Shown here: piece after piece, positions 1 through 64,000 of the stretch
How positions within the stretch are numbered: position 1 is the stretch's first letter
Layout of the letters: each line of letters opens with the position of its first letter
NCBI RefSeq assembly: GCF_900141995.1
Contig: NZ_FQZA01000003.1
Coordinates: forward strand, 186,001-250,000
DNA from: Palleronia salina
Lineage (GTDB): Bacteria; Pseudomonadota; Alphaproteobacteria; Rhodobacterales; Rhodobacteraceae
Direction: 5' to 3'
Length of the DNA stretch: 64,000 bases
Program-made: the position numbers and the translations under genes
Notes under the pieces: model-generated
What the model saw: only the letters and a program-made list of their open reading frames with translations
What the model was told of the DNA's origin: nothing
The model's database searches: none

Positions 1-86
1 GCCAGGACAGGCGATGCCGCCAGTCCGACCGCGGCGACCATCGAGGAAGCTAGAAGAATGCGCATGAAAACTGCCTTTCGGGACAT
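1..86 (-). CDS. Secreted/periplasmic protein, N-terminal fragment
   Basis: Reading leftwards from an ATG at 86, the frame stays open to the window edge. It gives a short basic start followed by a hydrophobic stretch and a likely signal-peptidase site (ASPVLA). A second in-frame ATG lies at 65. The protein is therefore probably exported, but only about 28 residues are visible and no function can be given. It lies on the same strand as hemF, about 60 bases downstream of the hemF stop. Confidence 0.5.
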   Translation of the reverse strand, partial: MSRKAVFMRILLASSMVAAVGLAASPVL

Positions 87-148
87 ATTATCGATATCCC
101 ACCCTAGGCTCCGCACGCGCCGCGATTCATCTCACAGTAGTGTGAGGG

Positions 149-1069
149 TCAGATCCACTTCGCCAATGGTGGTAAAGACATCAACACCGCGTTGGCGTCG
201 TGGCCCGTTTCCAGCCCGAATTTCGTGCCGCGGTCGTAGACCAGGTTGTACTCGGCATAGAGCCCGCGATGCACCAGCTGCGCGTCCTTGTCGGCGTCGT
301 CGAAGGGCTGGGTGCGGCGCCGTTCCACCAGCGGCAGGTAGGCGGGCAGGAAGGCCTGGCCGATATCGCGGGTCAGCGCGAAATCGGCGGCCCAGTCGCC
401 GGTGCAGTGGTCGTCCATGAAGATCCCCCCGACACCGCGGGCGCGGCCCCGGTGCGGGATGAAGAAATACTCGTCCGCCCAGGCCTTCAACCGGGGATAG
501 TGCCCGGCCCCGTGGGGATCCAGATGCGCCTGCTGGGTCGCGTGGAAATGGGCGGTGTCCTCGTCGTATTCGATACAGGGGTTCAGGTCCGAGCCGCCGC
601 CGAACCACCAGGCATGGGGCGTCCAGAACATCCGCGTGTTCATGTGCACGGCGGGCACATGCGGGTTCTGCATGTGGGCGACCAGGCTGATGCCGCTGGC
701 CCAGAAGCGCGGATCCTCGGCCATGCCGGGGATGCCCTTGCGCGCGGCCATGGCGGCCTGGGCGCGGGGGGCGAGGGTGCCGAACACCTCGGAGACGTTG
801 ACGCCCACCTTCTCGAACACGCGGCCGCCGCGCATGACGCTCATCAGCCCGCCGCCCGCGTCGCTGCCGTCATCGGACGCGCGGCGCGTCTCGGACACCT
901 CGAACCGGCCGGGGGCCATGTCGGAGAAGGGGCCTTGGGCGTGGCTGTCTTCCAGCGCTTCGAAGGCCTCGACGATGCGGTCGCGCAGGGTGCGGAACCA
1001 GGCGGCGGCCTCGGCCTTCTCCGCGTCGAACGGGGCGGTGGGGGTCATGCTGTCGATCCGGTTTTCCAT
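149..1069 (-). CDS. hemF: Oxygen-dependent coproporphyrinogen III oxidase
   Basis: This is the aerobic HemF enzyme. It oxidatively decarboxylates two propionates of coproporphyrinogen III to give protoporphyrinogen IX in cytosolic haem synthesis. The 306-residue product has the usual family length and carries the conserved blocks HMNTRMF, WWFGGGSDLNP, FIPHRGRARGVGGIF and YAEYNLVYDRGTKFGL, ending in the typical SLPP..W tail. The reading frame is open well upstream, through the SDR gene, but homology begins near the ATG at 1069. A second ATG lies at 1048. The SDR gene ends 50 bases upstream on the same strand, so co-transcription is possible. Haem supply fits a cytochrome-rich aerobic bacterium. 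Confidence 0.95.
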   Translation of the reverse strand: MENRIDSMTPTAPFDAEKAEAAAWFRTLRDRIVEAFEALEDSHAQGPFSDMAPGRFEVSETRRASDDGSDAGGGLMSVMRGGRVFEKVGVNVSEVFGTLAPRAQAAMAARKGIPGMAEDPRFWASGISLVAHMQNPHVPAVHMNTRMFWTPHAWWFGGGSDLNPCIEYDEDTAHFHATQQAHLDPHGAGHYPRLKAWADEYFFIPHRGRARGVGGIFMDDHCTGDWAADFALTRDIGQAFLPAYLPLVERRRTQPFDDADKDAQLVHRGLYAEYNLVYDRGTKFGLETGHDANAVLMSLPPLAKWI

Positions 1070-1119
1070 GCCTGCCGGACTAGCACCCGCGGCGGCGCGG
1101 GTCCATCGCGACGGCGCGG

Positions 1120-1932
1120 CTAGTGCGCGGGCGTGTCCACCACGTCGACCAGGGTGCGGCCGCCGTCGATGGTCAGGATCTGCCCGGTCATGAAGCCCGA
1201 GCCGTCGGCGGCCAGGAACTGCACCGCCTCGGCCACCTCGCTGGCGCCTGCGATGCGGTTCAGGGGGGTGGCGTCGATGATCTCGTCCCGCAGGTCTCGG
1301 TCGGCCTTGATGGCGCCCTTCAGCGACGCGCTCATCACGCTGCCGAAGGCCACGGCGTTCACCCGGATGCGATGCGGCGCCAGCGCCACGGCCAGCGACC
1401 GCGTCGCCTGGTCCAGCGCGGCCGAGCTCACGGAATAGGCCAGCAGGTCCGGCTGCGTGCGTCGCGCGGCGATCGAGCTGAGGTTGATGATCGACCCGGC
1501 GGGGCCGTCGCTGTTGCCGTCGTCCTCGGCCTGCTGGCGCATCCGCTTGGCCACCTGCTGGGTCAGGCGCAGGGGCGTCATCAGGTTCTGCTCGATCAGG
1601 TCGTTCACGGTGCGGTCGGTGGGGTCCAGCGGGTCCGAGGTCACCATCTGTCGCGACGCGTTCACCAGGATGTCGATCCGGTCGAAGGCGTCGATGGTCG
1701 CCGACAGCAGGTTCGCCACGGTCAGCTTTTCCCGCAGGTCGCCGCCGAAGCAGCGGGCCGTGCCCGTGTCCTCGTCGTCGAGCGCGCCCATCTCCTGGCG
1801 CAGCCGGTCCTCGTCTATGTCGCACATCATTACGTTGGCGCCGCGTTCCAGGAAATGGCGCGCCACGGCCAGGCCCACGCCATGGGCGGCGCCGGTGACG
1901 ATGGCGGTCTTGCCTGCGATCGAGAAGGACAT
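1120..1932 (-). CDS. SDR-family oxidoreductase lacking the catalytic lysine
   Basis: A 270-residue classical-length short-chain dehydrogenase/reductase. The Rossmann nucleotide site is intact (TGAAHGVG, residues 13-20) and is followed by a CDID acidic loop that suggests NAD(H) preference. The serine motif INLSS is at about 149-153 and the catalytic-type tyrosine is Y166. The expected lysine of YxxxK is replaced by serine (YSVSS, position 170), and the NNAG motif has become NAS (91-93). The rest of the fold, including the DGG near the C-terminus, looks normal. The protein may have altered or no dehydrogenase activity. It lies between the methyltransferase gene and hemF on the same strand. Substrate unknown. 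Confidence 0.8.
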   Translation of the reverse strand: MSFSIAGKTAIVTGAAHGVGLAVARHFLERGANVMMCDIDEDRLRQEMGALDDEDTGTARCFGGDLREKLTVANLLSATIDAFDRIDILVNASRQMVTSDPLDPTDRTVNDLIEQNLMTPLRLTQQVAKRMRQQAEDDGNSDGPAGSIINLSSIAARRTQPDLLAYSVSSAALDQATRSLAVALAPHRIRVNAVAFGSVMSASLKGAIKADRDLRDEIIDATPLNRIAGASEVAEAVQFLAADGSGFMTGQILTIDGGRTLVDVVDTPAH

Positions 1933-1945
1933 GGGGGGCGACCTT

Positions 1946-2905
1946 TCAGCGGGCGCGGCGCGGGCGCGTCGCGCGATAGAGCTTGAACGCGGACGTCCCC
2001 GGAAGCTCGGTCACGTCGGCGAAATGTTGGGCGAGGGTCCGTTCATAGGGCAGATGGCGGTTGGCGACCAGCCACAAGCTGCCGCGCGGGGCGAGGATGC
2101 GCGCCGCGTTGGCGATGAAGGCCTGTCCCAGGTCCGGCGCGCCCTTGCGGCCCTTGTGGAAGGGCGGATTGCTGATGACGTGATCGGCCCGCTCGGCCGG
2201 GGTGAAGGTGGTCGCGTCGGCCCAGTGAAACGCGGCGCGGTCCGACGTGACGTTGCGCCGGGCGCAATCCAGCGTCGCGTGATCCGCCTCGACCAGGTCG
2301 ATGGCCTTTATCTCGTCCGCCTCCAGCGCGCGGGCCGACAGGTATCCCCAGCCCGCGCCCAGGTCGACGACCCGGCCTTTCAGACCCGACAGCGCGTCGG
2401 CCAGCGCGGCCGAGGCCGGGTCCGACGCGTCGGAGGAAAAGCTGCCCGGCGCGGTCCAGAAGCCGTCGGCGTTCCGCGATGGCTCGGCCCGCCAGTCGGC
2501 GAAATCGCCGTCCTCGATGGCGAAGATCTTGCCGTGGGACTTCGAGATCACTGCGCCCACGCTGCCGCGCGCGCGGCAGGCCTTCAGCATGGCATCGACG
2601 CCGTCGGTCTTGGCGCCGTCCACCAGCACCCGCGCGCCCGTGGCGGCGGCCCGCGCGACGCGGTCCCGCGCCAGGTCGCGTTCGCGCGGCAGGGCCACGA
2701 CCACCGTCGCGGGCGTGCCGGTCAGGCTGCGCGACACGTCGAAGCCCCGCGCGCCCAGCCGGTCGAAATCCGGTTGCCGGTCACAGACCAGTGTCAGGGG
2801 CGCGGGCAGGTCGGAATAATCCGCGTCGTCGGTGGCGCCGAGAATCGCCAGTGGCGCCTCGATCAGGCCATCGTCCAACGCGATCGACAATCTGGGATCA
2901 GCCAT
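1946..2905 (-). CDS. RsmC-like class I SAM-dependent methyltransferase
   Basis: A 319-residue protein with an AdoMet-binding motif (VVDLGAGWGYLS) and the N6/N2-guanine-type catalytic motif ISNPPFHKG in its C-terminal half. A divergent N-terminal half precedes it. This two-domain arrangement matches RsmC/RlmG rRNA guanine-N2 methyltransferases; E. coli RsmC modifies G1207 of 16S rRNA. The exact target base cannot be read from sequence alone, so no symbol is assigned. It starts just downstream of clpS and is followed after 13 bases by the SDR gene, all on the minus strand, which suggests one transcript. Confidence 0.8.
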   Translation of the reverse strand: MADPRLSIALDDGLIEAPLAILGATDDADYSDLPAPLTLVCDRQPDFDRLGARGFDVSRSLTGTPATVVVALPRERDLARDRVARAAATGARVLVDGAKTDGVDAMLKACRARGSVGAVISKSHGKIFAIEDGDFADWRAEPSRNADGFWTAPGSFSSDASDPASAALADALSGLKGRVVDLGAGWGYLSARALEADEIKAIDLVEADHATLDCARRNVTSDRAAFHWADATTFTPAERADHVISNPPFHKGRKGAPDLGQAFIANAARILAPRGSLWLVANRHLPYERTLAQHFADVTELPGTSAFKLYRATRPRRAR

Positions 2906-2924
2906 GCGGGGACGGGCGCGGGCC

Positions 2925-3266
2925 CTATTCCTTTTCCATGGTGCATTGCAGCGGGTGCTGGTGGCGCCGCGCGAAATCCATAACCTGCGTCACCTTGGTC
3001 TCGGCCACCTCGAAGGAGAACACGCCGACGACGGCCAGCCCCTTCTTGTGGACGGTCAGCATGATCTCGAACGCCTGCGAATGGTTCAGCCCGAAGAATC
3101 GTTCGAGGATATGCACCACGAACTCCATGGGCGTATAATCGTCGTTCAGCAGCATCACCTTGTAGAGCGGCGGCCGCTTGGTCTTGGGCTTGGTCTCCAG
3201 CACCACATCCGTGTCGCCGTCGCCGGGCGTGGGGTCGCTGGACAGGATCGGTGCCTGCGCGATCAT
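2925..3266 (-). CDS. clpS: ATP-dependent Clp protease adaptor ClpS
   Basis: ClpS binds the N-domain of ClpA and delivers N-degron substrates to ClpAP. The 113-residue product has a flexible N-terminus followed by the ClpS core: [17 protein letters not shown], then HxxG-type residues and [11 protein letters not shown]. The NDDYTP stretch forms the N-degron pocket. The frame is open further upstream, but the ATG at 3266 follows an AAAGGCGA ribosome site and gives the normal family length. An earlier start would overlap the divergent HAD gene. It heads the minus-strand run towards hemF. Confidence 0.93.
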
Positions 3267-3343
3267 GTCTCGCCTTTCGCCAAAGGGTGGGAATTCATGC
3301 CCGCACCATATAAGGGCGCAACGCGGCGTGAAAAGGGGGCGAA

Positions 3344-4042
3344 ATGGCACCAATCCGCGCGATCGGCTTCGATGCCGACGACACGCTCTGGCATAACGAG
3401 CGTTTCTTCAAGCTGACCGAGGCCCGGTTCGCCGAGCTCCTGCGCGACTACGCCGCCCCCGATCACCTGGCCGAACGGCTTCTGGCGGCCGAGCGACGCA
3501 ACCTCGGCCGCTACGGGTTCGGGATCAAGGGATTTGTGCTGTCGATGATCGAAACGGCCATGGACGTCACCGACGACCGCGTGCCCGCGACCGTGCTGCG
3601 CCGGATCGTCGAGGCGGGGCACGACATGCTGGAGCATCCGATCGAGCTGCTGCCCAGCGTGCAGGACACGGTCGCGGACCTGCACGGACGCTATACGCTG
3701 ATCCTCATCACCAAGGGCGACCTGCTGGACCAGGAACGCAAGCTCGCGCAGTCGGGCCTGGGCGACTGGTTCGACGGGATCGAGATCGTGTCGGACAAGA
3801 CGCCCGACATCTATATCCGCGCCTTCGCCCCCCACGGCGGGGCGCGGGCGGGGCTGATGGTGGGTAATTCGATGAAGTCCGACGTGCTGCCGATGATCGC
3901 GGCGGGCGGAATCGGGGTGCACGTCCCGCACGGTCAGGAATGGGCGCTCGAAGCCGCCGAACCGCCGAAAGATGAGGCACGATTCCACGCCCTGGAAAAT
4001 CTGTCCGCGCTGCCCGACCTGGTGCGACATCTTGGCGACTAG
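3344..4042 (+). CDS. HAD-family hydrolase (phosphatase)
   Basis: A 232-residue haloacid dehalogenase superfamily phosphatase. Motif I is [11 protein letters not shown] (nucleophile D10, acid D12), motif II is in LILITKGD, a conserved lysine lies in VSDKTPDIY, and motif III is VGNSMKSDV. The helical cap between motifs I and II is typical of small-molecule phosphatases. The substrate cannot be deduced. The gene is divergent from clpS, with about 77 bases between the starts, and an AAAAGGGGG ribosome site precedes the ATG. Confidence 0.85.
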
Positions 4043-4220
4043 GATCATCTAGAGGTTGTATTGCCGCGCCCCACTAGATCTTGTCGCGCGGCGGCGCGCC
4101 GGTCGCAGGACATTAAAGCTGCGCCAAAAAACCATGAAAACAAACGGTTTTGCGTGCCGAGATTCCGTGCTAACTTTTACCCGCAGATCCCGCCGCAAAG
4201 AGCGGGGCTTCGAGGCAGAT

Positions 4221-4225
4221 AAAGG
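4221..4225 (+). promoter_or_regulatory. Ribosome binding site fixing a GTG start
   Basis: AAAGG lies nine bases before the GTG at 4235. No better-placed ATG precedes the signal peptide of the carboxypeptidase, so this site decides the start. Confidence 0.55.
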
Positions 4226-4234
4226 CAGTGACCC

Positions 4235-5536
4235 GTGGACATTAGACGGTGGCAGTGCGTCCTTGCGACGCTCGTTCTTCTTGGCATTTCAACCTGGACA
4301 AACCCGGCACAGGCGGCGCCCTATGCCGCGATGGTGATCGACGCCCGCTCGGGCGAGGTTCTCCATGCGCGCAACGCGGATACGCGGCTGCATCCCGCGT
4401 CGCTCACCAAGATGATGACCCTCTACGTGGTCTTCGACGCGGTGAAGCGTGGCGAGATCAGCATGGACACCGAGGTGCGGATCTCGCGCTTCGCGGCCAG
4501 CGAACCGCCGTCGAAGCTGGGTCTGCGCGCCGGCCAGAAGATCGCCATGCGGTATCTCGTGCGCGCGGCGGCGGTGAAGTCGGCCAACGATGCCGCCACC
4601 GCGCTGGGCGAGGCGATCTCGGGCTCCGAGGCCGCGTTCGCGCGCCGCATGACCGCCACCGCCAAGGCGCTGGGCATGACGCGAACCACCTTCAAGAACG
4701 CCCACGGCCTGACCGAATCGGGCCACCTCAGCACCGCGCGCGACATGACGCTGCTGGGGCGGCACCTGTTCTACGACTTCCCCGAGTACTACAACCTGTT
4801 CTCGCGCACCTCGACCGATGCCGGGCTGCGGACCGTCAACAACACCAACCGCCGCCTGCTGGGCGCCTACAAGGGCGCCGACGGGATCAAGACGGGCTAT
4901 ACCCGCGCCGCCGGCTTCAACCTCGTGGCGTCGGCCGAGCGTGGGGGCGAGCGCATCATCGCCACGGTCTTCGGCGGCCGGTCCTCGGCCACGCGCAACG
5001 CCAAGGTGGCCGAGCTGCTGGACCTGGGCTTCGCACGCGCCCCCAGCCGCGTGGCGGTCCGCAAGCCGGTGAAGCCCGACCTGGGCTCGACCAGCGCCGC
5101 CTCGGTCGTGGTCGCCCGGTCGCTGCGCCCGATCCCCCGTCCCGTGCCCGCCGCGACGCTGGTCGCCGACGCGGGCCCCGCCGCCGAAGAGGTCACCCGC
5201 GCCGTCACCGAGGCCATCAGCATCGCCGCCACCCCGATCCCCGAGCCGCGCCCCGAGGGCGAGCTCGAGGTCGTGACCCGCATGTCGTCTTCGGGCGGGC
5301 GTCACTGGGGGATCAACCTGGGCAATTTCGGCTCGCGCTACGACGCCGAGCGCATCCTGCTGAAGACCGCGCTGGTCGAAATCGGCACGCTGGACGACGC
5401 GCTGCGCAAGGTGGTGCAGGGACCAAGTGGCTACCAGGCGAACTTCGTCGGCATGACGCAGGAGCGCGCCGCGCTGGCCTGCCGCCGGCTGGCCGCCCGC
5501 GACATGGATTGCGCGACGCTGGGCCCGGCGGGCTAA
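4235..5536 (+). CDS. D-alanyl-D-alanine carboxypeptidase (S11/PBP5 type) with SPOR domain
   Basis: A penicillin-binding carboxypeptidase that trims the terminal D-Ala from peptidoglycan stem peptides in the periplasm. The 433-residue product has a signal peptide (cleavage after NPAQA) and the three active-site motifs of family S11: SLTK (S56, K59), SAN (116-118) and KTG (219-221). After a proline/alanine-rich linker, the last ~80 residues (HWGINLGNFGSRYDAERIL onward) look like a SPOR domain, which binds denuded glycan at division septa. The start is GTG. The stop overlaps the stop of the convergent phosphoesterase gene, leaving no room for a terminator. Confidence 0.9.
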   Translation: MDIRRWQCVLATLVLLGISTWTNPAQAAPYAAMVIDARSGEVLHARNADTRLHPASLTKMMTLYVVFDAVKRGEISMDTEVRISRFAASEPPSKLGLRAGQKIAMRYLVRAAAVKSANDAATALGEAISGSEAAFARRMTATAKALGMTRTTFKNAHGLTESGHLSTARDMTLLGRHLFYDFPEYYNLFSRTSTDAGLRTVNNTNRRLLGAYKGADGIKTGYTRAAGFNLVASAERGGERIIATVFGGRSSATRNAKVAELLDLGFARAPSRVAVRKPVKPDLGSTSAASVVVARSLRPIPRPVPAATLVADAGPAAEEVTRAVTEAISIAATPIPEPRPEGELEVVTRMSSSGGRHWGINLGNFGSRYDAERILLKTALVEIGTLDDALRKVVQGPSGYQANFVGMTQERAALACRRLAARDMDCATLGPAG

Positions 5537-6327
5537 TCGCCCTCGGGCGCCGTCCACTTGCCTGACACCCGGAAGAACGAGGCCTCGCGCGACAGTGCGA
5601 AGCCGGTGCCGGGCGTGGCGGCGAAGGTCTGGACCCGCAGCCCGTCGCGGTCGCCCTGGACCAGGTTGAACGTGTTCGGTTCACCCCGCAGCCGGGTCGA
5701 CAGCCCCGTGCCCGCCTGCACGAACAGCAGGCCCTGCGCCGTCTGGAACGGCGCCGTGATCGTGTGATGCAGGTGGCCCGACAGCACCACGTCCGCCCCG
5801 CATTCCTGCAACCGCCCCAGCGCCGCGCGCGCCCCGCGCATCAGCCGCTTTTCCACCTCCGGCCCGTGTTCCAGCGGGTGATGCAGCACCACGATCCGCA
5901 ACCGGTCGCCCGCGTCCTCGAACGCGTCGCAGACCTTGGCCACCGTGCGCTCGGAAATCCGGCCCCGCTGCCACGAGAACCGGTTCACCGTGTTCACGCC
6001 CTGGATAACCGCACCGGGCAACCGCTGCATCGGCTCGAGCTTGCGGTCGATGGCGTGGCGATAGCGGCTCCAGGGGCGCAATAGGCGGACCCAGAGGTTG
6101 TCCAGCGGCGTGTCGTGGTTGCCGGGCACCGACAGCACCGGAGGTTCGAGCTTTTCCAGGAAGGCACTGGCGCGTTCGAACTGACCGCGCCGGGCGCGCT
6201 GGGTGAAATCGCCCGACACCGCCACCAGGTCGGGGGCCAGGTCGTTAACGATCTCGACCAGCTGCGGCTCGGCCTCGGCGCGGTCGCGGCCGAAATGCAG
6301 GTCCGAGAGGTGCACGATACGGGTCAA
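5533..6327 (-). CDS. Calcineurin-like metallophosphoesterase
   Basis: A 264-residue metallophosphoesterase with all the metal-ligand motifs in order: DLHFG, GDFTQ, GNHDTP, HHP and GHLHHT. The family hydrolyses phosphomono- or diesters with two metal ions; the substrate here is unknown. The start is inferred as TTG at 6327, which overlaps the lipid-kinase stop as TTGA. It sits below a GGGAG ribosome site and begins the expected TRIVHLSDLHFG sequence. Tight coupling to a lipid kinase suggests a linked phospholipid or phosphate substrate, but this is inference. Its TAG stop overlaps the TAA stop of the convergent carboxypeptidase gene. Confidence 0.87.
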   Translation of the reverse strand: MTRIVHLSDLHFGRDRAEAEPQLVEIVNDLAPDLVAVSGDFTQRARRGQFERASAFLEKLEPPVLSVPGNHDTPLDNLWVRLLRPWSRYRHAIDRKLEPMQRLPGAVIQGVNTVNRFSWQRGRISERTVAKVCDAFEDAGDRLRIVVLHHPLEHGPEVEKRLMRGARAALGRLQECGADVVLSGHLHHTITAPFQTAQGLLFVQAGTGLSTRLRGEPNTFNLVQGDRDGLRVQTFAATPGTGFALSREASFFRVSGKWTAPEGD

Positions 6328-7229
6328 GACGACGGCTCCCGGTCGGCGGGCAGGATGATGCGCAACGGATCGTCCGACATGCGGAACTCGAACGGGCTGG
6401 CCTCGCGGCGCTTCTCGCCGTCGAAGGCCAGCGTGGCCTTCCTGCGGGCCGTCTTCACCGTCAGGCTGCGGGCGCTCAGAAGCTCGTAATCCTGTCCCTC
6501 GACCGCCTTGCCGCGCGCCAGCCGCCACGCCAGCGCCATCAACCGCCGGCGGCTGCGGGCGCGCGCGACCAGAACGGCGAAACGGTCGTCCGAGATCAGG
6601 TCGGCCCCGTTCAGCCCGAAGAAGTCCAACTGGTAGGCCGAGCGCGCGACGAAAATCATCGCCGTGCGTTCCTCGCTGCGCTGGCCGTCGAGGTCGAGCG
6701 TCAGCCGCAGCGGTTTGCGAAACCGGAGCATCGTCTTCAGAACCGACCAGTGCGCGGCGATCCGGCGACGGCCCCAGCGGCGATAGACGGTTTCGCGTTC
6801 GCGCAGGATCTTTGGATAGATCCCCAACGACGCGTTGTTCAGGAAGGTCTGTCCGTTCACCTGGCCCACGTGGATGTCGTGGGGCCGGCCATCGACGATC
6901 TGGCGCGCGGCGGCTTCGGGATCCTCGCTGAAGCCCAGGCCGCGCGCGAAGAAGTTGAAGGTGCCCAGGGGCAGGACGGCCATGGGCACGTCGCGCCCGA
7001 CCATGGCGCCGGCGGTGGCCATGACCGTGCCGTCGCCCCCCGCCGCGACCACCAGGTCGCCGCCATCGGCCACCGCCCGGTCGATCAGCGCGCTCAGGTC
7101 GCTTCCGGGCTGCCAGTCGATGCGGCACGCGTCGGGTCCGAAGACCTCCATGGCCTGTTCTATGGCCTGGCGGTCGCGGCTGTTGCGGCCGGACTTGTGA
7201 TTGGCGATGACACGTATCTGCGCGGGCAT
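6324..7229 (-). CDS. Diacylglycerol kinase-family lipid kinase
   Basis: A 301-residue protein of the DAGK/YegS/sphingosine kinase family, which phosphorylates lipid hydroxyls with ATP at the membrane face. The ATP-binding motif GGDGTV (VVAAGGDGTVMATAGA) is followed by the PLGTFNFFARGLG motif and the NNASLGIYP segment typical of the two-domain fold. The ATG at 7229 is chosen; a TTG at 7244 is also in frame but has no ribosome site. The end overlaps the phosphoesterase start by four bases (TTGA), so the pair is translationally coupled. Substrate specificity cannot be read. Confidence 0.87.
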   Translation of the reverse strand: MPAQIRVIANHKSGRNSRDRQAIEQAMEVFGPDACRIDWQPGSDLSALIDRAVADGGDLVVAAGGDGTVMATAGAMVGRDVPMAVLPLGTFNFFARGLGFSEDPEAAARQIVDGRPHDIHVGQVNGQTFLNNASLGIYPKILRERETVYRRWGRRRIAAHWSVLKTMLRFRKPLRLTLDLDGQRSEERTAMIFVARSAYQLDFFGLNGADLISDDRFAVLVARARSRRRLMALAWRLARGKAVEGQDYELLSARSLTVKTARRKATLAFDGEKRREASPFEFRMSDDPLRIILPADREPSS

Positions 7230-7242
7230 GGGGGCGACTTTC

Positions 7243-7279
7243 AAAGGCTGCGACCGTGCAACGCAGGTCGCGGCCTTTT
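7243..7279 (-). terminator. Probable terminator of yejABEF
   Basis: Thirteen-base arms at 7243-7255 and 7266-7278, with one G-T mismatch, enclose a ten-base loop just after the yejF stop. On the minus strand the stem is followed only by a short T-run, so it is a weak intrinsic terminator. It also separates yejF from the lipid-kinase gene. Confidence 0.5.
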
Positions 7280-7286
7280 GTTGCGC

Positions 7287-8894
7287 TCAGGCGCTGCGCG
7301 CGGGGGCCTTGCCGAAGGCGGCCTGCATCAGCGTGCGGGTATACTCGGTCTGCGGCGCGTCGAAGATGGCATCTGCATCGCCCGCCTCGACCACGTCGCC
7401 GCGCTTCATCACCATGACCTTGTGGCTCAGCGCGCGGACGACCTTAAGGTCGTGGCTGATGAAGAGGTAAGCCAGCCCGTATTTTGCCTGCAGGTCGCGC
7501 AGCAGGGTCACGATCTGGACCTGCACCGTCATGTCCAGCGCCGAGGTGGGTTCGTCCAGCACCACCAGCTTGGGCCGCAGGATCATGGCGCGGGCGATGG
7601 CGATGCGCTGTCGCTGCCCGCCCGAGAACTCGTGCGGATAGCGGTGCATCGTCGCCGGATCCAGCCCGACCTCGGACATCATCTGCGCCACGCGGTCGCG
7701 CTGTTCGTCGCGCGAGCCGCCGCCGTGGATCGTCAGGCCCTCGGCGATGATCTCTTCCACGGTCATGCGGGGCGACAGCGACCCGAAGGGATCCTGGAAC
7801 ACGATCTGCATGTCGGCGCGCAGGGGCCGGATGGCGCGACCGCGCAGCCCCTGGATATCGCGCCCCATGAAGACGATGGGGCCCTCGGACGGGATCAGCC
7901 GCATGATCGCCAGCGCCAGTGTCGTCTTGCCCGACCCGGATTCGCCCACGATGCCGATCGTCTCGCCCTGCCGCACCGACAGGGTCGCAGCGTTCACCGC
8001 CTTCACGTGGCCGGTGGTGCGCTTCAGCAGGCCGGTCTTGATCGGGAACCAGATGCGCAGGTCCTCGGTATGCGCGATCTCCTTCGCGTCTCCGGGGACG
8101 GGATCGGGCACGCCGGTGCTTTCGGCCTCCAGCAGCATTTTCGTGTAGGGGTGCTTGGGCGCGTCGAAGATCTTGGTGGTCTCGCCTTCCTCGACGATCT
8201 CGCCGTCCTTCATCACGCAGACCCGGTCGGCGATCTGGCGCACGATGGTCAGGTCGTGGGTGATGAACAGCATCGACAGGCCCTGCCGCGCCTTCAGGTC
8301 GGCCAGCAGGTCGAGGATCTGCGCCTGGATCGTCACGTCCAGCGCCGTCGTCGGCTCGTCCGCGATCAGCAGGTGGGGATCGTTGGCCAGCGCCATGGCG
8401 ATCATCACGCGCTGCCGTTGCCCGCCCGACAGCTCATGCGGATAGGCCTTCAGCCGCGACTCGGGGTCGTTGATGCCCACCTCGGTCAGCAGCTCGACGA
8501 TGCGCGCGCGCGCCCGGTCGCCGGTGATCCCCTGGTGCAGCTCCAGCGACTCGCGCAGCTGCTTTTCCAGCGTGTGCAGCGGGTTCAGCGACGTCATCGG
8601 CTCCTGGAAGATGAAGCTGATGTCGTTGCCGCGGACCTTGCGCAACTGCTTCTCGGACGCGCCGACCATCTGCTGGTCGGCATAAAGCACCGATCCGTCC
8701 ACATGCGCCGATCCCGGCAGCAGGTCGACCGTGGACAGCGCGGTGACGGACTTGCCCGAGCCCGACTCGCCCACCAGCGCGACGGTTTCGCCCCGCTTCA
8801 CGTGGAAGGACACGCCGCGCACGGCATGGGTCTCGGCCCCGTCCTGGCGGAAGCGGACGTTCAGGTCTTCGACGGTGAGAACGGTGTCGGTCAT
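7287..8894 (-). CDS. yejF: Peptide ABC transporter, double ATPase subunit YejF
   Basis: A 535-residue fusion of two ABC ATPase domains that powers the YejABEF oligopeptide importer (the microcin C uptake system in E. coli). Each half has a Walker A motif (GESGSGKS and GESGSGKT), a signature (LSGGQRQRV and FSGGQRQRI), a Walker B ending in DEPT, and an oligopeptide-type linker. The ATG at 8894 (MTDTVLTVEDLNVRF) is chosen; the frame extends to a TTG at 8906. It is the last gene of yejA-yejB-yejE-yejF and is separated from yejE by a 121-base structured spacer. Confidence 0.93.
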   Translation of the reverse strand: MTDTVLTVEDLNVRFRQDGAETHAVRGVSFHVKRGETVALVGESGSGKSVTALSTVDLLPGSAHVDGSVLYADQQMVGASEKQLRKVRGNDISFIFQEPMTSLNPLHTLEKQLRESLELHQGITGDRARARIVELLTEVGINDPESRLKAYPHELSGGQRQRVMIAMALANDPHLLIADEPTTALDVTIQAQILDLLADLKARQGLSMLFITHDLTIVRQIADRVCVMKDGEIVEEGETTKIFDAPKHPYTKMLLEAESTGVPDPVPGDAKEIAHTEDLRIWFPIKTGLLKRTTGHVKAVNAATLSVRQGETIGIVGESGSGKTTLALAIMRLIPSEGPIVFMGRDIQGLRGRAIRPLRADMQIVFQDPFGSLSPRMTVEEIIAEGLTIHGGGSRDEQRDRVAQMMSEVGLDPATMHRYPHEFSGGQRQRIAIARAMILRPKLVVLDEPTSALDMTVQVQIVTLLRDLQAKYGLAYLFISHDLKVVRALSHKVMVMKRGDVVEAGDADAIFDAPQTEYTRTLMQAAFGKAPARSA

Positions 8895-8915
8895 GGGGTT
8901 CCGCAAAGATCTGAG

Positions 8916-8992
8916 GGCAGCGCGGACACGCGGGGTGGCGTGAAGCGCCGCCCCGGGGGGGCGTGTCGGCGCTGCCCGGCGTTTCCGCCGGG
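8916..8992. repeat. Intercistronic double hairpin between yejE and yejF
   Basis: Arms at 8916-8931 and 8961-8976 pair over 16 positions with one mismatch, with a further GC-rich partial stem inside. A second hairpin (CCCGGCG/CGCCGGG, about 8975-8992) follows immediately. No T-run is present. This could stabilise the upstream mRNA or attenuate yejF expression. Confidence 0.55.
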
Positions 8993-9015
8993 CGAAAGGG
9001 CTTCGACCGTGTGCA

Positions 9016-10236
9016 TCACTGGAACGTCTTTCTCGGGTCGAACGCGTCGCGGATGCCCTCGAAGATGAACACCAGCAGCGACAGCATGATCGCGAAGGTG
9101 AAGAAGGCGGTGAAGCCCAGCCAGGGCGCCTGCAGGTTCTGCTTGGCCTGCAACGTCAGCTCGCCCAGCGACGGCGCCGACGAGGGCAGACCGAAGCCCA
9201 GGAAGTCCAGCGAGGCCAGCGTGCTGATCGTGCCGGTGATGATGAAGGGCAGCATGGTCACCGTGGCCACCATCGCGTTGGGCAGCATGTGGCGGAACAT
9301 GATGGTCCAGTTCGACACGCCCAGCGCCCGGGCGGCGCGCACGTATTCGAAGTTGCGCGCCCGCAGGAACTCGGCCCGCACGATCCCCACCAGCGCGGGC
9401 CATCCGAACAGCACGGTGACGAAGACCAGCAGCCAGAAACTTCGCCCCAGGATCGCGAAGAGGATGATGATGACGTAAAGCGACGGGGTGCTTACCCAGA
9501 TCTCGATCACCCGCTGGAAGATCAGGTCGGTCCAGCCCCCGAAGAACCCTTGCACAGCACCGGCGATGATGCCGATGATCGAGGTGAGCACCGTCACCAC
9601 GATCGTGAACAGGATCGACAGCCGGAACCCGTAGATCACCCGCGCCAGCACGTCGCGCGCGGTGTCGTCGGTGCCCAGCCAGTGCTGCGCGTCCGGCGCC
9701 GAGGGCGCGGCACCGTCGATGTCGTTGATCGTGTCGAAGCTGTAGGGGATCGGCGGCCACAGGATCCAGCCCGCCTGCGCACCCTCGGCCGTCGTGCCCG
9801 CGTCGATGATGCCCTCGGGGTCGTCGAAACAGTCCACCAGCCCGCCCGAGCGGATCAGGCACTGCACCTCGATATCCGAGTAGACGGCCTCGGTCCGGAA
9901 ATCCCCGCCGAACGCCGTCTCGGGATAGAAGTTGAAGATCGGCGTGTAGTAGCCGCCGTCGTAGTTCACGAGGATCGGCTTGTCGTTGGCAAGGAACTCG
10001 GCGAACAGCGTCACCCCGAACAGCACCGCGAAGATGATCAGAGACCAGAACGCCCGCCCGTTGCGGCGGAAGTTGCGCCAGCGGCGCTGGTTCAGCGGGC
10101 TCAGGAACGGACGGCGCCGGCGCGGGCTGACCGGGGGCGGCGCGTCGTGGCCGCCACCGCCGGGATGGGGCGGGGGGCTTTCCAGTCCAGGCTCGGTCGG
10201 GCCGTGGCTGGCGGGCTGGTGATCCAAATGCGCCAT
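9016..10236 (-). CDS. yejE: Peptide ABC transporter permease YejE
   Basis: A 406-residue inner-membrane permease of the dipeptide/oligopeptide (DppC/OppC) class. A proline/histidine-rich cytoplasmic N-terminus (~50 residues) precedes the first helix. A periplasmic loop of about 120 residues, characteristic of YejE and containing two cysteines (C..C at VQCLIRSGGLVDCFDD), follows. After that come the five C-terminal transmembrane helices with an EAA loop (EYVRAARALGVSNWTIMFRHMLPN). It starts one base after the yejB stop. Confidence 0.93.
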   Translation of the reverse strand: MAHLDHQPASHGPTEPGLESPPPHPGGGGHDAPPPVSPRRRRPFLSPLNQRRWRNFRRNGRAFWSLIIFAVLFGVTLFAEFLANDKPILVNYDGGYYTPIFNFYPETAFGGDFRTEAVYSDIEVQCLIRSGGLVDCFDDPEGIIDAGTTAEGAQAGWILWPPIPYSFDTINDIDGAAPSAPDAQHWLGTDDTARDVLARVIYGFRLSILFTIVVTVLTSIIGIIAGAVQGFFGGWTDLIFQRVIEIWVSTPSLYVIIILFAILGRSFWLLVFVTVLFGWPALVGIVRAEFLRARNFEYVRAARALGVSNWTIMFRHMLPNAMVATVTMLPFIITGTISTLASLDFLGFGLPSSAPSLGELTLQAKQNLQAPWLGFTAFFTFAIMLSLLVFIFEGIRDAFDPRKTFQ

Positions 10237-10237
10237 C

Positions 10238-11317
10238 TCAGCCCTCCCGCGTCTCGAAATCGATGCGCGGATCGACCAGCACGTACATCAGGTCCGACAG
10301 GATCCCGACCACCAGGCCGATCAGCCCGAAGAAGAACAGCGTGCCGAAGATCACCGGGTAGTCCCGCGCCACCGCCGCCTCGAAGCCAAGCCGCCCCAGG
10401 CCGTCCAGCGAGAAGATCGTCTCGATGATCAGGCTGCCGCCGAAGAACACGCCGATGAACACCGACGGGAAGCCCGCGATCACGATCAGCATCGCGTTGC
10501 GGAACACGTGGCCGTACAGGACCGAACTGTCCTTCAGCCCCTTGGCCCGCGCGGTGACCACGTACTGCTTCTTGATCTCGTCGAGGAAGCTGTTCTTGGT
10601 CAGCAGCGTCAGCGTGGCGAAGGCCGAGATGGTCGAGGCCAGCACCGGCAGCGTGATGTGCCAGAAATAGTCGCCGATCTTGCCCAGAAGGCTCAGGTCC
10701 TCGAAATTGTCCCCCGTCAGTCCGCGCAGCGGGAAGATCTGGAAATACGATCCGCCGGCGAACAGGACCAGCAGCAGGATCGCGAACAGGAACCCCGGGA
10801 TCGCGTAGGCCACGATGATCAGCGCGCTGGTCCAGGTGTCGAACCGGCTGCCGTCGTTCACCGCCTTGCGGATGCCCAGCGGGATCGACACGAGATAGGC
10901 GATCAGCGTGGACCACAGGCCCAGCGTGATCGACACCGGCATCTTCTCCAGCACCAGCTCCAGCACCCCGATGGACCGGAAGTAGCTGTCGCCGAAATCG
11001 AAGCGGATGTAGTTCCACATCATGTTCAGGAACCGCTCCAGAGGCGGCTTGTCGAAGCCGAATTCCCGCTCCAGCTCGGCGATGAACTCGGGCGGCAGGC
11101 CGCGCGACCCGGTATAGGCGTCGGTCTCGGCCGCACCCGCCGCGTCACCCGATCCGCCCGAGATCCCCTCGAACACGTCGCCGCCGCCCTCGAGCTGCGC
11201 GATGACCTGTTCGATGGGGCCGCCGGGCACGAACTGCGTCAACGTGAAGTTGACGATCATGATACCCAGCAGGGTCGGGATGATCAGAAGAAGCCTTCTG
11301 AGGATATAGGCGCCCAT
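10238..11317 (-). CDS. yejB: Peptide ABC transporter permease YejB
   Basis: A 359-residue permease of the DppB/OppB class that pairs with YejE to form the membrane channel. The first helix begins [19 protein letters not shown], followed by the [11 protein letters not shown] motif of this family and a long periplasmic loop that is extended in YejB. The remaining helices carry an EAA-type segment ([22 protein letters not shown]). It starts three bases after the yejA stop and ends one base before yejE, so the three genes form a tight operon. Confidence 0.94.
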
Positions 11318-11320
11318 GGA

Positions 11321-13240
11321 TTACAGCGCGCCCGCCGCCCGAAGCGCCTCGGCCTTGTCCTCGTTCCACCACCAGAAATCGGCATTGCCCAGCGCGTAGG
11401 GGGGCAGCTCGTCGGGGTATTCGTAGACGTCGTAATAGGCGACCCAGTAGGCGCCGTTGTACCAGACCGGCACCATGAAGTAGGCGGCGCGCATGATGCG
11501 GTCGATGGCGCGGACGCCGGCCTGCATCTCTTCCAGGTTTTCGGCCACCTTCAGCTGCTCGATCAGCGCGTCGACGGCCGGATCGCAGTAGCCTGCCGGG
11601 TTGAACACGTCGTCGCGGTCCTCGCAGCCATAGCGCTGGGCGATGCCGTTCGCCTCTTCCAGACCGTTCACGTAGCTGTCGAAGATCATGTCGAAGTCGT
11701 GCCCGCGCACCCGGTCGGTGTATTGCGCGTCGTCGATCCGGTTATAGACGGCGTCCACGCCCAGGCGCTTGAGGTTGTCGATATAGGGCAGGATGATCCG
11801 GTCGAAGCTGGGGTTGTTCTCGATGAACTCGACGCGCAACACCTCGCCATCCTTGCGGCGCAGGCCGTCGTCGCCCGCGACCCAGCCGGCATCCTCAAGC
11901 AACGCCGCCGCCGCGCGCAGGTCGCCGCGGTTCAGCTGGCGCGCGCCGCCCGACGGCATGACGTAGACCTCTTCGGTCAGGATCGCGGGGTCGATCTGCT
12001 CGGCCACGCCTTGCAGGTATTCCAGCTCAAGCCCCTCGGGCACGCCCTGGGCCTGGAGATCGCTGTTCTGCCAGAAGCTCTGGCGATGCCGGAACAGCCC
12101 GTATTGCAGCGTGTCGTTGGTCCACTCGAAATTGTACATCAGCCCCAGTGCGCGGCGCACCCGCACGTCCTGGAACTTATCCTTGCGCAGGTTGAAGACG
12201 AAGCCTGCCGCGGCCGGGAGCGATCCGTCGGGAAGCTCTTCCTTGACGATGGTGCCGTCCTCGATCGCCGGGAAATCGTATTGCGACGCCCAGGTCAGGC
12301 TGCTGGTTTCCGAGCGGAACAGGTATTCGCCCGCCTTGAACGCCTCGAGCGCGGCATTGGTGTCGGCGAAGTATTCCTGCCGGATGCTGTCGAAGTTCCA
12401 GCGCCCGATATTGATGGGCAGGTCGGCGCCCCAGTAATCCGGGTTGCGCTTGGCGACGATGCGGCGCGGCACGTCCACGGTGTCGATCATGTAGGGCCCG
12501 GTGCCCGGCGGCTGGGTCAGGCGCGACTCGTCCAGCTTGGCGCCCGTCTCCTCGAACCACTTCTTCTGGAACACGATGGACGCGCCCGCCTGGCTGATCA
12601 GGCCGTTGCGCGGCAGCTCGGGGTTGAAGTTGAACTTGATGCGGTGCGGCCCCAGGATCTCGTAGCCGGGGATCATGTTCTTCACAGCGATGCGGAAGGA
12701 CGGAAAGCCCTCTTCCATGAACAGGTCATAGGTGAAGGCGATGTCCTCGGCGGTCATCGGGCTGCCGTCGCTGAAGGTCACGTCCTCGCGCAGGTTGAAG
12801 ATCACCCAGTCCTGGCTTTCGGGGTATTCCAGCGTGGTGCACAGCAGGCAGTAGGACGCGTAGGGATCGTCGGCCGTGCTGGTCATGATCCGCTCGTAGG
12901 GCAGGACGCTGATGGCGGGCGACCGGCCCCGGCGCGAATAGGGATTCATGCTGTCGAAGCTGCCGCGCCCCCAGTAGGACATCTCGCCGCCCTTGGGGGC
13001 GTCGGGGTTCACGTAGTCCAGCACCTCGAAATCGGGGCCGTACTTGATCGCGCCCAGGTCCGAGAAGGCGTGCGCGGTGATGATCTCGCCCTCGGCCTCG
13101 GCGCTGTCGCCGGTGCCGCTGTCCTGCGCCAGCGCGAAGGTCGCCATGGCAAGCAGGGCCGAGCCCGTCAGAAGCCCGGTCAGGATCGCCTTGCGGCTGG
13201 TCTCGGCGCGGGGCGCGGCGGCGGCAGTGGATCGAGTCAT
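11321..13240 (-). CDS. yejA: Peptide ABC transporter substrate-binding protein YejA
   Basis: A 639-residue periplasmic family-5 extracellular solute-binding protein. A twin-helix N-terminus with a signal peptide (cleavage near FALAQDSG) is followed by the SBP_bac_5 fold, for example GGEMSYWGRGSFDSMNPYS, LREDVTFSDGSPMTAEDIAFTYD and the C-terminal FWWWNEDKAEALR typical of YejA. It captures oligopeptides and presents them to YejBE. It is the first gene of the operon, and its promoter should lie in 13241-13340. The length matches YejA rather than the shorter DppA/OppA. Confidence 0.92.
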   Translation of the reverse strand: MTRSTAAAAPRAETSRKAILTGLLTGSALLAMATFALAQDSGTGDSAEAEGEIITAHAFSDLGAIKYGPDFEVLDYVNPDAPKGGEMSYWGRGSFDSMNPYSRRGRSPAISVLPYERIMTSTADDPYASYCLLCTTLEYPESQDWVIFNLREDVTFSDGSPMTAEDIAFTYDLFMEEGFPSFRIAVKNMIPGYEILGPHRIKFNFNPELPRNGLISQAGASIVFQKKWFEETGAKLDESRLTQPPGTGPYMIDTVDVPRRIVAKRNPDYWGADLPINIGRWNFDSIRQEYFADTNAALEAFKAGEYLFRSETSSLTWASQYDFPAIEDGTIVKEELPDGSLPAAAGFVFNLRKDKFQDVRVRRALGLMYNFEWTNDTLQYGLFRHRQSFWQNSDLQAQGVPEGLELEYLQGVAEQIDPAILTEEVYVMPSGGARQLNRGDLRAAAALLEDAGWVAGDDGLRRKDGEVLRVEFIENNPSFDRIILPYIDNLKRLGVDAVYNRIDDAQYTDRVRGHDFDMIFDSYVNGLEEANGIAQRYGCEDRDDVFNPAGYCDPAVDALIEQLKVAENLEEMQAGVRAIDRIMRAAYFMVPVWYNGAYWVAYYDVYEYPDELPPYALGNADFWWWNEDKAEALRAAGAL

Positions 13241-13344
13241 CTGTCATCCAACTCTGTCTTGGGGCGGGCAGCTTCGGCTACGCTAAGGTGCCGCTTCGCC
13301 GGGTTTCAAGTTGAAATAGTGTGATCGACTGTCATGTCGCACTG

Positions 13345-13482
13345 TCCCGACGCCCGGTGTACGCGGGGTGCACGCGGTCGGCCGTTCCGCCCGTGCGCCG
13401 TGCACGCCGCGGGGACGCGCGCCCGACATCCGCGGCACGCTCGCGGGACGCGCGGGGTACGATCGCGGCACGGGCCGTGCAC
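13345..13482. other. GC-rich degenerate repeat stretch upstream of yejA
   Basis: The spacer between yejA and cycM contains many near-copies of short units such as GTGCACG, GGGGTRC and CGCGGGACGCG, some palindromic. No coding frame here looks real. It may be a decayed repeat or a structured leader region; no function is visible. Confidence 0.35.
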
Positions 13483-13483
13483 G

Positions 13484-13512
13484 AAAAATGCCGACCCCTC
13501 GGGGCCGGCATT
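13484..13512 (-). terminator. Rho-independent terminator of cycM
   Basis: A stem of about 11 bp (AATGCCGACCCC paired with GGGGCCGGCATT, one mismatch) lies just after the cycM stop. It is followed on the minus strand by five Ts. Confidence 0.8.
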
Positions 13513-13538
13513 CGATTGTTCCGCAGTCGGGGGCGCAA

Positions 13539-14060
13539 TCAGCCGTCGGTCTGGTCCAGGTAGGCGATCAGGTTCGCACGCTCCTCGACCGAAGCCAGAC
13601 CGTTGAAGCTCATCGAGGTGCCTGGCGCCCAGCCGCGCGGATCCTCGAGGAAGGCGTTCAGGTTCTCGGGCGTCCAGACGTCCGCCTGCTCGCTCAGCGC
13701 GCCGGAATAGGCGCTGTAGCCGTCGGCCGCGCCGATTTCACGGCCCACGACGCCATAAAGATAAGGGCCGACCGCGTTCGCGCCGTCTTCCAGCTGGTGA
13801 CATGCGCGGCACTTGCCGAAGACACGCTCGCCCGCGCCGGCATCGGCGACCTCGAAGGCCTCCTCGAAGGTCGGGCCTTCCTCTTCTTCGACCTCTTCAC
13901 CGCCGGTCTCGGGCACCTCGATGGAATAGGCCTGTTCCTCGTCGCCGTGTCCGCCGCCCACGTGATAGATCCCTTCGGCCGCCCAGGCGCCCAGCAGGAA
14001 TACCAGCAACGCGCCGCAGAAGCCGCCGACGATCTTGGTCAAAGTCATGGTGTCGAACAT
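13539..14060 (-). CDS. cycM: Membrane-anchored cytochrome c552 (CycM type)
   Basis: A 173-residue class I cytochrome c. The N-terminus MFDTMTLTKIVGGF leads into an uncleaved transmembrane anchor (about residues 10-30). A Glu-rich flexible linker (GGEEVEEEEG) and then the haem domain follow, with CRACH as the haem attachment site and a distal methionine in TSMSF. This layout closely matches Paracoccus CycM, which carries electrons from the bc1 complex to the aa3 oxidase. A strong terminator follows. It is divergent from pheA with a 119-base shared promoter region. Confidence 0.92.
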   Translation of the reverse strand: MFDTMTLTKIVGGFCGALLVFLLGAWAAEGIYHVGGGHGDEEQAYSIEVPETGGEEVEEEEGPTFEEAFEVADAGAGERVFGKCRACHQLEDGANAVGPYLYGVVGREIGAADGYSAYSGALSEQADVWTPENLNAFLEDPRGWAPGTSMSFNGLASVEERANLIAYLDQTDG

Positions 14061-14179
14061 GTCGCTTTACGCCCTCTCGGATGATCGCCGCTTCTCTAGC
14101 CCCTTCCGCGCGGGGTTTTCAAGCGATATGACCCGCGACCAAACGACATGACCGGCCTCGGCCGGGCAGGAGGACTCCC

Positions 14180-15013
14180 ATGCCACAGACGATCGCCTTC
14201 CAGGGGGAGCTGGGGGCCTATTCGCACCAGGCCTGCGTGGAAACGCGTCCGGACCACACGCCGCTGCCCTGCCGGACCTTCGAGGACGTGATCGCCGCGG
14301 TGAAGACCGGCAAGGCCGACCTGGCCATGCTGCCCGTCGAGAATTCGACCTACGGACGCGTCGCCGACATCCATCGCCTCCTGCCCGAGTCGGGCCTGCG
14401 CATCGTCGACGAGGCCTTCGTGCGCGTCCATATCTGCCTGATGGCGCCCAAGGGGGCCACGCTCGACAGTATCCGCCACGTTCGCGCGCACCTTGTCCTG
14501 CTGCCGCAATGCGCCGACTTCCTCGCTTCGCTGGGCATCACCGGCAGCGCCGCCGCCGACAGCGCGGGGGCGGCGGCCGAGCTTGCCGCCGATCCGCAGC
14601 CGGGCGAAGGCGTACTCGCCTCGGCCATGGCCGCCGAAACCTACGGGCTGGAGATCCTCGCGCACAATATCGAGGACCAGGACCACAACGCCACGCGCTT
14701 CCTCGTCATGGCGCCCGAGGGCGACATGTCCCGGCGCGGCGATCACGGCATGATCACCAGCTTCGTCTTCCGCGTGCGCAACATTCCCGCCGCCCTTTAC
14801 AAGGCGATGGGCGGGTTCGCGACCAACGGCGTGAACATGACCAAGCTGGAATCCTACATGGTCGGCGGCCAGTTCACGGCGACCCAGTTCTACGCCGATG
14901 TCGAGGGCCATCCCGACGACCCGGCGCTCGCCCGGGCGCTGGAAGAACTCGACTATTTCACCGACCACATCGATATTCTCGGCGTCTATCCCGCCGATCC
15001 GGGCCGCCACTAG
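14180..15013 (+). CDS. pheA: Prephenate dehydratase
   Basis: A monofunctional 277-residue enzyme that converts prephenate to phenylpyruvate for phenylalanine synthesis. The catalytic domain begins IAFQGELGAYSHQA and has the conserved LPVENSTYGRV and HNATRFLVM motifs, the Thr-Arg-Phe being the substrate site. The C-terminal third is an ACT regulatory domain (SFVFRVRNIPAALYKAMGGF, then NMTKLESYMV), whose GALYK/ESRP-type segments bind phenylalanine for feedback inhibition. There is no fused chorismate mutase. An AGGAGG-like site precedes the ATG. Confidence 0.95.
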   Translation: MPQTIAFQGELGAYSHQACVETRPDHTPLPCRTFEDVIAAVKTGKADLAMLPVENSTYGRVADIHRLLPESGLRIVDEAFVRVHICLMAPKGATLDSIRHVRAHLVLLPQCADFLASLGITGSAAADSAGAAAELAADPQPGEGVLASAMAAETYGLEILAHNIEDQDHNATRFLVMAPEGDMSRRGDHGMITSFVFRVRNIPAALYKAMGGFATNGVNMTKLESYMVGGQFTATQFYADVEGHPDDPALARALEELDYFTDHIDILGVYPADPGRH

Positions 15014-15033
15014 GGACGGCAATCGCCGGATTT

Positions 15034-15093
15034 GAGTATTTGTAGACCAGTGATGGGTGCGCCTGCGCCTTCATCACTGGTCTAAAAATACTC
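15034..15093. terminator. Long inverted repeat between convergent pheA and xerC
   Basis: Two 22-base arms (15034-15055 and 15072-15093) with a single mismatch enclose a 16-base loop. Each end carries A/T-rich runs (GAGTATTT and AAAAATACTC), so the element can terminate transcription from both sides. Similar AAATACTCC-type ends occur at 39778-39795. Confidence 0.75.
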
Positions 15094-15120
15094 CCGGCCG
15101 TCCGGTTGTCCGGAGCGATA

Positions 15121-16035
15121 TCATCCCCGTGGATGCGCCCGGCTGTAAACTTCCATGAGCCGCGCGGTGTCTACCGCCGTGTAGGCCTGCGTGGTCGACA
15201 GCGATCCGTGGCCCAGCAGTTCCTGGATCGCGCGCAGGTCGCCGCCGGCATCCAGCAGGTGGGTGGCGAAGCTGTGGCGCAGGGCGTGGGGCGTCGCGCT
15301 GGCGGGCAGGCCAAGCTGCAGGCGCGCGGACTCGATGACCTTCTGCACCAGCCGCGGGTTGAGCGCACCGCCGCGCACCCCGCGGAAAAGCGGCGCGTCC
15401 GGCGTCAGTTCGAAGGGGCAGGCGGCCGCGTAGGCACAGACGGCGTCGCGCGCCGCCGGCAGCACGGGGACCATCCGCTCCTTGCCGCCCTTGCCCGTGA
15501 TCCTCAGCGCCGTGCCGGGGTCCGCATGGGCGCCGGTCAGGCCCAGCGCCTCGGAGATCCGCAGCCCGCAGCCCCAGAGCAGCGTCACCACCGCCGTGTC
15601 GCGGGCGGCGACCCACGGCTCGCGCGCCTGCGCGGCGGCGAGATCCACAACCGACCGCGCGGCATCGACCGACAGGGGGCGCGGCAGCTTGCGCCGGAAC
15701 TTGGGGCTGCGCGCCGACAGGATGGCCGTCGGCTCGAACCCGTCGCGCTGCGCGAGCCAGCGCGCGAAGCTTTTCACCGATGACAGCGCCCGGGCGAGGC
15801 TGCGCGAGGACAGGCCCCGCGCACGCTCGTGGGCCATCCAGGCGCGCATGTCCCGCAGGCCGACCTGGGCGACCACACCGGTGCCGGCGCTGTCGCCGAA
15901 ATGCTGTTGCAGGAAGGACAGGAACCCCACGACGTCGGTGCGGTAGGCCGTCACCGTGGCCGGCGACGCGCCCTCGATCGCGCCCAGCTGCCGCAGCCAG
16001 GCCTCGAGCGCATCGGCCAGTCCCGGCGACAGCAT
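15121..16035 (-). CDS. xerC: Tyrosine recombinase XerC
   Basis: A 304-residue tyrosine recombinase that, with XerD, resolves chromosome dimers at dif. The SAM-like N-terminal DNA-binding domain is followed by a catalytic domain with all conserved residues: Arg in GLRISEAL, Lys in GKGGKER, HxxR in PHALRHSFATHL, His in LLGHGSLS and the nucleophilic Tyr in TTQAYT. No phage or integron genes are nearby, so the housekeeping role is preferred. The ATG at 16035 overlaps the stop of the DUF484 gene (TGATG), the common dapF/DUF484/xerC-style pairing. Confidence 0.9.
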   Translation of the reverse strand: MLSPGLADALEAWLRQLGAIEGASPATVTAYRTDVVGFLSFLQQHFGDSAGTGVVAQVGLRDMRAWMAHERARGLSSRSLARALSSVKSFARWLAQRDGFEPTAILSARSPKFRRKLPRPLSVDAARSVVDLAAAQAREPWVAARDTAVVTLLWGCGLRISEALGLTGAHADPGTALRITGKGGKERMVPVLPAARDAVCAYAAACPFELTPDAPLFRGVRGGALNPRLVQKVIESARLQLGLPASATPHALRHSFATHLLDAGGDLRAIQELLGHGSLSTTQAYTAVDTARLMEVYSRAHPRG

Positions 16036-16751
16036 CAGATCCAGCGGCGCAGGGTGCGTTCGACCACGCCGGCGAAGAAATCCAGAAGATCGGTGCCCTG
16101 CCCGGGCGAGAACTGGTGCGGATCCTCGGCGCCCAGGACCAGCATTGCGGGAAGCCGGCCGCGCCCAAGGTTGAGGTACAGGCACGCCTCGGACCGTATG
16201 TGGTCGGCCTTGGCGCCGTGCATGTCCGGGTCGGCCCCGTCGCACTGGCGCAGCGTCACCCGGCGGGGCGTGCCACGGCTGGTCACGCCGGCGTAAAGAC
16301 AGCAATAGCCCTGTTCGGCCAGATCCAGCACCGCGCCGAGCGGGCCGAGGTCCACTTCGGTGTCGTCCGCCGCCCGCTCGATCAGCACGCGCAGGCTGTC
16401 GACCCGCAGCGTGTCGGCCACCGGGCCGGCTAGGTCGGTCAGCAGGGTCTGGAAATCCTCGGCGTCCAGCAGCCGCAGGATCGCCCGGTGGATCATGTTG
16501 GTGCCGGCCAGATTCTCGTAGGCCGCCGCGATGACGTTGCGGTGGGTGTCCTCCAGCCGGTCGAGCCGCGCCTCGAGCCGCTCCATCGCGAGGCCGCGCA
16601 TGTCGACGACATTGCCCCCCATGCTGCGTTCGTTCGCCGCGACCAGCGCGCGCATCACGTCCTGGTCCTCGAGAATCAGGTCGGGTTGCGACAGGATCTT
16701 TGCGCGGAAGTCTTCCGCCTTTTCGGGTGAGCTGCTCATGCCTGTGACCAT
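16035..16751 (-). CDS. DUF484 family protein
   Basis: A 238-residue protein of the DUF484 family, predicted to have a GAF-like fold after an N-terminal helical segment (about residues 20-95, MRALVAANERSMGGNVVDMRG). The family is habitually found directly upstream of xerC, as here, with a TGATG overlap. Its biochemical role is not established. The ATG at 16751 and a second ATG at 16739 (MSSSPEKAED) are equally possible starts; neither has a clear ribosome site. Confidence 0.8.
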   Translation of the reverse strand: MVTGMSSSPEKAEDFRAKILSQPDLILEDQDVMRALVAANERSMGGNVVDMRGLAMERLEARLDRLEDTHRNVIAAAYENLAGTNMIHRAILRLLDAEDFQTLLTDLAGPVADTLRVDSLRVLIERAADDTEVDLGPLGAVLDLAEQGYCCLYAGVTSRGTPRRVTLRQCDGADPDMHGAKADHIRSEACLYLNLGRGRLPAMLVLGAEDPHQFSPGQGTDLLDFFAGVVERTLRRWI

Positions 16752-16912
16752 TCTTGGTGATGGGATTGGGGGTCAGCATACCCGCCGGGGCGTGCGCGGG
16801 ACAGGGGCAATCCGGCGCGCGCGGGCGATCGGTGCGCGGATGCGACAGCAGGGCTGTCCGATGATGGCGTGCAATCGGCGCAGGCGCATCTTATGTCGGG
16901 GTCCGGCATCGC

Positions 16913-16917
16913 AGGGA
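16913..16917 (+). promoter_or_regulatory. Ribosome binding site supporting a TTG start for priA
   Basis: AGGGA lies nine bases before the TTG at 16927. The frame is open far upstream with an ATG at 16861, but PriA homology starts near WFDEGALVAVL, so this site favours TTG. Confidence 0.45.
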
Positions 16918-16926
16918 ACCGAGGGT

Positions 16927-19143
16927 TTGGCAGACACGCACGACGATCAAGATGGCCCGGGCTGGTTCGACGAGGGCGCGCTGGTCGCCGTCCTGACCGC
17001 CCAGCCGCTGGACCGGACCCTGGACTACCGCGCGCCCGAGGGCGGGTGCGCGGCAGGCGCCTTCGTCGAGGTGCCGCTCGGCCCGCGCCGGGTGCTTGGC
17101 GTGGTCTGGGGGCCGGGTCTCGGCGATTTCGACGCCGCCAAGGTGCGCAGCGTACACAAGGTGCTGGACGTGCCGCCCATGACCGAGGAGATGCGCATCT
17201 TCCTCGGCCGCGCCGCCGATTACACCCTGACCCCGCTGCCCGCGATGCTGCGGCTCGCCACCCGCGCGCCGGGCCTGGGCGACGGCCCGGCCATGCGCCG
17301 CGTCTTTGCCCGCGGCCTGGCCGAGCCCGACCGCATGACCGACGCCCGCGCCCGCGTTCTCGACGTGCTGGACGAACAGGAGGACGCGGTCTTCACCCAG
17401 AAGGAACTGGCCGACCTCGCCGGTGTCAGCGGCGGCGTCGTGAAGGGCCTGGCGGCGCAGGGCGTGATCGAGGAGCGCGCCGCGCCCCGCGACCTGCCGT
17501 TCCCGCAGCTGGATCCGGACCTGCCGGGCAAGGCCCTGACCGATGACCAGGCGGCGGCGGCCGGGACCCTGGCGGAAGGGGTCGCCGCGCGCAGTTATGC
17601 CACCACCATGCTGCGCGGCGTCACCGGGTCGGGCAAGACCGAGGTGTATCTCGAAGCGGTGGCGGCCTGCCTGCGCGCCGGGCGGCAGGCACTGGTCCTG
17701 CTGCCCGAGATCGCCCTGACCGCCGAGTTCCTCGACCGGGTCGAACAGCGCTTCGGCGCCCGCCCGGCCGAGTGGCATTCCGGCGTGACCATGACCGAGC
17801 GGCGGCGCGTCTGGCGGATGATCGGCCAGGGCAACGCGCAACTTGTGGTGGGCGCGCGTTCGGCCCTGTTCCTGCCGTACCGCGACCTTGGCCTGATCGT
17901 CGTGGATGAGGAACACGACACCTCCTACAAGCAGGAGGACGGCGTGCTCTATTCCGCGCGCGACATGGCGGTCCTGCGTGCAGCCATAGCCGGGGCGCAG
18001 GTGGTGCTGGCCTCGGCCACGCCGTCGCTGGAGACCTGGGCGAATGTCGAAGCGGGCAAGTACCGCGCGCTCAGCCTGACCTCGCGCTTCGGCCCGGCCC
18101 GGATGCCCGAGATGCGCGCCATCGACATGCGGTCCGAGGATCTGCCCGGCGGTCGCTGGATCTCGCCCAGCCTGAAGGCCGAGGTCGAGGCGCGGCTGGA
18201 GCGGGGCGAGCAGTCGCTGCTGTTCCTCAACCGCCGCGGCTATGCGCCGGTGACGATCTGCCGGGCCTGCGGCCACCAGGTGGGTTGCGACCATTGCGAC
18301 GCCCGCATGGTCGAGCACCGGTTCCTCAAGCGGCTGGTCTGCCACCAATGCGGCGAGACCAAGCCGGTGCCCGAGGTCTGCCCGGCCTGCGAGGTCGAGG
18401 GCAAGCTGGCCGCCGTCGGCCCCGGGGTCGAGCGGATGGGCGAAGAGGCGGCGGCGGTCTTTCCCGACGCGCGGGTCGAGGTGCTGTCGTCGGACATGTA
18501 TTCCTCGGCCCGCGCGCTGAAGGCCCGGATCGCCGCCATCGCCGAGGGCGAGGCGGATATCGTCATCGGAACGCAGCTGGTGGCCAAGGGGCACAACTTC
18601 CCCAAGCTGACGCTGGTGGGCGTGATCGACGCCGATCTGGGGCTTCAAGGCAGCGACCTGCGGGCGGCCGAGCGGACGTTCCAGCTCATGCGGCAGGTGG
18701 CGGGGCGCGCGGGCCGGGCCGAGGCGCCGGGCACCGCGCTGTTGCAGACGTTCCAGCCCGAGCATCCGGTGATCCGCGCCATCGTCGCGGGCGACGAGGA
18801 CGGGTTCTGGTCGGCCGAGGCGGCCGAGCGGCGGGCGGCGGGCGTGCCGCCCTACGGCCGCATGGCGGGTATCGTTCTGAGCGCGCCGGACGTTCAGGCG
18901 GTGTTCGACCTGGGCGCCGACATGGCGCGACGCGACGGTCCCCTGCGCCGGATCGGCGCGCAGCTGTTCGGGCCGGCACCCGCGCCCATCGCGCGCATCC
19001 GGGGCCGCCACCGGGTGCGCCTGCTGGTCAAGGCCGACAAGGCCGCGCCGTTGCAGGCCGCATTGTCGGACTGGCTGCGGCAGTTCCGCTGGAAGGGCGA
19101 CATCCGGGTGAGCGTCGATATCGACCCGCAGAGTTTCTACTGA
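16927..19143 (+). CDS. priA: Primosomal protein N' (replication restart helicase PriA)
   Basis: A 738-residue superfamily 2 helicase that recognises abandoned forks and reloads the replisome. The N-terminal 3'-end-binding domain (VAVLTAQPLDRTLDYRAP) is followed by Walker A GVTGSGKT, the DEEH box (VVDEEHDTSYKQEDG) and SATPS. A zinc-binding insert has paired cysteines (CRACGHQVGCDHCD, CHQCGE, CPAC), and the helicase motifs GTQLVAKGHNFP and RAAERTFQLMRQVAGRAGR complete the set. The start is inferred as TTG at 16927; an ATG at 16861 is the alternative. It is divergent from the DUF484-xerC pair. Confidence 0.93.
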   Translation: MADTHDDQDGPGWFDEGALVAVLTAQPLDRTLDYRAPEGGCAAGAFVEVPLGPRRVLGVVWGPGLGDFDAAKVRSVHKVLDVPPMTEEMRIFLGRAADYTLTPLPAMLRLATRAPGLGDGPAMRRVFARGLAEPDRMTDARARVLDVLDEQEDAVFTQKELADLAGVSGGVVKGLAAQGVIEERAAPRDLPFPQLDPDLPGKALTDDQAAAAGTLAEGVAARSYATTMLRGVTGSGKTEVYLEAVAACLRAGRQALVLLPEIALTAEFLDRVEQRFGARPAEWHSGVTMTERRRVWRMIGQGNAQLVVGARSALFLPYRDLGLIVVDEEHDTSYKQEDGVLYSARDMAVLRAAIAGAQVVLASATPSLETWANVEAGKYRALSLTSRFGPARMPEMRAIDMRSEDLPGGRWISPSLKAEVEARLERGEQSLLFLNRRGYAPVTICRACGHQVGCDHCDARMVEHRFLKRLVCHQCGETKPVPEVCPACEVEGKLAAVGPGVERMGEEAAAVFPDARVEVLSSDMYSSARALKARIAAIAEGEADIVIGTQLVAKGHNFPKLTLVGVIDADLGLQGSDLRAAERTFQLMRQVAGRAGRAEAPGTALLQTFQPEHPVIRAIVAGDEDGFWSAEAAERRAAGVPPYGRMAGIVLSAPDVQAVFDLGADMARRDGPLRRIGAQLFGPAPAPIARIRGRHRVRLLVKADKAAPLQAALSDWLRQFRWKGDIRVSVDIDPQSFY

Positions 19144-19239
19144 ACCGCGCGTTTCTTGACCGACATCAATGCGGGCGCTCAACCCTTGCCCCAGGGTGTC
19201 CTTGCCGGACCGGGGAGGGGAGGGGGCCGCAGAGTGGAC

Positions 19240-20022
19240 ATGCCAGCAGACAGCGTCACGCGGCCCCCAGCCCTGGGCCGCCCCGACCGGGCCCTATTCG
19301 CCGAGGCACTCGCGCTCGCGTGGTCGGATTTCCGCGCCGCGCCGCGCTTCGGGCTGGCGGTGTCCGGCGTCTACGTGGTGCTGGGCTGGTTGATCGCATG
19401 GATCACCGTGGCCAGCGGCACGACCTACTGGCTGGTGCTCGCCGCCATGGGGTTCCCGCTGATCGCGCCCTTCGCCGCCGTTGCGCTTTACGACGTGTCG
19501 CGGCGGATGGACCTGCGCCAGCCGCTGACCTGGCGCGCGGTCCTGGCCGAGACTTTGGCGCAGCGCACCGGGCAGCTTCCGGTGCTGGGCGCGGCGATGG
19601 TCATCCTGTTCCTGTTCTGGTTCTTCCTCGGCCACATGATCTTCGCGCTGTTCCTGGGGCTGTCGCCGATGACGAACGTCTCGACGGGGCTGGACGTCTA
19701 CCTGACGGCGAACGGGCTGGGGATGCTGGCCTTCGGGACCCTGGTGGGCGGGGTCTTCGCGCTGGTGCTGTTCTCGACCTCGGTCATGGCGCTGCCGATG
19801 CTGCTGGACCGGGACATCGACGTGATCACCGCGATGATCGCCAGCGCGGGCTACGTGCGGCGCCATCCCGTCCCGATGCTGGGCTGGGGGCTGATGATCG
19901 CGGGGCTGACGGTGCTGGCGATCGTGCCGGGGTTCCTTGGCCTGCTGGTGGTGTTGCCGTTGCTGGGACACGCGAGCTGGCACCTTTACGCGCTGGCCGT
20001 GGTCCGGGCGCGGCAGGAATGA
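19240..20022 (+). CDS. DUF2189 family membrane protein
   Basis: A 260-residue integral membrane protein with about six hydrophobic helices (for example FGLAVSGVYVVLGWLIAW, AAMVILFLFWFFLGHMIFAL and MLGWGLMIAGLTVLAIV). The central segment ALPMLLDRDIDVITAMIAS is typical of DUF2189, a family of unknown function common in alphaproteobacteria. The start is ATG 19240 or GTG 19234, both below a GGAGGGGAGGGGG ribosome site; the frame also reaches a TTG at 19156. It follows priA closely and may share its transcript. Confidence 0.75.
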   Translation: MPADSVTRPPALGRPDRALFAEALALAWSDFRAAPRFGLAVSGVYVVLGWLIAWITVASGTTYWLVLAAMGFPLIAPFAAVALYDVSRRMDLRQPLTWRAVLAETLAQRTGQLPVLGAAMVILFLFWFFLGHMIFALFLGLSPMTNVSTGLDVYLTANGLGMLAFGTLVGGVFALVLFSTSVMALPMLLDRDIDVITAMIASAGYVRRHPVPMLGWGLMIAGLTVLAIVPGFLGLLVVLPLLGHASWHLYALAVVRARQE

Positions 20023-20050
20023 AAAAGGGCCGCGCGTTGCCGCGCGGCCC
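20022..20050 (-). terminator. Intrinsic terminator, mainly for the minus-strand gene at 20074
   Basis: Perfect 10-bp arms (GGGCCGCGCG/CGCGCGGCCC, 20027-20036 and 20041-20050) with a four-base loop. On the minus strand the stem is followed by five Ts. It may also act weakly on the plus-strand DUF2189 gene. Confidence 0.8.
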
Positions 20051-20073
20051 TTCGGATCAGACGTCAGGCTGAC

Positions 20074-20847
20074 TTAGCCCTGATCGGCGGTCGTCGCTTC
20101 GCGCGGCTGCCCGTCGGGACCGTAGAAGACGATCTCGACGCCTTCTTCCAGCTCGTCACGCAGCGAGGCGATTTCCTCGGCGCGGAGCTGCTGTTCGATC
20201 TGCGGGCGCACCTGCTCGAGCGGCGGCAGTTCGGCATCGCTGTTGGCGGCCGCTTCGTCGTAGACGCGCTGCACGGCCTCGTCGGTCACGACGCCTTCCA
20301 TGCGGTCGCTCACGTAGGCTTCGATGGTGGCGTTCTCGTCCTGCATGCCCTGGCCGGACTGCGCACCGGAGCTGTCGCTCGCGGCCATGTCGGTCGTGTC
20401 GTCGCTCATCTCGGTCGAACCGGCGCTGTCGTCCGAGGCCATCTCGGTTTCGTCGCCGGTGCTATCCGAGCTGTCGGCGGCGTTGGCCTGCTGTTCGCTC
20501 TCGGCGCTCTGACCGTTCGTGCGGGCGGCATCCATCAGGATCAGCTCGCGCAGGACCAGCTGGTCGACCACGAAGGGAATCAGCTGCTCGGCCGGACGCT
20601 GTTGCATCTGCGGCGGCAGCGACTGCACGGCCGCGGTTACGTCGGACGCGGTGATCTCGGTCGTGCCGACGGTCACGATCAGCGGGTCGGCGGCGGTCTC
20701 GGCGCCGTCCATCCCCGAGCTGTCCATGGTCTCGGTCTGGGCCGTTTCGGTCTGGTCGCCGCTCATCTCGGCATTGGAATGCTCCTCGGCCAGCACCGGG
20801 CCGGCGGCGAGGGTGGCGGCGATTGCGGTCGTCGTCAGAAATTTCAT
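20074..20847 (-). CDS. SurA-N/foldase-like periplasmic protein with acidic Ser-rich insert
   Basis: A 257-residue exported protein with a signal peptide (MKFLTTTAIAATLAAGPVLA). Residues about 55-110 (LIVTVGTTEITASDVTAAV, then PFVVDQLVLRELILMDAA) resemble the N-terminal helical domain of SurA/PrsA-type foldases. This is followed by a low-complexity Ser/Asp/Glu/Met/Thr/Ala segment of about 60 residues. The C-terminal part (YDEAAANSDAELPPLEQVRPQIEQQLRAEEI) resembles the helix that closes SurA-N domains. No parvulin PPIase domain is visible. It may be a chaperone without isomerase activity, or a divergent member. Expressed alone, with its own terminator. Confidence 0.65.
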   Translation of the reverse strand: MKFLTTTAIAATLAAGPVLAEEHSNAEMSGDQTETAQTETMDSSGMDGAETAADPLIVTVGTTEITASDVTAAVQSLPPQMQQRPAEQLIPFVVDQLVLRELILMDAARTNGQSAESEQQANAADSSDSTGDETEMASDDSAGSTEMSDDTTDMAASDSSGAQSGQGMQDENATIEAYVSDRMEGVVTDEAVQRVYDEAAANSDAELPPLEQVRPQIEQQLRAEEIASLRDELEEGVEIVFYGPDGQPREATTADQG

Positions 20848-20982
20848 GTCGGATATCCTCCGTTTCGATCAGTTCGGGGGGATAACGGGCACCCCCGGGG
20901 CCGGTGTTCCATCACGATGCCCGACCGGCGCTCGACCGCGCACGGACTTCCCTTCGATCCCGCCGCGGCGTAAGGCACTCCC

Positions 20983-22212
20983 ATGCGCATCGTCCCCCTG
21001 TCCCAGGCGCGCGAGCTGCCCCTGTGGCGCAGGCCCGTGACGCTTCTTCTGCTGATGGCGTTCGCCATGCCGCTGGCTTTTGCCACGTGGTCCGCGCTTC
21101 TCAACAATTTCGTGATCGAGGTCGCCGATTTCACCGGTGTCGAGATCGGATGGTTGCACACCGTCCGCGAGATCCCAGGCTTCCTGGCGGTCGGCGTGAT
21201 CGCGCTGATCATCTTCATCCGCGAACAGGTGCTGGGCCTCGTGTCCCTGCTGCTTCTGGGCGCGGCCACGGCGATCACCGCCTATTTTCCCAGCCTTGGC
21301 GGGATCCTCACGCTGACCATGCTCAGCTCCATCGGGTTTCACTACTACGAGACCGTGAACCAGAGCTTGCAACTGCAATGGCTGCCGAAGGACCGGGCGC
21401 CACAGGTGCTGGGCTGGCTGGTGGCGGTGGGCTCGGCCGCCGCGCTTCTGAGCTACAGCCTGCTGGTCGTCACGTGGCGCGCCTTCGATCTGAGCTATGC
21501 CACCGTCTACATGTTGGGCGGCGGCGCGACGGTGCTGATCGCCATCTATTGCATGGTCGTCTTCCCGCAGTTCCAGGCCCCTGATCCGCAGCTGAAGACC
21601 TTCGTGCTCCGCCGCCGCTACTGGCTCTATTACGCGCTGCAATTCATGTCGGGCGCGCGCCGGCAGATCTTCGTGGTCTTCGCGGCTTTCATGATGGTCG
21701 AGCGGTTCGGCTTCGACGTGCACGAGGTGACGGCGCTGCTGCTGATCAACTTCGTGGCCAACATGATCCTGGCGCCTTTCATGGGGCGCGCGGTGCACCG
21801 GTTCGGCGAACGGGCGACGCTGGGTTTCGAGTATATCGGCCTGATCGTGGTCTTCCTGATGTATGGCGGGATCTACTATTTCGGCTGGGGCGTGGCGCTG
21901 GCCGCGACGCTTTACGTGGTCGATCACATCTTCTTCGCGCTGGCCTTCGCGCTGAAGACCTATTTCCAGAAGATCGCGGACCCGCGCGATATCGCGCCCA
22001 CCGCCGCCGTGGCCTTCACGATCAACCACATCGCGGCCGTGTTCCTGCCCGCGGGGCTGGGATACCTGTGGGTGGTGTCGCCGGGCGCCGTCTTCGGCCT
22101 TGCGGCGGGCATGGCGGCCACGTCGCTGATGCTGGCGCTGATGATCCCTCGCCACCCCGCGCCGGGGAACGAGACGATCCTGAATCGCCTTGCCGCGACA
22201 CCGGCGCAGTAG
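20983..22212 (+). CDS. MFS transporter
   Basis: A 409-residue major facilitator superfamily protein with about twelve hydrophobic helices. It starts [22 protein letters not shown], with TREIP-type charged loops between helices 2 and 3 and a short central loop ([20 protein letters not shown]) separating two six-helix halves. The substrate is not evident. The gene is divergent from the SurA-N-like gene and is followed after 53 bases by msrA. The ATG gives a sensible cytoplasmic N-terminus. Confidence 0.83.
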
Positions 22213-22265
22213 CAAGGGCCGCCGGTCGTCCCTATATCAGGCGCAACCGCGATAAGGAGATTTCC

Positions 22266-22925
22266 ATGTTCCAGATCCTGCGCAAGAAAGCCGAGATGGT
22301 GTCGAAGGACGAAGCCCTGACCGGCCGCGAGGCCCCCATCGCCACGGCCGCCACGCATTACGTGCTCGACCGTCCGCTGACCGCCGAGGTGCCCGAGGGC
22401 CACGAGGTCGCCGTGTTCGGCATGGGCTGCTTCTGGGGTGTGGAACGGATGTTCTGGAAGCTGCCCGGCGTCTGGCTGACCATGGTCGGCTACGCGGGCG
22501 GCTATACCCCGAACCCGACCTACGAAGAGGTCTGCACCGGCCGCACCGGCCATAACGAGGTCGTCCGCGTCGTCTACGACCCCGAGGTGATCACCTACGA
22601 GGACCTGCTGAAGGTGTTCTGGGAAGGCCACGACCCGACCCAGGGCATGCGGCAGGGCAACGACGTGGGCACCCAGTACCGCTCGGGCATCTACACCACG
22701 ACCGACGCGCAGAAGCAGGCGGCCAAGGCCACCCTCGACACCTTTGCCGAGCGGATGCGCGCCGCCGGGTTCGGCGAGATCACGACCGAGATCACGGACG
22801 CGCCGACCTTCTATTTCGCCGAAGGCTATCACCAGCAGTACCTGGCGAAGAATCCCGGTGGGTATTGCGGGATCGGCGGCACGGGCGTGACCTGCCCGAT
22901 CGGCACCGGACTGCCCGCGACCTGA
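22266..22925 (+). CDS. msrA: Peptide-methionine (S)-S-oxide reductase MsrA
   Basis: A 219-residue enzyme that reduces methionine-S-sulfoxide in oxidised proteins using thioredoxin. The active-site motif GCFWG contains the catalytic cysteine C55. The conserved [14 protein letters not shown] and [17 protein letters not shown] blocks follow, and two C-terminal cysteines (about C201 and C210) can serve as resolving residues. A strong AAGGAGA ribosome site precedes the ATG at 22266; the frame is open upstream but homology starts here. A clear terminator lies downstream. Confidence 0.96.
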
Positions 22926-22957
22926 CGGCGCCCCACGAGGCAACACCTGTAACGACG

Positions 22958-22987
22958 GCCGCGCGAAGGAAGCTTCGCGCGGCTTTT
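22958..22987 (+). terminator. Rho-independent terminator after msrA
   Basis: Perfect 11-bp arms (GCCGCGCGAAG/CTTCGCGCGGC) with a four-base loop are followed by TTTT. Confidence 0.88.
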
Positions 22988-23084
22988 CCGTGCCCCCCGA
23001 TACGGTTGCAAGGCCGCGTCTTCGGAACCGCGGCGCGTGCGCTGCGGTTCTGACCGGACACACGATCATCGTTCGCAGGCGCTC

Positions 23085-23090
23085 GGGAGG
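23085..23090 (+). promoter_or_regulatory. Ribosome binding site for a TTG start
   Basis: GGGAGG lies five bases before the TTG at 23096, with no ATG in a comparable position. It fixes the symporter start. Confidence 0.6.
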
Positions 23091-23095
23091 CGGCA

Positions 23096-24703
23096 TTGGA
23101 AGACGTTCAGCAGGCAATCACCGGTTTGGACATCGGGGTCATCGCCGCCTATTTCGGCGTGGTCATCCTGATCGGCGTCTGGGTGTCCAAGCGCACCTCG
23201 TCCAGCGACGACCTGTTTCTTGCCGGGCGATCGCTGGGCTGGGCGGCCATCGGATTTTCGCTGTTCGCCTCGAACATCTCGTCCTCGACGCTCATCGGTC
23301 TCACGGGCTCGGCCTATACCACGGGTATCGCACCCTCGGCCTACGAGTGGATGGCGGGCATCCCGCTGCTGATCATGGCCTTCGTGTTCGCGCCGATCTT
23401 CCTGAAATCGAAGATCACAACAACGCCCGAGTATCTCGACCGCCGCTACAGCCGGCGCACGCGGCTGTATTTCTCGGGCCTGACGATCTTCTTTACCGTC
23501 GTGGTCGATTGCGCCGGCGGGCTTTACGCCGGGGGGCTGGTGCTGAACACCTTCTTCCCGAACGTGCCGCTCTGGGCCAGTTCGCTGGCGATCGGGCTTT
23601 TCGCCGGGATCTACACGGCGGCGGGCGGCCTGAAGGCGGTCGTCTACACCGACGTGCTGCAGGCCGTGGTCCTGATCGGCGGCTCGGCGATCCTGGCCTT
23701 CATGATGTTCGCGCAGCTGGATTTCTCGTTCGCCGAGATCCGCGAGAGCGTGCCGAACGAGAACCACCTGAGCATGGTGCTGCCGCTGTCGAACGAGACG
23801 CTGCCCTGGCCGGGCCTGTTCTTCGGCGTGTCGCTGCTGGGCTTCTGGTACTGGGTCACCAACCAGTACATCGTGCAGCGCATCCTGGGCGCCCGGTCGC
23901 TGCCCGACGCCCAGTGGGGCGCGATCCTGGGCGGCATGCTGAAGATCCTGCCGCTGTTCATCATGGTGTTTCCGGGCGCCATGGCCACCGCGATCCTGCC
24001 GGATATCGAGACGGCGGACCGGGTGTTTCCGATCATGATCACCGAGCTTTTGCCCGCGGGCCTGACGGGCCTGGTGCTGGCAGGGCTTATCGCCGCCATC
24101 ATGTCCAGCGTCGATTCCACGCTGAATTCGTCATCGACCCTCCTGATCCACGATTTCGTCACCAAGCCCGAGCAGGAAATCGAGGACAGCAAACGCAAGC
24201 GCTACGGCACCTACGCCACGCTCAGCTTCATGGTGGCGGCGATCATCTGGGCGCCGCTGATCCAGTTCGCGGGCGGGCTGTGGTCCTACCTGCAACAGAT
24301 GTTCTCGATCCTCGTGCCGCCGCTGGTGGTGCTATTCGTCATGGGCGCGCTGTCGCGGATCGGGACCGAGAAGGGCGGCTTCTACACTTTGATCTTCGGC
24401 CACACGCTGGGCGCGGTGCTGTTCTGCCTCGGCAATGCCGGTGTAATGGGCCTGTTCGGGGCCGAGCCGATCTGGCCGCTGCATTTCACCATCAACGTGG
24501 CCGTGGTCACAGTGCTCTGCCTGCTCTTCTACGTGGGCGTCAGCCTGGTGACCGACAAGAAGGACATCGACGAGCAGGTGATGTGGCGCCGCGGCATGGC
24601 GCTGGAGGACGCGGCCTACGATCAGCCCTGGTACCTGGATATCCGCTGGCACGCGCTTGTCCTGGCGGTCGCGATGGCGGCGGTGCTGTTCGTCTTCTGG
24701 TGA
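23096..24703 (+). CDS. Sodium:solute symporter (SSS family)
   Basis: A 535-residue membrane protein with 13-14 hydrophobic helices and the SSS/SGLT fold. Recognisable blocks are DDLFLAGRSLGWAAIGFSLFASNIS, TTPEYLDRRYSRRTRLYFS, GGLKAVVYTDVLQ and the sodium-site helix AAIMSSVDSTLNSSSTLL. The family imports sugars, inositol or organic solutes with sodium; the long C-terminus with extra helices resembles the SGLT subgroup, but the substrate cannot be assigned. The start is TTG with a strong ribosome site. It stands alone between the msrA terminator and prmA. Confidence 0.87.
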   Translation: MEDVQQAITGLDIGVIAAYFGVVILIGVWVSKRTSSSDDLFLAGRSLGWAAIGFSLFASNISSSTLIGLTGSAYTTGIAPSAYEWMAGIPLLIMAFVFAPIFLKSKITTTPEYLDRRYSRRTRLYFSGLTIFFTVVVDCAGGLYAGGLVLNTFFPNVPLWASSLAIGLFAGIYTAAGGLKAVVYTDVLQAVVLIGGSAILAFMMFAQLDFSFAEIRESVPNENHLSMVLPLSNETLPWPGLFFGVSLLGFWYWVTNQYIVQRILGARSLPDAQWGAILGGMLKILPLFIMVFPGAMATAILPDIETADRVFPIMITELLPAGLTGLVLAGLIAAIMSSVDSTLNSSSTLLIHDFVTKPEQEIEDSKRKRYGTYATLSFMVAAIIWAPLIQFAGGLWSYLQQMFSILVPPLVVLFVMGALSRIGTEKGGFYTLIFGHTLGAVLFCLGNAGVMGLFGAEPIWPLHFTINVAVVTVLCLLFYVGVSLVTDKKDIDEQVMWRRGMALEDAAYDQPWYLDIRWHALVLAVAMAAVLFVFW

Positions 24704-24779
24704 CGGCTTGGACTTGCTGCGGCGGGGCAATCGTGGAATGGGAAGGCGCCCCTGACCGCGCCCGACCGGAGCTTGCCCC

Positions 24780-25649
24780 ATGCCGACCTTCACCGCGCTG
24801 ACCACACTTCCCGATGCCGACAATGCCCGCGCGCTGGGCGAGGCGATGGAGCGGATGGACCCCGAGCCCACGGGCGTCGGCGTCTTCGAGATGGAGGACG
24901 ACAGCGGCCTGTGGGAGGTGGGCGCCTATTTCGAGGCCGCGCCGGACCGGGCCGCGCTGGCCGTGCTGGAAGCGGCGTTCGACACCCGGCCCTTCGTCGT
25001 CAGCGAACTGCCCGAGGTCGACTGGGTGGCCAAGGTGCGCCGCGAATTGGCCCCGGTCGAGGCCGGGCGCTTCTGGCTCTACGGCAGCCACGACGCCGAC
25101 ACCCTGCCCGAAGACCGCGTGGCCCTGCTGGTGGATGCCGCCATGGCCTTCGGCACCGGCCATCACGGCACCACCCGCGGCTGTCTCGAGGCGCTGGACC
25201 AGCTGCTGGCCGAAGGGATCACTTGCCGCAACGTGGTCGATATCGGTTGCGGCACCGCCGTCCTGGCCATGGCCGCCGCGCGCGTCTGGCCCGACCACCC
25301 CGTCCTGGCCAGCGATATCGACGCCGTGGCCGTGGACGTGGCGCGGGCAAATGTGGCGCTGAATGGGCTGAATGGCAGGGTGGATTGTGTCGAGGCCATG
25401 GGATTCGACCACGCCGACATCGCCGCACGCGCGCCCTTCGACCTGGTCTTCGCCAATATTCTAAAGGGCCCGCTGGTGGCCCTGGCGCCCGACGTGGCGC
25501 GGCACGCCGATTCGGGCGCTTTCGTGATCCTGTCGGGCATCCTGAACCCGCAGGCCGACGAGGTGATCGAGGTTTATGCACGCAACGGGATCAATCTGGT
25601 CGACCGCCGCGTGATTGGTGACTGGACGACGCTGACCCTGCGCGCCTGA
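24780..25649 (+). CDS. prmA: Ribosomal protein L11 methyltransferase
   Basis: PrmA trimethylates ribosomal protein L11. The 289-residue product has a divergent N-terminal substrate-recognition domain, then the hallmark AFGTGHHGTTRGCLEALD and the AdoMet site VVDIGCGTAVLAMAAARVWP, followed by the acidic SDIDAVAV and NILKGPLVALAP catalytic-type motif. The family length is normal. An ATG with no strong ribosome site is used; no better start is seen. Confidence 0.93.
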   Translation: MPTFTALTTLPDADNARALGEAMERMDPEPTGVGVFEMEDDSGLWEVGAYFEAAPDRAALAVLEAAFDTRPFVVSELPEVDWVAKVRRELAPVEAGRFWLYGSHDADTLPEDRVALLVDAAMAFGTGHHGTTRGCLEALDQLLAEGITCRNVVDIGCGTAVLAMAAARVWPDHPVLASDIDAVAVDVARANVALNGLNGRVDCVEAMGFDHADIAARAPFDLVFANILKGPLVALAPDVARHADSGAFVILSGILNPQADEVIEVYARNGINLVDRRVIGDWTTLTLRA

Positions 25650-25782
25650 GCCGGGAAAGCGCCCGGTTTCGGCCGCGAAGGGCCCGATTTTCGCCAGATT
25701 AGCCCGATTTGCCCCATTCCTGCCACATTCCGGGGCAATAACGCCTCCTGTCGGTGGGGGCCGACAACCGGGATGCTGCAAG

Positions 25783-26163
25783 ATGGCCTACTTGACCGAA
25801 GCGAATTTCGATAGCCGCTCGAAGCGGATCATCAAGAACGCCAAGATCGCCAAGCGCGGTCGGATTCACACGATCACCGAAGACGGGCTGATCATCAGCC
25901 GTCCGCGCCTCGTGCGCCGCGAACTGCCGCTGATGGGCCTGATGCGCATCGCGCTTGCCCTGTGGGTGTTCAAGGCGCTGGCGATCCTGAACCTGGGCGT
26001 GGGTGACTACCAGGCGCGCGTCGAGACGCTGGCCGGTGGAAACAGCGTCGACCAGGCGGCGGCGTTCCTGCTGAACGGCGACGCGCTGACGCTGGCGGTG
26101 GTCGATCTGGTCCAGCGCGGCATGAACATCCTGCAAGCGATGGAACTGGCGGCGATCTTCTGA
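25783..26163 (+). CDS. Conserved hypothetical protein
   Basis: A 126-residue protein without a recognised domain. It has a basic N-terminal third (SRSKRIIKNAKIAKRGRIHTITEDGLIISRPR-type), a hydrophobic helix at about 50-68 (LPLMGLMRIALALWVFKALAIL) and a second weakly hydrophobic region at the C-terminus (ALTLAVVDLVQRGMNILQAME). It could be membrane-associated. The 133-base leader contains two inverted repeats (TTGCCCC/GGGGCAA and TGTCGG/CCGACA) and two GCCCGATTT repeats, which may be regulatory. I recall similar proteins in Rhodobacterales only, without a function. Confidence 0.65.
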   Translation: MAYLTEANFDSRSKRIIKNAKIAKRGRIHTITEDGLIISRPRLVRRELPLMGLMRIALALWVFKALAILNLGVGDYQARVETLAGGNSVDQAAAFLLNGDALTLAVVDLVQRGMNILQAMELAAIF

Positions 26164-26182
26164 AGGGGATGGATCGCGCCGG

Positions 26183-26215
26183 GGAAGGCTGCGCGGGTGG
26201 GGCGCGCAGCCTTCC
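26183..26215. terminator. Hairpin between convergent genes
   Basis: Perfect 13-bp arms (GGAAGGCTGCGCG/CGCGCAGCCTTCC) enclose a seven-base loop between the hypothetical gene and the DUF1127 gene. There is no T-run on either side, so termination is inferred from stem strength and position. Confidence 0.55.
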
Positions 26216-26233
26216 AAATGGTGCGGGCTGCCC

Positions 26234-26437
26234 TCAGATGTGGCGGCCCATGGCGCGAATGTCCTCGCGCGTGAGACCGATATCGAACAGCTCTTCGTCG
26301 GTCAGGCTGGACAGAACCTTCTGGGTCTTGCGAACACGGGTGGCGTCCACAACGGCGTAGGCCAGACGCACGAGATAGGTGGCGATGCGGGTGCTGAGCG
26401 CTTCGCCGGTGGGGCGGGACATGTCGTAGATTGCCAT
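26234..26437 (-). CDS. DUF1127 small protein
   Basis: A 67-residue protein whose C-terminal half (LSSLTDEELFDIGLTREDIRAMG) is the DUF1127 motif. This family of short arginine-rich proteins includes small RNA- or phosphate-related regulators in alphaproteobacteria. The role here is unknown. An AAGGA site lies before the ATG at 26437; a longer reading frame upstream is not supported. It is convergent with the preceding hypothetical gene. Confidence 0.8.
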   Translation of the reverse strand: MAIYDMSRPTGEALSTRIATYLVRLAYAVVDATRVRKTQKVLSSLTDEELFDIGLTREDIRAMGRHI

Positions 26438-26753
26438 CGTTACATTCCTTCTATCGACGGACTTACAGGTCGGTTCAGCCATGCAGAACGGATCGCGCCT
26501 ATTACTTGAGCAGCCGGCGAACAATCCGGTTTTTTCGCATGGCAGATATGCTCGGATTGCATGACGTTTCCGCGGGGTAAGCGGTCGTTTTCATGCTCTT
26601 TTTCAGCCGTTTATGACCGGTTCATTGACGCCTCCGCGATATTTCGCGGCTGTCGCTTTGCGGGCACAGCGCCCCGGTCCCGCCCGCATCGACCTTGGCG
26701 CATGTTCGCGTTTCGTGCTACGTGCCGTGTAACAAGCGGGAAGGGCAGGCAGG
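26438..26753. other. Intergenic region between DUF1127 gene and ruvC
   Basis: A 316-base divergent spacer, visibly less GC-rich than its surroundings. It must hold promoters for the DUF1127 gene (leftwards) and for the ruv operon (rightwards). No confident -35/-10 pair, repeat or RNA gene was recognised, and no clear LexA-type box was found. Confidence 0.4.
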
Positions 26754-27251
26754 ATGCGGATACTGGGCGTCGATCCGGGGCTTCAGACCATGGGCTGGGG
26801 GGTGATCGAGGTTGATGGCTCGCGCCTGCGGCACGTGGCCAACGGCCATTGCACCTCCGAGACCGGCACGGCGCTCGGCCTACGGCTGATGGGGCTGCAC
26901 CGGCAGCTGGCCGATCTTCTGGTCGCCCACGCGCCCGACACCGCCGCGATCGAGCAGACGTTCGTGAACCGCGACGGGGCCGGCACGCTCAAGCTGGGGC
27001 AGGCCCGGGGCGTGGCGCTGCTGGCGCTGGCGCAATCCGGGATCGAGGTCGGCGAATACGCCCCCAACACGGTCAAGAAGACCGTCGTGGGCGTGGGCCA
27101 CGCCGACAAGCGCCAGGTCGAGCACATGGTGAAGATGCAGCTTCCCGGCGCGGTGCCGGCGGGCGCCGATGCCGCCGATGCGCTGGCCATCGCGCTCTGC
27201 CACGCGTTTCACCTGCAGGGCGCGCGGGCCATGGCGCGGGCGCGGGCATGA
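26754..27251 (+). CDS. ruvC: Crossover junction endodeoxyribonuclease RuvC
   Basis: RuvC resolves Holliday junctions. The 165-residue protein has the RNase H-like active site: D in [16 protein letters not shown] in AIEQTFVN and the C-terminal [11 protein letters not shown]...[14 protein letters not shown] acidic cluster. A GGCAGG site precedes the ATG. Its stop overlaps the ruvA start (ATGA), the standard ruvCA arrangement. Confidence 0.97.
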
Positions 27252-27916
27252 TCGGGCGGCTGGCCGGGCGGCTGATCCTGCGGGGCACCGATCACGTAAT
27301 GATCGACGTGGGCGGTGTCGGCTACGTCGTCTACGTCAACGAACGCACGCTGGCCGCGCTGCCCGGCGCGGGCGAGGCCGCGGCGCTTTATACCGACCTG
27401 CTGGTGCGCGAGGACCTGTTGCAGCTGTTCGGCTTCCTCACACCGGTGGAAAAGGAATGGCATCGCCTGCTGATGGGCGTGCAGGGGATCGGCGCGAAGG
27501 CGTCCATGGCGATTCTCGGCGCGCTGGGCCCCGATGGCGTCAGCCGCGCTATCGCGCTGGGCGATGCGGCGGCGGTGCGCACGGCGCCGGGGGTGGGGCC
27601 AAAGATTGCCCAGCGGCTGGTGAACGAGCTGAAGGACAAGGCGCCCGCCGTCATGGCCATGGGGGCCGGGCCCGTGGCCAGCGCCCCCGCCGCGCCCGCC
27701 GATCCGGACCCCGTCATCGCGCCCGACAGCTCGCCGCCCGCGTCGGCCACGGCCAGCAGCGCGGGCGCCCAGGCCGAGGCGCTGTCGGCGCTGGCCAACC
27801 TGGGCTATGCCCCCGCCGACGCCGCCCGCGCGGTGACCGAGGCCGCGGGTGACGGCGCAGACGACACCGCGTCGCTGATCCGCGCCGCGCTTAAGCGGCT
27901 GGCGCCGGCGGGTTAG
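27248..27916 (+). CDS. ruvA: Holliday junction branch migration protein RuvA
   Basis: RuvA tetramers hold the four-way junction and load RuvB. The 222-residue protein has the OB-fold N-terminus ([10 protein letters not shown]...[11 protein letters not shown]) and two helix-hairpin-helix motifs ([14 protein letters not shown] and [14 protein letters not shown]). A proline/alanine-rich flexible linker is followed by the C-terminal RuvB-binding helical domain ([20 protein letters not shown]). The stop is followed after only three bases by the start of the GIY-YIG gene rather than by ruvB. Confidence 0.96.
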
Positions 27917-27919
27917 CGC

Positions 27920-28804
27920 ATGGATTTCAATGACCTCCTTAGATCGGCTGAAATCGACCTACGACAAGTGTCCATCGTTCTCCACAAACCTGGAGACCTG
28001 AAGGTTCGAGCGATGCTAGCGACATTTATCGAACAGCGGCCCGAGCTGTTCGAAGCCTACCAAAGCACGCACCCTCCATTGCAGGAGGCCACGGTCAAAT
28101 CCCGTTGCTACCTCGCTTCGTTCTTCATGCGCGATCCGGGCGAGTTGGTTTTTCTCGCACTCTATGAGGTGAAAGACTGGAGCGAGACCGACGTCGATGG
28201 TCTAGCTGGAGATCCGATCTTTAGTGAAATGCTTCTCAAAGTTGACGGTGTCTCAAGCGAAGACATCTCAGCGCATATATCTTCGCGTCTTGCGGGACGC
28301 GCGCGCTTTGACTTCCGCCGAACTGCTCACCTTGCAGAGCTAGGTCGGCGTCTTGTCGTAGCGGACCCGGGAGGGAGAAATTACGTCCGGCGCGCGGATA
28401 CTACGGATTTGGAAGTCTTGGAGCTGAAGCGCGAGGCGCGAATTGCTTCACCGGTGCCGCCGTGGGATCAAATCTCAATTGATGCGCCGGAGATCGAGCA
28501 TCTGCCGAATGACTGGGCGTCCAGCTCGCGGCACTGGCGTGGCATCTACCTGATTTTGGATCTTTCAGACGGCGCCCGGTATGTCGGCTCCGCCTATGGC
28601 CGGGAGAACCTCTTGGGTCGGTGGCGCGTGCATACGGCCTCTGCTACCGGAGTGACCAAAGAGTTGCGTAAACGCGATACGAGACTTTTTCGGTTTTCGA
28701 TTCTCGAGTTGGTTTCCCCCACTGCCACACCTGAAGAGGTGGTCGCCCGCGAAAGGTCTTGGATGAAGCGCATTGGCACCATCGATAGGGGGTTAAATAC
28801 GTGA
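27920..28804 (+). CDS. GIY-YIG nuclease-family protein embedded in the ruv operon
   Basis: A 294-residue protein with a long family-specific N-terminal region starting [14 protein letters not shown]. Its C-terminal GIY-YIG endonuclease domain carries GIY (208-210), YVG as the YIG motif (221-223), the LLGRWRVH arginine region (R234) and a glutamate in [10 protein letters not shown] (E278) matching the metal-binding acid. From memory the same two-part architecture occurs in free-standing GIY-YIG proteins of other proteobacteria; their role is not established. It starts three bases after ruvA and its TGA overlaps the ruvB GTG (GTGA). The gene is visibly AT-richer than ruvA and ruvB, which suggests acquisition. 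It may act on junction DNA or as defence cargo; both are inference. Confidence 0.82.
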
Positions 28805-29829
28805 CCGACGCCCCCGATCCCGCGCTGCGCCCCGACCGGCTGCCCGACGATGACGGCCCCGCGCTGCGGCCCCAGTCTCTGGATGCCTTCACCGGGCAGG
28901 CCGAGGCGCGCGCCAACCTGAAGGTCTTCATCGAAAGCGCCCGGATGCGCGAGCGGGCGATGGATCACGCGCTGTTCCACGGTCCCCCGGGCCTGGGCAA
29001 GACCACCCTGGCGCAGATCGTCGCGCGCGAGCTTGGCGTGAACTTCAAGATGACCAGCGGCCCCGTCCTGGCCAAGGCGGGCGACCTGGCGGCGATCCTG
29101 ACCAATCTCGACGCGCGCGACGTGCTGTTCATCGACGAGATCCACCGCCTGAACCCGGTCGTCGAGGAGATCCTCTATCCCGCGCTCGAGGATTTCGAGC
29201 TGGACCTCGTGATCGGCGAGGGGCCGGCGGCGCGGTCGGTCCGGATCGAGCTTCAGCCCTTCACGCTGGTGGGGGCGACCACGCGGCTGGGCCTTCTGAC
29301 CACCCCCCTGCGCGACCGGTTCGGCATCCCGGTCCGGCTGCAATTCTATACCGTGGACGAGCTGTCGGACATCGTGGCGCGGGGCGCGCGGATGATGGGG
29401 GTGGCGGCCGATGCCGACGGCGTGCGCGAGATCGCGGCGCGGGCGCGGGGCACGCCCCGGATCGCCGGGCGGCTGCTGCGCCGGGTGGTGGATTTCGCGC
29501 TGGTCGATGGCGACGGTCGGATCACCCGCGCCCTGGCCGACGATGCACTGACGCGGCTGGGCGTGGACCGGATCGGTCTCGACGGCGCGGACCGGCGATA
29601 CCTGCGGCTGATCGCGGAGCACTACCAGGGTGGTCCGGTGGGGATTGAAACGCTGTCGGCGGCGCTGAGCGAAAGCCGCGACGCGCTGGAAGAGGTGATC
29701 GAACCCTACCTTCTGCAGCAGGGCCTGATCCAGCGCACGCCGCGGGGGCGGATGCTGACGCAGGGGGCCTGGACCCACCTGGGCCTGCCGCGGCCCCGCA
29801 GCGACGTGGGCGGGGACCTGTTCGACTAG
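28801..29829 (+). CDS. ruvB: Holliday junction branch migration helicase RuvB
   Basis: RuvB is the AAA+ motor of branch migration. The 342-residue protein has the N-terminal [18 protein letters not shown], Walker [10 protein letters not shown], Walker [13 protein letters not shown], sensor-1 LVGATTRLG and the C-terminal winged helix ([28 protein letters not shown]...[18 protein letters not shown]). The start is GTG at 28801, inside the GTGA overlap with the GIY-YIG gene. Ribosomes that finish the nuclease are thus well placed to start RuvB. Confidence 0.96.
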
Positions 29830-29846
29830 CCCGGCCGGCGCGCGGG

Positions 29847-30503
29847 TCAGCTCATCGACAGGTCGTCGAAGATGTCGGTGTCACTTGCCGGCTCGATCGC
29901 CTGAAGCATCAGGATCGCGAAGAAGATGATCCCGAGGACGATCGAGGTGAAAACCGAAAGCCCGTCCGCGACCGCGAGCGAGACGGAGCTTCGCAGGTCG
30001 AAGGAATGCGCCATGGTCACGCTGCCGACAGTGGTCAGGCCGAACAGGGCGCCGGAGAGATCCACGAACGAGCGACGAGGCCAGCCACGCGCCGTGCGGC
30101 CGATGAGCCCGCAGGCCAGAATGATCAGCCCGCCGGTCAGGTAGGACATGTGGTCATCGGGGGCCAACGCGATCGGCAGCATGCCGTCGATGCCGGCGTC
30201 GCTCGCGGTCAGTCGGACGCATATGTTCAGCGCGACGATGAAGATCACGGCGGCGCAGACCCGTCCTGCCAGCAGGCGAAGGCTGTCCCGATCGCTGGTG
30301 GCCAGCAGCAGCGCCACGGCGAGCCCGAAGAACGAGACCTGCGTTGTCGGAACGATGGCGGGATAATAGGCGCGGCCGCGCACCCAGAGATCATTGCCGC
30401 CCACCCATCCGACGATCAGACCGGACACGCAGAAGGCGATCACGGCGAGCGAGACCGCGAAGAGGACACGATTCAGGACGGGATGCATCATCGGCGATTT
30501 CAC
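29847..30503 (-). CDS. Orphan polytopic membrane protein
   Basis: A 218-residue protein with about six or seven hydrophobic helices separated by short loops (for example NRVLFAVSLAVIAFCVSGLIVGW, SFFGLAVALLLAT, AAVIFIVALNICVRL, YLTGGLIILACGLIG and IVLGIIFFAILMLQAI). It ends in a short acidic tail. It looks like the membrane sensory part of a signalling protein (MASE-like), but no catalytic domain follows. The start is GTG 30503 or ATG 30491. It is convergent with ruvB with a 17-base gap. Function unknown. Confidence 0.6.
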   Translation of the reverse strand: MKSPMMHPVLNRVLFAVSLAVIAFCVSGLIVGWVGGNDLWVRGRAYYPAIVPTTQVSFFGLAVALLLATSDRDSLRLLAGRVCAAVIFIVALNICVRLTASDAGIDGMLPIALAPDDHMSYLTGGLIILACGLIGRTARGWPRRSFVDLSGALFGLTTVGSVTMAHSFDLRSSVSLAVADGLSVFTSIVLGIIFFAILMLQAIEPASDTDIFDDLSMS

Positions 30504-30588
30504 TTCACGAATGCTGTCCCTTAAGCGGGTAAGAATCAGAGTTTATCAGGGCGCCGCAACAACTCAATGATGTATCGGGGTGTTCGGC

Positions 30589-31968
30589 CTAGAGCCGCCT
30601 TGCCCAAAGGTCGTAGTCTCCGGCCTCGTCCACCTCGACCTCGACGACCTGACCCGCCGAGAGGTCCGCGAAATTCTCGTCGATATAGAGGTGCCCGTCG
30701 ATCTCGGGTGCGTCGCCCATGGTCCGGCAGGTGGCCGCCTCGTCATCGACGCTGTCGACGATGACCTGCATACGCTTGCCGACCTTCGCCTCCAGCCGCG
30801 CGGCCGAGATCGCTTGCGCCTTTTCCATGAACCGCTCCCACCGCTCCTGCTTGACCGGGGCGGGGACGTGGTCGGGCAGGGCGTTCGAGCGGGCGCCCTC
30901 GACATTCTCGTATTGAAAGCACCCGACGCGATCCAGCTGCGCCTCGTCCAGCCAGTCGAGCAGGGTCTGGAATTCTTCCTCGGTCTCGCCGGGATAGCCG
31001 ACGATGAAGGTCGAGCGCAGGGTGATGTCGGGGCAGTCGCGGCGCCAGGCGGCGATCTCGTCCAGCGTGCGCGCGGCCGCGGCGGGGCGCGCCATGCGCC
31101 TGAGCGTGTCGGGATGGGCGTGCTGGAACGGGATGTCCAGGTAGGGCAGCAGCCCCGAGGCCGGGTCGGCCATGTGCGGGATCAGCTCGCGCACGTGGGG
31201 GTAGGGATAGACATAGTGCAGCCGCACCCAGGCCCCGAGCGTCCCGAGCTCGCGCGCAAGATCCAGGATCGGCGCCTTCGCCTCGCGGTCCTTCCAGTCG
31301 GTGCCATAGGCGCTGGTGTCCTGGCTGATGACGAGCAGCTCGCGCACGCCGGCCTCGAACAGCTTTTCCGCCTCGCGCATCACAGCCTTGGCCGGCCGCG
31401 ATTGCAGCCGCCCGCGCATGTCGGGGATGATGCAGAACTTGCACTTGTGGTTACAGCCTTCCGAGATCTTCAGGTAACTGTAGTGTCGCGGTGTCAGGCT
31501 GACGCCCCGGGCGGGCAGCAGGTCGACGAACGGGTCCGGATCCGGCGGCACCGCGGCGTGCACGGCATCGAGCACCTGTTCGTATTGATGCGGCCCGGTC
31601 ACGGCCAGCACGCGGGGATGCGCGCCGGTGATATAGTCGGGCTCGGCCCCCAGGCAGCCGGTGACGATGACGCGCCCGTTCTCGGTCAGCGCTTCGCCGA
31701 TGGCGTCCAGGCTTTCGGCCTTGGCGCTGTCGAGGAACCCGCAGGTGTTCACGATCACCGCGTCGGCGCCCGAGTAGTCGGGCGAGATGCCGTAGCCTTC
31801 GGCCCGCAGGCGGGTCAGGATGCGCTCGCTGTCGACCAGCGCCTTGGGACAGCCGAGGCTGACCATGCCGATGGTGGGCTGGTTGCGGCCCGGCCGCACC
31901 GTGCCGAGGTCACGTTCGAGCCGGGGGTTCGACAGGTCGGGGCGAAGGTCGGGCGGGTTCTGTGCCAT
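30589..31968 (-). CDS. rimO: Ribosomal protein S12 methylthiotransferase RimO
   Basis: A 459-residue radical SAM enzyme that adds a methylthio group to the conserved aspartate of ribosomal protein S12. The N-terminal UPF0004 domain has cluster cysteines ([29 protein letters not shown]). The radical SAM motif is CNHKCKFC, and the C-terminal TRAM domain ends [33 protein letters not shown] and [10 protein letters not shown] are typical of RimO rather than MiaB. The ATG at 31968 (MAQNPPD) fits the family better than the ATG at 32010. Confidence 0.95.
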
Positions 31969-32339
31969 GGCCGCGCTATAGGCGCTTGGACGCCGTGAGG
32001 GAAGGGCCATGGGCGGGCAAGGGCGGCGATATCCGCCGTGATCGCGGCCGGTGTCGGCACGGTATGGCGATCATCGCTCGACTGTCCGCTGGCTCGGGTT
32101 GTCTCCCTTTCGCCTGGCCCGGAGGCTGCCGGGGGAACCTCGGCTCTCTACCGGGTTGCGAGCGGCCGTCCGAGGTGCCCCGCGGACCTTGATTCCATCG
32201 TCCGGGCCAAGACATCGACGGCATTTATAAGACGAATTTAGTAAATCCGCGCCAATATCTCGGCAAAGATGATATATCCCCATCACTTTGCCACAATTCG
32301 CGTCGAAAAGGTGGCGTTAACCTTAAGGAGGTTTGCGCC
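31969..32339. other. Intergenic region upstream of the glucan-synthesis-like pair
   Basis: A 371-base divergent spacer. The right-hand ~110 bases (about 32218-32330) are markedly AT-rich for this genome (for example TTTATAAG, TTTAGTAAATC and GATATATCC) and end in a strong AAGGAGG site before the GTG at 32340, so a regulated promoter is likely there. The left part carries the rimO promoter. No RNA gene was recognised. Confidence 0.45.
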
Positions 32340-33632
32340 GTGACGACCCGTATCCTCAGATTGTCCGCTGCCACGATGCTGCTTGCATCGGCCGCCGTCG
32401 CCATCGCGCCGCGGTTGACGGGGCATATTTCATCCTCGGCCGTCGTCAACGCACCGATCATCGCGGTCTATGCGCCCTTCGACGGCGTGATCGAGCATGC
32501 CTCGCCCAGCATCGCGCAGCCGGTCGAAGAGGGGGATACCCTTCTGGTTCTGAACAACCGCAGCCTGCGGGGCTCCGAGCTTCGTGCGCTGCGCAGCTCT
32601 CTGGCCGCCGTTTCGGGCGAGATGTCGGGGCTGACCCAGCAATCAAACGCGCCGGAACGCCTGCGCAAGGAACTTGAGAACCGGCGCGACGCCGCCATCG
32701 ATGCGCGCAAGCGCTGGTTCGTGCCCCGCCTGGACGAGGCTTGGGCCATGGTCCAGCACGCCGAGGCCACCGTGGACGCGTCCAAGGCCCGGCTGCAACG
32801 GATCGAGAAGCTGTCGAAGAACGGCAGCATCGCGCAACGGGAAGTCGAGGAGGCCCGCACGACACTGCTCGAGGATCGCGCCACGCTGGCCAGCGCAACG
32901 GCCACGATGCGCCGGCTCCAGATCGAGCGTGACGCGCTGACCGGCGGATCGAACCTGGACCTCGAATCGAACGATCTCGAGCAGATCGGCTATCGCCTCG
33001 ACGAGATCGCGGTCCGCCAGGCCGACATCCAGGCCCGCCTGATCCAGCTGCGTGCCAGCCGCCAAGGCCTGCAATCGCAGATCGCCGGCCTGAGCATCGA
33101 GACCAAGAAACAGAACGCGTTCGTGCCGAAGGTCACCGCCGCCGGCGTGATCTGGGAAGTTTCGGCTCCCGAGGGCTCGTCGGTCAGCATCGGCGAGCCG
33201 CTGGCGCAGGTCCTGGATTGTTCGCGCCGGTTCATGGAGGTGATCCTTCCGGAAGATAGCTTCGAAACCATCGTTCCGGGCACCCCGGCACAGGTCAAAT
33301 ACAAGGGCGCCAGCGAAAGCTTCACCGCGCGGGTCTCGGCCGTCTACGGCGCCAACACGCGGCCCAACCGCAACATGCAGGCCGCCGAGCCGCGGCTTAC
33401 GGTCGACAGCGGGCTGCGCGTGATCGTCGGCATCGGCCCCGCGGACCCCTCCGACCCCAAGGTGTCCCGCGCCTTCTGCGAGGTCGGGCGCTCGGCCGAG
33501 GTGCGGTTCGACCGCAAGAACACGATTCTCGACGCCGTGCGCGCCCTGGCGGGCCGGGTCGGCCTGCTGGACCAGCCGTTGGTGGCGGGCCTCGTCAATG
33601 ACAGGACCGAAACGGACAGCCGGATCAACTGA
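32340..33632 (+). CDS. HlyD-like periplasmic adaptor (BgsB-like)
   Basis: A 430-residue membrane-fusion/HlyD-type protein. A single N-terminal membrane segment (LSAATMLLASAAVAIAP) precedes the first half of a lipoyl-like domain (NAPIIAVYAPFDGVIEHA...VEEGDTLLVLNN). A long coiled coil (about 85-255) follows, then the second lipoyl half (APEGSSVSIGEPLAQVLDC) and a beta-barrel region. Such an adaptor directly upstream of a cellulose-synthase-like enzyme matches BgsB of the Sinorhizobium mixed-linkage beta-glucan operon. The start is GTG after AAGGAGG. Its stop overlaps the synthase start (TGATG). Confidence 0.72.
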   Translation: MTTRILRLSAATMLLASAAVAIAPRLTGHISSSAVVNAPIIAVYAPFDGVIEHASPSIAQPVEEGDTLLVLNNRSLRGSELRALRSSLAAVSGEMSGLTQQSNAPERLRKELENRRDAAIDARKRWFVPRLDEAWAMVQHAEATVDASKARLQRIEKLSKNGSIAQREVEEARTTLLEDRATLASATATMRRLQIERDALTGGSNLDLESNDLEQIGYRLDEIAVRQADIQARLIQLRASRQGLQSQIAGLSIETKKQNAFVPKVTAAGVIWEVSAPEGSSVSIGEPLAQVLDCSRRFMEVILPEDSFETIVPGTPAQVKYKGASESFTARVSAVYGANTRPNRNMQAAEPRLTVDSGLRVIVGIGPADPSDPKVSRAFCEVGRSAEVRFDRKNTILDAVRALAGRVGLLDQPLVAGLVNDRTETDSRIN

Positions 33633-35803
33633 TGCTGCCCGACTATCTGGTCCCCCTCGCGCTGGTCTTCGGGATCGCCATGCTGCTGCCGCGCAGCTGG
33701 GTCAGCGGGCGCACGCCGCGCAACATGGCGGTCGTCGCCCTTTTCCTGGCCGTTGCGGGCGTGGCGTGGCGCTACCTGCAATGGCGGCTGGGCGAAACTC
33801 TGCCCGAACCCGGCACGGCCATTGGCGAGCAGGTCTTCTTCTACACGGTCCTGGCGATCGAGCTGGCGGTCTGGGTGGAAACGGCGATCCTGTTTGCCAT
33901 GCTGTCGCGGCGGCGCGACAACTCGGCCGCCGCCGATGCGGGCGAGGCGCGGCTGCGCGCCTTGGCGCCCGCCGATCATCCCACCGTCGACGTCTTCATC
34001 GCGACCTACAACGAGGACCTCGCCGTCCTGGAAAAAACCATCGTCGGCGCCGCCGCGCTGGACTGGCCCGAGGACCGGTTGCGGGTCTGCGTACTGGATG
34101 ACGGTCAACGCGACTGGCTGCGGGACTACTGCGCGACCAAGGGCGTGGACTACCTGACGCGCGAGGGCAACGCCCATGCCAAGGCCGGCAACATCAATGC
34201 CGCCATCGCCCGGACCGACGGCGAATTCTTCATGGTGCTCGACGCGGATTTCGTGCCGCAGCAGAACTTTCTCTATCGCGCGATGGGGCTGTTCGCGGAC
34301 GAAAAGGTGGGCATCGTGCAGATCCCGCATTCCTTCTACAACGCCGACCCCATGCAGACGAACCTGGGAATGCGCGGGCAGATGCCCGACGACCAGCGGC
34401 TGTTCTTCGGCGAGATCATGGCCGGCCGAGACGGCTGGAACGCGGCCTTCTGCTGCGGGTCGAACTCGATCACCCGGCGCAAGGCGATCGAGGCGGTGGG
34501 CGGCGGTCTGCCCTACGGCTCGATCACCGAGGACATGCTTCTGACGCTGGCGATGCTTCGCAAGGGCTACGTCACCCGCTACCTGAACGAACGGCTGGCG
34601 ATCGGGCTGGCGCCGGAATCGCTGTCGGCGATGTACGTGCAGCGGGCGCGCTGGGCGCGCGGCGCGATGCAGATCCTGTTCCTGCGCGAAGGTCCGTTCG
34701 GCCCCGGGCTGAAGCTGCAGCACCGTATCCTGTTCCTGCCGACGCACTGGCTGGTCCAGCCGCTGGTCGTGCTGGCGACCCTCGGGATGCCGGCCATCTG
34801 TCTCTGGACCGGCTGGTCGCCCCTGCCCGGCGCGACCACAGAAGAGATCCTGTCGGTCCAGCTGCCCGCCGTGGCCGCGACCATGCTGGCCCTGCGCCTG
34901 GTCGCACCGGGCAGCTATTTCCCCCTGGCCTCGACGGTGCACACCGCTTTGCAGACGCCGCGAACATTGCCCACGGTGCTGACCACGCTGGTGCGCCCGC
35001 ACGGGCACGCCTTCAAGGTGACGCCCAAGGGCAAGGCGGCCGGCAACGCGACCGACAGGCTGATGAGCCTTGCGCCCTCGGCGCTGGTCCTCGTCACCGC
35101 GATCGGCCTTTACCTGAATTCCGACATCAACACGCGCATCCTGGACACGGCGGACCAGTTGTCGCTGACGGCGGTATGGGCGGTCCTGGCGATGCTGGTC
35201 CTGTCGGTGGTGCAGGTGGTGGCCATGTCGCCCCCGGGCGAGATCGAGGAAGAAAAGTTCGCCGTCGATGTGCCCTGCATGTTCGGCACCCGCCCGGGCC
35301 AGCGGATCGCGGCCACCATCGCTCACCTGTCGGTGGACAGCGCGACGCTGCGGCTGGCCGATGCGACCGACATGCACCGCAACACGCGCTGGCTGCGGCT
35401 GGACATTCCCGAAGTCGGTGCGCTGAAGGCCTGGCTCCAGCGGGTGGACGGAAACGTGGCCCACGTGGCCTTCGACCTGCCCGAGGGCGAGCGGCGCGAC
35501 CAGCTGATCCGCGCGCTGTTCACGACCGGGCTGGACAATTCCACCCAAACCCTCAGCGCCTTCCGGGTGGGTCTGGGCCTGCTGGCGCGGATCCTGCACA
35601 CCGAACGGCGGATCGAGACGCTGCGGCGCCCGAAGAACGCACCGCCCGCCTGGATCGAGGTCGAGGTCGCGCGCGCGCCCATCCCGCCCGAGCTGCGCGA
35701 TGCCATCATCCGACCCGCCGCCGCGTGGACCCAGGTGGCCTGGATGCTGAACGGCATGACGCTGATCGACCCCGCGACGCTTGAAGGCAGCGTCGAGGCC
35801 TGA
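33632..35803 (+). CDS. Cellulose synthase-like processive glycosyltransferase (BgsA-like)
   Basis: A 723-residue family 2 membrane glycosyltransferase. Two N-terminal helices lead to the catalytic domain with the full processive set: DDG (156-158), DAD (204-206), TED (299-301) and QxxRW (337-341). Further helices and a cytosolic C-terminal region of about 170 residues follow. That region looks beta-rich but lacks the RxxxR arginines of a canonical PilZ domain. In S. meliloti BgsA an analogous C-terminus binds c-di-GMP and activates beta-(1,3)(1,4)-glucan synthesis. The neighbouring adaptor and the absence of bcsB/bcsC/bcsZ favour a BgsA-like over a cellulose role. The exact polymer is inference. 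Confidence 0.8.
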   Translation: MLPDYLVPLALVFGIAMLLPRSWVSGRTPRNMAVVALFLAVAGVAWRYLQWRLGETLPEPGTAIGEQVFFYTVLAIELAVWVETAILFAMLSRRRDNSAAADAGEARLRALAPADHPTVDVFIATYNEDLAVLEKTIVGAAALDWPEDRLRVCVLDDGQRDWLRDYCATKGVDYLTREGNAHAKAGNINAAIARTDGEFFMVLDADFVPQQNFLYRAMGLFADEKVGIVQIPHSFYNADPMQTNLGMRGQMPDDQRLFFGEIMAGRDGWNAAFCCGSNSITRRKAIEAVGGGLPYGSITEDMLLTLAMLRKGYVTRYLNERLAIGLAPESLSAMYVQRARWARGAMQILFLREGPFGPGLKLQHRILFLPTHWLVQPLVVLATLGMPAICLWTGWSPLPGATTEEILSVQLPAVAATMLALRLVAPGSYFPLASTVHTALQTPRTLPTVLTTLVRPHGHAFKVTPKGKAAGNATDRLMSLAPSALVLVTAIGLYLNSDINTRILDTADQLSLTAVWAVLAMLVLSVVQVVAMSPPGEIEEEKFAVDVPCMFGTRPGQRIAATIAHLSVDSATLRLADATDMHRNTRWLRLDIPEVGALKAWLQRVDGNVAHVAFDLPEGERRDQLIRALFTTGLDNSTQTLSAFRVGLGLLARILHTERRIETLRRPKNAPPAWIEVEVARAPIPPELRDAIIRPAAAWTQVAWMLNGMTLIDPATLEGSVEA

Positions 35804-35888
35804 CCGTCGGCCCGGGGCCGTTCCCGGCTCGCTATCCCTTGATAGACTGCCGAAGAAACGGGCAGGCCGCACGAATGCGGCCGCATTC

Positions 35889-35913
35889 CCGGATTATCCG
35901 CCGGGTAATCCGG
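35889..35913 (+). terminator. Possible terminator after the glycosyltransferase
   Basis: Perfect 8-bp arms (CCGGATTA/TAATCCGG) around a nine-base loop lie in the spacer before the MscS gene. A TTTT lies about ten bases further on, so this is a weak candidate. Confidence 0.35.
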
Positions 35914-35956
35914 TCCGGGGTGTTTTGCTGCGCTGCAGCGGGCCTACCTTTGCCAC

Positions 35957-37060
35957 ATGACCTATTCAGAGCTTTTTTCGACCGAGGCGGTGCAGCTGGC
36001 CCTCCTCGCGCTTGCCGTGATTTTCGCCCTGAGCGTCCACCGGCTGGTCTGGCGCATCGTGCTGCGCTTCATGTCCGGCCACGACGGCCTGATCTGGCGC
36101 ACCGCGCGGCGGCTTCAGCGGCCGTTCCGGCTTGTCCTCGTGATCCTGGCGGTCGGCATCGCGCTGCCGCTGCTGGAGCTGCCGGGCCTGTGGGAACAGC
36201 GGCTGGAACACGCGGCGCGGGCGCTGCTGATCGTGTTCGTCGGCTGGTCGGCGTTGATCTTCACCGACGTGCTGACCGGCCGGGCCATCTCGCGCACCTC
36301 GCTGGAAGAAGAGGACTACGGCGCGCGCACGACCGCCACGCAGCTCAACGTGTTGCAGAAGGTCTCCAAGATCATGATCATCCTGCTCACGGCGGGGGTG
36401 GTTCTTTCGACGTTCGAGGGGGTGCGCAGCTTCGGCCTCTCGCTTTTCGCCTCGGCGGGGGCGGCCGGTCTCGTCCTGGGCTTTGCCGCGCGGCCGGTGC
36501 TGGCCAACCTGATCGCGGGCATCCAGATCGCGCTCACCCAGCCGATCCGCCTGAACGACGTTGTCATCGTCGAGGGCGAGTGGGGCTGGATCGAGGAGAT
36601 CCGCGCGACCTATGTCGTGATCCGCATCTGGGACCTGCGGCGCATGGTCGTGCCGCTCGCCCATTTCATCGAGAAGCCGTTCCAGAACTGGACCCGCGAG
36701 TCGAGCCAGATCATCGGCGGCACCAACTGGCACCTCGACTACACGGCGCCCGTGCCCGAGATGCGCAAGAAGCTGCGCGAGATCTGCGAACAGTCCGAGT
36801 ATTTCGACGGCAAGGTCTGTGTCCTGCAGGTGATCGACACGGCGCAGGACACCATCGAGATCCGCGCGCTGATGAGCGCCCGCAACTCGCCCCGCGCGTG
36901 GGAACTGCGCTGCGAGGTCCGCGAGAAGATGATCGATTGGCTGCAGCGGGCACACCCCCACGCCCTGCCGCGCCGCCGCGCCGAGGTCACGGGCCCCGTC
37001 GAGACGCGCATGGCGCGGCCAGCGCCCGCAGCGAACGAGGCTCGGGCGAAATCGGCCTGA
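35957..37060 (+). CDS. MscS-family mechanosensitive channel
   Basis: A 367-residue small-conductance mechanosensitive channel-like protein. Four or so N-terminal helices lead to the pore-lining TM3 (LFASAGAAGLVLGFAARPVLANLIAGIQIALTQPIRLNDVV). This is followed by the beta domain (EGEWGWIEEIRATYVVIRIWDLRRMVVPLAHFIEKPFQNW), both diagnostic of MscS. The C-terminal domain is cytoplasmic. It relieves turgor during osmotic downshock. It follows the glycosyltransferase by 153 bases, possibly under its own promoter. Confidence 0.9.
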   Translation: MTYSELFSTEAVQLALLALAVIFALSVHRLVWRIVLRFMSGHDGLIWRTARRLQRPFRLVLVILAVGIALPLLELPGLWEQRLEHAARALLIVFVGWSALIFTDVLTGRAISRTSLEEEDYGARTTATQLNVLQKVSKIMIILLTAGVVLSTFEGVRSFGLSLFASAGAAGLVLGFAARPVLANLIAGIQIALTQPIRLNDVVIVEGEWGWIEEIRATYVVIRIWDLRRMVVPLAHFIEKPFQNWTRESSQIIGGTNWHLDYTAPVPEMRKKLREICEQSEYFDGKVCVLQVIDTAQDTIEIRALMSARNSPRAWELRCEVREKMIDWLQRAHPHALPRRRAEVTGPVETRMARPAPAANEARAKSA

Positions 37061-37074
37061 CGAAAAGGGGTGGA

Positions 37075-37151
37075 TGGTAGCGTGAGGCGGACTTGAACCG
37101 CCGACCCCAGCATTATGAGTGCTGTGCTCTAACCAGCTGAGCTATCACGCC
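37075..37151 (-). tRNA. tRNA-Met (CAT), elongator
   Basis: Read on the minus strand from 37151, the acceptor arm GGCGTGA pairs with TCACGCT. The D-loop has AGCTGGTTAGA, the anticodon arm CAGCACTCATAATGCTG shows anticodon CAT, and the T-arm contains GGTTCAAGTCC. The 3' CCA is encoded (37075-37077). The anticodon arm and variable loop (ATGCTGGGGTC) match elongator rather than initiator tRNA-Met. The first pair is G-T. Confidence 0.96.
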
Positions 37152-37228
37152 ATACCGCGGCTGCGTTTAGTCCCGCCCGGACGGGGTGTCAACACGCTTC
37201 TCCCCGCATTTTGCCGGGGTCCCGCGGG

Positions 37229-39751
37229 TCATTCCTGCCCGCGCAAGACCTGCGCCGGACGGGCCGAAAGCGGTGGCCAGGCAAAGCTCAGACCGGCCAG
37301 CAGGGTGCCCAGAACACCCCCGCCGACGATCAGCAGGGCCGAGCCCGTGGAGAACACGAAATCGGTCTCCATCACGAAGCGGCTGACGGCCCAGCCGGCC
37401 ACGCCGCCGGCCGCCACGGCCACGATTCCCGCCGCGAGGCCCAGCATGGCCCACCGCAACGCGAAGCTGCGCAGGATCAGCGGGCGGCCCGCGCCCAGTG
37501 TCTTCAGCACCGACGCCTCGTAGACCCGCGCGCGCGTGCCCGCCGCCGCCGCGCCCAGCAGGACCACCCCGCCGGTCACCAGCGTCGCCCCCGCGCCATA
37601 GGTGACGGCCGCCGCGATCCCGGCCAGGATGTCGGTCACCCGGTCGATGGCGTCGCGCACCCGAATCGCGGTGATGTTCGGGTAGGCGTCGGCCAGGTCG
37701 CGCAGGATCGCGGCCTCGGCGTCGGGCTCGGCGTAGATGGTCGAGATGAAGGTATGCGGGGCGCCCCGCAACGCGCCGGGGTTCATCGCCAGCACGAAGC
37801 CGATCCCGGCCGTCGAGAAATCCACCTCGCGGAACGACGTGATCTCGCCCTCGATATCGCGGCCCAGGATGTTCAGGGTCAGCCGGTCGCCCAGCGACAG
37901 GCCCAGCTCCTCGGCCTCCTCGGCGGCAAAGCTGATCTGGTTCTCGCCCTGGTAGTCCGGGGGCCACCATTCGCCCGCGGTGATGACGGTGTCCTCGGGC
38001 GGGCGGTCGGAATAGGTCACGCCCCGGTCGCCGCGCAGCACCCAGTGCTCGCCTGCCACCTCGGTCGCGTCCTGCCCGTTGATCTCGGTGATGATGCCCC
38101 GCAGCATCGGCGCCGTGCGGACCTTCTCGACGCCGGGATCGGTATCAAGTCTCTCGCGGAACCCGTCGATCTGCGCGGGCTGGATGTCGACCATGAAATA
38201 GCTGGGCGCCACGTCGGGCAGATCGCGCGCGATGGCGCCGCGCAGGTTGGTGTCGATCTGGCCCACGGCCGCCAGCACCGTCAGCCCGAGCCCCAGCGAC
38301 AGGACCACGGCCGTCGCCTCGCCCCCCGGCCCCCCCACGGCGCCCAGGGCCAGCCGCAGGGCAGGGTGCCCCCTGACGGCGCGCTTGCGGGACAAGGACC
38401 GGCCCAGCAGCCGGGCCAGCGCGGCGACCCCCACCAGCGCGGCGAAGGCGGCGGCCAGCCCGGCGGCGGCATAGAGGCTCAGCTGCGGCAACCCCGACAG
38501 GGCCGCGGCCGCGCCCACCAGCAGCGCCAGCAGCACGGCGCTGGCGGCGATGAAGGCGGGCCGCGGCAGACCGGCGGGCATGCCGCCCGTGGCGCGGAAC
38601 AGGCTGGCCGCGCGAATGCCCTGCGCCTTGGCCAGCGGCCACAGGGTGAACAGCGCGGCAGCCAGCGTGCCGTAGAGGGCGGCCTCGGCCAAGGGGCGCC
38701 AGTAGATGCCGATATTGGCGGGCACCGGCAGCCGATCGGCGATCACCGGGGCGAACAGCAGCGGCAGGCCCGCGCCCAGCACCAGCCCGATCAGCAGGCC
38801 CAGGCCTGTCAGCACCGCGATCTGCAGCGCGTAGATGGCGAAGATCGTCCCGCCACTCGCCCCGAGCGTCTTCAGCGTCGCGATGGTGGCGGTCTTCTCG
38901 ACCATGTGCGCGCGCACCGCCGACGCGACGCCGACGCCGCCCACCGCGAGGCCCGCAAGCCCGACCAGCACCAGGAAAGACGACAGCCGGTCGACGAAGC
39001 GCTGCACCCCGGGCGCGCCGTTGCGCCGGTCGCGCCAGCGATAGCCGGCCTCGGGCAGCGCCGCATCCAGCCGGGCCTCGGCGCGATCCAGGTCGGTCTC
39101 GGGCGGCAGGGCCAGCCGATACTCGGTCTCGAACAGGCTGCCCTCGGTCAGCAGCCCGGCGCCGTCCAGCGCCTCGGTCCGCAGCAGCGTGCGCGGACCC
39201 AGTCCGAAGCCGCCGCCGGCGCTGTCGGGCTCGGTCTCGATGGCGGCGCTCAGCCGGAACGTCTTGGTGCCGAGACGGAATTCATCGCCCACCGACAGGC
39301 CCAGCCGGTCGATCAGCACCCGGTCCATGGCCGCGCCCGGCACCTCGCCCGGGGCCAGCGCCTCGTCCAGCGGCATGGCGGGGTCCAGCACCACCGAGCC
39401 GTAGAGCGGATAGGCGTCGTCCACGCCCTTGATCTCGGTCAGGCCGCGGCGCGTGTCGTCGCCCTGGCCGACCACCGCCATGGAGCGGAATTCGACGATT
39501 TCGGACACCCGGCCGAGATCTTCCAGCGCGGCGCGCTCGGCGTCCTCGGCGAAGCGGTAGGTGAACTCGACCGAGGCGTCGCCCCCCAGGATGCGCGCGC
39601 CCTCGCGGCTCAGCCCGTCGGAAATCGCCTCGCGCACCGACCCCACCGCCGCGATGGCGGCGATGCCCAGCGCCAGACAGGCCAGGAACACCCGGAAACC
39701 CTTCAGCCCGCCGCGCAACTCGCGCCGTGCGATCGTCCAGGCAACGCTCAT
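37229..39751 (-). CDS. ABC exporter permease, FtsX-like (YbbP type)
   Basis: An 840-residue permease with two FtsX-type modules. The first helix (FRVFLACLALGIAAIAAVGSV) is followed by a large periplasmic MacB-like domain, three helices (near FLVLVGLAGLAVGGVGVASAV), a central set of helices, a second periplasmic domain and a final three-helix set ending near the C-terminus. This architecture is that of E. coli YbbP, partner of the YbbA ATPase, a type VII ABC family that removes or moves lipids or proteins in the envelope. The ATPase gene lies directly upstream on the same strand (91 bases) and the TesA-like esterase diverges from it, as in E. coli. Confidence 0.85.
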   Translation of the reverse strand: MSVAWTIARRELRGGLKGFRVFLACLALGIAAIAAVGSVREAISDGLSREGARILGGDASVEFTYRFAEDAERAALEDLGRVSEIVEFRSMAVVGQGDDTRRGLTEIKGVDDAYPLYGSVVLDPAMPLDEALAPGEVPGAAMDRVLIDRLGLSVGDEFRLGTKTFRLSAAIETEPDSAGGGFGLGPRTLLRTEALDGAGLLTEGSLFETEYRLALPPETDLDRAEARLDAALPEAGYRWRDRRNGAPGVQRFVDRLSSFLVLVGLAGLAVGGVGVASAVRAHMVEKTATIATLKTLGASGGTIFAIYALQIAVLTGLGLLIGLVLGAGLPLLFAPVIADRLPVPANIGIYWRPLAEAALYGTLAAALFTLWPLAKAQGIRAASLFRATGGMPAGLPRPAFIAASAVLLALLVGAAAALSGLPQLSLYAAAGLAAAFAALVGVAALARLLGRSLSRKRAVRGHPALRLALGAVGGPGGEATAVVLSLGLGLTVLAAVGQIDTNLRGAIARDLPDVAPSYFMVDIQPAQIDGFRERLDTDPGVEKVRTAPMLRGIITEINGQDATEVAGEHWVLRGDRGVTYSDRPPEDTVITAGEWWPPDYQGENQISFAAEEAEELGLSLGDRLTLNILGRDIEGEITSFREVDFSTAGIGFVLAMNPGALRGAPHTFISTIYAEPDAEAAILRDLADAYPNITAIRVRDAIDRVTDILAGIAAAVTYGAGATLVTGGVVLLGAAAAGTRARVYEASVLKTLGAGRPLILRSFALRWAMLGLAAGIVAVAAGGVAGWAVSRFVMETDFVFSTGSALLIVGGGVLGTLLAGLSFAWPPLSARPAQVLRGQE

Positions 39752-39775
39752 CGCGGCGCCCCCGGCTTCATCTTT

Positions 39776-39826
39776 CCGAAAATACCTCCGGGGGAGTCCG
39801 CGCAGCGGACGGGGGCGGCGCCCCCC
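39776..39826. repeat. GC-rich hairpin element between the YbbA- and YbbP-like genes
   Basis: The spacer contains CCGAAAATACCTCCGGGGG, then two small stems (GTCCGC/GCGGAC at 39796-39810 and GGGGGC/GCCCCC at 39811-39825). I recall similar AAAATACTCC...GGGGGC elements from intergenic DNA of other Rhodobacterales genomes, so this is probably a dispersed repeat. The inverted repeat at 15034-15093 shares the AAAATACTCC end. Confidence 0.45.
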
Positions 39827-39842
39827 GAAACGGTGCCGCCCA

Positions 39843-40535
39843 TCATTCCGCCGCCTCGCGGGCGGGCCCTTCCAGCCGTCCGTCGCGCAGCCGGATGGTG
39901 CGGTCGCATTTCGCGGCCAGCGCGGGGTCGTGGGTCACCAGCACCAGCGTTGCGCCCCGTTCGGCGTTCAGGCCGAACAGCAGGTCGACGATGGCCTGTC
40001 CCGTAGGGCCGTCCAGGTTGCCGGTGGGCTCGTCGGCCAGCAGGATGGCGGGGCGCGGCGCGGCGGCGCGGGCCAGCGCCACGCGCTGCTGCTCGCCGCC
40101 CGACATCTGCGAAGGATAGTGATCCAGCCGGTGCGACAGGCCCACGCGGTCCAGCTCGGCCGCGGCGCGGTCGAAGGCGTCCGACGCGCCCGCCAGTTCC
40201 AGCGGGGTCGCCACGTTTTCCAGCGCGGTCATGGTCGGGATCAGGTGGAAGGATTGGAACACCACCCCCATATGGTCCCTGCGGAACCGCGCCAACGCGT
40301 CCTCGCCCATGGCGGTCAGGTCGCGGCCCAGCGCGGTGACGCTGCCGCCCGTGGCCCGTTCGAGCCCGCCCATCACCATGAGGAGAGACGATTTGCCCGA
40401 CCCCGAAGGCCCCACCAGCCCGACCGTTTCCCCGGCCGCGACCTCCAGCGTGATGCCATGCAGGATGTCGACCCGCCCCGCGTTGCCGTCGAGGCTGAGC
40501 GCGGTGTCGGTCAGTCTGAGAACCGGGTCTGGCAT
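39843..40535 (-). CDS. ABC exporter ATPase (YbbA/LolD type)
   Basis: A 230-residue ABC ATPase of the MacB/LolD/YbbA family. It has Walker A GPSGSGKSS, Q-loop VFQSFHLIPTMTALENV, signature MSGGEQQRVALARA, Walker B ILLADEPTGNLD and the H-loop VTHD. The frame is open to 40589, but the ATG at 40535 has an AAGGA site seven bases upstream and begins normal family sequence. It pairs with the YbbP-like permease downstream. Its start codon lies in a CATG shared with a possible start of the divergent esterase. Confidence 0.9.
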   Translation of the reverse strand: MPDPVLRLTDTALSLDGNAGRVDILHGITLEVAAGETVGLVGPSGSGKSSLLMVMGGLERATGGSVTALGRDLTAMGEDALARFRRDHMGVVFQSFHLIPTMTALENVATPLELAGASDAFDRAAAELDRVGLSHRLDHYPSQMSGGEQQRVALARAAAPRPAILLADEPTGNLDGPTGQAIVDLLFGLNAERGATLVLVTHDPALAAKCDRTIRLRDGRLEGPAREAAE

Positions 40536-40569
40536 GGCGGTGTCCTTGTTGCGTAGGGCGGCATATGGG

Positions 40570-41232
40570 GTGCGGGGCGCGCTTTCCAAGGCGGCGCTTT
40601 GCCTCGCTCTGGCCGTGCCCGCGGCGGCGCAGGAGGGTGATCCGGTGGTGATCGCCGCGCTGGGCGATTCACTGACGCAGGGCTATGGCCTGTCGCCGGA
40701 CCAAGGCTTTGTCCCGCAGCTCGAGGCGTGGCTGGCGGAACGGGGCGTGGAGGCGCGGCTCATCAACGCGGGCGTGTCGGGTGACACGACCGCGGGCGGG
40801 CTGTCGCGGGTGGACTGGACCCTGGGCGACGAGGTCGACGCCATGATCGTCGCGCTGGGCGGAAACGACATGCTGCGCGGCATCGACCCTGCCACCAGCC
40901 GCGCGAACCTGGACGGCATCCTGGCGCGGGCCGAAGAGGCGGGGGTCGAGGTCCTGCTGGTCGGCATGTCGGCGCCCGGCAACTACGGCCCCGACTACAA
41001 GGCGGCATTCGACGGGATGTATCCTGCGCTGTCCGAGCGCTATGGCACGCTCTACGCCGACGATTTCCTGGGCGCGCTGGCCGACCTGCCGGACCGGCGC
41101 CAAGCCATGGCGGATTACATGCAGCCGGATGGCATTCACCCGAACGCCGACGGGGTGAGCCTGATCGTCGAGGACCTCGGCCCCGAGGTGGCTTCACTGG
41201 CGGAGCGGGTTCGCGACGGCGACGGCGACTAG
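40570..41232 (+). CDS. SGNH-hydrolase arylesterase/thioesterase (TesA-like)
   Basis: A 220-residue exported GDSL hydrolase. After a signal peptide (ALCLALAVPAAAQ), block I GDSLTQGYGL contains the nucleophilic serine, block III GGND gives the oxyanion asparagine, and block V DGIHP supplies the Asp/His of the triad. The family includes E. coli TesA, a periplasmic lysophospholipase/thioesterase. The start is GTG 40570, which gives a compact signal peptide; ATG 40534 is an in-frame alternative that would overlap the ABC ATPase start. Divergence from the ybbAP-like pair is conserved with E. coli and suggests a lipid-related envelope function. Confidence 0.85.
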   Translation: MRGALSKAALCLALAVPAAAQEGDPVVIAALGDSLTQGYGLSPDQGFVPQLEAWLAERGVEARLINAGVSGDTTAGGLSRVDWTLGDEVDAMIVALGGNDMLRGIDPATSRANLDGILARAEEAGVEVLLVGMSAPGNYGPDYKAAFDGMYPALSERYGTLYADDFLGALADLPDRRQAMADYMQPDGIHPNADGVSLIVEDLGPEVASLAERVRDGDGD

Positions 41233-41305
41233 CGTCTGGTCGCGCCCGGGACGCGCGGGTCTTGGCTTGGTGCGTCCGGCCGTGCAAACCTGACGCGGGC
41301 GGCGC

Positions 41306-42181
41306 ATGAAAAACCTCAACCTCGACCAGCTTCGGACCTTTCTCTTCGTGGTCAACCACGGCGGGGTGAACCGTGCGGCCAAGCTTCTGAACCTGTCGCA
41401 GCCCGCCGTCACCGCTCGGATCAAGGGGCTGGAGCGGACGCTGGGCAAGGCGCTGTTCCAGCGCACGCCCACCGGGCTGCGCCCCACCCGCGATGGCGAG
41501 ATCCTGTTTCGTCACGCCGAGCGGTTCGAACACCTGGCGTCGCTGGTCGAGCGCGACATCGTCGATCCGCGCACGCATGAGGGCTACCTCAGGATCGGCG
41601 CCTCCGAGACCGTGACCCAGACCTGGCTGCCCGATCTGGTGTCGCGTCTGCATCGCGACTATCCCGCGCTGATGGTCGAGATCACCGTCGACATCTCGCC
41701 CGACCTTCGCCGGTCGCTCTTGGAGCGCGAGATCGACCTGGCATTCCTGCTCGGCCCCATCTCCGAGCCCAGCGTCGACAATATCGCGCTGCCGGCCTTC
41801 GACCTGGCGTGGTACGTGGCGGCGGACGCGGTGCCGCCGAACGGCGACCCGGCATCCCACCTGACCCGCCCCGTCATCACGTACCTCCGCCAGACGCGCC
41901 CCTTCCGCGAACTGCGCGCAACGCTGATCGACCTCGTCGGCCCCGGGGTGCGGATCTTCACCTCGTCCTCGCTTTCGGCCTGTTTCAGGCTGGTCGAGGC
42001 GGGACTGGGCGTCGCGGCGCTGCCCCGCGCGATGGGCGCGCCCTATGTCGCGTCCGGCAACATCGTCGAGTTCGACCCGGGCTGGCATCCCGCGCCGCTG
42101 CAATTCACCGCGTCCTGGGTGGCCGAGCCGCCCGACCCGCTGGCCGCCATGGTGGCGCGATTGGCCCTGGAGGTCGCCTGA
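41306..42181 (+). CDS. LysR-family transcriptional regulator
   Basis: A 291-residue LysR regulator. The N-terminal winged helix-turn-helix (LDQLRTFLFVVNHGGVNRAAKLLNLSQPAVTARIKGLERTLG, residues about 5-47) is followed by the effector-binding domain (YLRIGASETVTQTWLPDLV...). It lies just upstream of, and on the same strand as, the DUF1445 and TRAP genes, so it probably controls their expression in response to the transported acid. The 96-base gap to the next gene is AT-rich and a likely operator. Confidence 0.88.
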   Translation: MKNLNLDQLRTFLFVVNHGGVNRAAKLLNLSQPAVTARIKGLERTLGKALFQRTPTGLRPTRDGEILFRHAERFEHLASLVERDIVDPRTHEGYLRIGASETVTQTWLPDLVSRLHRDYPALMVEITVDISPDLRRSLLEREIDLAFLLGPISEPSVDNIALPAFDLAWYVAADAVPPNGDPASHLTRPVITYLRQTRPFRELRATLIDLVGPGVRIFTSSSLSACFRLVEAGLGVAALPRAMGAPYVASGNIVEFDPGWHPAPLQFTASWVAEPPDPLAAMVARLALEVA

Positions 42182-42277
42182 GGGGGTATAAAATTCCTCG
42201 ATAGGCTGGGCCAAATTCATTCGATTTGATTTGATATCCGATCCTCGCAACACTCGATCCCGAGAGTGGAGGGTCCA
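42182..42277 (+). promoter_or_regulatory. Likely LysR-controlled promoter of the DUF1445-TRAP operon
   Basis: An AT-rich stretch (ATTCATTCGATTTGATTTGA) stands out against the GC-rich background between the LysR gene and the DUF1445 gene, just ahead of a GGAGGG ribosome site. A T-N11-A type LysR box is plausible, but no unambiguous palindrome was found. Confidence 0.35.
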
Positions 42278-43135
42278 ATGCTCAACACCTATCAGGATCT
42301 CAGGCGGGCCACGCTGGCGGATGTGCGGGCCGAAATCCGCGCCGGTCGCTATGCCAAGCACACGGCCGGCCTTGGCGCCGGCTATCTCCAGGCCAACCTG
42401 GCGATCATGCGCGAATCCGCGGCACTGGACTTCATGCGCTACTGCCAGCGCAATCCCAAGCCCTGCCCGCTGGTGGGTGTCAGCGATACCGGCAACCCGA
42501 TGATGACGACGCTGGGCGATATCGACATTCGCACCGACGTTCCCGCCTACAACATCTATCGCGACGGCAAGCTGGCCGGGACGGCCACCGATATCGTGGA
42601 CCTGTGGGAAGACGATTTCGTGGCCTTCGCGCTGGGCTGTTCCTTCACCTTCGAAACGGCGCTGATCGACGCGGGCATCCCGCTTTGGCACATCGACAAC
42701 GACACGACGGTTCCGATGTACCGCTCGGGGATCGAGACGGTGCCCGCCGGGCCGTTCGGCGGCCGCATGGTCGTGTCGATGCGCGCCATCGACGCCGGCC
42801 AGGTCGACCGGGCCCGCGACATCGCCGCCCGCTTTCCGCTGGCCCACGGCAAACCCGTCCATCACGGCCCGCCCGAGGAGATCGGCATAAAGGATGTGTC
42901 GCGTCCCGATTGGGGCGACCCCGCGCCGGTTCCGAAGGGACAGGTGCCGGTCTTCTGGGCCTGCGGGGTGACGCCCCAGGTCGCGCTGGAACGCGCCGGG
43001 CTGGACCTGTGCATCACCCACAAGCCCGGTCACATGCTGATCACCGACGTGGCCGAAGACGCCGAGGTTCCGGTGCTGGGCAACGGCACCCCCGCAATCA
43101 AGACCACCGAAAGCCAAACAGGGAGCAATCCATGA
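42278..43135 (+). CDS. DUF1445 putative hydro-lyase / D-glutamate cyclase-like
   Basis: A 285-residue member of the DUF1445 family, often annotated putative hydro-lyase and related to mitochondrial D-glutamate cyclase (DGLUCY N-domain). Characteristic blocks are LGAGYLQANLAIM, DFMRYCQRNPKPCPLVGVSDTG, LGCSFTFETALIDAG, MYRSGIETVPAGPFGG and the C-terminal FWACGVTPQVALERAGLDLCITHKPGHMLITD. The product could cyclise D-glutamate to 5-oxo-D-proline or act on a related acid. Its stop overlaps the TRAP binding-protein start (ATGA), which argues that it metabolises the transported substrate. Confidence 0.85.
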   Translation: MLNTYQDLRRATLADVRAEIRAGRYAKHTAGLGAGYLQANLAIMRESAALDFMRYCQRNPKPCPLVGVSDTGNPMMTTLGDIDIRTDVPAYNIYRDGKLAGTATDIVDLWEDDFVAFALGCSFTFETALIDAGIPLWHIDNDTTVPMYRSGIETVPAGPFGGRMVVSMRAIDAGQVDRARDIAARFPLAHGKPVHHGPPEEIGIKDVSRPDWGDPAPVPKGQVPVFWACGVTPQVALERAGLDLCITHKPGHMLITDVAEDAEVPVLGNGTPAIKTTESQTGSNP

Positions 43136-44163
43136 AACTTGCACTTACCCTCGCCGCCACCACCGCGCTCGCGGCGCCGGCCCTTGCCGAGAACCTGAAC
43201 GTCGTCGGCAGCTGGTCGAGCCTGCCGCTTCACCAGCAATACGAGGCGCCGTTCTGGTCCGAGACCCTGCCCGAGGCGTCGGGTGGCGAAATCGAGGTGG
43301 CGCTGACCACCCACGACCAGATGGGGCTTGGCGTGGGCGACGTCTATCGCCTGCTGGGGCAGGGCGTCTACGACGTGGCCATGACCGTGGCCGATTACGC
43401 CGTGGCCGACGCGCCCGAACTGGAAGGGCTGGACGTGCCGCTGGTCGCCACCGATGCCAGCACCGCGCGCGAAATGGTCGAGGCCGCCCGCCCGATGGTC
43501 GACGATATCTATGCCGACCGCTTCAACTCCAAGGTCCTCGCCATCGCGCCCTATCCGCCGCAGGTCGTGTTCTGCAACGCCGAGATCGGAAGCCTGGAAG
43601 ATCTCGAAGGGCTGAAGGTCCGAGCGTCGGGCCGCATGACCGCGAAGTTCCTCGAGGCGCTTGGCGCCGAGGGCATCAACGTGGCCTTTTCCGAGGTGCC
43701 GGGCGCGCTTCAGAAGGGCGTCGTCGACTGCGCCGTGACCGGTGCCGGCTCGGGCTATTCCGCCGGCTGGTGGGAGGTCTCGACCCACCTGATGCCGATC
43801 CCCCTGGGCGGCTGGGACTCGGTCGTCACCGCGATGAACATGGACAAGTGGAACAGTCTCGACGCCGAGACGCAGGAGCTGATCCAGACCCAGATCAAGA
43901 CCGAGTTCGAGGATCCCGCCTGGGAAAGCGCGCAGGACGCGCTGGTGAATGACATCGCCTGCCTGACCGGCAACGGCGAATGCCCCTATGGCGACGCGCG
44001 CGACATGACCCTGGTCGAGGCCAGCGAGACCGACATCGCGAACGCCGAGGAGATCCTGATCAGCGAAGTGCTGCCGGAATGGTCCGAGCGGGCCGGCGAC
44101 GACTGGGCCCAGCGCTGGAACGCCAGCGTCGGCGAGGTCGTCGGCGTGCAGATCGCCCAGTAA
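43132..44163 (+). CDS. TRAP transporter substrate-binding protein (DctP family)
   Basis: A 343-residue periplasmic binding protein. Signal peptide MKLALTLAATTALAAPALA is followed by the DctP/TAXI-like fold with the central LEDLEGLKVRASGRMTAKFLEALG motif, whose arginine usually binds the substrate carboxylate. GALQKGVVDCAVTGAGSGYSAGW and a C-terminal helix-rich tail follow. It delivers an organic acid to DctQM. The ligand is unknown; the upstream DUF1445 gene suggests a glutamate-related or other hydroxy/amino-acid-derived carboxylate. Confidence 0.88.
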   Translation: MKLALTLAATTALAAPALAENLNVVGSWSSLPLHQQYEAPFWSETLPEASGGEIEVALTTHDQMGLGVGDVYRLLGQGVYDVAMTVADYAVADAPELEGLDVPLVATDASTAREMVEAARPMVDDIYADRFNSKVLAIAPYPPQVVFCNAEIGSLEDLEGLKVRASGRMTAKFLEALGAEGINVAFSEVPGALQKGVVDCAVTGAGSGYSAGWWEVSTHLMPIPLGGWDSVVTAMNMDKWNSLDAETQELIQTQIKTEFEDPAWESAQDALVNDIACLTGNGECPYGDARDMTLVEASETDIANAEEILISEVLPEWSERAGDDWAQRWNASVGEVVGVQIAQ

Positions 44164-44190
44164 CCGCAGCCGCGCAACCCGGAGAGCCCG

Positions 44191-44742
44191 ATGACCGCCG
44201 AACGATTTCTCGCCTTCCTGCGCCGGTTGAACACCGGCGTCGCGATCCTGGTCGGCATCGGGCTTCTGGGCTGCGCCGCGTTCGTCCTGCTCGACATCGT
44301 GCTGCGCCAGGTGGGCACGTCCTTCGGCGGGACGGACGAGATCTCGGGCTACGTGATGGCCATCGCCACGTCCTGGGGGATGGCCTTCACGCTGCTGGAA
44401 CTGGGGCATGTCCGCATCGACCTGTTGCGCACGCGCCTGCCGAGCCGGGGCCGCGCGGCGATGGACCTGTTCTCGATGCTGATCCTCGCCGCGGTCGTCA
44501 CGCTGATCGCGTGGCAGTGCTGGCCTGTGCTGGCCAATTCGCTGCGCAACGGCTCGACCGCCAACACGCCGCTGGAAACGCCCCTGGCCTGGGTCCAGAC
44601 GCCTTGGCTGCTGGGCTGGGTCTGGTTCGCGTTGGTGTCGTGGGCGACGCTGTTCGCCGCGGCGATCCTGGTCTTGCGCGGCGAGTTCGACAAATCCGAG
44701 GCCGCCATCGGCGCTTTCGCCGAGACGGAGACGCTGCAATGA
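44191..44742 (+). CDS. TRAP transporter small permease (DctQ)
   Basis: A 183-residue inner-membrane protein with four helices (VAILVGIGLLGCAAFVLLDIVLRQVG, then GYVMAIATSWGMAFTLLELGHVRIDLL, FSMLILAAVVTLIAW and WLLGWVWFALVSWATLFAAAILV). This is the DctQ pattern with the conserved HVRIDLL segment. It anchors the large permease DctM, whose start overlaps its stop (ATGA). It lies 27 bases after the binding-protein gene. Confidence 0.9.
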   Translation: MTAERFLAFLRRLNTGVAILVGIGLLGCAAFVLLDIVLRQVGTSFGGTDEISGYVMAIATSWGMAFTLLELGHVRIDLLRTRLPSRGRAAMDLFSMLILAAVVTLIAWQCWPVLANSLRNGSTANTPLETPLAWVQTPWLLGWVWFALVSWATLFAAAILVLRGEFDKSEAAIGAFAETETLQ

Positions 44743-46019
44743 TCGCCTATGTCTCCATCGGCCTGCTGGGCCTTCTGACCCTGTCGATCCCGGTGGGGAT
44801 CGTCCTGTTCATCCTGGGGATCGGGATCGACCAGTTCTTCACGCCCTTCCCGTTGCTGCGGGGGCTGGGCAACCTGGTCTGGTCGTCCTCGAACTCGGCC
44901 ACGCTGATCGCGATCCCCTTCTTCGTGCTTTTGGGCGAGATCCTCGTGCGCTCGGGCATCGCCGAGCGGACCTATGCCGCGCTCGACAAGTGGATCTCGT
45001 GGCTGCCGGGCGGGCTGATCCACGCCAACATCGCAACCGCGACCATGTTCTCGGCGACTTCCGGGTCGTCGGTCGCCACCTCGGCCACCGTCGCGACCGT
45101 CGCCATGCCCCAGGCCGAGCGGCTGGGCTATGACCCCAAGCTGTTCTCGGGCGCGATCGCGGCGGGCGGCACGCTGGGCATCATGATCCCGCCCTCGATC
45201 AACCTGATCGTCTACGGCTTCCTGACGCAGACCTCGATCCCGCAGCTGTTCCTGGCCGGGCTCATCCCCGGCATCGCGCTGGCGCTGGCCTTCATCCTGG
45301 TGACGGTGCTGATCTGCATGGTCCGTCCCGACCTGGGCGGCGAGACGCGCAGCTTTCCTTTGGGCAAGATGATCCGCGCGCTGCTGGACCTGGTGCCGAT
45401 CCTGCTGCTGTTCGCGGTCATCATCGGCACGATCTACAAGGGCTGGGCCACCCCGACCGAGGCCGCGTCGGTGGGCGTGGCGGGCGCCTTCGCCATCGCG
45501 CTGGCCATGGGCGGGGTGAACTTGCGTATGATGCGCGACAGCCTGACCGGCACGGTCAAGATCACGTCGATGATCATGCTGGTGGTGATCGGCGCGTCCT
45601 TCCTGAACTTCACCCTGTCCTCGGCCGGGCTGGGCGCGCAGCTGCGCGGGTTTCTCGAGGGGCTGGGACTGGGCCCGCTGGGCACCATCCTGGTGGTCGT
45701 GCTGATCTACATCGTGCTGGGCTTCTTCATCGAAACCCTGTCGCTGATGGTGGTGACGATCCCGATCATCGTGCCGCTGGTCGTCGCGCAGGGGTTCGAC
45801 CCGATCTGGTTCGGCATCCTGATGATCGTGCTGATCGAGATGGCCCTGATCACGCCGCCCGTGGGGCTGAATCTCTACGTCGTGCAGGGCGCGCGCCGCA
45901 GTGGCAGCATGACCGACGTCATGCTGGGGGCGGTGCCCTTCGTGGTGGTCATGCTGCTGATGTCTGCGCTGCTGATCGCCTTCCCGCAGATCGCGCTCTG
46001 GCTGCCAAGCGTGCTCTAG
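44739..46019 (+). CDS. TRAP transporter large permease (DctM)
   Basis: A 426-residue polytopic permease with about twelve helices. It has DctM hallmarks: IPFFVLLGEILVRSGIAERTYAALDKWI, ATSGSSVATSATVATVAMPQAERLGYDPKL, GTLGIMIPPSINLIVYG, GWATPTEAASVGV and ITPPVGLNLYVVQG. It catalyses sodium-driven uptake of the acid captured by the binding protein. It is the last gene of the LysR-DUF1445-DctPQM cluster. Confidence 0.93.
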   Translation: MIAYVSIGLLGLLTLSIPVGIVLFILGIGIDQFFTPFPLLRGLGNLVWSSSNSATLIAIPFFVLLGEILVRSGIAERTYAALDKWISWLPGGLIHANIATATMFSATSGSSVATSATVATVAMPQAERLGYDPKLFSGAIAAGGTLGIMIPPSINLIVYGFLTQTSIPQLFLAGLIPGIALALAFILVTVLICMVRPDLGGETRSFPLGKMIRALLDLVPILLLFAVIIGTIYKGWATPTEAASVGVAGAFAIALAMGGVNLRMMRDSLTGTVKITSMIMLVVIGASFLNFTLSSAGLGAQLRGFLEGLGLGPLGTILVVVLIYIVLGFFIETLSLMVVTIPIIVPLVVAQGFDPIWFGILMIVLIEMALITPPVGLNLYVVQGARRSGSMTDVMLGAVPFVVVMLLMSALLIAFPQIALWLPSVL

Positions 46020-46081
46020 CCGCCGCACGCGACCCGATTGCAACCTTGCCCTGCCGCCCGCCCATCGGATAGCGAGGCGGC

Positions 46082-46708
46082 ATGACACCCGACGAGATCA
46101 CCGAACTCTTCACCCGGTCGGATGGCAGCTACGCCTTCGCCCGCTGGGGCCGCCCCATCGCGCCCGTCGTCTTCGGCGTCGAGGACGCGACGCTGGGGGT
46201 GGTGAAGGGCGCGCTCGAGGCCGTGTGCCAGATGGCCGGACACACCATGGCCGAGACCGACCCCGAGCTGGGCGTCAATTTCATGGTCTTCTTCTTCCGC
46301 GACTGGGACGAGCTGCGCCACGTCCCCGACCTGGACCGGCTGATCCCCGACCTCGTGCCCCTGGTCGAGCGGCTCGAGACGGCGGACGCCAACCAGTACC
46401 GGATTTTCCGCTTCGACGAGAGCGGGGCGATCCGGGCGTGCTTCGTCTTCCTGCGGATGGATGACCACCTGTCGGCGGTGCCCGCCGATACCCTGGCGCT
46501 GAGCCAGGTGGTGCAGTCGATGCTGCTGTGGTCCGACACCGCCTTCACCGACCGCTCGCCCCTGGCCGTCACGCCCGGCGGCGCGACGGTCCTGCGCCCC
46601 GAGATCGGCGCCCTGATCCGCGCGGCTTACGATCCGGTGATGCCCGCCTGCGCCGACGACCCCAGCCACGCCCTGCGCCTCGCCGCACGGGTCGGGCAGG
46701 CGCAGTGA
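46082..46708 (+). CDS. Conserved hypothetical protein
   Basis: A 208-residue soluble-looking protein without signal or membrane segments and without a domain I recognise. It is acidic and compact, with blocks such as SYAFARWGRPIAPVVFGVEDATL, LGVNFMVFFFRDWDEL and FVFLRMDDHLSAVPADTLALSQVVQSMLLWS. It overlaps the next gene by a GTGA, so it is translationally coupled to the solenoid protein and through it to ybgC. From memory, similar proteins occur in Rhodobacterales; the function is unknown. Confidence 0.65.
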   Translation: MTPDEITELFTRSDGSYAFARWGRPIAPVVFGVEDATLGVVKGALEAVCQMAGHTMAETDPELGVNFMVFFFRDWDELRHVPDLDRLIPDLVPLVERLETADANQYRIFRFDESGAIRACFVFLRMDDHLSAVPADTLALSQVVQSMLLWSDTAFTDRSPLAVTPGGATVLRPEIGALIRAAYDPVMPACADDPSHALRLAARVGQAQ

Positions 46709-48571
46709 GGACGCGCCTCGCCGATTTCGAACCGCTCGACGCCGTGCAGAAGCGGCTGGTGGAAGAGATCGGGCTGGGCGAGGAGATCACCTTCGGCAAG
46801 GCCGCGGGGCAATGGGACTCCGGCGAAGGCAAATACACGCCCGCCCGCGACGATCGCACACCGCCGTCCGTGTCGGCGGAGTTTCTGCGCTACCTGATCC
46901 TTGGCGGTTGCGACGATCTGCCAAGGCCCGTGCCCGCCAAGGGCCTTCAACTGGCCGGGTTGCGGATCGAGGGCGCGCTGGACCTGGAAACCGAAACCGT
47001 CACCCGCGATTTCGCGCTGGTCGACTGCCTGTTCGACGCGCCGCCGGTCCTGCGCTCGGCCAAGCTGCGCAGCGTGTTCCTGAGCGGCTCGACCCTGCTT
47101 GGGCTGGTGGGCGACCAGCTTCGGGCCGAAGGCGGCCTGTTCCTGCGGCATGTCCGGTCCGCTGGCACGCTCCGGTTTTCCGGCGCGCGCCTCGGCGGGG
47201 ATCTGGATTGCTGCGATGCAACGCTGGAAGGCGCAAAAGACCCCGGATCGGACGGCATTGGCGAGGCGTTCTCCGCAGACGGGATGGAGGCGGGCGGTAA
47301 TGCGTTCTTCCGGTCGGCGACCGTGTCGGGGGAGATCAGCCTGCTCGGTGCAACGCTTGGCAGGGGGCTGGTTTGCCATGATGCAAAGCTGACGGCCGGC
47401 ACGACTGGCGATGCGCTGAGCGCGGACAGGCTGCGCGTGACCGGCAACGCGGATTTTCGGGATGCGACGGTGGCGGGCGAGATCCGGCTTCACCGGGCTA
47501 CGCTGGGTGGTGGGCTGGTCTGTAACACTGCAAAGTTGACGGCGGGGGAGACTGGCTACGGGCTGAGCGCGGACGGTGCGCACGTGGCTGGGGACGCGGA
47601 TTTTCGGAATGCGACGGTGGCGGGTGCGATCCGGCTTCCCGGGGCGGATATCAGTGAGGATGCATATTTTTCACAGATGATACGCCCGGAGGTCAGCGCG
47701 GCGGACCTGATTGGTCAAGGGATGGAAGTGGGGTCTGTCCTCTGGCTCGACACGGCACCGGGCGTTTGGCGCGGAGTTGATCTGAGAAGTGCGAAAGCCG
47801 GATCGCTCCTCGACGGTCCCGAGGCTTGGCCAGAGCACGAGACACTTATCGACCGCTTCACCTACGGCGCCTTCGGCGGCAACGCATCGACGGACGCGAA
47901 AACGCGGATCGCGTGGCTGGACCGGCAGTATCCCCCCCCATCGGCACGCGGATTTCAGGCCCCAGCCATGGGAGCACTGCGCCAGGGTGCTGCGCGAGAG
48001 CGGGCACGCCAAGGCGGCGCGGGAGGTGCTGATCGCCAAGGATCACCGGCAGCGCTGGGCGCGGTACGACCAGTTGCGGGCCGTTCATCTTTACGAGGAC
48101 GCGATGCTGTTGGGTCTGGCCAACCGGGTGCTGCGCGCGACGACCGCCTATGGGCGCAAGCCTCTGCGCGCGTTCTGGTGGCTGGCGGGCCTTGTCCTGT
48201 TGGGCTGGTGCGTCTTCGGCTGGGCCGGATCGCAGGCGCAGATCAAGCCCAACGCGGTCGTTGCCCTGCGCAGCGCCGAATGGACGGGCTGCGTGGCCGA
48301 CGCGGGGGAGAAACCCGACGGCGTAGAGTGTTTCGAAACGTCCAAACAGGGCGCGTCCTATCCACGGTTCAATTCCTTCATCTATTCGGTGGACACGCTT
48401 CTGCCTATCGTGTCGCTGGAAATGCAGGGCTTCTGGCTGCCGGACGAGACCGCTGGGAGCATCGGCAAGCTGGCGCGGATCTATCTGTGGATCCATATCG
48501 CGCTGGGCTGGGCACTGTCGCTGTTGGCGGTCGCCGGATTCTCAGGGTTGATCAAGCAGGACAACACATGA
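46705..48571 (+). pseudogene. Solenoid (pentapeptide-like) membrane-anchored protein, frame broken at a C8 run
   Basis: Frame 1 from the GTG at 46705 gives repeated beta-solenoid units (for example GLQLAGLRIEGALDLETE, GNADFRDATVAGEIRLHRATLGGGLVC and GDADFRNATVAGAIRLPGA) as far as the eight-C tract at 47932-47939. The continuation lies one frame on: FRPQPWEHCARVLRESGHAKAAREVL, a membrane helix (FWWLAGLVLLGWCVFGW), a short loop and a C-terminal helix. With seven Cs the gene would encode 621 residues, ending in an ATGA overlap with ybgC. As read, frame 1 stays open by chance right into ybgC. It may be a sequencing error, a real loss or a phase-variable tract. Function unknown. Confidence 0.7.
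47932..47939 (+). other. C8 homopolymer at the frameshift point
   Basis: Eight consecutive Cs (preceded by TAT, followed by ATC) sit exactly where the reading frame of the solenoid gene jumps. Loss of one C restores a single frame (Tyr-Pro-Pro-His), so this tract is a candidate slippage or phase-variation site. Confidence 0.75.
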
Positions 48572-48948
48572 CCCACCGCTTCCCCGTCACCGTCTACTAC
48601 GAAGACACCGACATGGGCGGGATCGTGTACCACGCGAATTACCTGAAATTCATCGAGCGGGCGCGGTCGGACTGGGTGCGTGGGCTTGGCGTCGACCAGA
48701 ACGCCCTGCGCGAAGCCGGCGTCGTGTTCGCCGTGCGGCGGATCGAGGCGGATTTCCGCGCGCCCGCGCGACTGGACGACCGGCTGGAGGTGACGACCGA
48801 ACTAGCCGAGAGCGGCCGGGCGCGGCTGACGCTGGCGCAGGCCGTGGCGCGCGGCGAAACGGTTCTTTTCACCGCGCGGGTGGAGCTTGCGGCGCTTGCG
48901 ACGGCGAGCGGGCGGCCCGTGCGGCTCCCGGCGGAATTGCGCCGATAG
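48568..48948 (+). CDS. ybgC: Tol-Pal associated acyl-CoA thioesterase YbgC
   Basis: A 126-residue hotdog thioesterase. YYEDTDMGGIVYHANYLKFIERARSDWVR contains the catalytic aspartate and the conserved family block. YbgC hydrolyses short-chain or phospholipid-related acyl thioesters and is the usual first gene of the tol-pal operon, as here, followed by tolQ. It is coupled (ATGA) to the broken solenoid gene upstream. Confidence 0.93.
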   Translation: MTHRFPVTVYYEDTDMGGIVYHANYLKFIERARSDWVRGLGVDQNALREAGVVFAVRRIEADFRAPARLDDRLEVTTELAESGRARLTLAQAVARGETVLFTARVELAALATASGRPVRLPAELRR

Positions 48949-49060
48949 CGCAGTGCTCACCGCATCGTGCGGCAGTGGTGGCTTTTGCCGCCGCGATCAG
49001 CTAAATATGACGCAACGAGGCCCGGAAAGCGGCCCGACCGAGGCATGAAAGAGCAGTCTA

Positions 49061-49756
49061 ATGGAAACCGAGACCCTGGCGGCCGCGTCGCAGATGGATT
49101 TCTCTTTGTGGGGACTCTACGCCCGCGCCACGATCACCGTGAAACTGGTGATGCTGATGCTGATCCTCGCGTCCTTCTGGGCCTGGGCGATCATCATCCA
49201 GAAAGCCATCGCCTTCCGCGCCGCGCGGCGCGAGGCGGCCCGCTTCGAAGCGCAGTTCTGGTCGGGCGAGCCGCTGGATGATCTCTACCGCACGCTGGGG
49301 CCCGACCCCGACGGCCACGCCGCCCGGGTGTTCGCCGCCGGGATGGCCGAATGGCAGCGCTCGCACCGCGACGACGGCGCGATGATCCCCGGGGCCCAGT
49401 CCCGCATCGATCGCTCCATTGACGTGGCGATCCAGCGCGAGGCCGAGGATCTCGAGCGTGGGCTGCCCTTCCTCGCCACCGTGGGCGCGACCGCGCCTTT
49501 CATTGGGCTGTTCGGCACCGTCTGGGGTATCATGAACGCCTTCATCGAGATCGCGGCGCAGCAGAACACCAACCTGGCCGTCGTGGCCCCCGGCATCGCC
49601 GAGGCGCTGCTGGCCACCGGCCTTGGCCTTCTCGCCGCCATCCCGGCCGTCATCTTCTACAATAAGCTGTCGACCGACGCGAACCGCATCGTCGGCGGCT
49701 ACGAGGCCTTCGCCGACGAGTTCAACACCATCCTGTCGCGCCAGCTGGACGCCTGA
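49061..49756 (+). CDS. tolQ: Tol-Pal proton channel subunit TolQ
   Basis: A 231-residue ExbB/MotA-family protein. Its first helix (VKLVMLMLILASFWAWAIIIQKA) is followed by a large cytoplasmic loop. Two further helices carry LPFLATVGATAPFIGLFGTVWGIMNAF and VVAPGIAEALLATGLGLLAAIPAVIFYN, the proton-pathway segments. With TolR it uses the proton motive force to energise TolA and constrict the outer membrane during division. The 112-base gap after ybgC may hold a secondary promoter. Confidence 0.95.
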   Translation: METETLAAASQMDFSLWGLYARATITVKLVMLMLILASFWAWAIIIQKAIAFRAARREAARFEAQFWSGEPLDDLYRTLGPDPDGHAARVFAAGMAEWQRSHRDDGAMIPGAQSRIDRSIDVAIQREAEDLERGLPFLATVGATAPFIGLFGTVWGIMNAFIEIAAQQNTNLAVVAPGIAEALLATGLGLLAAIPAVIFYNKLSTDANRIVGGYEAFADEFNTILSRQLDA

Positions 49757-49759
49757 GCC

Positions 49760-50230
49760 ATGGGCGCAAACGTAATCCAAAAAACCAGCGGCGGGCGCCG
49801 GGGCCGGCGCCGGGGCCGCGCGCGGCCCATGGCCGAGATCAACGTCACGCCCTTCGTCGACGTTATGCTGGTGCTGCTGATCGTGTTCATGGTGGCCGCG
49901 CCGCTGCTGACCGTGGGCGTGCCCGTGCAACTGCCCGAGACGGCGGCCGAGGCGCTGCCCACCGAGCAGGAAGAACCGCTGTCGATCACGTTGACCGCCG
50001 ACGGCCGCACCCTGCTGATGGATAACGAGACGGAAAGCGCCGACCTGATCGCGCAGCTGCGGGCCATCGCCGCCGAACGCGAGAGCCGCAAGGTCTACGT
50101 GCGCGCGGACGGGGCGATCCCCTATGCCGACGTGGTGCGCGTGATGGGCGCGCTGAACGCCGCGGGCTTCAACGATATCGGCCTGGTGACCGACTCGGGC
50201 GGCCCGCGTCTCGACGGGTCGGACGGCTGA
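49760..50230 (+). CDS. tolR: Tol-Pal stator subunit TolR
   Basis: A 156-residue ExbD/TolR protein. A basic N-terminus (RRGRRRGRARPMAEINVTPFVDVMLVLLIVFMVAAPLL) contains the single transmembrane helix with the proton-carrying aspartate. The periplasmic domain (YVRADGAIPYADVVRVMGALNAAGFNDIGLVTD) follows. It starts three bases after tolQ. Confidence 0.95.
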   Translation: MGANVIQKTSGGRRGRRRGRARPMAEINVTPFVDVMLVLLIVFMVAAPLLTVGVPVQLPETAAEALPTEQEEPLSITLTADGRTLLMDNETESADLIAQLRAIAAERESRKVYVRADGAIPYADVVRVMGALNAAGFNDIGLVTDSGGPRLDGSDG

Positions 50231-50238
50231 GCGCATCC

Positions 50239-51396
50239 ATGCAGCCCGGGACCATCATATCGGGCGTGGCGCACACGCTTCTGATCCTGTTCGCCCTGTT
50301 CGGCGGGCTGTTCGAGCGTGATCCGCTGCCGCCCCCAGACGTGGCCCAGGTCAGCGTTCTGAGCGAAGAGGAATTCGCCGCCCTGACGCGCCCAGAGATG
50401 GGCGAGCAGCAGGCCGAAACCGAGCCGCCCACCGCCGCGCTGGAGATCCCCGAGCCCGCCCCGGCCCCCGAGCCCGAGCCGGCCCGGGAACCCACGCCTG
50501 AGCCGGACCCCGCACCCGCGCCCGAGCCGACACCGCCCGCGCCCCAACCCGACCCGGCCCCTCCGGCGCCCGAGGCCCCGCCGGCGCCGCCCACCCCGCA
50601 GGTGCGCGACGACCGGCCCGTGGCGCCGCAGGATGTGCCGCGCCCCGCGCCCCGCGTCTCGACCGAGGCGACCCCGCCGCCCCCGCCCGAGGCCGAGCAG
50701 GCGCCCGAGGTGGTCGAGGCCCCCGCGCCCGAGCCCGAGCCGGAAGAGCCCGCCGAGGTTGTCGAGGACCAGACACCGACCGCACCGCCCGAGACCGCGG
50801 ACCAGATCGTCACCGAGGCCGAGCGCCCGTCGCAGCTGACCAACGCCGCGCCGCTGGGCACGCCGCGCCCGCGCGGCCGCCCCGAGCGTCCGGCCCCCGC
50901 GCCGCAGACCGAAACCGCGCGGGATCAGCCCGCGCCGACCGAGGCACCCCGCACCGAGGCCGACACCCAGACGGCGGCGTCCGACAACGTGAACAGCGCC
51001 GTGCAGGATACGCTGGCCGGGCTCGAGCAGCTGATCGAGCAGGCCCCGCAGCAAGGCATTCCGGCCGGCCCGCCGCTGACCGATGGCGAGAAGGAGGCGT
51101 TCCGCCTGTCCGTACGCCAGTGCTGGATCGTGGATACCGGCTCCGAGGCCGCCAACGTCACCGTCTCGATCCGCTTCGGCCTGAACCGCGACGGCAGCGT
51201 GCAGGCGGACACTCTGCGCCAGACCGGCGCGTCGGGCGGATCCGACGCGGCCATCCGCTCGGCCTTCGACGCCGGGCGCCGGGCCATCCTGCGCTGTGCC
51301 GCGCAGCAGGGCGGCTACAAGCTGCCGCCCGAGAAATACGGCCAGTGGCAGGAGGTCGAGGTGACCTTCAATCCCGAGGGCATGCGGCTGAGATGA
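50239..51396 (+). CDS. tolA: TolA-like cell envelope protein
   Basis: A 385-residue inner-membrane protein. The short N-terminal anchor ([20 protein letters not shown], with the SHxxx-type TolA/TonB helix) is followed by about 200 residues very rich in Pro, Glu and Ala that should span the periplasm. The C-terminal domain ([22 protein letters not shown]...[14 protein letters not shown]) contains the paired cysteines of TolA domain III. It links TolQR to TolB/Pal. The low-complexity region gives misleading long frames on the other strand. Confidence 0.9.
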
Positions 51397-51494
51397 GCCT
51401 GTGTTATTGCATATCCACGGGCGCCCGCGCACGGGAACCCCGGCGCCCCGCCGCCATTGACCACCCATCGCTGAAAGCAACCATCGGATTTCCC

Positions 51495-52826
51495 ATGACC
51501 CTTCTGCGTTTCCTGATCGCGGCCATCCTGGCCACCGCGGCTTTTGCCCAAGTGACCGCGCCCGCGCGGGCGCAGGACGGCCCGCTGCGCATCGAGATCA
51601 CCGAGGGCGTGATCGAGCCGCTGCCCTTCGCCCTGCCGACCTTCATCGCCGAGACACCCGAGGCGCAGAGCTGGGCACAGCGCATCACCGACGTGGTGGC
51701 CGCCGACCTGACCGGCACCGGGCTGTTCCGGCGGATCCCGTCCGACGCCTTCGTGACCCAGGTGACCGAGTTCACGCCCAGCGTCACCTACGCCAACTGG
51801 AAGGCGATCAACGCGCAGGCCCTGATCACCGGCGCGGTCAGCGTCACCGGCGGTCAGATCAACGTGAAGTTCCGCCTGTTCGACGTTTTCTCCGAGGCGC
51901 CGCTGGGCGAGGGCCTGCAATTCGGCGGGACCGAGCAATCCTGGCGCCGCCTGGCGCACAAGGTCAGCGACGCGGTCTATTCCCGCATCACCGGCGAGAC
52001 GGGCTATTTCGACAGCCGCGTGGTCTTCGTCAGCGAGCAGGGGCCCAAGAACGCCCGGCAGAAGCGGCTGGCGGTCATGGATTACGACGGCGCCAACGTG
52101 CAGTACCTCACCGACAGCGGGTCGCTGGTGCTGGCGCCGCGATTCTCGCCCACCGGCGACCGCGTGCTTTATACCAGCTACGAAACCGGCTTCCCCCAGA
52201 TATACGAGCTGAACGTCGGCTCGGTCAGCCGCACTCAGCTGCCCGTTCCGGCCGAATCGATGACCTTCGCGCCGCGCTACGCGCCCGACGGGCGGACCAT
52301 CGTGTTCTCGGCCGCGATCAACGGCAACACCGACATCTATACCCTCGTGCCCGGGGCCGCGCCGCGGCAGCTGACCAACGCGCCGTCGATAGAGACCGCG
52401 CCGTCCTACAGCCCCGATGGCAGCCAGATCGTGTTCGAATCCGACCGATCCGGCAGCCCGCAACTTTACGTCATGCCCGCGGGCGGGGGCGAGCCGCGGC
52501 GCATCAGCTTCGGCGAAGGGCGCTATGGCACCCCGGTCTGGAGCCCGCGCGGCGACCTGATCGCCTTCACCAAGCAGAACGCCGGCCGCTTCCATATCGG
52601 GGTTATGCGCACGGATGGCAGCGAGGAGCGCCTGCTGACCGCGTCCTTCCTGGACGAAGGCCCCACCTGGGCGCCCAACGGCCGGGTCATCATGTTCACC
52701 CGCGAAAGCGCGGGCGCGGGCGGGCAGCCCGGGCTGTTCTCGGTCGACGTGTCCGGGCGCAACCTGAAGCAGGTGCCCACGCCCAACGCGGCATCGGACC
52801 CGGCATGGTCGCCGCTGCTGCCGTGA
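51495..52826 (+). CDS. tolB: Tol-Pal system beta-propeller protein TolB
   Basis: A 443-residue periplasmic protein. A signal peptide ([13 protein letters not shown], cleavage near APARAQ) is followed by the N-terminal TolB domain ([27 protein letters not shown]). Six WD-like blades carry repeated [42 protein letters not shown] and [13 protein letters not shown] motifs. It binds Pal and TolA. The ATG at 51495 fits the signal peptide; the frame extends upstream into tolA. Confidence 0.95.
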
Positions 52827-52917
52827 GGATGACGTGTTTCCTTGGGGCGTGCCCCCTGCTAGAATCGCCACAGCCAGACCCGCTCCAGCGGGCGTTCGCC
52901 CATTCGAGGATTGAGCC

Positions 52918-53460
52918 ATGACCCTTCCCCGCGCAGCCCTGCTGCTGAGCCTTGCCCTTGGCCTCGCGGCCTGTTCCAGCCCGGCGCGCTTCGGCGCGGG
53001 CGGCCCCGGCGCCGATGGCGCCCCGCTTAGCGCGGGCGGTGGTTTCGGCTCGGGCGCCGACGGCGTGACCAGCGGCCCGCTGGATCCCGCCTCGCCCGAG
53101 TATTTCAGCCAGACCGTCGGCGACCGCGTCCTGTTCGCCGTGGACCAATCCACGCTGAACGACGAGGCGCGCCGCGCCCTGTCGGCCCAGGCGCAGTGGT
53201 TGATGTCCAATCCCGGCTACACCGCCATCGTCGAAGGCCATGCTGACGAGCAGGGCACCCGCGAATACAACCTCGCGCTGGGCGCACGCCGCGCGGCCTC
53301 GGCCCGCGATTACCTTGTCGCGCAAGGCGTGGCCGCAAGCCGGCTGCGCACGGTGACCTATGGCAAGGAACGCCCGATCGAGGTCTGCTCGACCGAGGCC
53401 TGCTATGCCCAGAACCGCCGGGCGGTCACGGTGATCGCGGCAGGCGCGGCGGTCAGCTGA
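52918..53460 (+). CDS. pal: Peptidoglycan-associated lipoprotein Pal
   Basis: A 180-residue outer-membrane lipoprotein. The lipobox LAAC places the lipidated cysteine at residue 19. A Gly/Ala-rich linker leads to an OmpA-like domain (TVGDRVLFAVDQSTLNDEAR...GYTAIVEGHADEQGTREYNLALGARRAASARDYL) that binds meso-diaminopimelate in peptidoglycan. It is part of the tolQRAB-pal-cpoB operon. Confidence 0.96.
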   Translation: MTLPRAALLLSLALGLAACSSPARFGAGGPGADGAPLSAGGGFGSGADGVTSGPLDPASPEYFSQTVGDRVLFAVDQSTLNDEARRALSAQAQWLMSNPGYTAIVEGHADEQGTREYNLALGARRAASARDYLVAQGVAASRLRTVTYGKERPIEVCSTEACYAQNRRAVTVIAAGAAVS

Positions 53461-53461
53461 C

Positions 53462-54298
53462 ATGCGCCGCCTTCTGCCGCTGATCCTGGCCGCCGGCCTT
53501 GCGCTGCCGCACATGGCTGCCGCGCAGGACACCGAGACGCTGGCCGACATCCGCCAGCAGCTTTCGGCGCTGTTCTCCGAGGTCGAAAGCCTGCGGTCCG
53601 AGCTGCAGACCACCGGCGCGACGGGAATCGACCTGTCCGGCACCTCGGCGCTTGAACGGGTGGACGCGATGGAGGCCGAGCTGCGCCGTCTGACCAGCCT
53701 GACCGAAGAGCTGGAATTCCGCATCAACCGCGTGGTCGCCGACGGCACCAACCGGGTGGGTGACCTGGAATTCCGCCTGTGCGAGCTGGAAGAGTCCTGC
53801 GACATCGGCAGCCTGGGCGAGACCCCGACTCTGGGCGGCGATAACGGTGCCGCGCCCCCGCCGCGCATCGCGCCGGCCCCGCGCCCCGCCACGGGCGGCG
53901 GCGGGGCCGAGCTTGCGGTGGGCGAGCAGGCCGCCTTCGACGCGGCGCAACAGGCGCTTGACGCGGGCAACACGCAAGAGGCCGCCGACCTGTTCCAGCA
54001 ATTCGCCCAGACCTACACCTCGGGGCCGTTGACGACCCGCGCGCATTACCAGCGCGCCCAGGCGCTGCAGCAGCTCGGCAACCAGGCCGAGGCCGCCCGC
54101 GCCTATCTCGAAGCGTTCTCGGGCGCGCCGCAGGGGCCGATCGCGCCCGACGCGCTGCTGAACCTTGGCGTCATGCTGAACGAACTGGGCCAGCGCGAGG
54201 ATGCCTGCGCCACCCTGAACGAGGTGACGGTCCGGTTCCCCGACAGCCCCGCCTCGATCGCCGCGCAGACATCGCGCGGATCCATCGGCTGCGGCTGA
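53462..54298 (+). CDS. cpoB: Cell division coordinator CpoB (YbgF)
   Basis: A 278-residue periplasmic protein. Signal peptide (LPLILAAGLALPHMAAAQD), a coiled-coil trimerisation region (about 25-115), a Pro-rich linker and C-terminal TPR-like repeats (AAFDAAQQALDAGNTQEAADLFQQFAQTY...PDALLNLGVMLNELGQREDACATLNEV) are visible. It coordinates Tol function with peptidoglycan synthesis at the septum. It starts one base after pal. Confidence 0.93.
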   Translation: MRRLLPLILAAGLALPHMAAAQDTETLADIRQQLSALFSEVESLRSELQTTGATGIDLSGTSALERVDAMEAELRRLTSLTEELEFRINRVVADGTNRVGDLEFRLCELEESCDIGSLGETPTLGGDNGAAPPPRIAPAPRPATGGGGAELAVGEQAAFDAAQQALDAGNTQEAADLFQQFAQTYTSGPLTTRAHYQRAQALQQLGNQAEAARAYLEAFSGAPQGPIAPDALLNLGVMLNELGQREDACATLNEVTVRFPDSPASIAAQTSRGSIGCG

Positions 54299-54326
54299 TG
54301 CCCGCCGCGACCGACCTGCCGGGAAT

Positions 54327-55568
54327 ATGGCGCTCGAAGGACTTCGCCAGCGCCTGACGGATCTGCCGCAGGGTCGATTCGGTGTCGCCGTGTCGGGCGG
54401 CAGCGATTCCATGGCGCTTCTGCACGTGGCCGCCGAGACGCTGGCTCCCGCCCGCCTCTGCGCCGTGACCGTCGATCATCGCCTGCGGCCCGAGGCGGCG
54501 GACGAGGCGCAGATGGTCGCGCGGTTCGCCGAGGGGCTTGGCGTATCGCACGATGTTCTGAGCTGGGCGGATGGTCCGTTCGCCCGCGAGACCTCCGGCA
54601 ACCTGTCCGAGCGGGCGCGCGAGGCGCGGTATCGCCTGATGGCCGACTGGGCGCGCGAGCGGGGGGTGGTCGGGGTCCTGCTGGGGCACACGGCGGATGA
54701 CGTGGCCGAGACCTTCGTCATGCGCCTTGGCCGGCGCGCGGGGCTGAAGGGGTTGGCGGCAATGGCGCCGGTCACGCATTTTCACGGCGTCCCGTTTCAC
54801 CGCCCCGCGCTCGACGAGCGGCGCGCAGCGCTGCGCGGCCACCTGTCCGGGGCAGGCCTGCACTGGATCGAGGACCCCAGCAACCGGGACCCGCGATACG
54901 ACCGGACGCGGGCGCGGGACGCTTTGCGGCACCTGTCAGCGGCCGGCCTGGACCCGGACGACATCGCCGCAGCGGCCACCCATCTGCGGGCGGCGGAGAT
55001 CGGCTTGCAGCATCTGTTGTCGGACTGGGCGACCCGCCACGCCCGGACGCACCGGGGGGCGAACCTGATCGACGCACCGGCCCTGTTCGATCTGCCGTCC
55101 GACCCGGCGCTGCGGGTTCTTGGCGGGGCCTTGCGCCATGTCACGGGCGTGGCCCATCCGCCCCGGGCCGCCGACCTGTCGCGTTTGCTTGCCGCTTTGC
55201 GTTCGGGCGATACCCGCGCGACGTTGCACGGCTGTCTCGTGACGCGCGACCGAACGGGAATCGCGGTCCTGCGCGAACCCGCGATGGCCGAGGCAAGCGT
55301 GCCGGTTCCGCTGGGCGCCACCTGGGACGATCGCTGGATCGTGATCGGCCCCGGGGAAAGCGGGATGAGCGTGAAAGCCGTCGGTGCGGCCGGGCTCTCC
55401 CAGCTCGGGAACTGGCGTGAGGCCGGCCTGCCGCGCGCGCAGGCGATGTCCGGGCCCGGCGTCTGGCGGGGCGAGACCCTGATCGCGGCGCCGGAACTGC
55501 TGCCGGATGGTCCATTTGCCTCAAAATTCGCCCGCGACGATTTTCCCGCATGGCTTGCCTCGCATTGA
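54327..55568 (+). CDS. tilS: tRNA(Ile)-lysidine synthase
   Basis: TilS converts C34 of the CAU-anticodon isoleucine tRNA to lysidine so it reads AUA. The 413-residue product has the PP-loop ATP motif SGGSDS, the LGHTADDVAETFVMRLGR region, the WIEDPSNRDPRYDRTRARD segment and a C-terminal tRNA-binding part. It lies between cpoB and ftsH, the usual alphaproteobacterial order. The lysidine tRNA itself is not in the window; the CAT-anticodon tRNA here is the elongator Met type. Confidence 0.93.
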   Translation: MALEGLRQRLTDLPQGRFGVAVSGGSDSMALLHVAAETLAPARLCAVTVDHRLRPEAADEAQMVARFAEGLGVSHDVLSWADGPFARETSGNLSERAREARYRLMADWARERGVVGVLLGHTADDVAETFVMRLGRRAGLKGLAAMAPVTHFHGVPFHRPALDERRAALRGHLSGAGLHWIEDPSNRDPRYDRTRARDALRHLSAAGLDPDDIAAAATHLRAAEIGLQHLLSDWATRHARTHRGANLIDAPALFDLPSDPALRVLGGALRHVTGVAHPPRAADLSRLLAALRSGDTRATLHGCLVTRDRTGIAVLREPAMAEASVPVPLGATWDDRWIVIGPGESGMSVKAVGAAGLSQLGNWREAGLPRAQAMSGPGVWRGETLIAAPELLPDGPFASKFARDDFPAWLASH

Positions 55569-55628
55569 AGACGCTGGCCTGATACCTATGTGCAAACCAT
55601 GCCGGCGAAGCCGGACGAACCCACGAAT

Positions 55629-55634
55629 AGGGAG
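55629..55634 (+). promoter_or_regulatory. Ribosome binding site fixing the TTG start of ftsH
   Basis: AGGGAG lies six bases before the TTG at 55641, which begins the conserved N-terminus. The upstream ATG at 55590 has no such site. Confidence 0.65.
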
Positions 55635-55640
55635 ATTTCC

Positions 55641-57557
<1,917 letters not shown>

Positions 57558-57611
57558 GCCTCAGCGGTCACGCGGGGCGGGGACCCTTAATCCGCCCACA
57601 GCGTTAAATCC

Positions 57612-57648
57612 GGGCCGTGCCAAGCAGTTGGCGCGGCCCTTGTCTTTC
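57612..57648 (+). terminator. Rho-independent terminator after ftsH
   Basis: Ten-base arms (GGGCCGTGCC/GGCGCGGCCC, one G-T pair) with an eight-base loop are followed by TTGTCTTTC. Confidence 0.75.
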
Positions 57649-57672
57649 ATCCTCGGACACGGTGCCGAATAC

Positions 57673-58314
57673 ATGCCCCGAACGACAGCCACCCATCGCC
57701 ATACCACCCTGCGCCTGGTCGTCTGGGCGCAGGCGGTGATCCTGGCCTTCGTCTTCCTGGACTTGCTGGTCAGCGACAGCGCCGATTGGCTGCTGCGGGA
57801 AGGGGGCAGCATCGAGACGGTCAGCGCGGTGCTGCTGGCCATGGCGGCGGTGGCCCACGCGCGGCTGCACGACCTGCGCCGCGACTGGCACGTCCCGGTC
57901 GGCCTGCTGCTGCTGTCGCTGCGCGAGCTGGACGCCGACAAGGCCTTCACGACCGAGGGCATCCTGCAAAGCAACCTCTACACCGATCCCGCGCCCTGGC
58001 CCGAAAAGGTGATCGGCGGCGCCGTGGTGCTGCTGGCCTTGGTCGTTCTTTACCGCCTGGCGCGCTACCAGCTGGTGCCGTGGCTCCGCGGCCTGTGGGC
58101 CGGCGATGGGTGGGCGTGGACCTTCACGCTGGCCGGTGTCCTCGTGGTTGTGGCCAAATCGCTTGACGGGATCGCCCGCAAGCTGGCACCGCTTGGTATC
58201 GACGTTTCTAACGACCTGGCCCGCTTCAGCGGACGGGTCGAGGAAAGCTTCGAGCTGATCTTCGCGCTGTGCCTGATCGCCGTGGTCGGGCTGTCGCGCC
58301 CGAGGGAGACCTGA
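57673..58314 (+). CDS. Hypothetical membrane protein
   Basis: A 213-residue protein with about five hydrophobic segments (LVVWAQAVILAFVFLDLLV, VSAVLLAMAAVAHARL, VPVGLLLLSLRELD, VIGGAVVLLALVVLYRLARY and WAWTFTLAGVLVVVAKSL), then a final helix FELIFALCLIAVVGL. The LSLRELDADKAF motif and the acidic/basic residues in the membrane are conspicuous. I do not recognise the family. It is followed after two bases by the MOSC gene, so co-expression is likely. The ATG at 57673 is chosen; the frame is open upstream through the terminator. Confidence 0.6.
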   Translation: MPRTTATHRHTTLRLVVWAQAVILAFVFLDLLVSDSADWLLREGGSIETVSAVLLAMAAVAHARLHDLRRDWHVPVGLLLLSLRELDADKAFTTEGILQSNLYTDPAPWPEKVIGGAVVLLALVVLYRLARYQLVPWLRGLWAGDGWAWTFTLAGVLVVVAKSLDGIARKLAPLGIDVSNDLARFSGRVEESFELIFALCLIAVVGLSRPRET

Positions 58315-58316
58315 GA

Positions 58317-58934
58317 ATGCCCGTTCTGGAACCGACCGATCACTCCTGCACCGTCGTCTGGCTGGGCCGCGTGGCCCATCGCGACCGGCCCGCCGTGGAC
58401 GGCGCCCCGGTGGACATCATGCCGCTGGATTTCGGTGGCATGGCGGGCGAACACCACGCGGGCGTGACGCGCGCGTCTTGCTCACGGGTCACCGCGCTGC
58501 ATCCCAAGGGCACCGAGATCGCCAACGTGCGGCAGCTGTCGATCCTGTCGCAGGAAGAGCTCGACGCCATCGCCGCCGACATGGGCACCGCGCCGCTGGA
58601 CCCCGCCTGGCTTGGTGCGTCACTGGTGGTGAAGGGGATCGACGATTTCACCCACCTGCCGCCATCCTCGCGGTTGCAGGGGGCGGATGGCGCCACCCTG
58701 GTCATCGACATGCTGAACCAGCCCTGCCAGTTCCCGGCCATGTCCATCACCGAGGCCCGGGGCGATGTGGGCAAGACCTTCAAGCGGGCCGCCGACCTGC
58801 GCCGCGGCGTCACCGCTTGGGTCGAGCGTCCGGGCACCCTGCGGCTGGGCGATACGCTGCGGCTGTTCGTTCCCGGCCAGCGGGCCTGGCGCGGCGGCCG
58901 GCAGGCGGCACCCGCCACGCGCGCCGCGGGCTGA
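58317..58934 (+). CDS. MOSC domain protein
   Basis: A 205-residue MOSC-fold protein (as in molybdenum cofactor sulfurase C-termini and YiiM), with blocks AGEHHAGVTRASCSRV, EIANVRQLSILSQEELDAIA, LGASLVVKGIDDFTHLPPSSRL and LVIDMLNQPCQFPAM. The cysteine in NQPCQ is the conserved family cysteine implicated in sulfur or molybdenum-cofactor binding. The physiological substrate is unknown. It is convergent with folD, with only three bases between stops. Confidence 0.82.
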   Translation: MPVLEPTDHSCTVVWLGRVAHRDRPAVDGAPVDIMPLDFGGMAGEHHAGVTRASCSRVTALHPKGTEIANVRQLSILSQEELDAIAADMGTAPLDPAWLGASLVVKGIDDFTHLPPSSRLQGADGATLVIDMLNQPCQFPAMSITEARGDVGKTFKRAADLRRGVTAWVERPGTLRLGDTLRLFVPGQRAWRGGRQAAPATRAAG

Positions 58935-58937
58935 CGC

Positions 58938-59828
58938 TCAGGCGGTCAGGCCCTCGGGCTCGGGCAGGTCATGCGCGCGGCAATAGGCCGTGACCGTGTT
59001 GGCCAGCAGGCAGGCGATGGTCATGGGGCCGACTCCGCCCGGCACCGGCGTGATGGCGCCGGCAACCGACGCGCAGCTGTCGAAATGGCAATCGCCCACG
59101 AGGCGGTTCTTGCCGTCCCGCTCGACCCGGTTGATGCCCACGTCGATCACGGTGGCCCCGGCCTTCAGGTAATCGCCCGTCACCATCTCGGGCCGGCCCA
59201 CGGCCGCCACCAGGATATCGGCGCGGCGCGTCACGTCCTGCAGGTCGCGGGTCCGCGAATGGGCGATGGTGACCGTGCAGCTTTCGCTGAGCAGCAGTTG
59301 CGCCATGGGCTTGCCCACGATGTTTGACCGGCCCAGCACCACGGCGTTCAGCCCCGACAGCGATCCGCAATGTTCGCGCAGCATCAGCAGGCAGCCCAGG
59401 GGCGTGCAGGGCACCATGGAGCGTTGCCCGGTCGCCAGCCGTCCCACATTCGAGACGTGGAACCCGTCGACATCCTTGGACGGGTCGATCGAGTTGATGA
59501 CGAGCTCGGCGTCGATCTGCGCGGGCAGGGGCAGCTGCACCAGGATGCCGTGCACCGCCCCGTCGGCATTCAGCTTGGCGATCAGCGCCAGCAGCTCGGC
59601 CTCGCCGGTGGTTTCGGGCAAGCGATACTCGAACGACTCCATCCCGCATTCCTTGGTCATCTTGCCCTTGGAGCGGACATAGACCTGGCTTGCGGGGTCA
59701 TCGCCGACCAGCACCACGGCCAGCCCGGGCGTGACGCCCCGTTCGTCGCGCAGGCGCGCCACGTGGTCGGCCACGCGGCCGCGGATGCGGGCGGCGAAAT
59801 TCTTGCCATCGATGGTCTGTGCGGTCAT
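58938..59828 (-). CDS. folD: Bifunctional methylene-THF dehydrogenase/cyclohydrolase
   Basis: FolD interconverts 5,10-methylene-THF, methenyl-THF and 10-formyl-THF with NADP. The 296-residue protein has the catalytic [14 protein letters not shown] lysine region, [27 protein letters not shown], the nucleotide motif [18 protein letters not shown] and the C-terminal [15 protein letters not shown]. It lies 52 bases downstream of fhs on the same strand, an expected C1-metabolism pair. Confidence 0.96.
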
Positions 59829-59880
59829 GGCGTGGTCTCCTTGCGGGGGCGTGCGGCGTCGGGGTAATCCCGCCCGCCGC

Positions 59881-61557
59881 CTAGAACAAGCCTTCGATAT
59901 CGCCTGCGTCGTTCAGGCCGATCGCCTCGGCCGAGGGCACGCGGGGCAGGCCGGGCATGGTCATGATCTCGCCGCAGATGGCGACGACGAACCCCGCGCC
60001 GGCCGACAGCCGCACCTCGCGCACGGGGATGGTGAACCCGGTGGGCGCGCCGCGGGCCTCGGGGTCGGTGGAAAAGCTGTATTGGGTCTTGGCCATGCAG
60101 ACCGGAAGGTGGCCGTGGCCCTGGTCTTCCCATTGCTTCAGCTGGGCGCGGATCTTGCTGTCCATCTGGGCGCCGTCGGCGCGGTAGATGCGGCGACAGA
60201 TCGTGTCGATCTTGTCGGCCAAGCCCATCTCGTCGGGATAGAGCGGCGCGAAATCCGCCCCGCCCGCCTCGATGGTGGCGACCACCTTCGCGGCCAGGTC
60301 GCGCGTCCCGTCCGAGCCGTTGGCCCAGTGCTTGCACAGGATGGCCTCGGCGCCCTGGCCGGCGATGAAATCCTGCACCGCCGCGATCTCGGCCTCGGTG
60401 TCGCCGGCGAAGTGGTTGATCGCCACGACCACTGGCACGCCGAAGCCGCGCAGGTTTTCCAGGTGGCGGCCCAGGTTGGCACAGCCCGCCTGCACGGCAT
60501 CCACGTTCTCGGCCCCCAGGTCGGCCTTCTTCACGCCGCCGTTCATCTTCATCGCCCGCACCGTGGCGACCAGCACGACGCAATCGGGGGCAAGACCCGC
60601 CTTGCGGCACTTGATGTTCATGAACTTCTCGGCGCCCAGGTCGGCGCCGAACCCGGCCTCGGTCACCACGTAATCGGCCAGCTTCAGCGCCGTGGTGGTG
60701 GCGATGACCGAGTTACAGCCATGAGCGATGTTGGCGAAGGGGCCGCCGTGGACGAAGGCGGGATTGTTCTCCAGCGTCTGCACCAGGTTGGGCTGCATCG
60801 CGTCCTTCAGCAGCACCGTCATGGCGCCGTCGGCCTTGATGTCGCGTGCGTAGACCGGTGTGCGGTCGCGGGTGTAGGCCACGATGATCGCGCCCAGCCG
60901 ATCCTGCAGGTCCGCCAGGGACGAGGCGAGGCACAGGCAGGCCATGACCTCGGACGCCACTGTGATGTCGAACCCGGCCTCGCGCGGGAAGCCGTTGGCG
61001 ACGCCGCCCAGCGACGTGGTGATCTGGCGCAGCGCGCGGTCGTTCATGTCCATCACCCGCCGCCAGGTCACGCGGCGGGTATCGATCCCGAGCTCGTTGC
61101 CCCAGTAGATGTGATTGTCGATCATCGCCGACAGCAGGTTGTGGGCGCTGGTGATGGCGTGGAAATCGCCCGTGAAATGCAGGTTCATGTCCTCCATCGG
61201 GACCACCTGCGCGTAGCCGCCCCCCGCGGCGCCGCCCTTCATCCCGAAGCATGGCCCGAGCGACGCCTCGCGGATGCAGATCGCGGCCTTCTTCCCGATG
61301 GCGCTCAGCCCGTCCCCCAGGCCCACGGTGGTGGTCGTCTTGCCCTCACCGGCGGGGGTCGGGTTCACGGCGGTCACGAGGATCAGCTTGCCGTTGGGCC
61401 GGTCGGCGAGGCTGTCGATGAAGGGCTGTCCGATCTTGGCCTTGTCGTGGCCGTAGGGCACGAGATCGTCGGCGCCGATCCCCAGCTTGGCGCCGATTTC
61501 GCCGATGGGCCGTTTCTTCGCCGCCCGCGCGATCTCGATATCCGATGTGAATGCCAT
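59881..61557 (-). CDS. fhs: Formate-tetrahydrofolate ligase
   Basis: A 558-residue enzyme that makes 10-formyl-THF from formate, THF and ATP. It starts [21 protein letters not shown] and has the P-loop [16 protein letters not shown], the [27 protein letters not shown] block and [19 protein letters not shown]. The frame extends to 61674, but the ATG at 61557 is preceded by GGGGAGGG and matches the family start. Together with folD it feeds formate into the C1 pool. Confidence 0.96.
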
Positions 61558-61740
61558 GGCCCGTGCCCTCCCCTGCGCAATGCCTGCCCAAGGTGTAGCG
61601 GGCCGTTTCCGACCCGGACAGCGGGTTTGCGACGCCTGCCCGGACGGTTGCGGCGGGGGCGGCGGGAAAATCACGCTTCGGTGATGGACCCGAATGCGCC
61701 CGGCGCAGTTGTTTGTGCAGACCCTGACGGGAGCAAGACA

Positions 61741-61815
61741 ATGACGAGTGTAAGCATGGCAATTTATGGCGGGATGATGCTGGGGATGACCCTGGCGACC
61801 TTCGCGCTCATCTGA
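61741..61815 (+). CDS. 24-residue single-helix membrane peptide
   Basis: A tiny frame with ATG 61741 and stop TGA 61813-61815. It is preceded by GGGAG seven bases upstream and followed 37 bases later by a strong intrinsic terminator. The product ([24 protein letters not shown]) is almost entirely hydrophobic, rich in Met and Gly, and would form one membrane helix. It resembles small accessory subunits of membrane complexes in style (such as CydX or CcoQ), but no homology is recognised. The frame is also open upstream, so a longer product (ATG 61684) cannot be excluded. Confidence 0.5.
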
Positions 61816-61852
61816 TCCATTTCCAGTAACGGTCGTGAAAGCGGCCGAAATG

Positions 61853-61892
61853 AAAGGCCGCGCCTTCCCTTTCCCTCGGGCGCGGCCTTTTT
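61853..61892 (+). terminator. Rho-independent terminator after the 24-residue gene
   Basis: Twelve-base perfect arms (AAAGGCCGCGCC/GGCGCGGCCTTT) enclose a 14-base loop and are followed by Ts. On the minus strand it could also stop transcripts of the thioesterase gene. Confidence 0.85.
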
Positions 61893-61912
61893 CATGCCCG
61901 AAGACCGGGTTG

Positions 61913-62317
61913 TCAGACCGGCAGCATCGTTCCCTGGAGAAGCGCGATCTCGACGCGCCGGTCGTCCGTTTCGGCCCAGACCGTCGCCCGTACGACGGTG
62001 ATGCGGCGTCCCGGCTTCACCACCTCGCCCACGGCAACCAGGCGGTCCCCCTGTGCGGGGCGGAGCAGGTTGATCTTCATCTCGGTGGTCAGGACGTCCT
62101 GACCGTCTTCCATCATCGACAGCGCTGCGTAACCGGCTGCCGAGTCGCCGATCGCGAAGGTCAGGCCGGCGTGGCCGAAACCCTGCTGCTGTCGGGATCC
62201 GGGCAGGATCGGCGCGGTGATCGTCACGCGGCCCGGCGCGACCTCGGCCAGGTCCGCGCCCAGGGTCGCCATCATCGACTGGCGGTCGAAATTGGCGCGG
62301 ATGTCCTCGGGGCTCAC
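61913..62317 (-). CDS. PaaI-family hotdog thioesterase
   Basis: A 134-residue hotdog-fold acyl-CoA thioesterase-like protein. [22 protein letters not shown] is the PaaI/4HBT motif with the conserved HxG and acidic catalytic helix, followed by [39 protein letters not shown]. The start is inferred as GTG 62317, which overlaps the pdeM stop (GTGA); the frame itself is open to 62419. The substrate is unknown. It is coupled to DNA-repair-associated genes. Confidence 0.8.
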
Positions 62318-62982
62318 GCGGCCATCCGGGGCAGGGGCACCTGCGCCGGGTGCGGCCCGGTCAGCACGGCCCGCGCATCGGCGCCCATCAGGCCGCGCAG
62401 ATGCGGGGTCCGCCAGCACAGCCCGCCGGTGAACGTGCCGTAGGCGGGCAGGATCATGTGCCGCCGGTCCACCAGGAAACAGGGCCGCGACACGGCCTTG
62501 CCGCGCAGGCCCAGCCGCGCCTTCGGGTGGTAGTGTCCGGTGACCTCGCCCCGCGCGGGGGTGGCGATGTGGCGGAACATCAGCGGCCCGATCTGCACCA
62601 TCTGCGCGGCAGTGCCGCCCAGGTCGCTGGGCGCGGGGTCATGATTGCCCGCGATCCACGTCCAGTCGCGCCCGGCCTGCATGCGGGCGATGGCCGCGCG
62701 GTCGGAGGCATCCAGCCCGGCGGTCGCCGCGTCGTCGTCGAGCGAGTCGCCCAGGCAGATCACACGGGCGGGGTCCAGTTGCGCCACGTCCTCTTCCAGC
62801 CGGGCGAGCGTGTCGCGCGTCTCGTAGGGGGGAAGCATCTGGCCGGCGCGGCGGGCGATCCGCTCGGACTTGCCAAGGTGCAGGTCCGACACGACCAGCA
62901 GCCCCTCGTCGGGCCAGTGCAGCGCGCCCGAGCCATGGGCGTGCAGCCGCGCCCCGCAAAGATCGATCTGGATGAAGTTCAT
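62314..62982 (-). CDS. pdeM: Ligase-associated DNA damage response endonuclease PdeM
   Basis: A 222-residue metallophosphoesterase of the ligase-associated DNA-repair set. The metal motifs are SDLHLGKSERIARRAGQMLPPYE, GDSLDD, GNHDP and GHYHPK. The family is found with an ATP-dependent DNA ligase, an MBL exonuclease and an Lhr-like helicase; here the helicase gene lies directly upstream on the same strand. It overlaps the thioesterase start by four bases. Confidence 0.9.
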   Translation of the reverse strand: MNFIQIDLCGARLHAHGSGALHWPDEGLLVVSDLHLGKSERIARRAGQMLPPYETRDTLARLEEDVAQLDPARVICLGDSLDDDAATAGLDASDRAAIARMQAGRDWTWIAGNHDPAPSDLGGTAAQMVQIGPLMFRHIATPARGEVTGHYHPKARLGLRGKAVSRPCFLVDRRHMILPAYGTFTGGLCWRTPHLRGLMGADARAVLTGPHPAQVPLPRMAA

Positions 62983-63019
62983 TCTTCGTTCTTAGCCAAA
63001 CCGGGGCGGGTGCGGCAAG

Positions 63020-64000
63020 TCAGTATGGCACCCGCCAGTGCCGTTTTTCCGCCCCCGGATCCATGTCGAGCCCGGCGGTGTCCATGAGCCGTGCGGCCTC
63101 TTCCGCCAGCAGCCGTTCGGTGGCGGCGCCTTCGACAGGGACACGTCCCGCTTCGAGGAACAGGGGGGCGGCCAGCGGCGTCACCCGGTCCAGCACCACG
63201 TGGTCGACCCGGCCGGCCGTGCGCATGAGCATGTCCTCGATCCGGCCGAAATCCACGAGACCCTTCAGCGCCTCTTCGCGCGTGATGTCCATCAGCAGGT
63301 GGTCGGGATCGTATTTCAGCAGCACGTCGTAGAGGATGTCGGCGCTAAACGTGGCCTGCTTGCCGGACTTGCGCTGGCCCCGGGTCGTGCGCTCGATCAG
63401 CCCCGAGATCGCCGCCGACTGCTTGAACGTGCGCTTCATCACGGCGTTGCCGGCCAGCCACGTCTCGAACGTCTCGTGCAGGTCGTCGCGGTCGAACAGC
63501 GGCTCGGGGTGCACCAGCGTATCCAGCCCCCAGATCAGCGTGGCGTAGTCGGTGGCGACGAACCCCATGGGATGCAGGCCCTGCTGCTCCATCCGGGCGG
63601 TCAGCAGCAGGCCCAGCGTCTGCATCGCGTTGCGCCCGGCGAAACCGTAGACGCAGGTGTGCTCACGCCCGTCATGGGGGAACGATTCGATCAGGATCCG
63701 GTCGGTCTGCGGCAGTTGGCTGCGCTCGCGTTGCAGATGCAGCCAGTCGCGGGTGTCCTTCGGCAGGTCGGGCCAGTCGTCCTGCCGGAACATGCGCAGG
63801 ATGCGCTCGCTCAGCTGGGTCGATGTGGCGAACTTGGTGCCCATGAAGGTGGCGATCTTGGGTTCGCGATCCGCGCGGCGGGTGACCTCGACCACCATTT
63901 CGCGCAGGCCCTCGTAGCGGACGATCTGCCCGCCCATGAGGAACGTGTCGCCGGGGGTCAGGGTGGCGGCAAAGCCCTCCTCGATCTCGCCAAGGGGCGT
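63020..64000 (-). CDS. Ligase-associated DEXH-box helicase (Lhr-like), C-terminal part
   Basis: The last ~326 residues of a large helicase; the gene runs off the right edge of the window. Visible are the GEIEEGFAATLTPGDTFLMGGQIVRYEGLREM segment, KFATSTQLSERILRMF, the FPHDGREHTCVYGFAGRNAMQTLGLLLTARMEQQG region and QRKSGKQATFSADILYDVL. All are typical of Lhr/ligase-associated helicase C-termini. The helicase motifs I-VI are not in the window. It is the first visible gene of helicase-pdeM-thioesterase and probably acts in strand-break repair with the associated ligase. Confidence 0.88.
   Translation of the reverse strand, partial: TPLGEIEEGFAATLTPGDTFLMGGQIVRYEGLREMVVEVTRRADREPKIATFMGTKFATSTQLSERILRMFRQDDWPDLPKDTRDWLHLQRERSQLPQTDRILIESFPHDGREHTCVYGFAGRNAMQTLGLLLTARMEQQGLHPMGFVATDYATLIWGLDTLVHPEPLFDRDDLHETFETWLAGNAVMKRTFKQSAAISGLIERTTRGQRKSGKQATFSADILYDVLLKYDPDHLLMDITREEALKGLVDFGRIEDMLMRTAGRVDHVVLDRVTPLAAPLFLEAGRVPVEGAATERLLAEEAARLMDTAGLDMDPGAEKRHWRVPY

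Follow-up and report, generated by a model that had tools for sequence, protein, structure and literature searches.

Why does a gene for a predicted nuclease stand inside the ruv operon of Palleronia salina, directly before ruvB? A preliminary description of the window (the whole 64,000-nucleotide stretch of P. salina DNA analysed here) reported a 294-codon gene between ruvA and ruvB, three bases from the former and overlapping the latter at a GTGA, an arrangement borne out by the open reading frames and the sequence. We call this gene uzuA. The locus comprises the following features:

26754..27251, plus strand: ruvC (Pfam RuvC, 142 bits)
27248..27916, plus strand: ruvA (Pfam RuvA_N, HHH_5 and RuvA_C), with its TAG stop at 27914-27916
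27917..27919, plus strand: 3-bp gap from the ruvA stop to the uzuA ATG (sequence)
27920..28804, plus strand: uzuA, UzuA-family GIY-YIG nuclease of 294 aa with an ATG start (PADLOC UzuA, E 7e-52; PF01541; AlphaFold2 mean pLDDT 95.3)
27920..28453, plus strand: N-terminal domain, residues 1-178 (AlphaFold2 mean pLDDT 96.8; weak ASCH/YTH-like Foldseek matches; conservation)
28541..28771, plus strand: C-terminal GIY-YIG nuclease domain, residues 208-284, I-TevI-like (Pfam; Foldseek and profile matches to 1ln0)
28801..28804, plus strand: GTGA, where the uzuA stop (TGA, 28802-28804) overlaps the ruvB start (GTG at 28801) (sequence)
28801..29829, plus strand: ruvB (Pfam and NCBIfam RuvB), its first ~480 nt being the putative co-transferred flank

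The AT-richness noted in the preliminary description is also evident: uzuA has a GC content of 56.0% and a GC3 of 0.607, against GC3 of 0.90, 0.90 and 0.91 for ruvC, ruvA and ruvB, and its GC3 is the lowest among 43 long ORFs of the window that were kept by a rough composition filter. However, GC3 is lower than in the host ruv gene for 26 of the 27 uzuA copies that we located at ruv sites, with the P. salina copy showing the largest difference (0.30). Since this is a habit of the group, low GC3 alone is no proof of recent arrival. No direct or inverted repeats were found at either edge of uzuA.

We also observed that, just 3' of ruvB, identity to the sister species (G006) drops to 60-84% per 100 bp at window positions 29830-30600, a stretch surrounding a minus-strand ORF (29847-30503); on either side, identity is mostly 90-97% in ruvB and mostly 93-100% in the rimO-like sequence that follows. 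This dip possibly reflects allele exchange or a fast-evolving membrane protein.

UzuA has an I-TevI-like nuclease domain and a conserved N-terminal domain

The PADLOC model for UzuA, the protein of the catalogued anti-phage system Uzume, matches residues 1-293 of the 294-residue product (E 7e-52), in support of the earlier suggestion that a candidate defence-type gene overlaps the ruvB start; the defence label is the one that the model library attaches to such sequence matches. The same model is matched by all 44 scanned rows, the P. salina copy included, one of them with an extra weak match to a homing-endonuclease model and another with a weak match to BrxE. PF01541 (GIY-YIG) is matched at residues 208-284 with 24.3 bits, against a curated cut-off of 22.6.

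Conserved tyrosine, tyrosine, arginine and glutamate residues have catalytic roles in GIY-YIG nucleases. The GIY, YVG, arginine and glutamate motifs picked out in the preliminary description are real: all 44 intact copies chosen for alignment, that of P. salina among them, have Y210, Y221, R234 and E278, and the same holds for H22, G208, G223, A225, G227, G244, L249, L262, L292 and N293. Thus, loss of E278 or Y221 throughout the family, proposed earlier as a check on nuclease function, was not seen in these 44 rows. Near-invariant residues of the N-terminal domain include Q48, F68, F78 and G80. Conservation of N-terminal residues across groups that occupy different genomic sites suggests a shared ligand rather than site-specific reading of DNA. 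The gene appears to be under purifying selection, with dN/dS of 0.08-0.12 in six pairs, some of which have saturated dS. Other libraries yielded a PHROGs match to a phage family of unknown function and a below-threshold NCBIfam match to group I intron endonucleases (E 0.0024).

An AlphaFold2 model of the whole protein, built on the 44-row alignment, has a mean pLDDT of 95.3, and its best match among solved structures is the catalytic domain of the homing endonuclease I-TevI (1ln0; Foldseek probability 1.00, E 1.3e-3, TM 0.75 of the target), which a profile search also matched (E 1e-6). Foldseek matches to the N-terminal 178 residues are weak and led by ASCH proteins, YTH proteins and the 5hmC restriction enzyme PD-T4-3; the best five have probabilities of 0.60-0.85, TM under 0.4 and E above 0.04, and the comparison with PD-T4-3 (9u75) gives a probability of 0.72-0.85 and TM of 0.26-0.36. 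Sequence searches found no solved homologue of this domain and no Pfam match at E 0.1, and no known DNA-binding module appeared among the 50 of 152 Foldseek matches listed. ASCH and YTH domains are PUA-like; going by the names of these weak fold matches, the N-terminal domain may be a PUA-like base reader.

The likeness to I-TevI, and the sub-threshold match to group I intron endonucleases, point to the main rival of a defence function. A free-standing homing endonuclease would cut uzuA-free genomes in the 5' part of ruvB, and repair from the donor would always copy uzuA, along with ruvB 5' sequence, to the same spot, the defence label being secondary or arising from the same cutting. We regard this as rather unlikely. 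The N-terminal domain, with no recognised DNA-binding module and with conserved residues common to groups at different sites, argues against it, although a module of an undescribed kind may be present; evidence on its other predictions is given below.

uzuA is missing from most related genomes

Including P. salina in each count, matches at E 0.001 were obtained in 2 of 14 genomes of the genus, 26 of 394 of the family, 28 of 390 of the order and 15 of 385 of the class. Hence, 12 genus genomes and 362 order genomes had no match, although RuvB was present in all 131 genomes sampled from the order. This distribution bears on the idea, raised in the preliminary description, of a partner that nicks junctions held by RuvA. 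Position in the operon, overlap with ruvB and purifying selection would all suit a Holliday-junction or branched-DNA nuclease working with RuvAB. Such a partner would not be expected to be missing from most genomes that have ruvB, to have relatives that lie far from any ruv gene (in prophages, on plasmids or next to restriction genes), or to conflict with RuvCAB in its tree (see below). We found the proposal unsupported and consider it very improbable.

The sister species G006 has an empty site, with RuvB 99% identical to that of P. salina and about 96% identity around the site, as do the three species closest after it. In G006, G007, G009 and G012, ruvA and ruvB overlap by ATGA. Because the sister and the three next closest species are empty, gain of uzuA in the P. 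salina lineage is the simpler history. In another congener, G008, a 439-bp ruvA-ruvB spacer (L015 1058-1498) has no UzuA match.

The order sample of 131 genomes comprised 5 occupied genomes already in our set, 109 from which we fetched the junction and 17 that were left out. Spacers between ruvA and ruvB were measured directly in 82 of the 109 junctions: 66 were under 60 bp, 12 were of 60 to <300 bp and 4 were at least 300 bp. A further 23 junctions were placed by way of ruvA, after which the fetched piece continued for <200 bp in 21 cases and ~1 kb in 2; the remaining 4 (L194, L211, L226 and L233) had no readable ruvA. Among these loci, none of the 103 entered in the RuvC and RuvA tree analysis below had a match to P. 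salina UzuA at E 1e-5. The four spacers of at least 300 bp contain htpX, recognised by eye and confirmed in L270 as Peptidase_M48. Several family genomes carry this M48 metalloprotease gene in the ruvA-ruvB gap (L270 2169-3077, by Pfam; L184, L251, L249 and L077, by eye), indicating that the junction tolerates different inserts. In L226 and L233, both of genus code g321, a RuvA match is absent from ~3 kb upstream of ruvB, and the ruv operon may be split in these genomes.

One group of UzuA proteins occupies a single site next to ruvB

Across the family and order searches, 23 genomes gave matches at E 1e-50 or better, 20 of them at the ruv site; in the other three, uzuA lies beside a phage tail terminator gene (G200 and G906) or on a 3.3-kb contig (G114). 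With the congener G002 and six MAG contigs added to the 20 genomes, we count 27 ruv-site copies, P. salina included. These form one group (SH-aLRT 99) in a 59-row UzuA tree, from which G739 (internal stop) and V99, V104-V108, G906, G211 and G017 (partial, broken or open-ended) were left out. Both ruvA and ruvB are on the contig for 24 of the 27 copies; the contig of G130 lacks ruvA, and those of L032 and L035 stop short of ruvB. Where the contig includes ruvB (25 copies), a 4-bp overlap between the uzuA stop and an in-frame ruvB start is seen in 20, and uzuA is probably translated together with ruvB through this overlap. In G143, htpX lies between ruvA and uzuA, and uzuA still abuts ruvB, so that the constant neighbour of uzuA is the start of ruvB. 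Among relatives in named contigs, 7 of 10 (Rhodobacteraceae or alphaproteobacterial) adjoin ruvA and/or ruvB, and the other three, from sphingomonads, lie elsewhere.

A single recent insertion of AT-rich cargo, landing by chance between ruvA and ruvB, would fit the low GC3 and the empty sister species. The finding of 26 more copies, from one group and all at this site, contradicts a one-off event, and repeats are absent at the gene edges; we leave this reading almost no probability. Of the recent-insertion proposal in the preliminary description, arrival in the P. salina lineage thus stands as the simpler history, but a one-off event does not, given that the same group occupies the site in many genera.

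Confinement of 27 copies to one site, a position between conserved genes where close relatives such as G006 have an empty allele, and adjacency to ruvB even where htpX separates it from ruvA are all consistent with homing. So too are degenerate copies at the site. In G866, one open frame of 215 codons retains UzuA-like stretches, with GIY replaced by GMP and YVG by HVG, such that both tyrosines are lost. G323 retains the N-terminal part and lacks the nuclease. The congener G002 (L006 7381-7977) encodes a shortened UzuA of 198 aa with both ends kept and roughly 95 middle residues missing in frame.

The history of uzuA conflicts with that of the ruv operon

For 21 ruv-site taxa, the RuvCAB topology was rejected by the UzuA data (dlogL 371, AU 4e-7) and the UzuA topology by the RuvCAB data (dlogL 169); G219 was left out of the AU test as a long branch. 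Simple vertical inheritance within the ruv operon is therefore rejected. On a FastTree phylogeny of RuvC and RuvA with 142 rows, in which occupied rows are over-sampled, 25 occupied and 115 empty rows require at least 19 changes. Some shared signal is left (Mantel 0.38, with 1 of 2000 permutations as high), for example within a Salipiger-type genus. The pattern of occurrence calls for horizontal movement into a fixed place.

One pair of genomes carries a conversion-like tract over uzuA and the 5' end of ruvB. Between G843 and G979, uzuA is 95.7% identical, ruvB is 100% identical over bp 1-100, 94% over 101-400 and 87% from 401 onwards, and ruvC is 84% identical; dS is 0.138 for uzuA and 0.402 for ruvB. 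The first 100 bp of ruvB are thus 13 points above its 3' part, whereas in 53 uzuA-free pairs, which are not independent of each other, the same stretch averages 3 points below the 3' part and exceeds it by 5.7 points at most. No such tract was found in the 12 other occupied pairs compared (1 of 13 overall).

A flank signal was nevertheless detected across the group. With overall operon distance removed, uzuA distance among 22 taxa correlated with that of ruvB nt 1-480 (partial r 0.41, 0 of 2000 permutations; r 0.41 and 0 of 2000 after thinning to 18 taxa) and did not correlate with ruvB 480-1050 (-0.07) or either half of ruvA (-0.13 and -0.03). In 120-nt windows, the signal was present in three of the first four ruvB windows, the second being without it. 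ruvC also correlated with uzuA (r 0.28, 4 of 2000; thinned, 0.19, 90 of 2000), and a tract confined to ruvB does not account for this. For P. salina itself (G000), the junction window compared with G006 has 11 mismatches in 90 bp, a level reached by 3.0% of other windows, and co-conversion there is only suggestive.

The tree conflict, the one-sided signal into ruvB and the degenerate copies would be expected of a homing gene, and T-even free-standing endonucleases are described as cutting genes next to their own from a distance and leaving co-conversion tracts (PMC2988022). Against homing, the tract is seen in 1 of 13 occupied pairs only, divergence beside the P. salina insert is just mildly raised, and a very similar pattern arises from plain homologous recombination acting on an optional gene.

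Relatives of uzuA lie in prophages, on plasmids and at other sites

We examined 19 prophage-type or fragment loci. In 11 of these, two encoding identical proteins, uzuA lies antisense between the tail terminator and tail tube genes. Three more have it beside the terminator gene only; in four others, namely V100, G114 and two fragments, neither tail gene was found; and one, G918, which belongs to another group, has both tail genes with uzuA elsewhere. Among 80 contigs with the terminator gene, kept from a larger number found, 3 have uzuA (all among the 11), 66 lack it and 11 are too short; calling absence needed at least 900 bp visible, giving 69 readable contigs. Hence, most but not all prophage relatives share a fixed site between two tail genes. 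Such a site, empty in 66 of 69 readable contigs, is what homing would produce; V100 and G114, prophage-group copies away from the tail-gene site, count against it.

Matches were obtained in 203 plasmid records, 72 of them covering at least 80% of the protein. A type I hsdR gene ends 25 bp before one relative (L158), and another stands beside an integrase gene (L162). A search for a donor among phage records returned just 3 weak matches. In the sphingomonads, the UzuA frame begins at the gatB stop codon in L034 and L036 (about 5980), gatB being identified by Pfam in L036, to which L034 is 82% identical; the end of gatB is possibly another group-specific site. In a third sphingomonad contig, L033, the UzuA frame follows a namZ gene.

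A broader version of homing would extend to all of these groups: UzuA proteins would be homing genes of chromosomes and prophages, each group cutting a conserved gene beside its own site (ruvB, in its 5' part, for the group at the ruv site; a tail gene for most of the prophage copies; perhaps gatB for those of sphingomonads), and the anti-phage activity catalogued as Uzume would be the same cutting directed at incoming DNA, such that one family is both selfish element and immune system. We consider this unlikely as well.

Discussion

Our preferred explanation, held tentatively and at somewhat less than even confidence, is that uzuA encodes a defence nuclease resembling restriction enzymes, is retained as an optional gene locked to one site and spreads by recombination through ruvB. 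The N-terminal domain would recognise foreign, possibly base-modified, DNA, which the I-TevI-like GIY-YIG domain would then cut. In the Rhodobacteraceae group, uzuA would be an optional gene locked immediately 5' of ruvB. It would pass between species when recombination extends into the conserved 5' part of ruvB, and would often be lost or decay at the site. Its own cutting might or might not drive this spread; we place plain recombination ahead of homing because N-terminal residues are common to groups at different sites, and because wider relatives occur after hsdR, beside an integrase gene and on plasmids. On the other side, a defence gene under ordinary recombination is not obviously confined to one non-mobile site in 27 copies, as homing predicts.

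Uzume is reportedly a one-gene, experimentally tested system, validated in its founding paper. UzuA of P. salina shares full-length homology with the UzuA/Uzume models (PADLOC PDLC03973 and PDLC03974). Uzume of the Bacillus cereus group is described as mostly plasmid-borne (PMC11811056), whereas the P. salina group is locked to the ruvB start. A 2026 review gives the mechanism of Uzume as unknown, in a table entry shared by many systems (PMC12926258).

Two other comparisons are informative. With the T-even phage Seg free-standing GIY-YIG homing endonucleases and the I-TevI catalytic domain, uzuA shares a fold closest to I-TevI, a location as a lone gene between conserved ones, patchy occurrence and a signal of flank co-transfer; it differs in having a C-terminal nuclease domain, a 178-residue N-terminal domain with no recognised DNA-binding module and a place in a bacterial chromosomal operon, and it is known here from sequence. 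Phage homing endonuclease genes near essential genes have been discussed (PMC10448857). CMoRE/PD-T4-3, a single-component GIY-YIG type IV restriction enzyme, has been described as a case in which one GIY-YIG protein acts as a modification-dependent restriction enzyme (PMC12923530). Like uzuA, it combines a GIY-YIG nuclease and a second domain in one protein, and its fold weakly matches the UzuA N-terminal domain; unlike CMoRE/PD-T4-3, UzuA has the opposite domain order, with the nuclease C-terminal, and GIYLI...YVG instead of GIYxY-YIG. Fusions of EVE domains to GIY-YIG nucleases have been reported (PMC7641849). In titles and the opening parts of abstracts on Uzume, UzuA, GIY-YIG proteins with ruvA/ruvB, insertions between Rhodobacter ruvA and ruvB, and free-standing homing, we found no ruvB-locked group that moves with the ruvB flank.

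The ruv-site group lends itself to study: its alleles range from intact through degenerate to empty, its fold is predicted and ruvB nt 1-480 is a predicted target or recombination zone. If uzuA homes, selfish nucleases of bacterial chromosomes would be linked with phage defence, with a core repair operon as their landing place. If it does not, a single defence gene can travel without a mobile element, riding a conserved neighbour.
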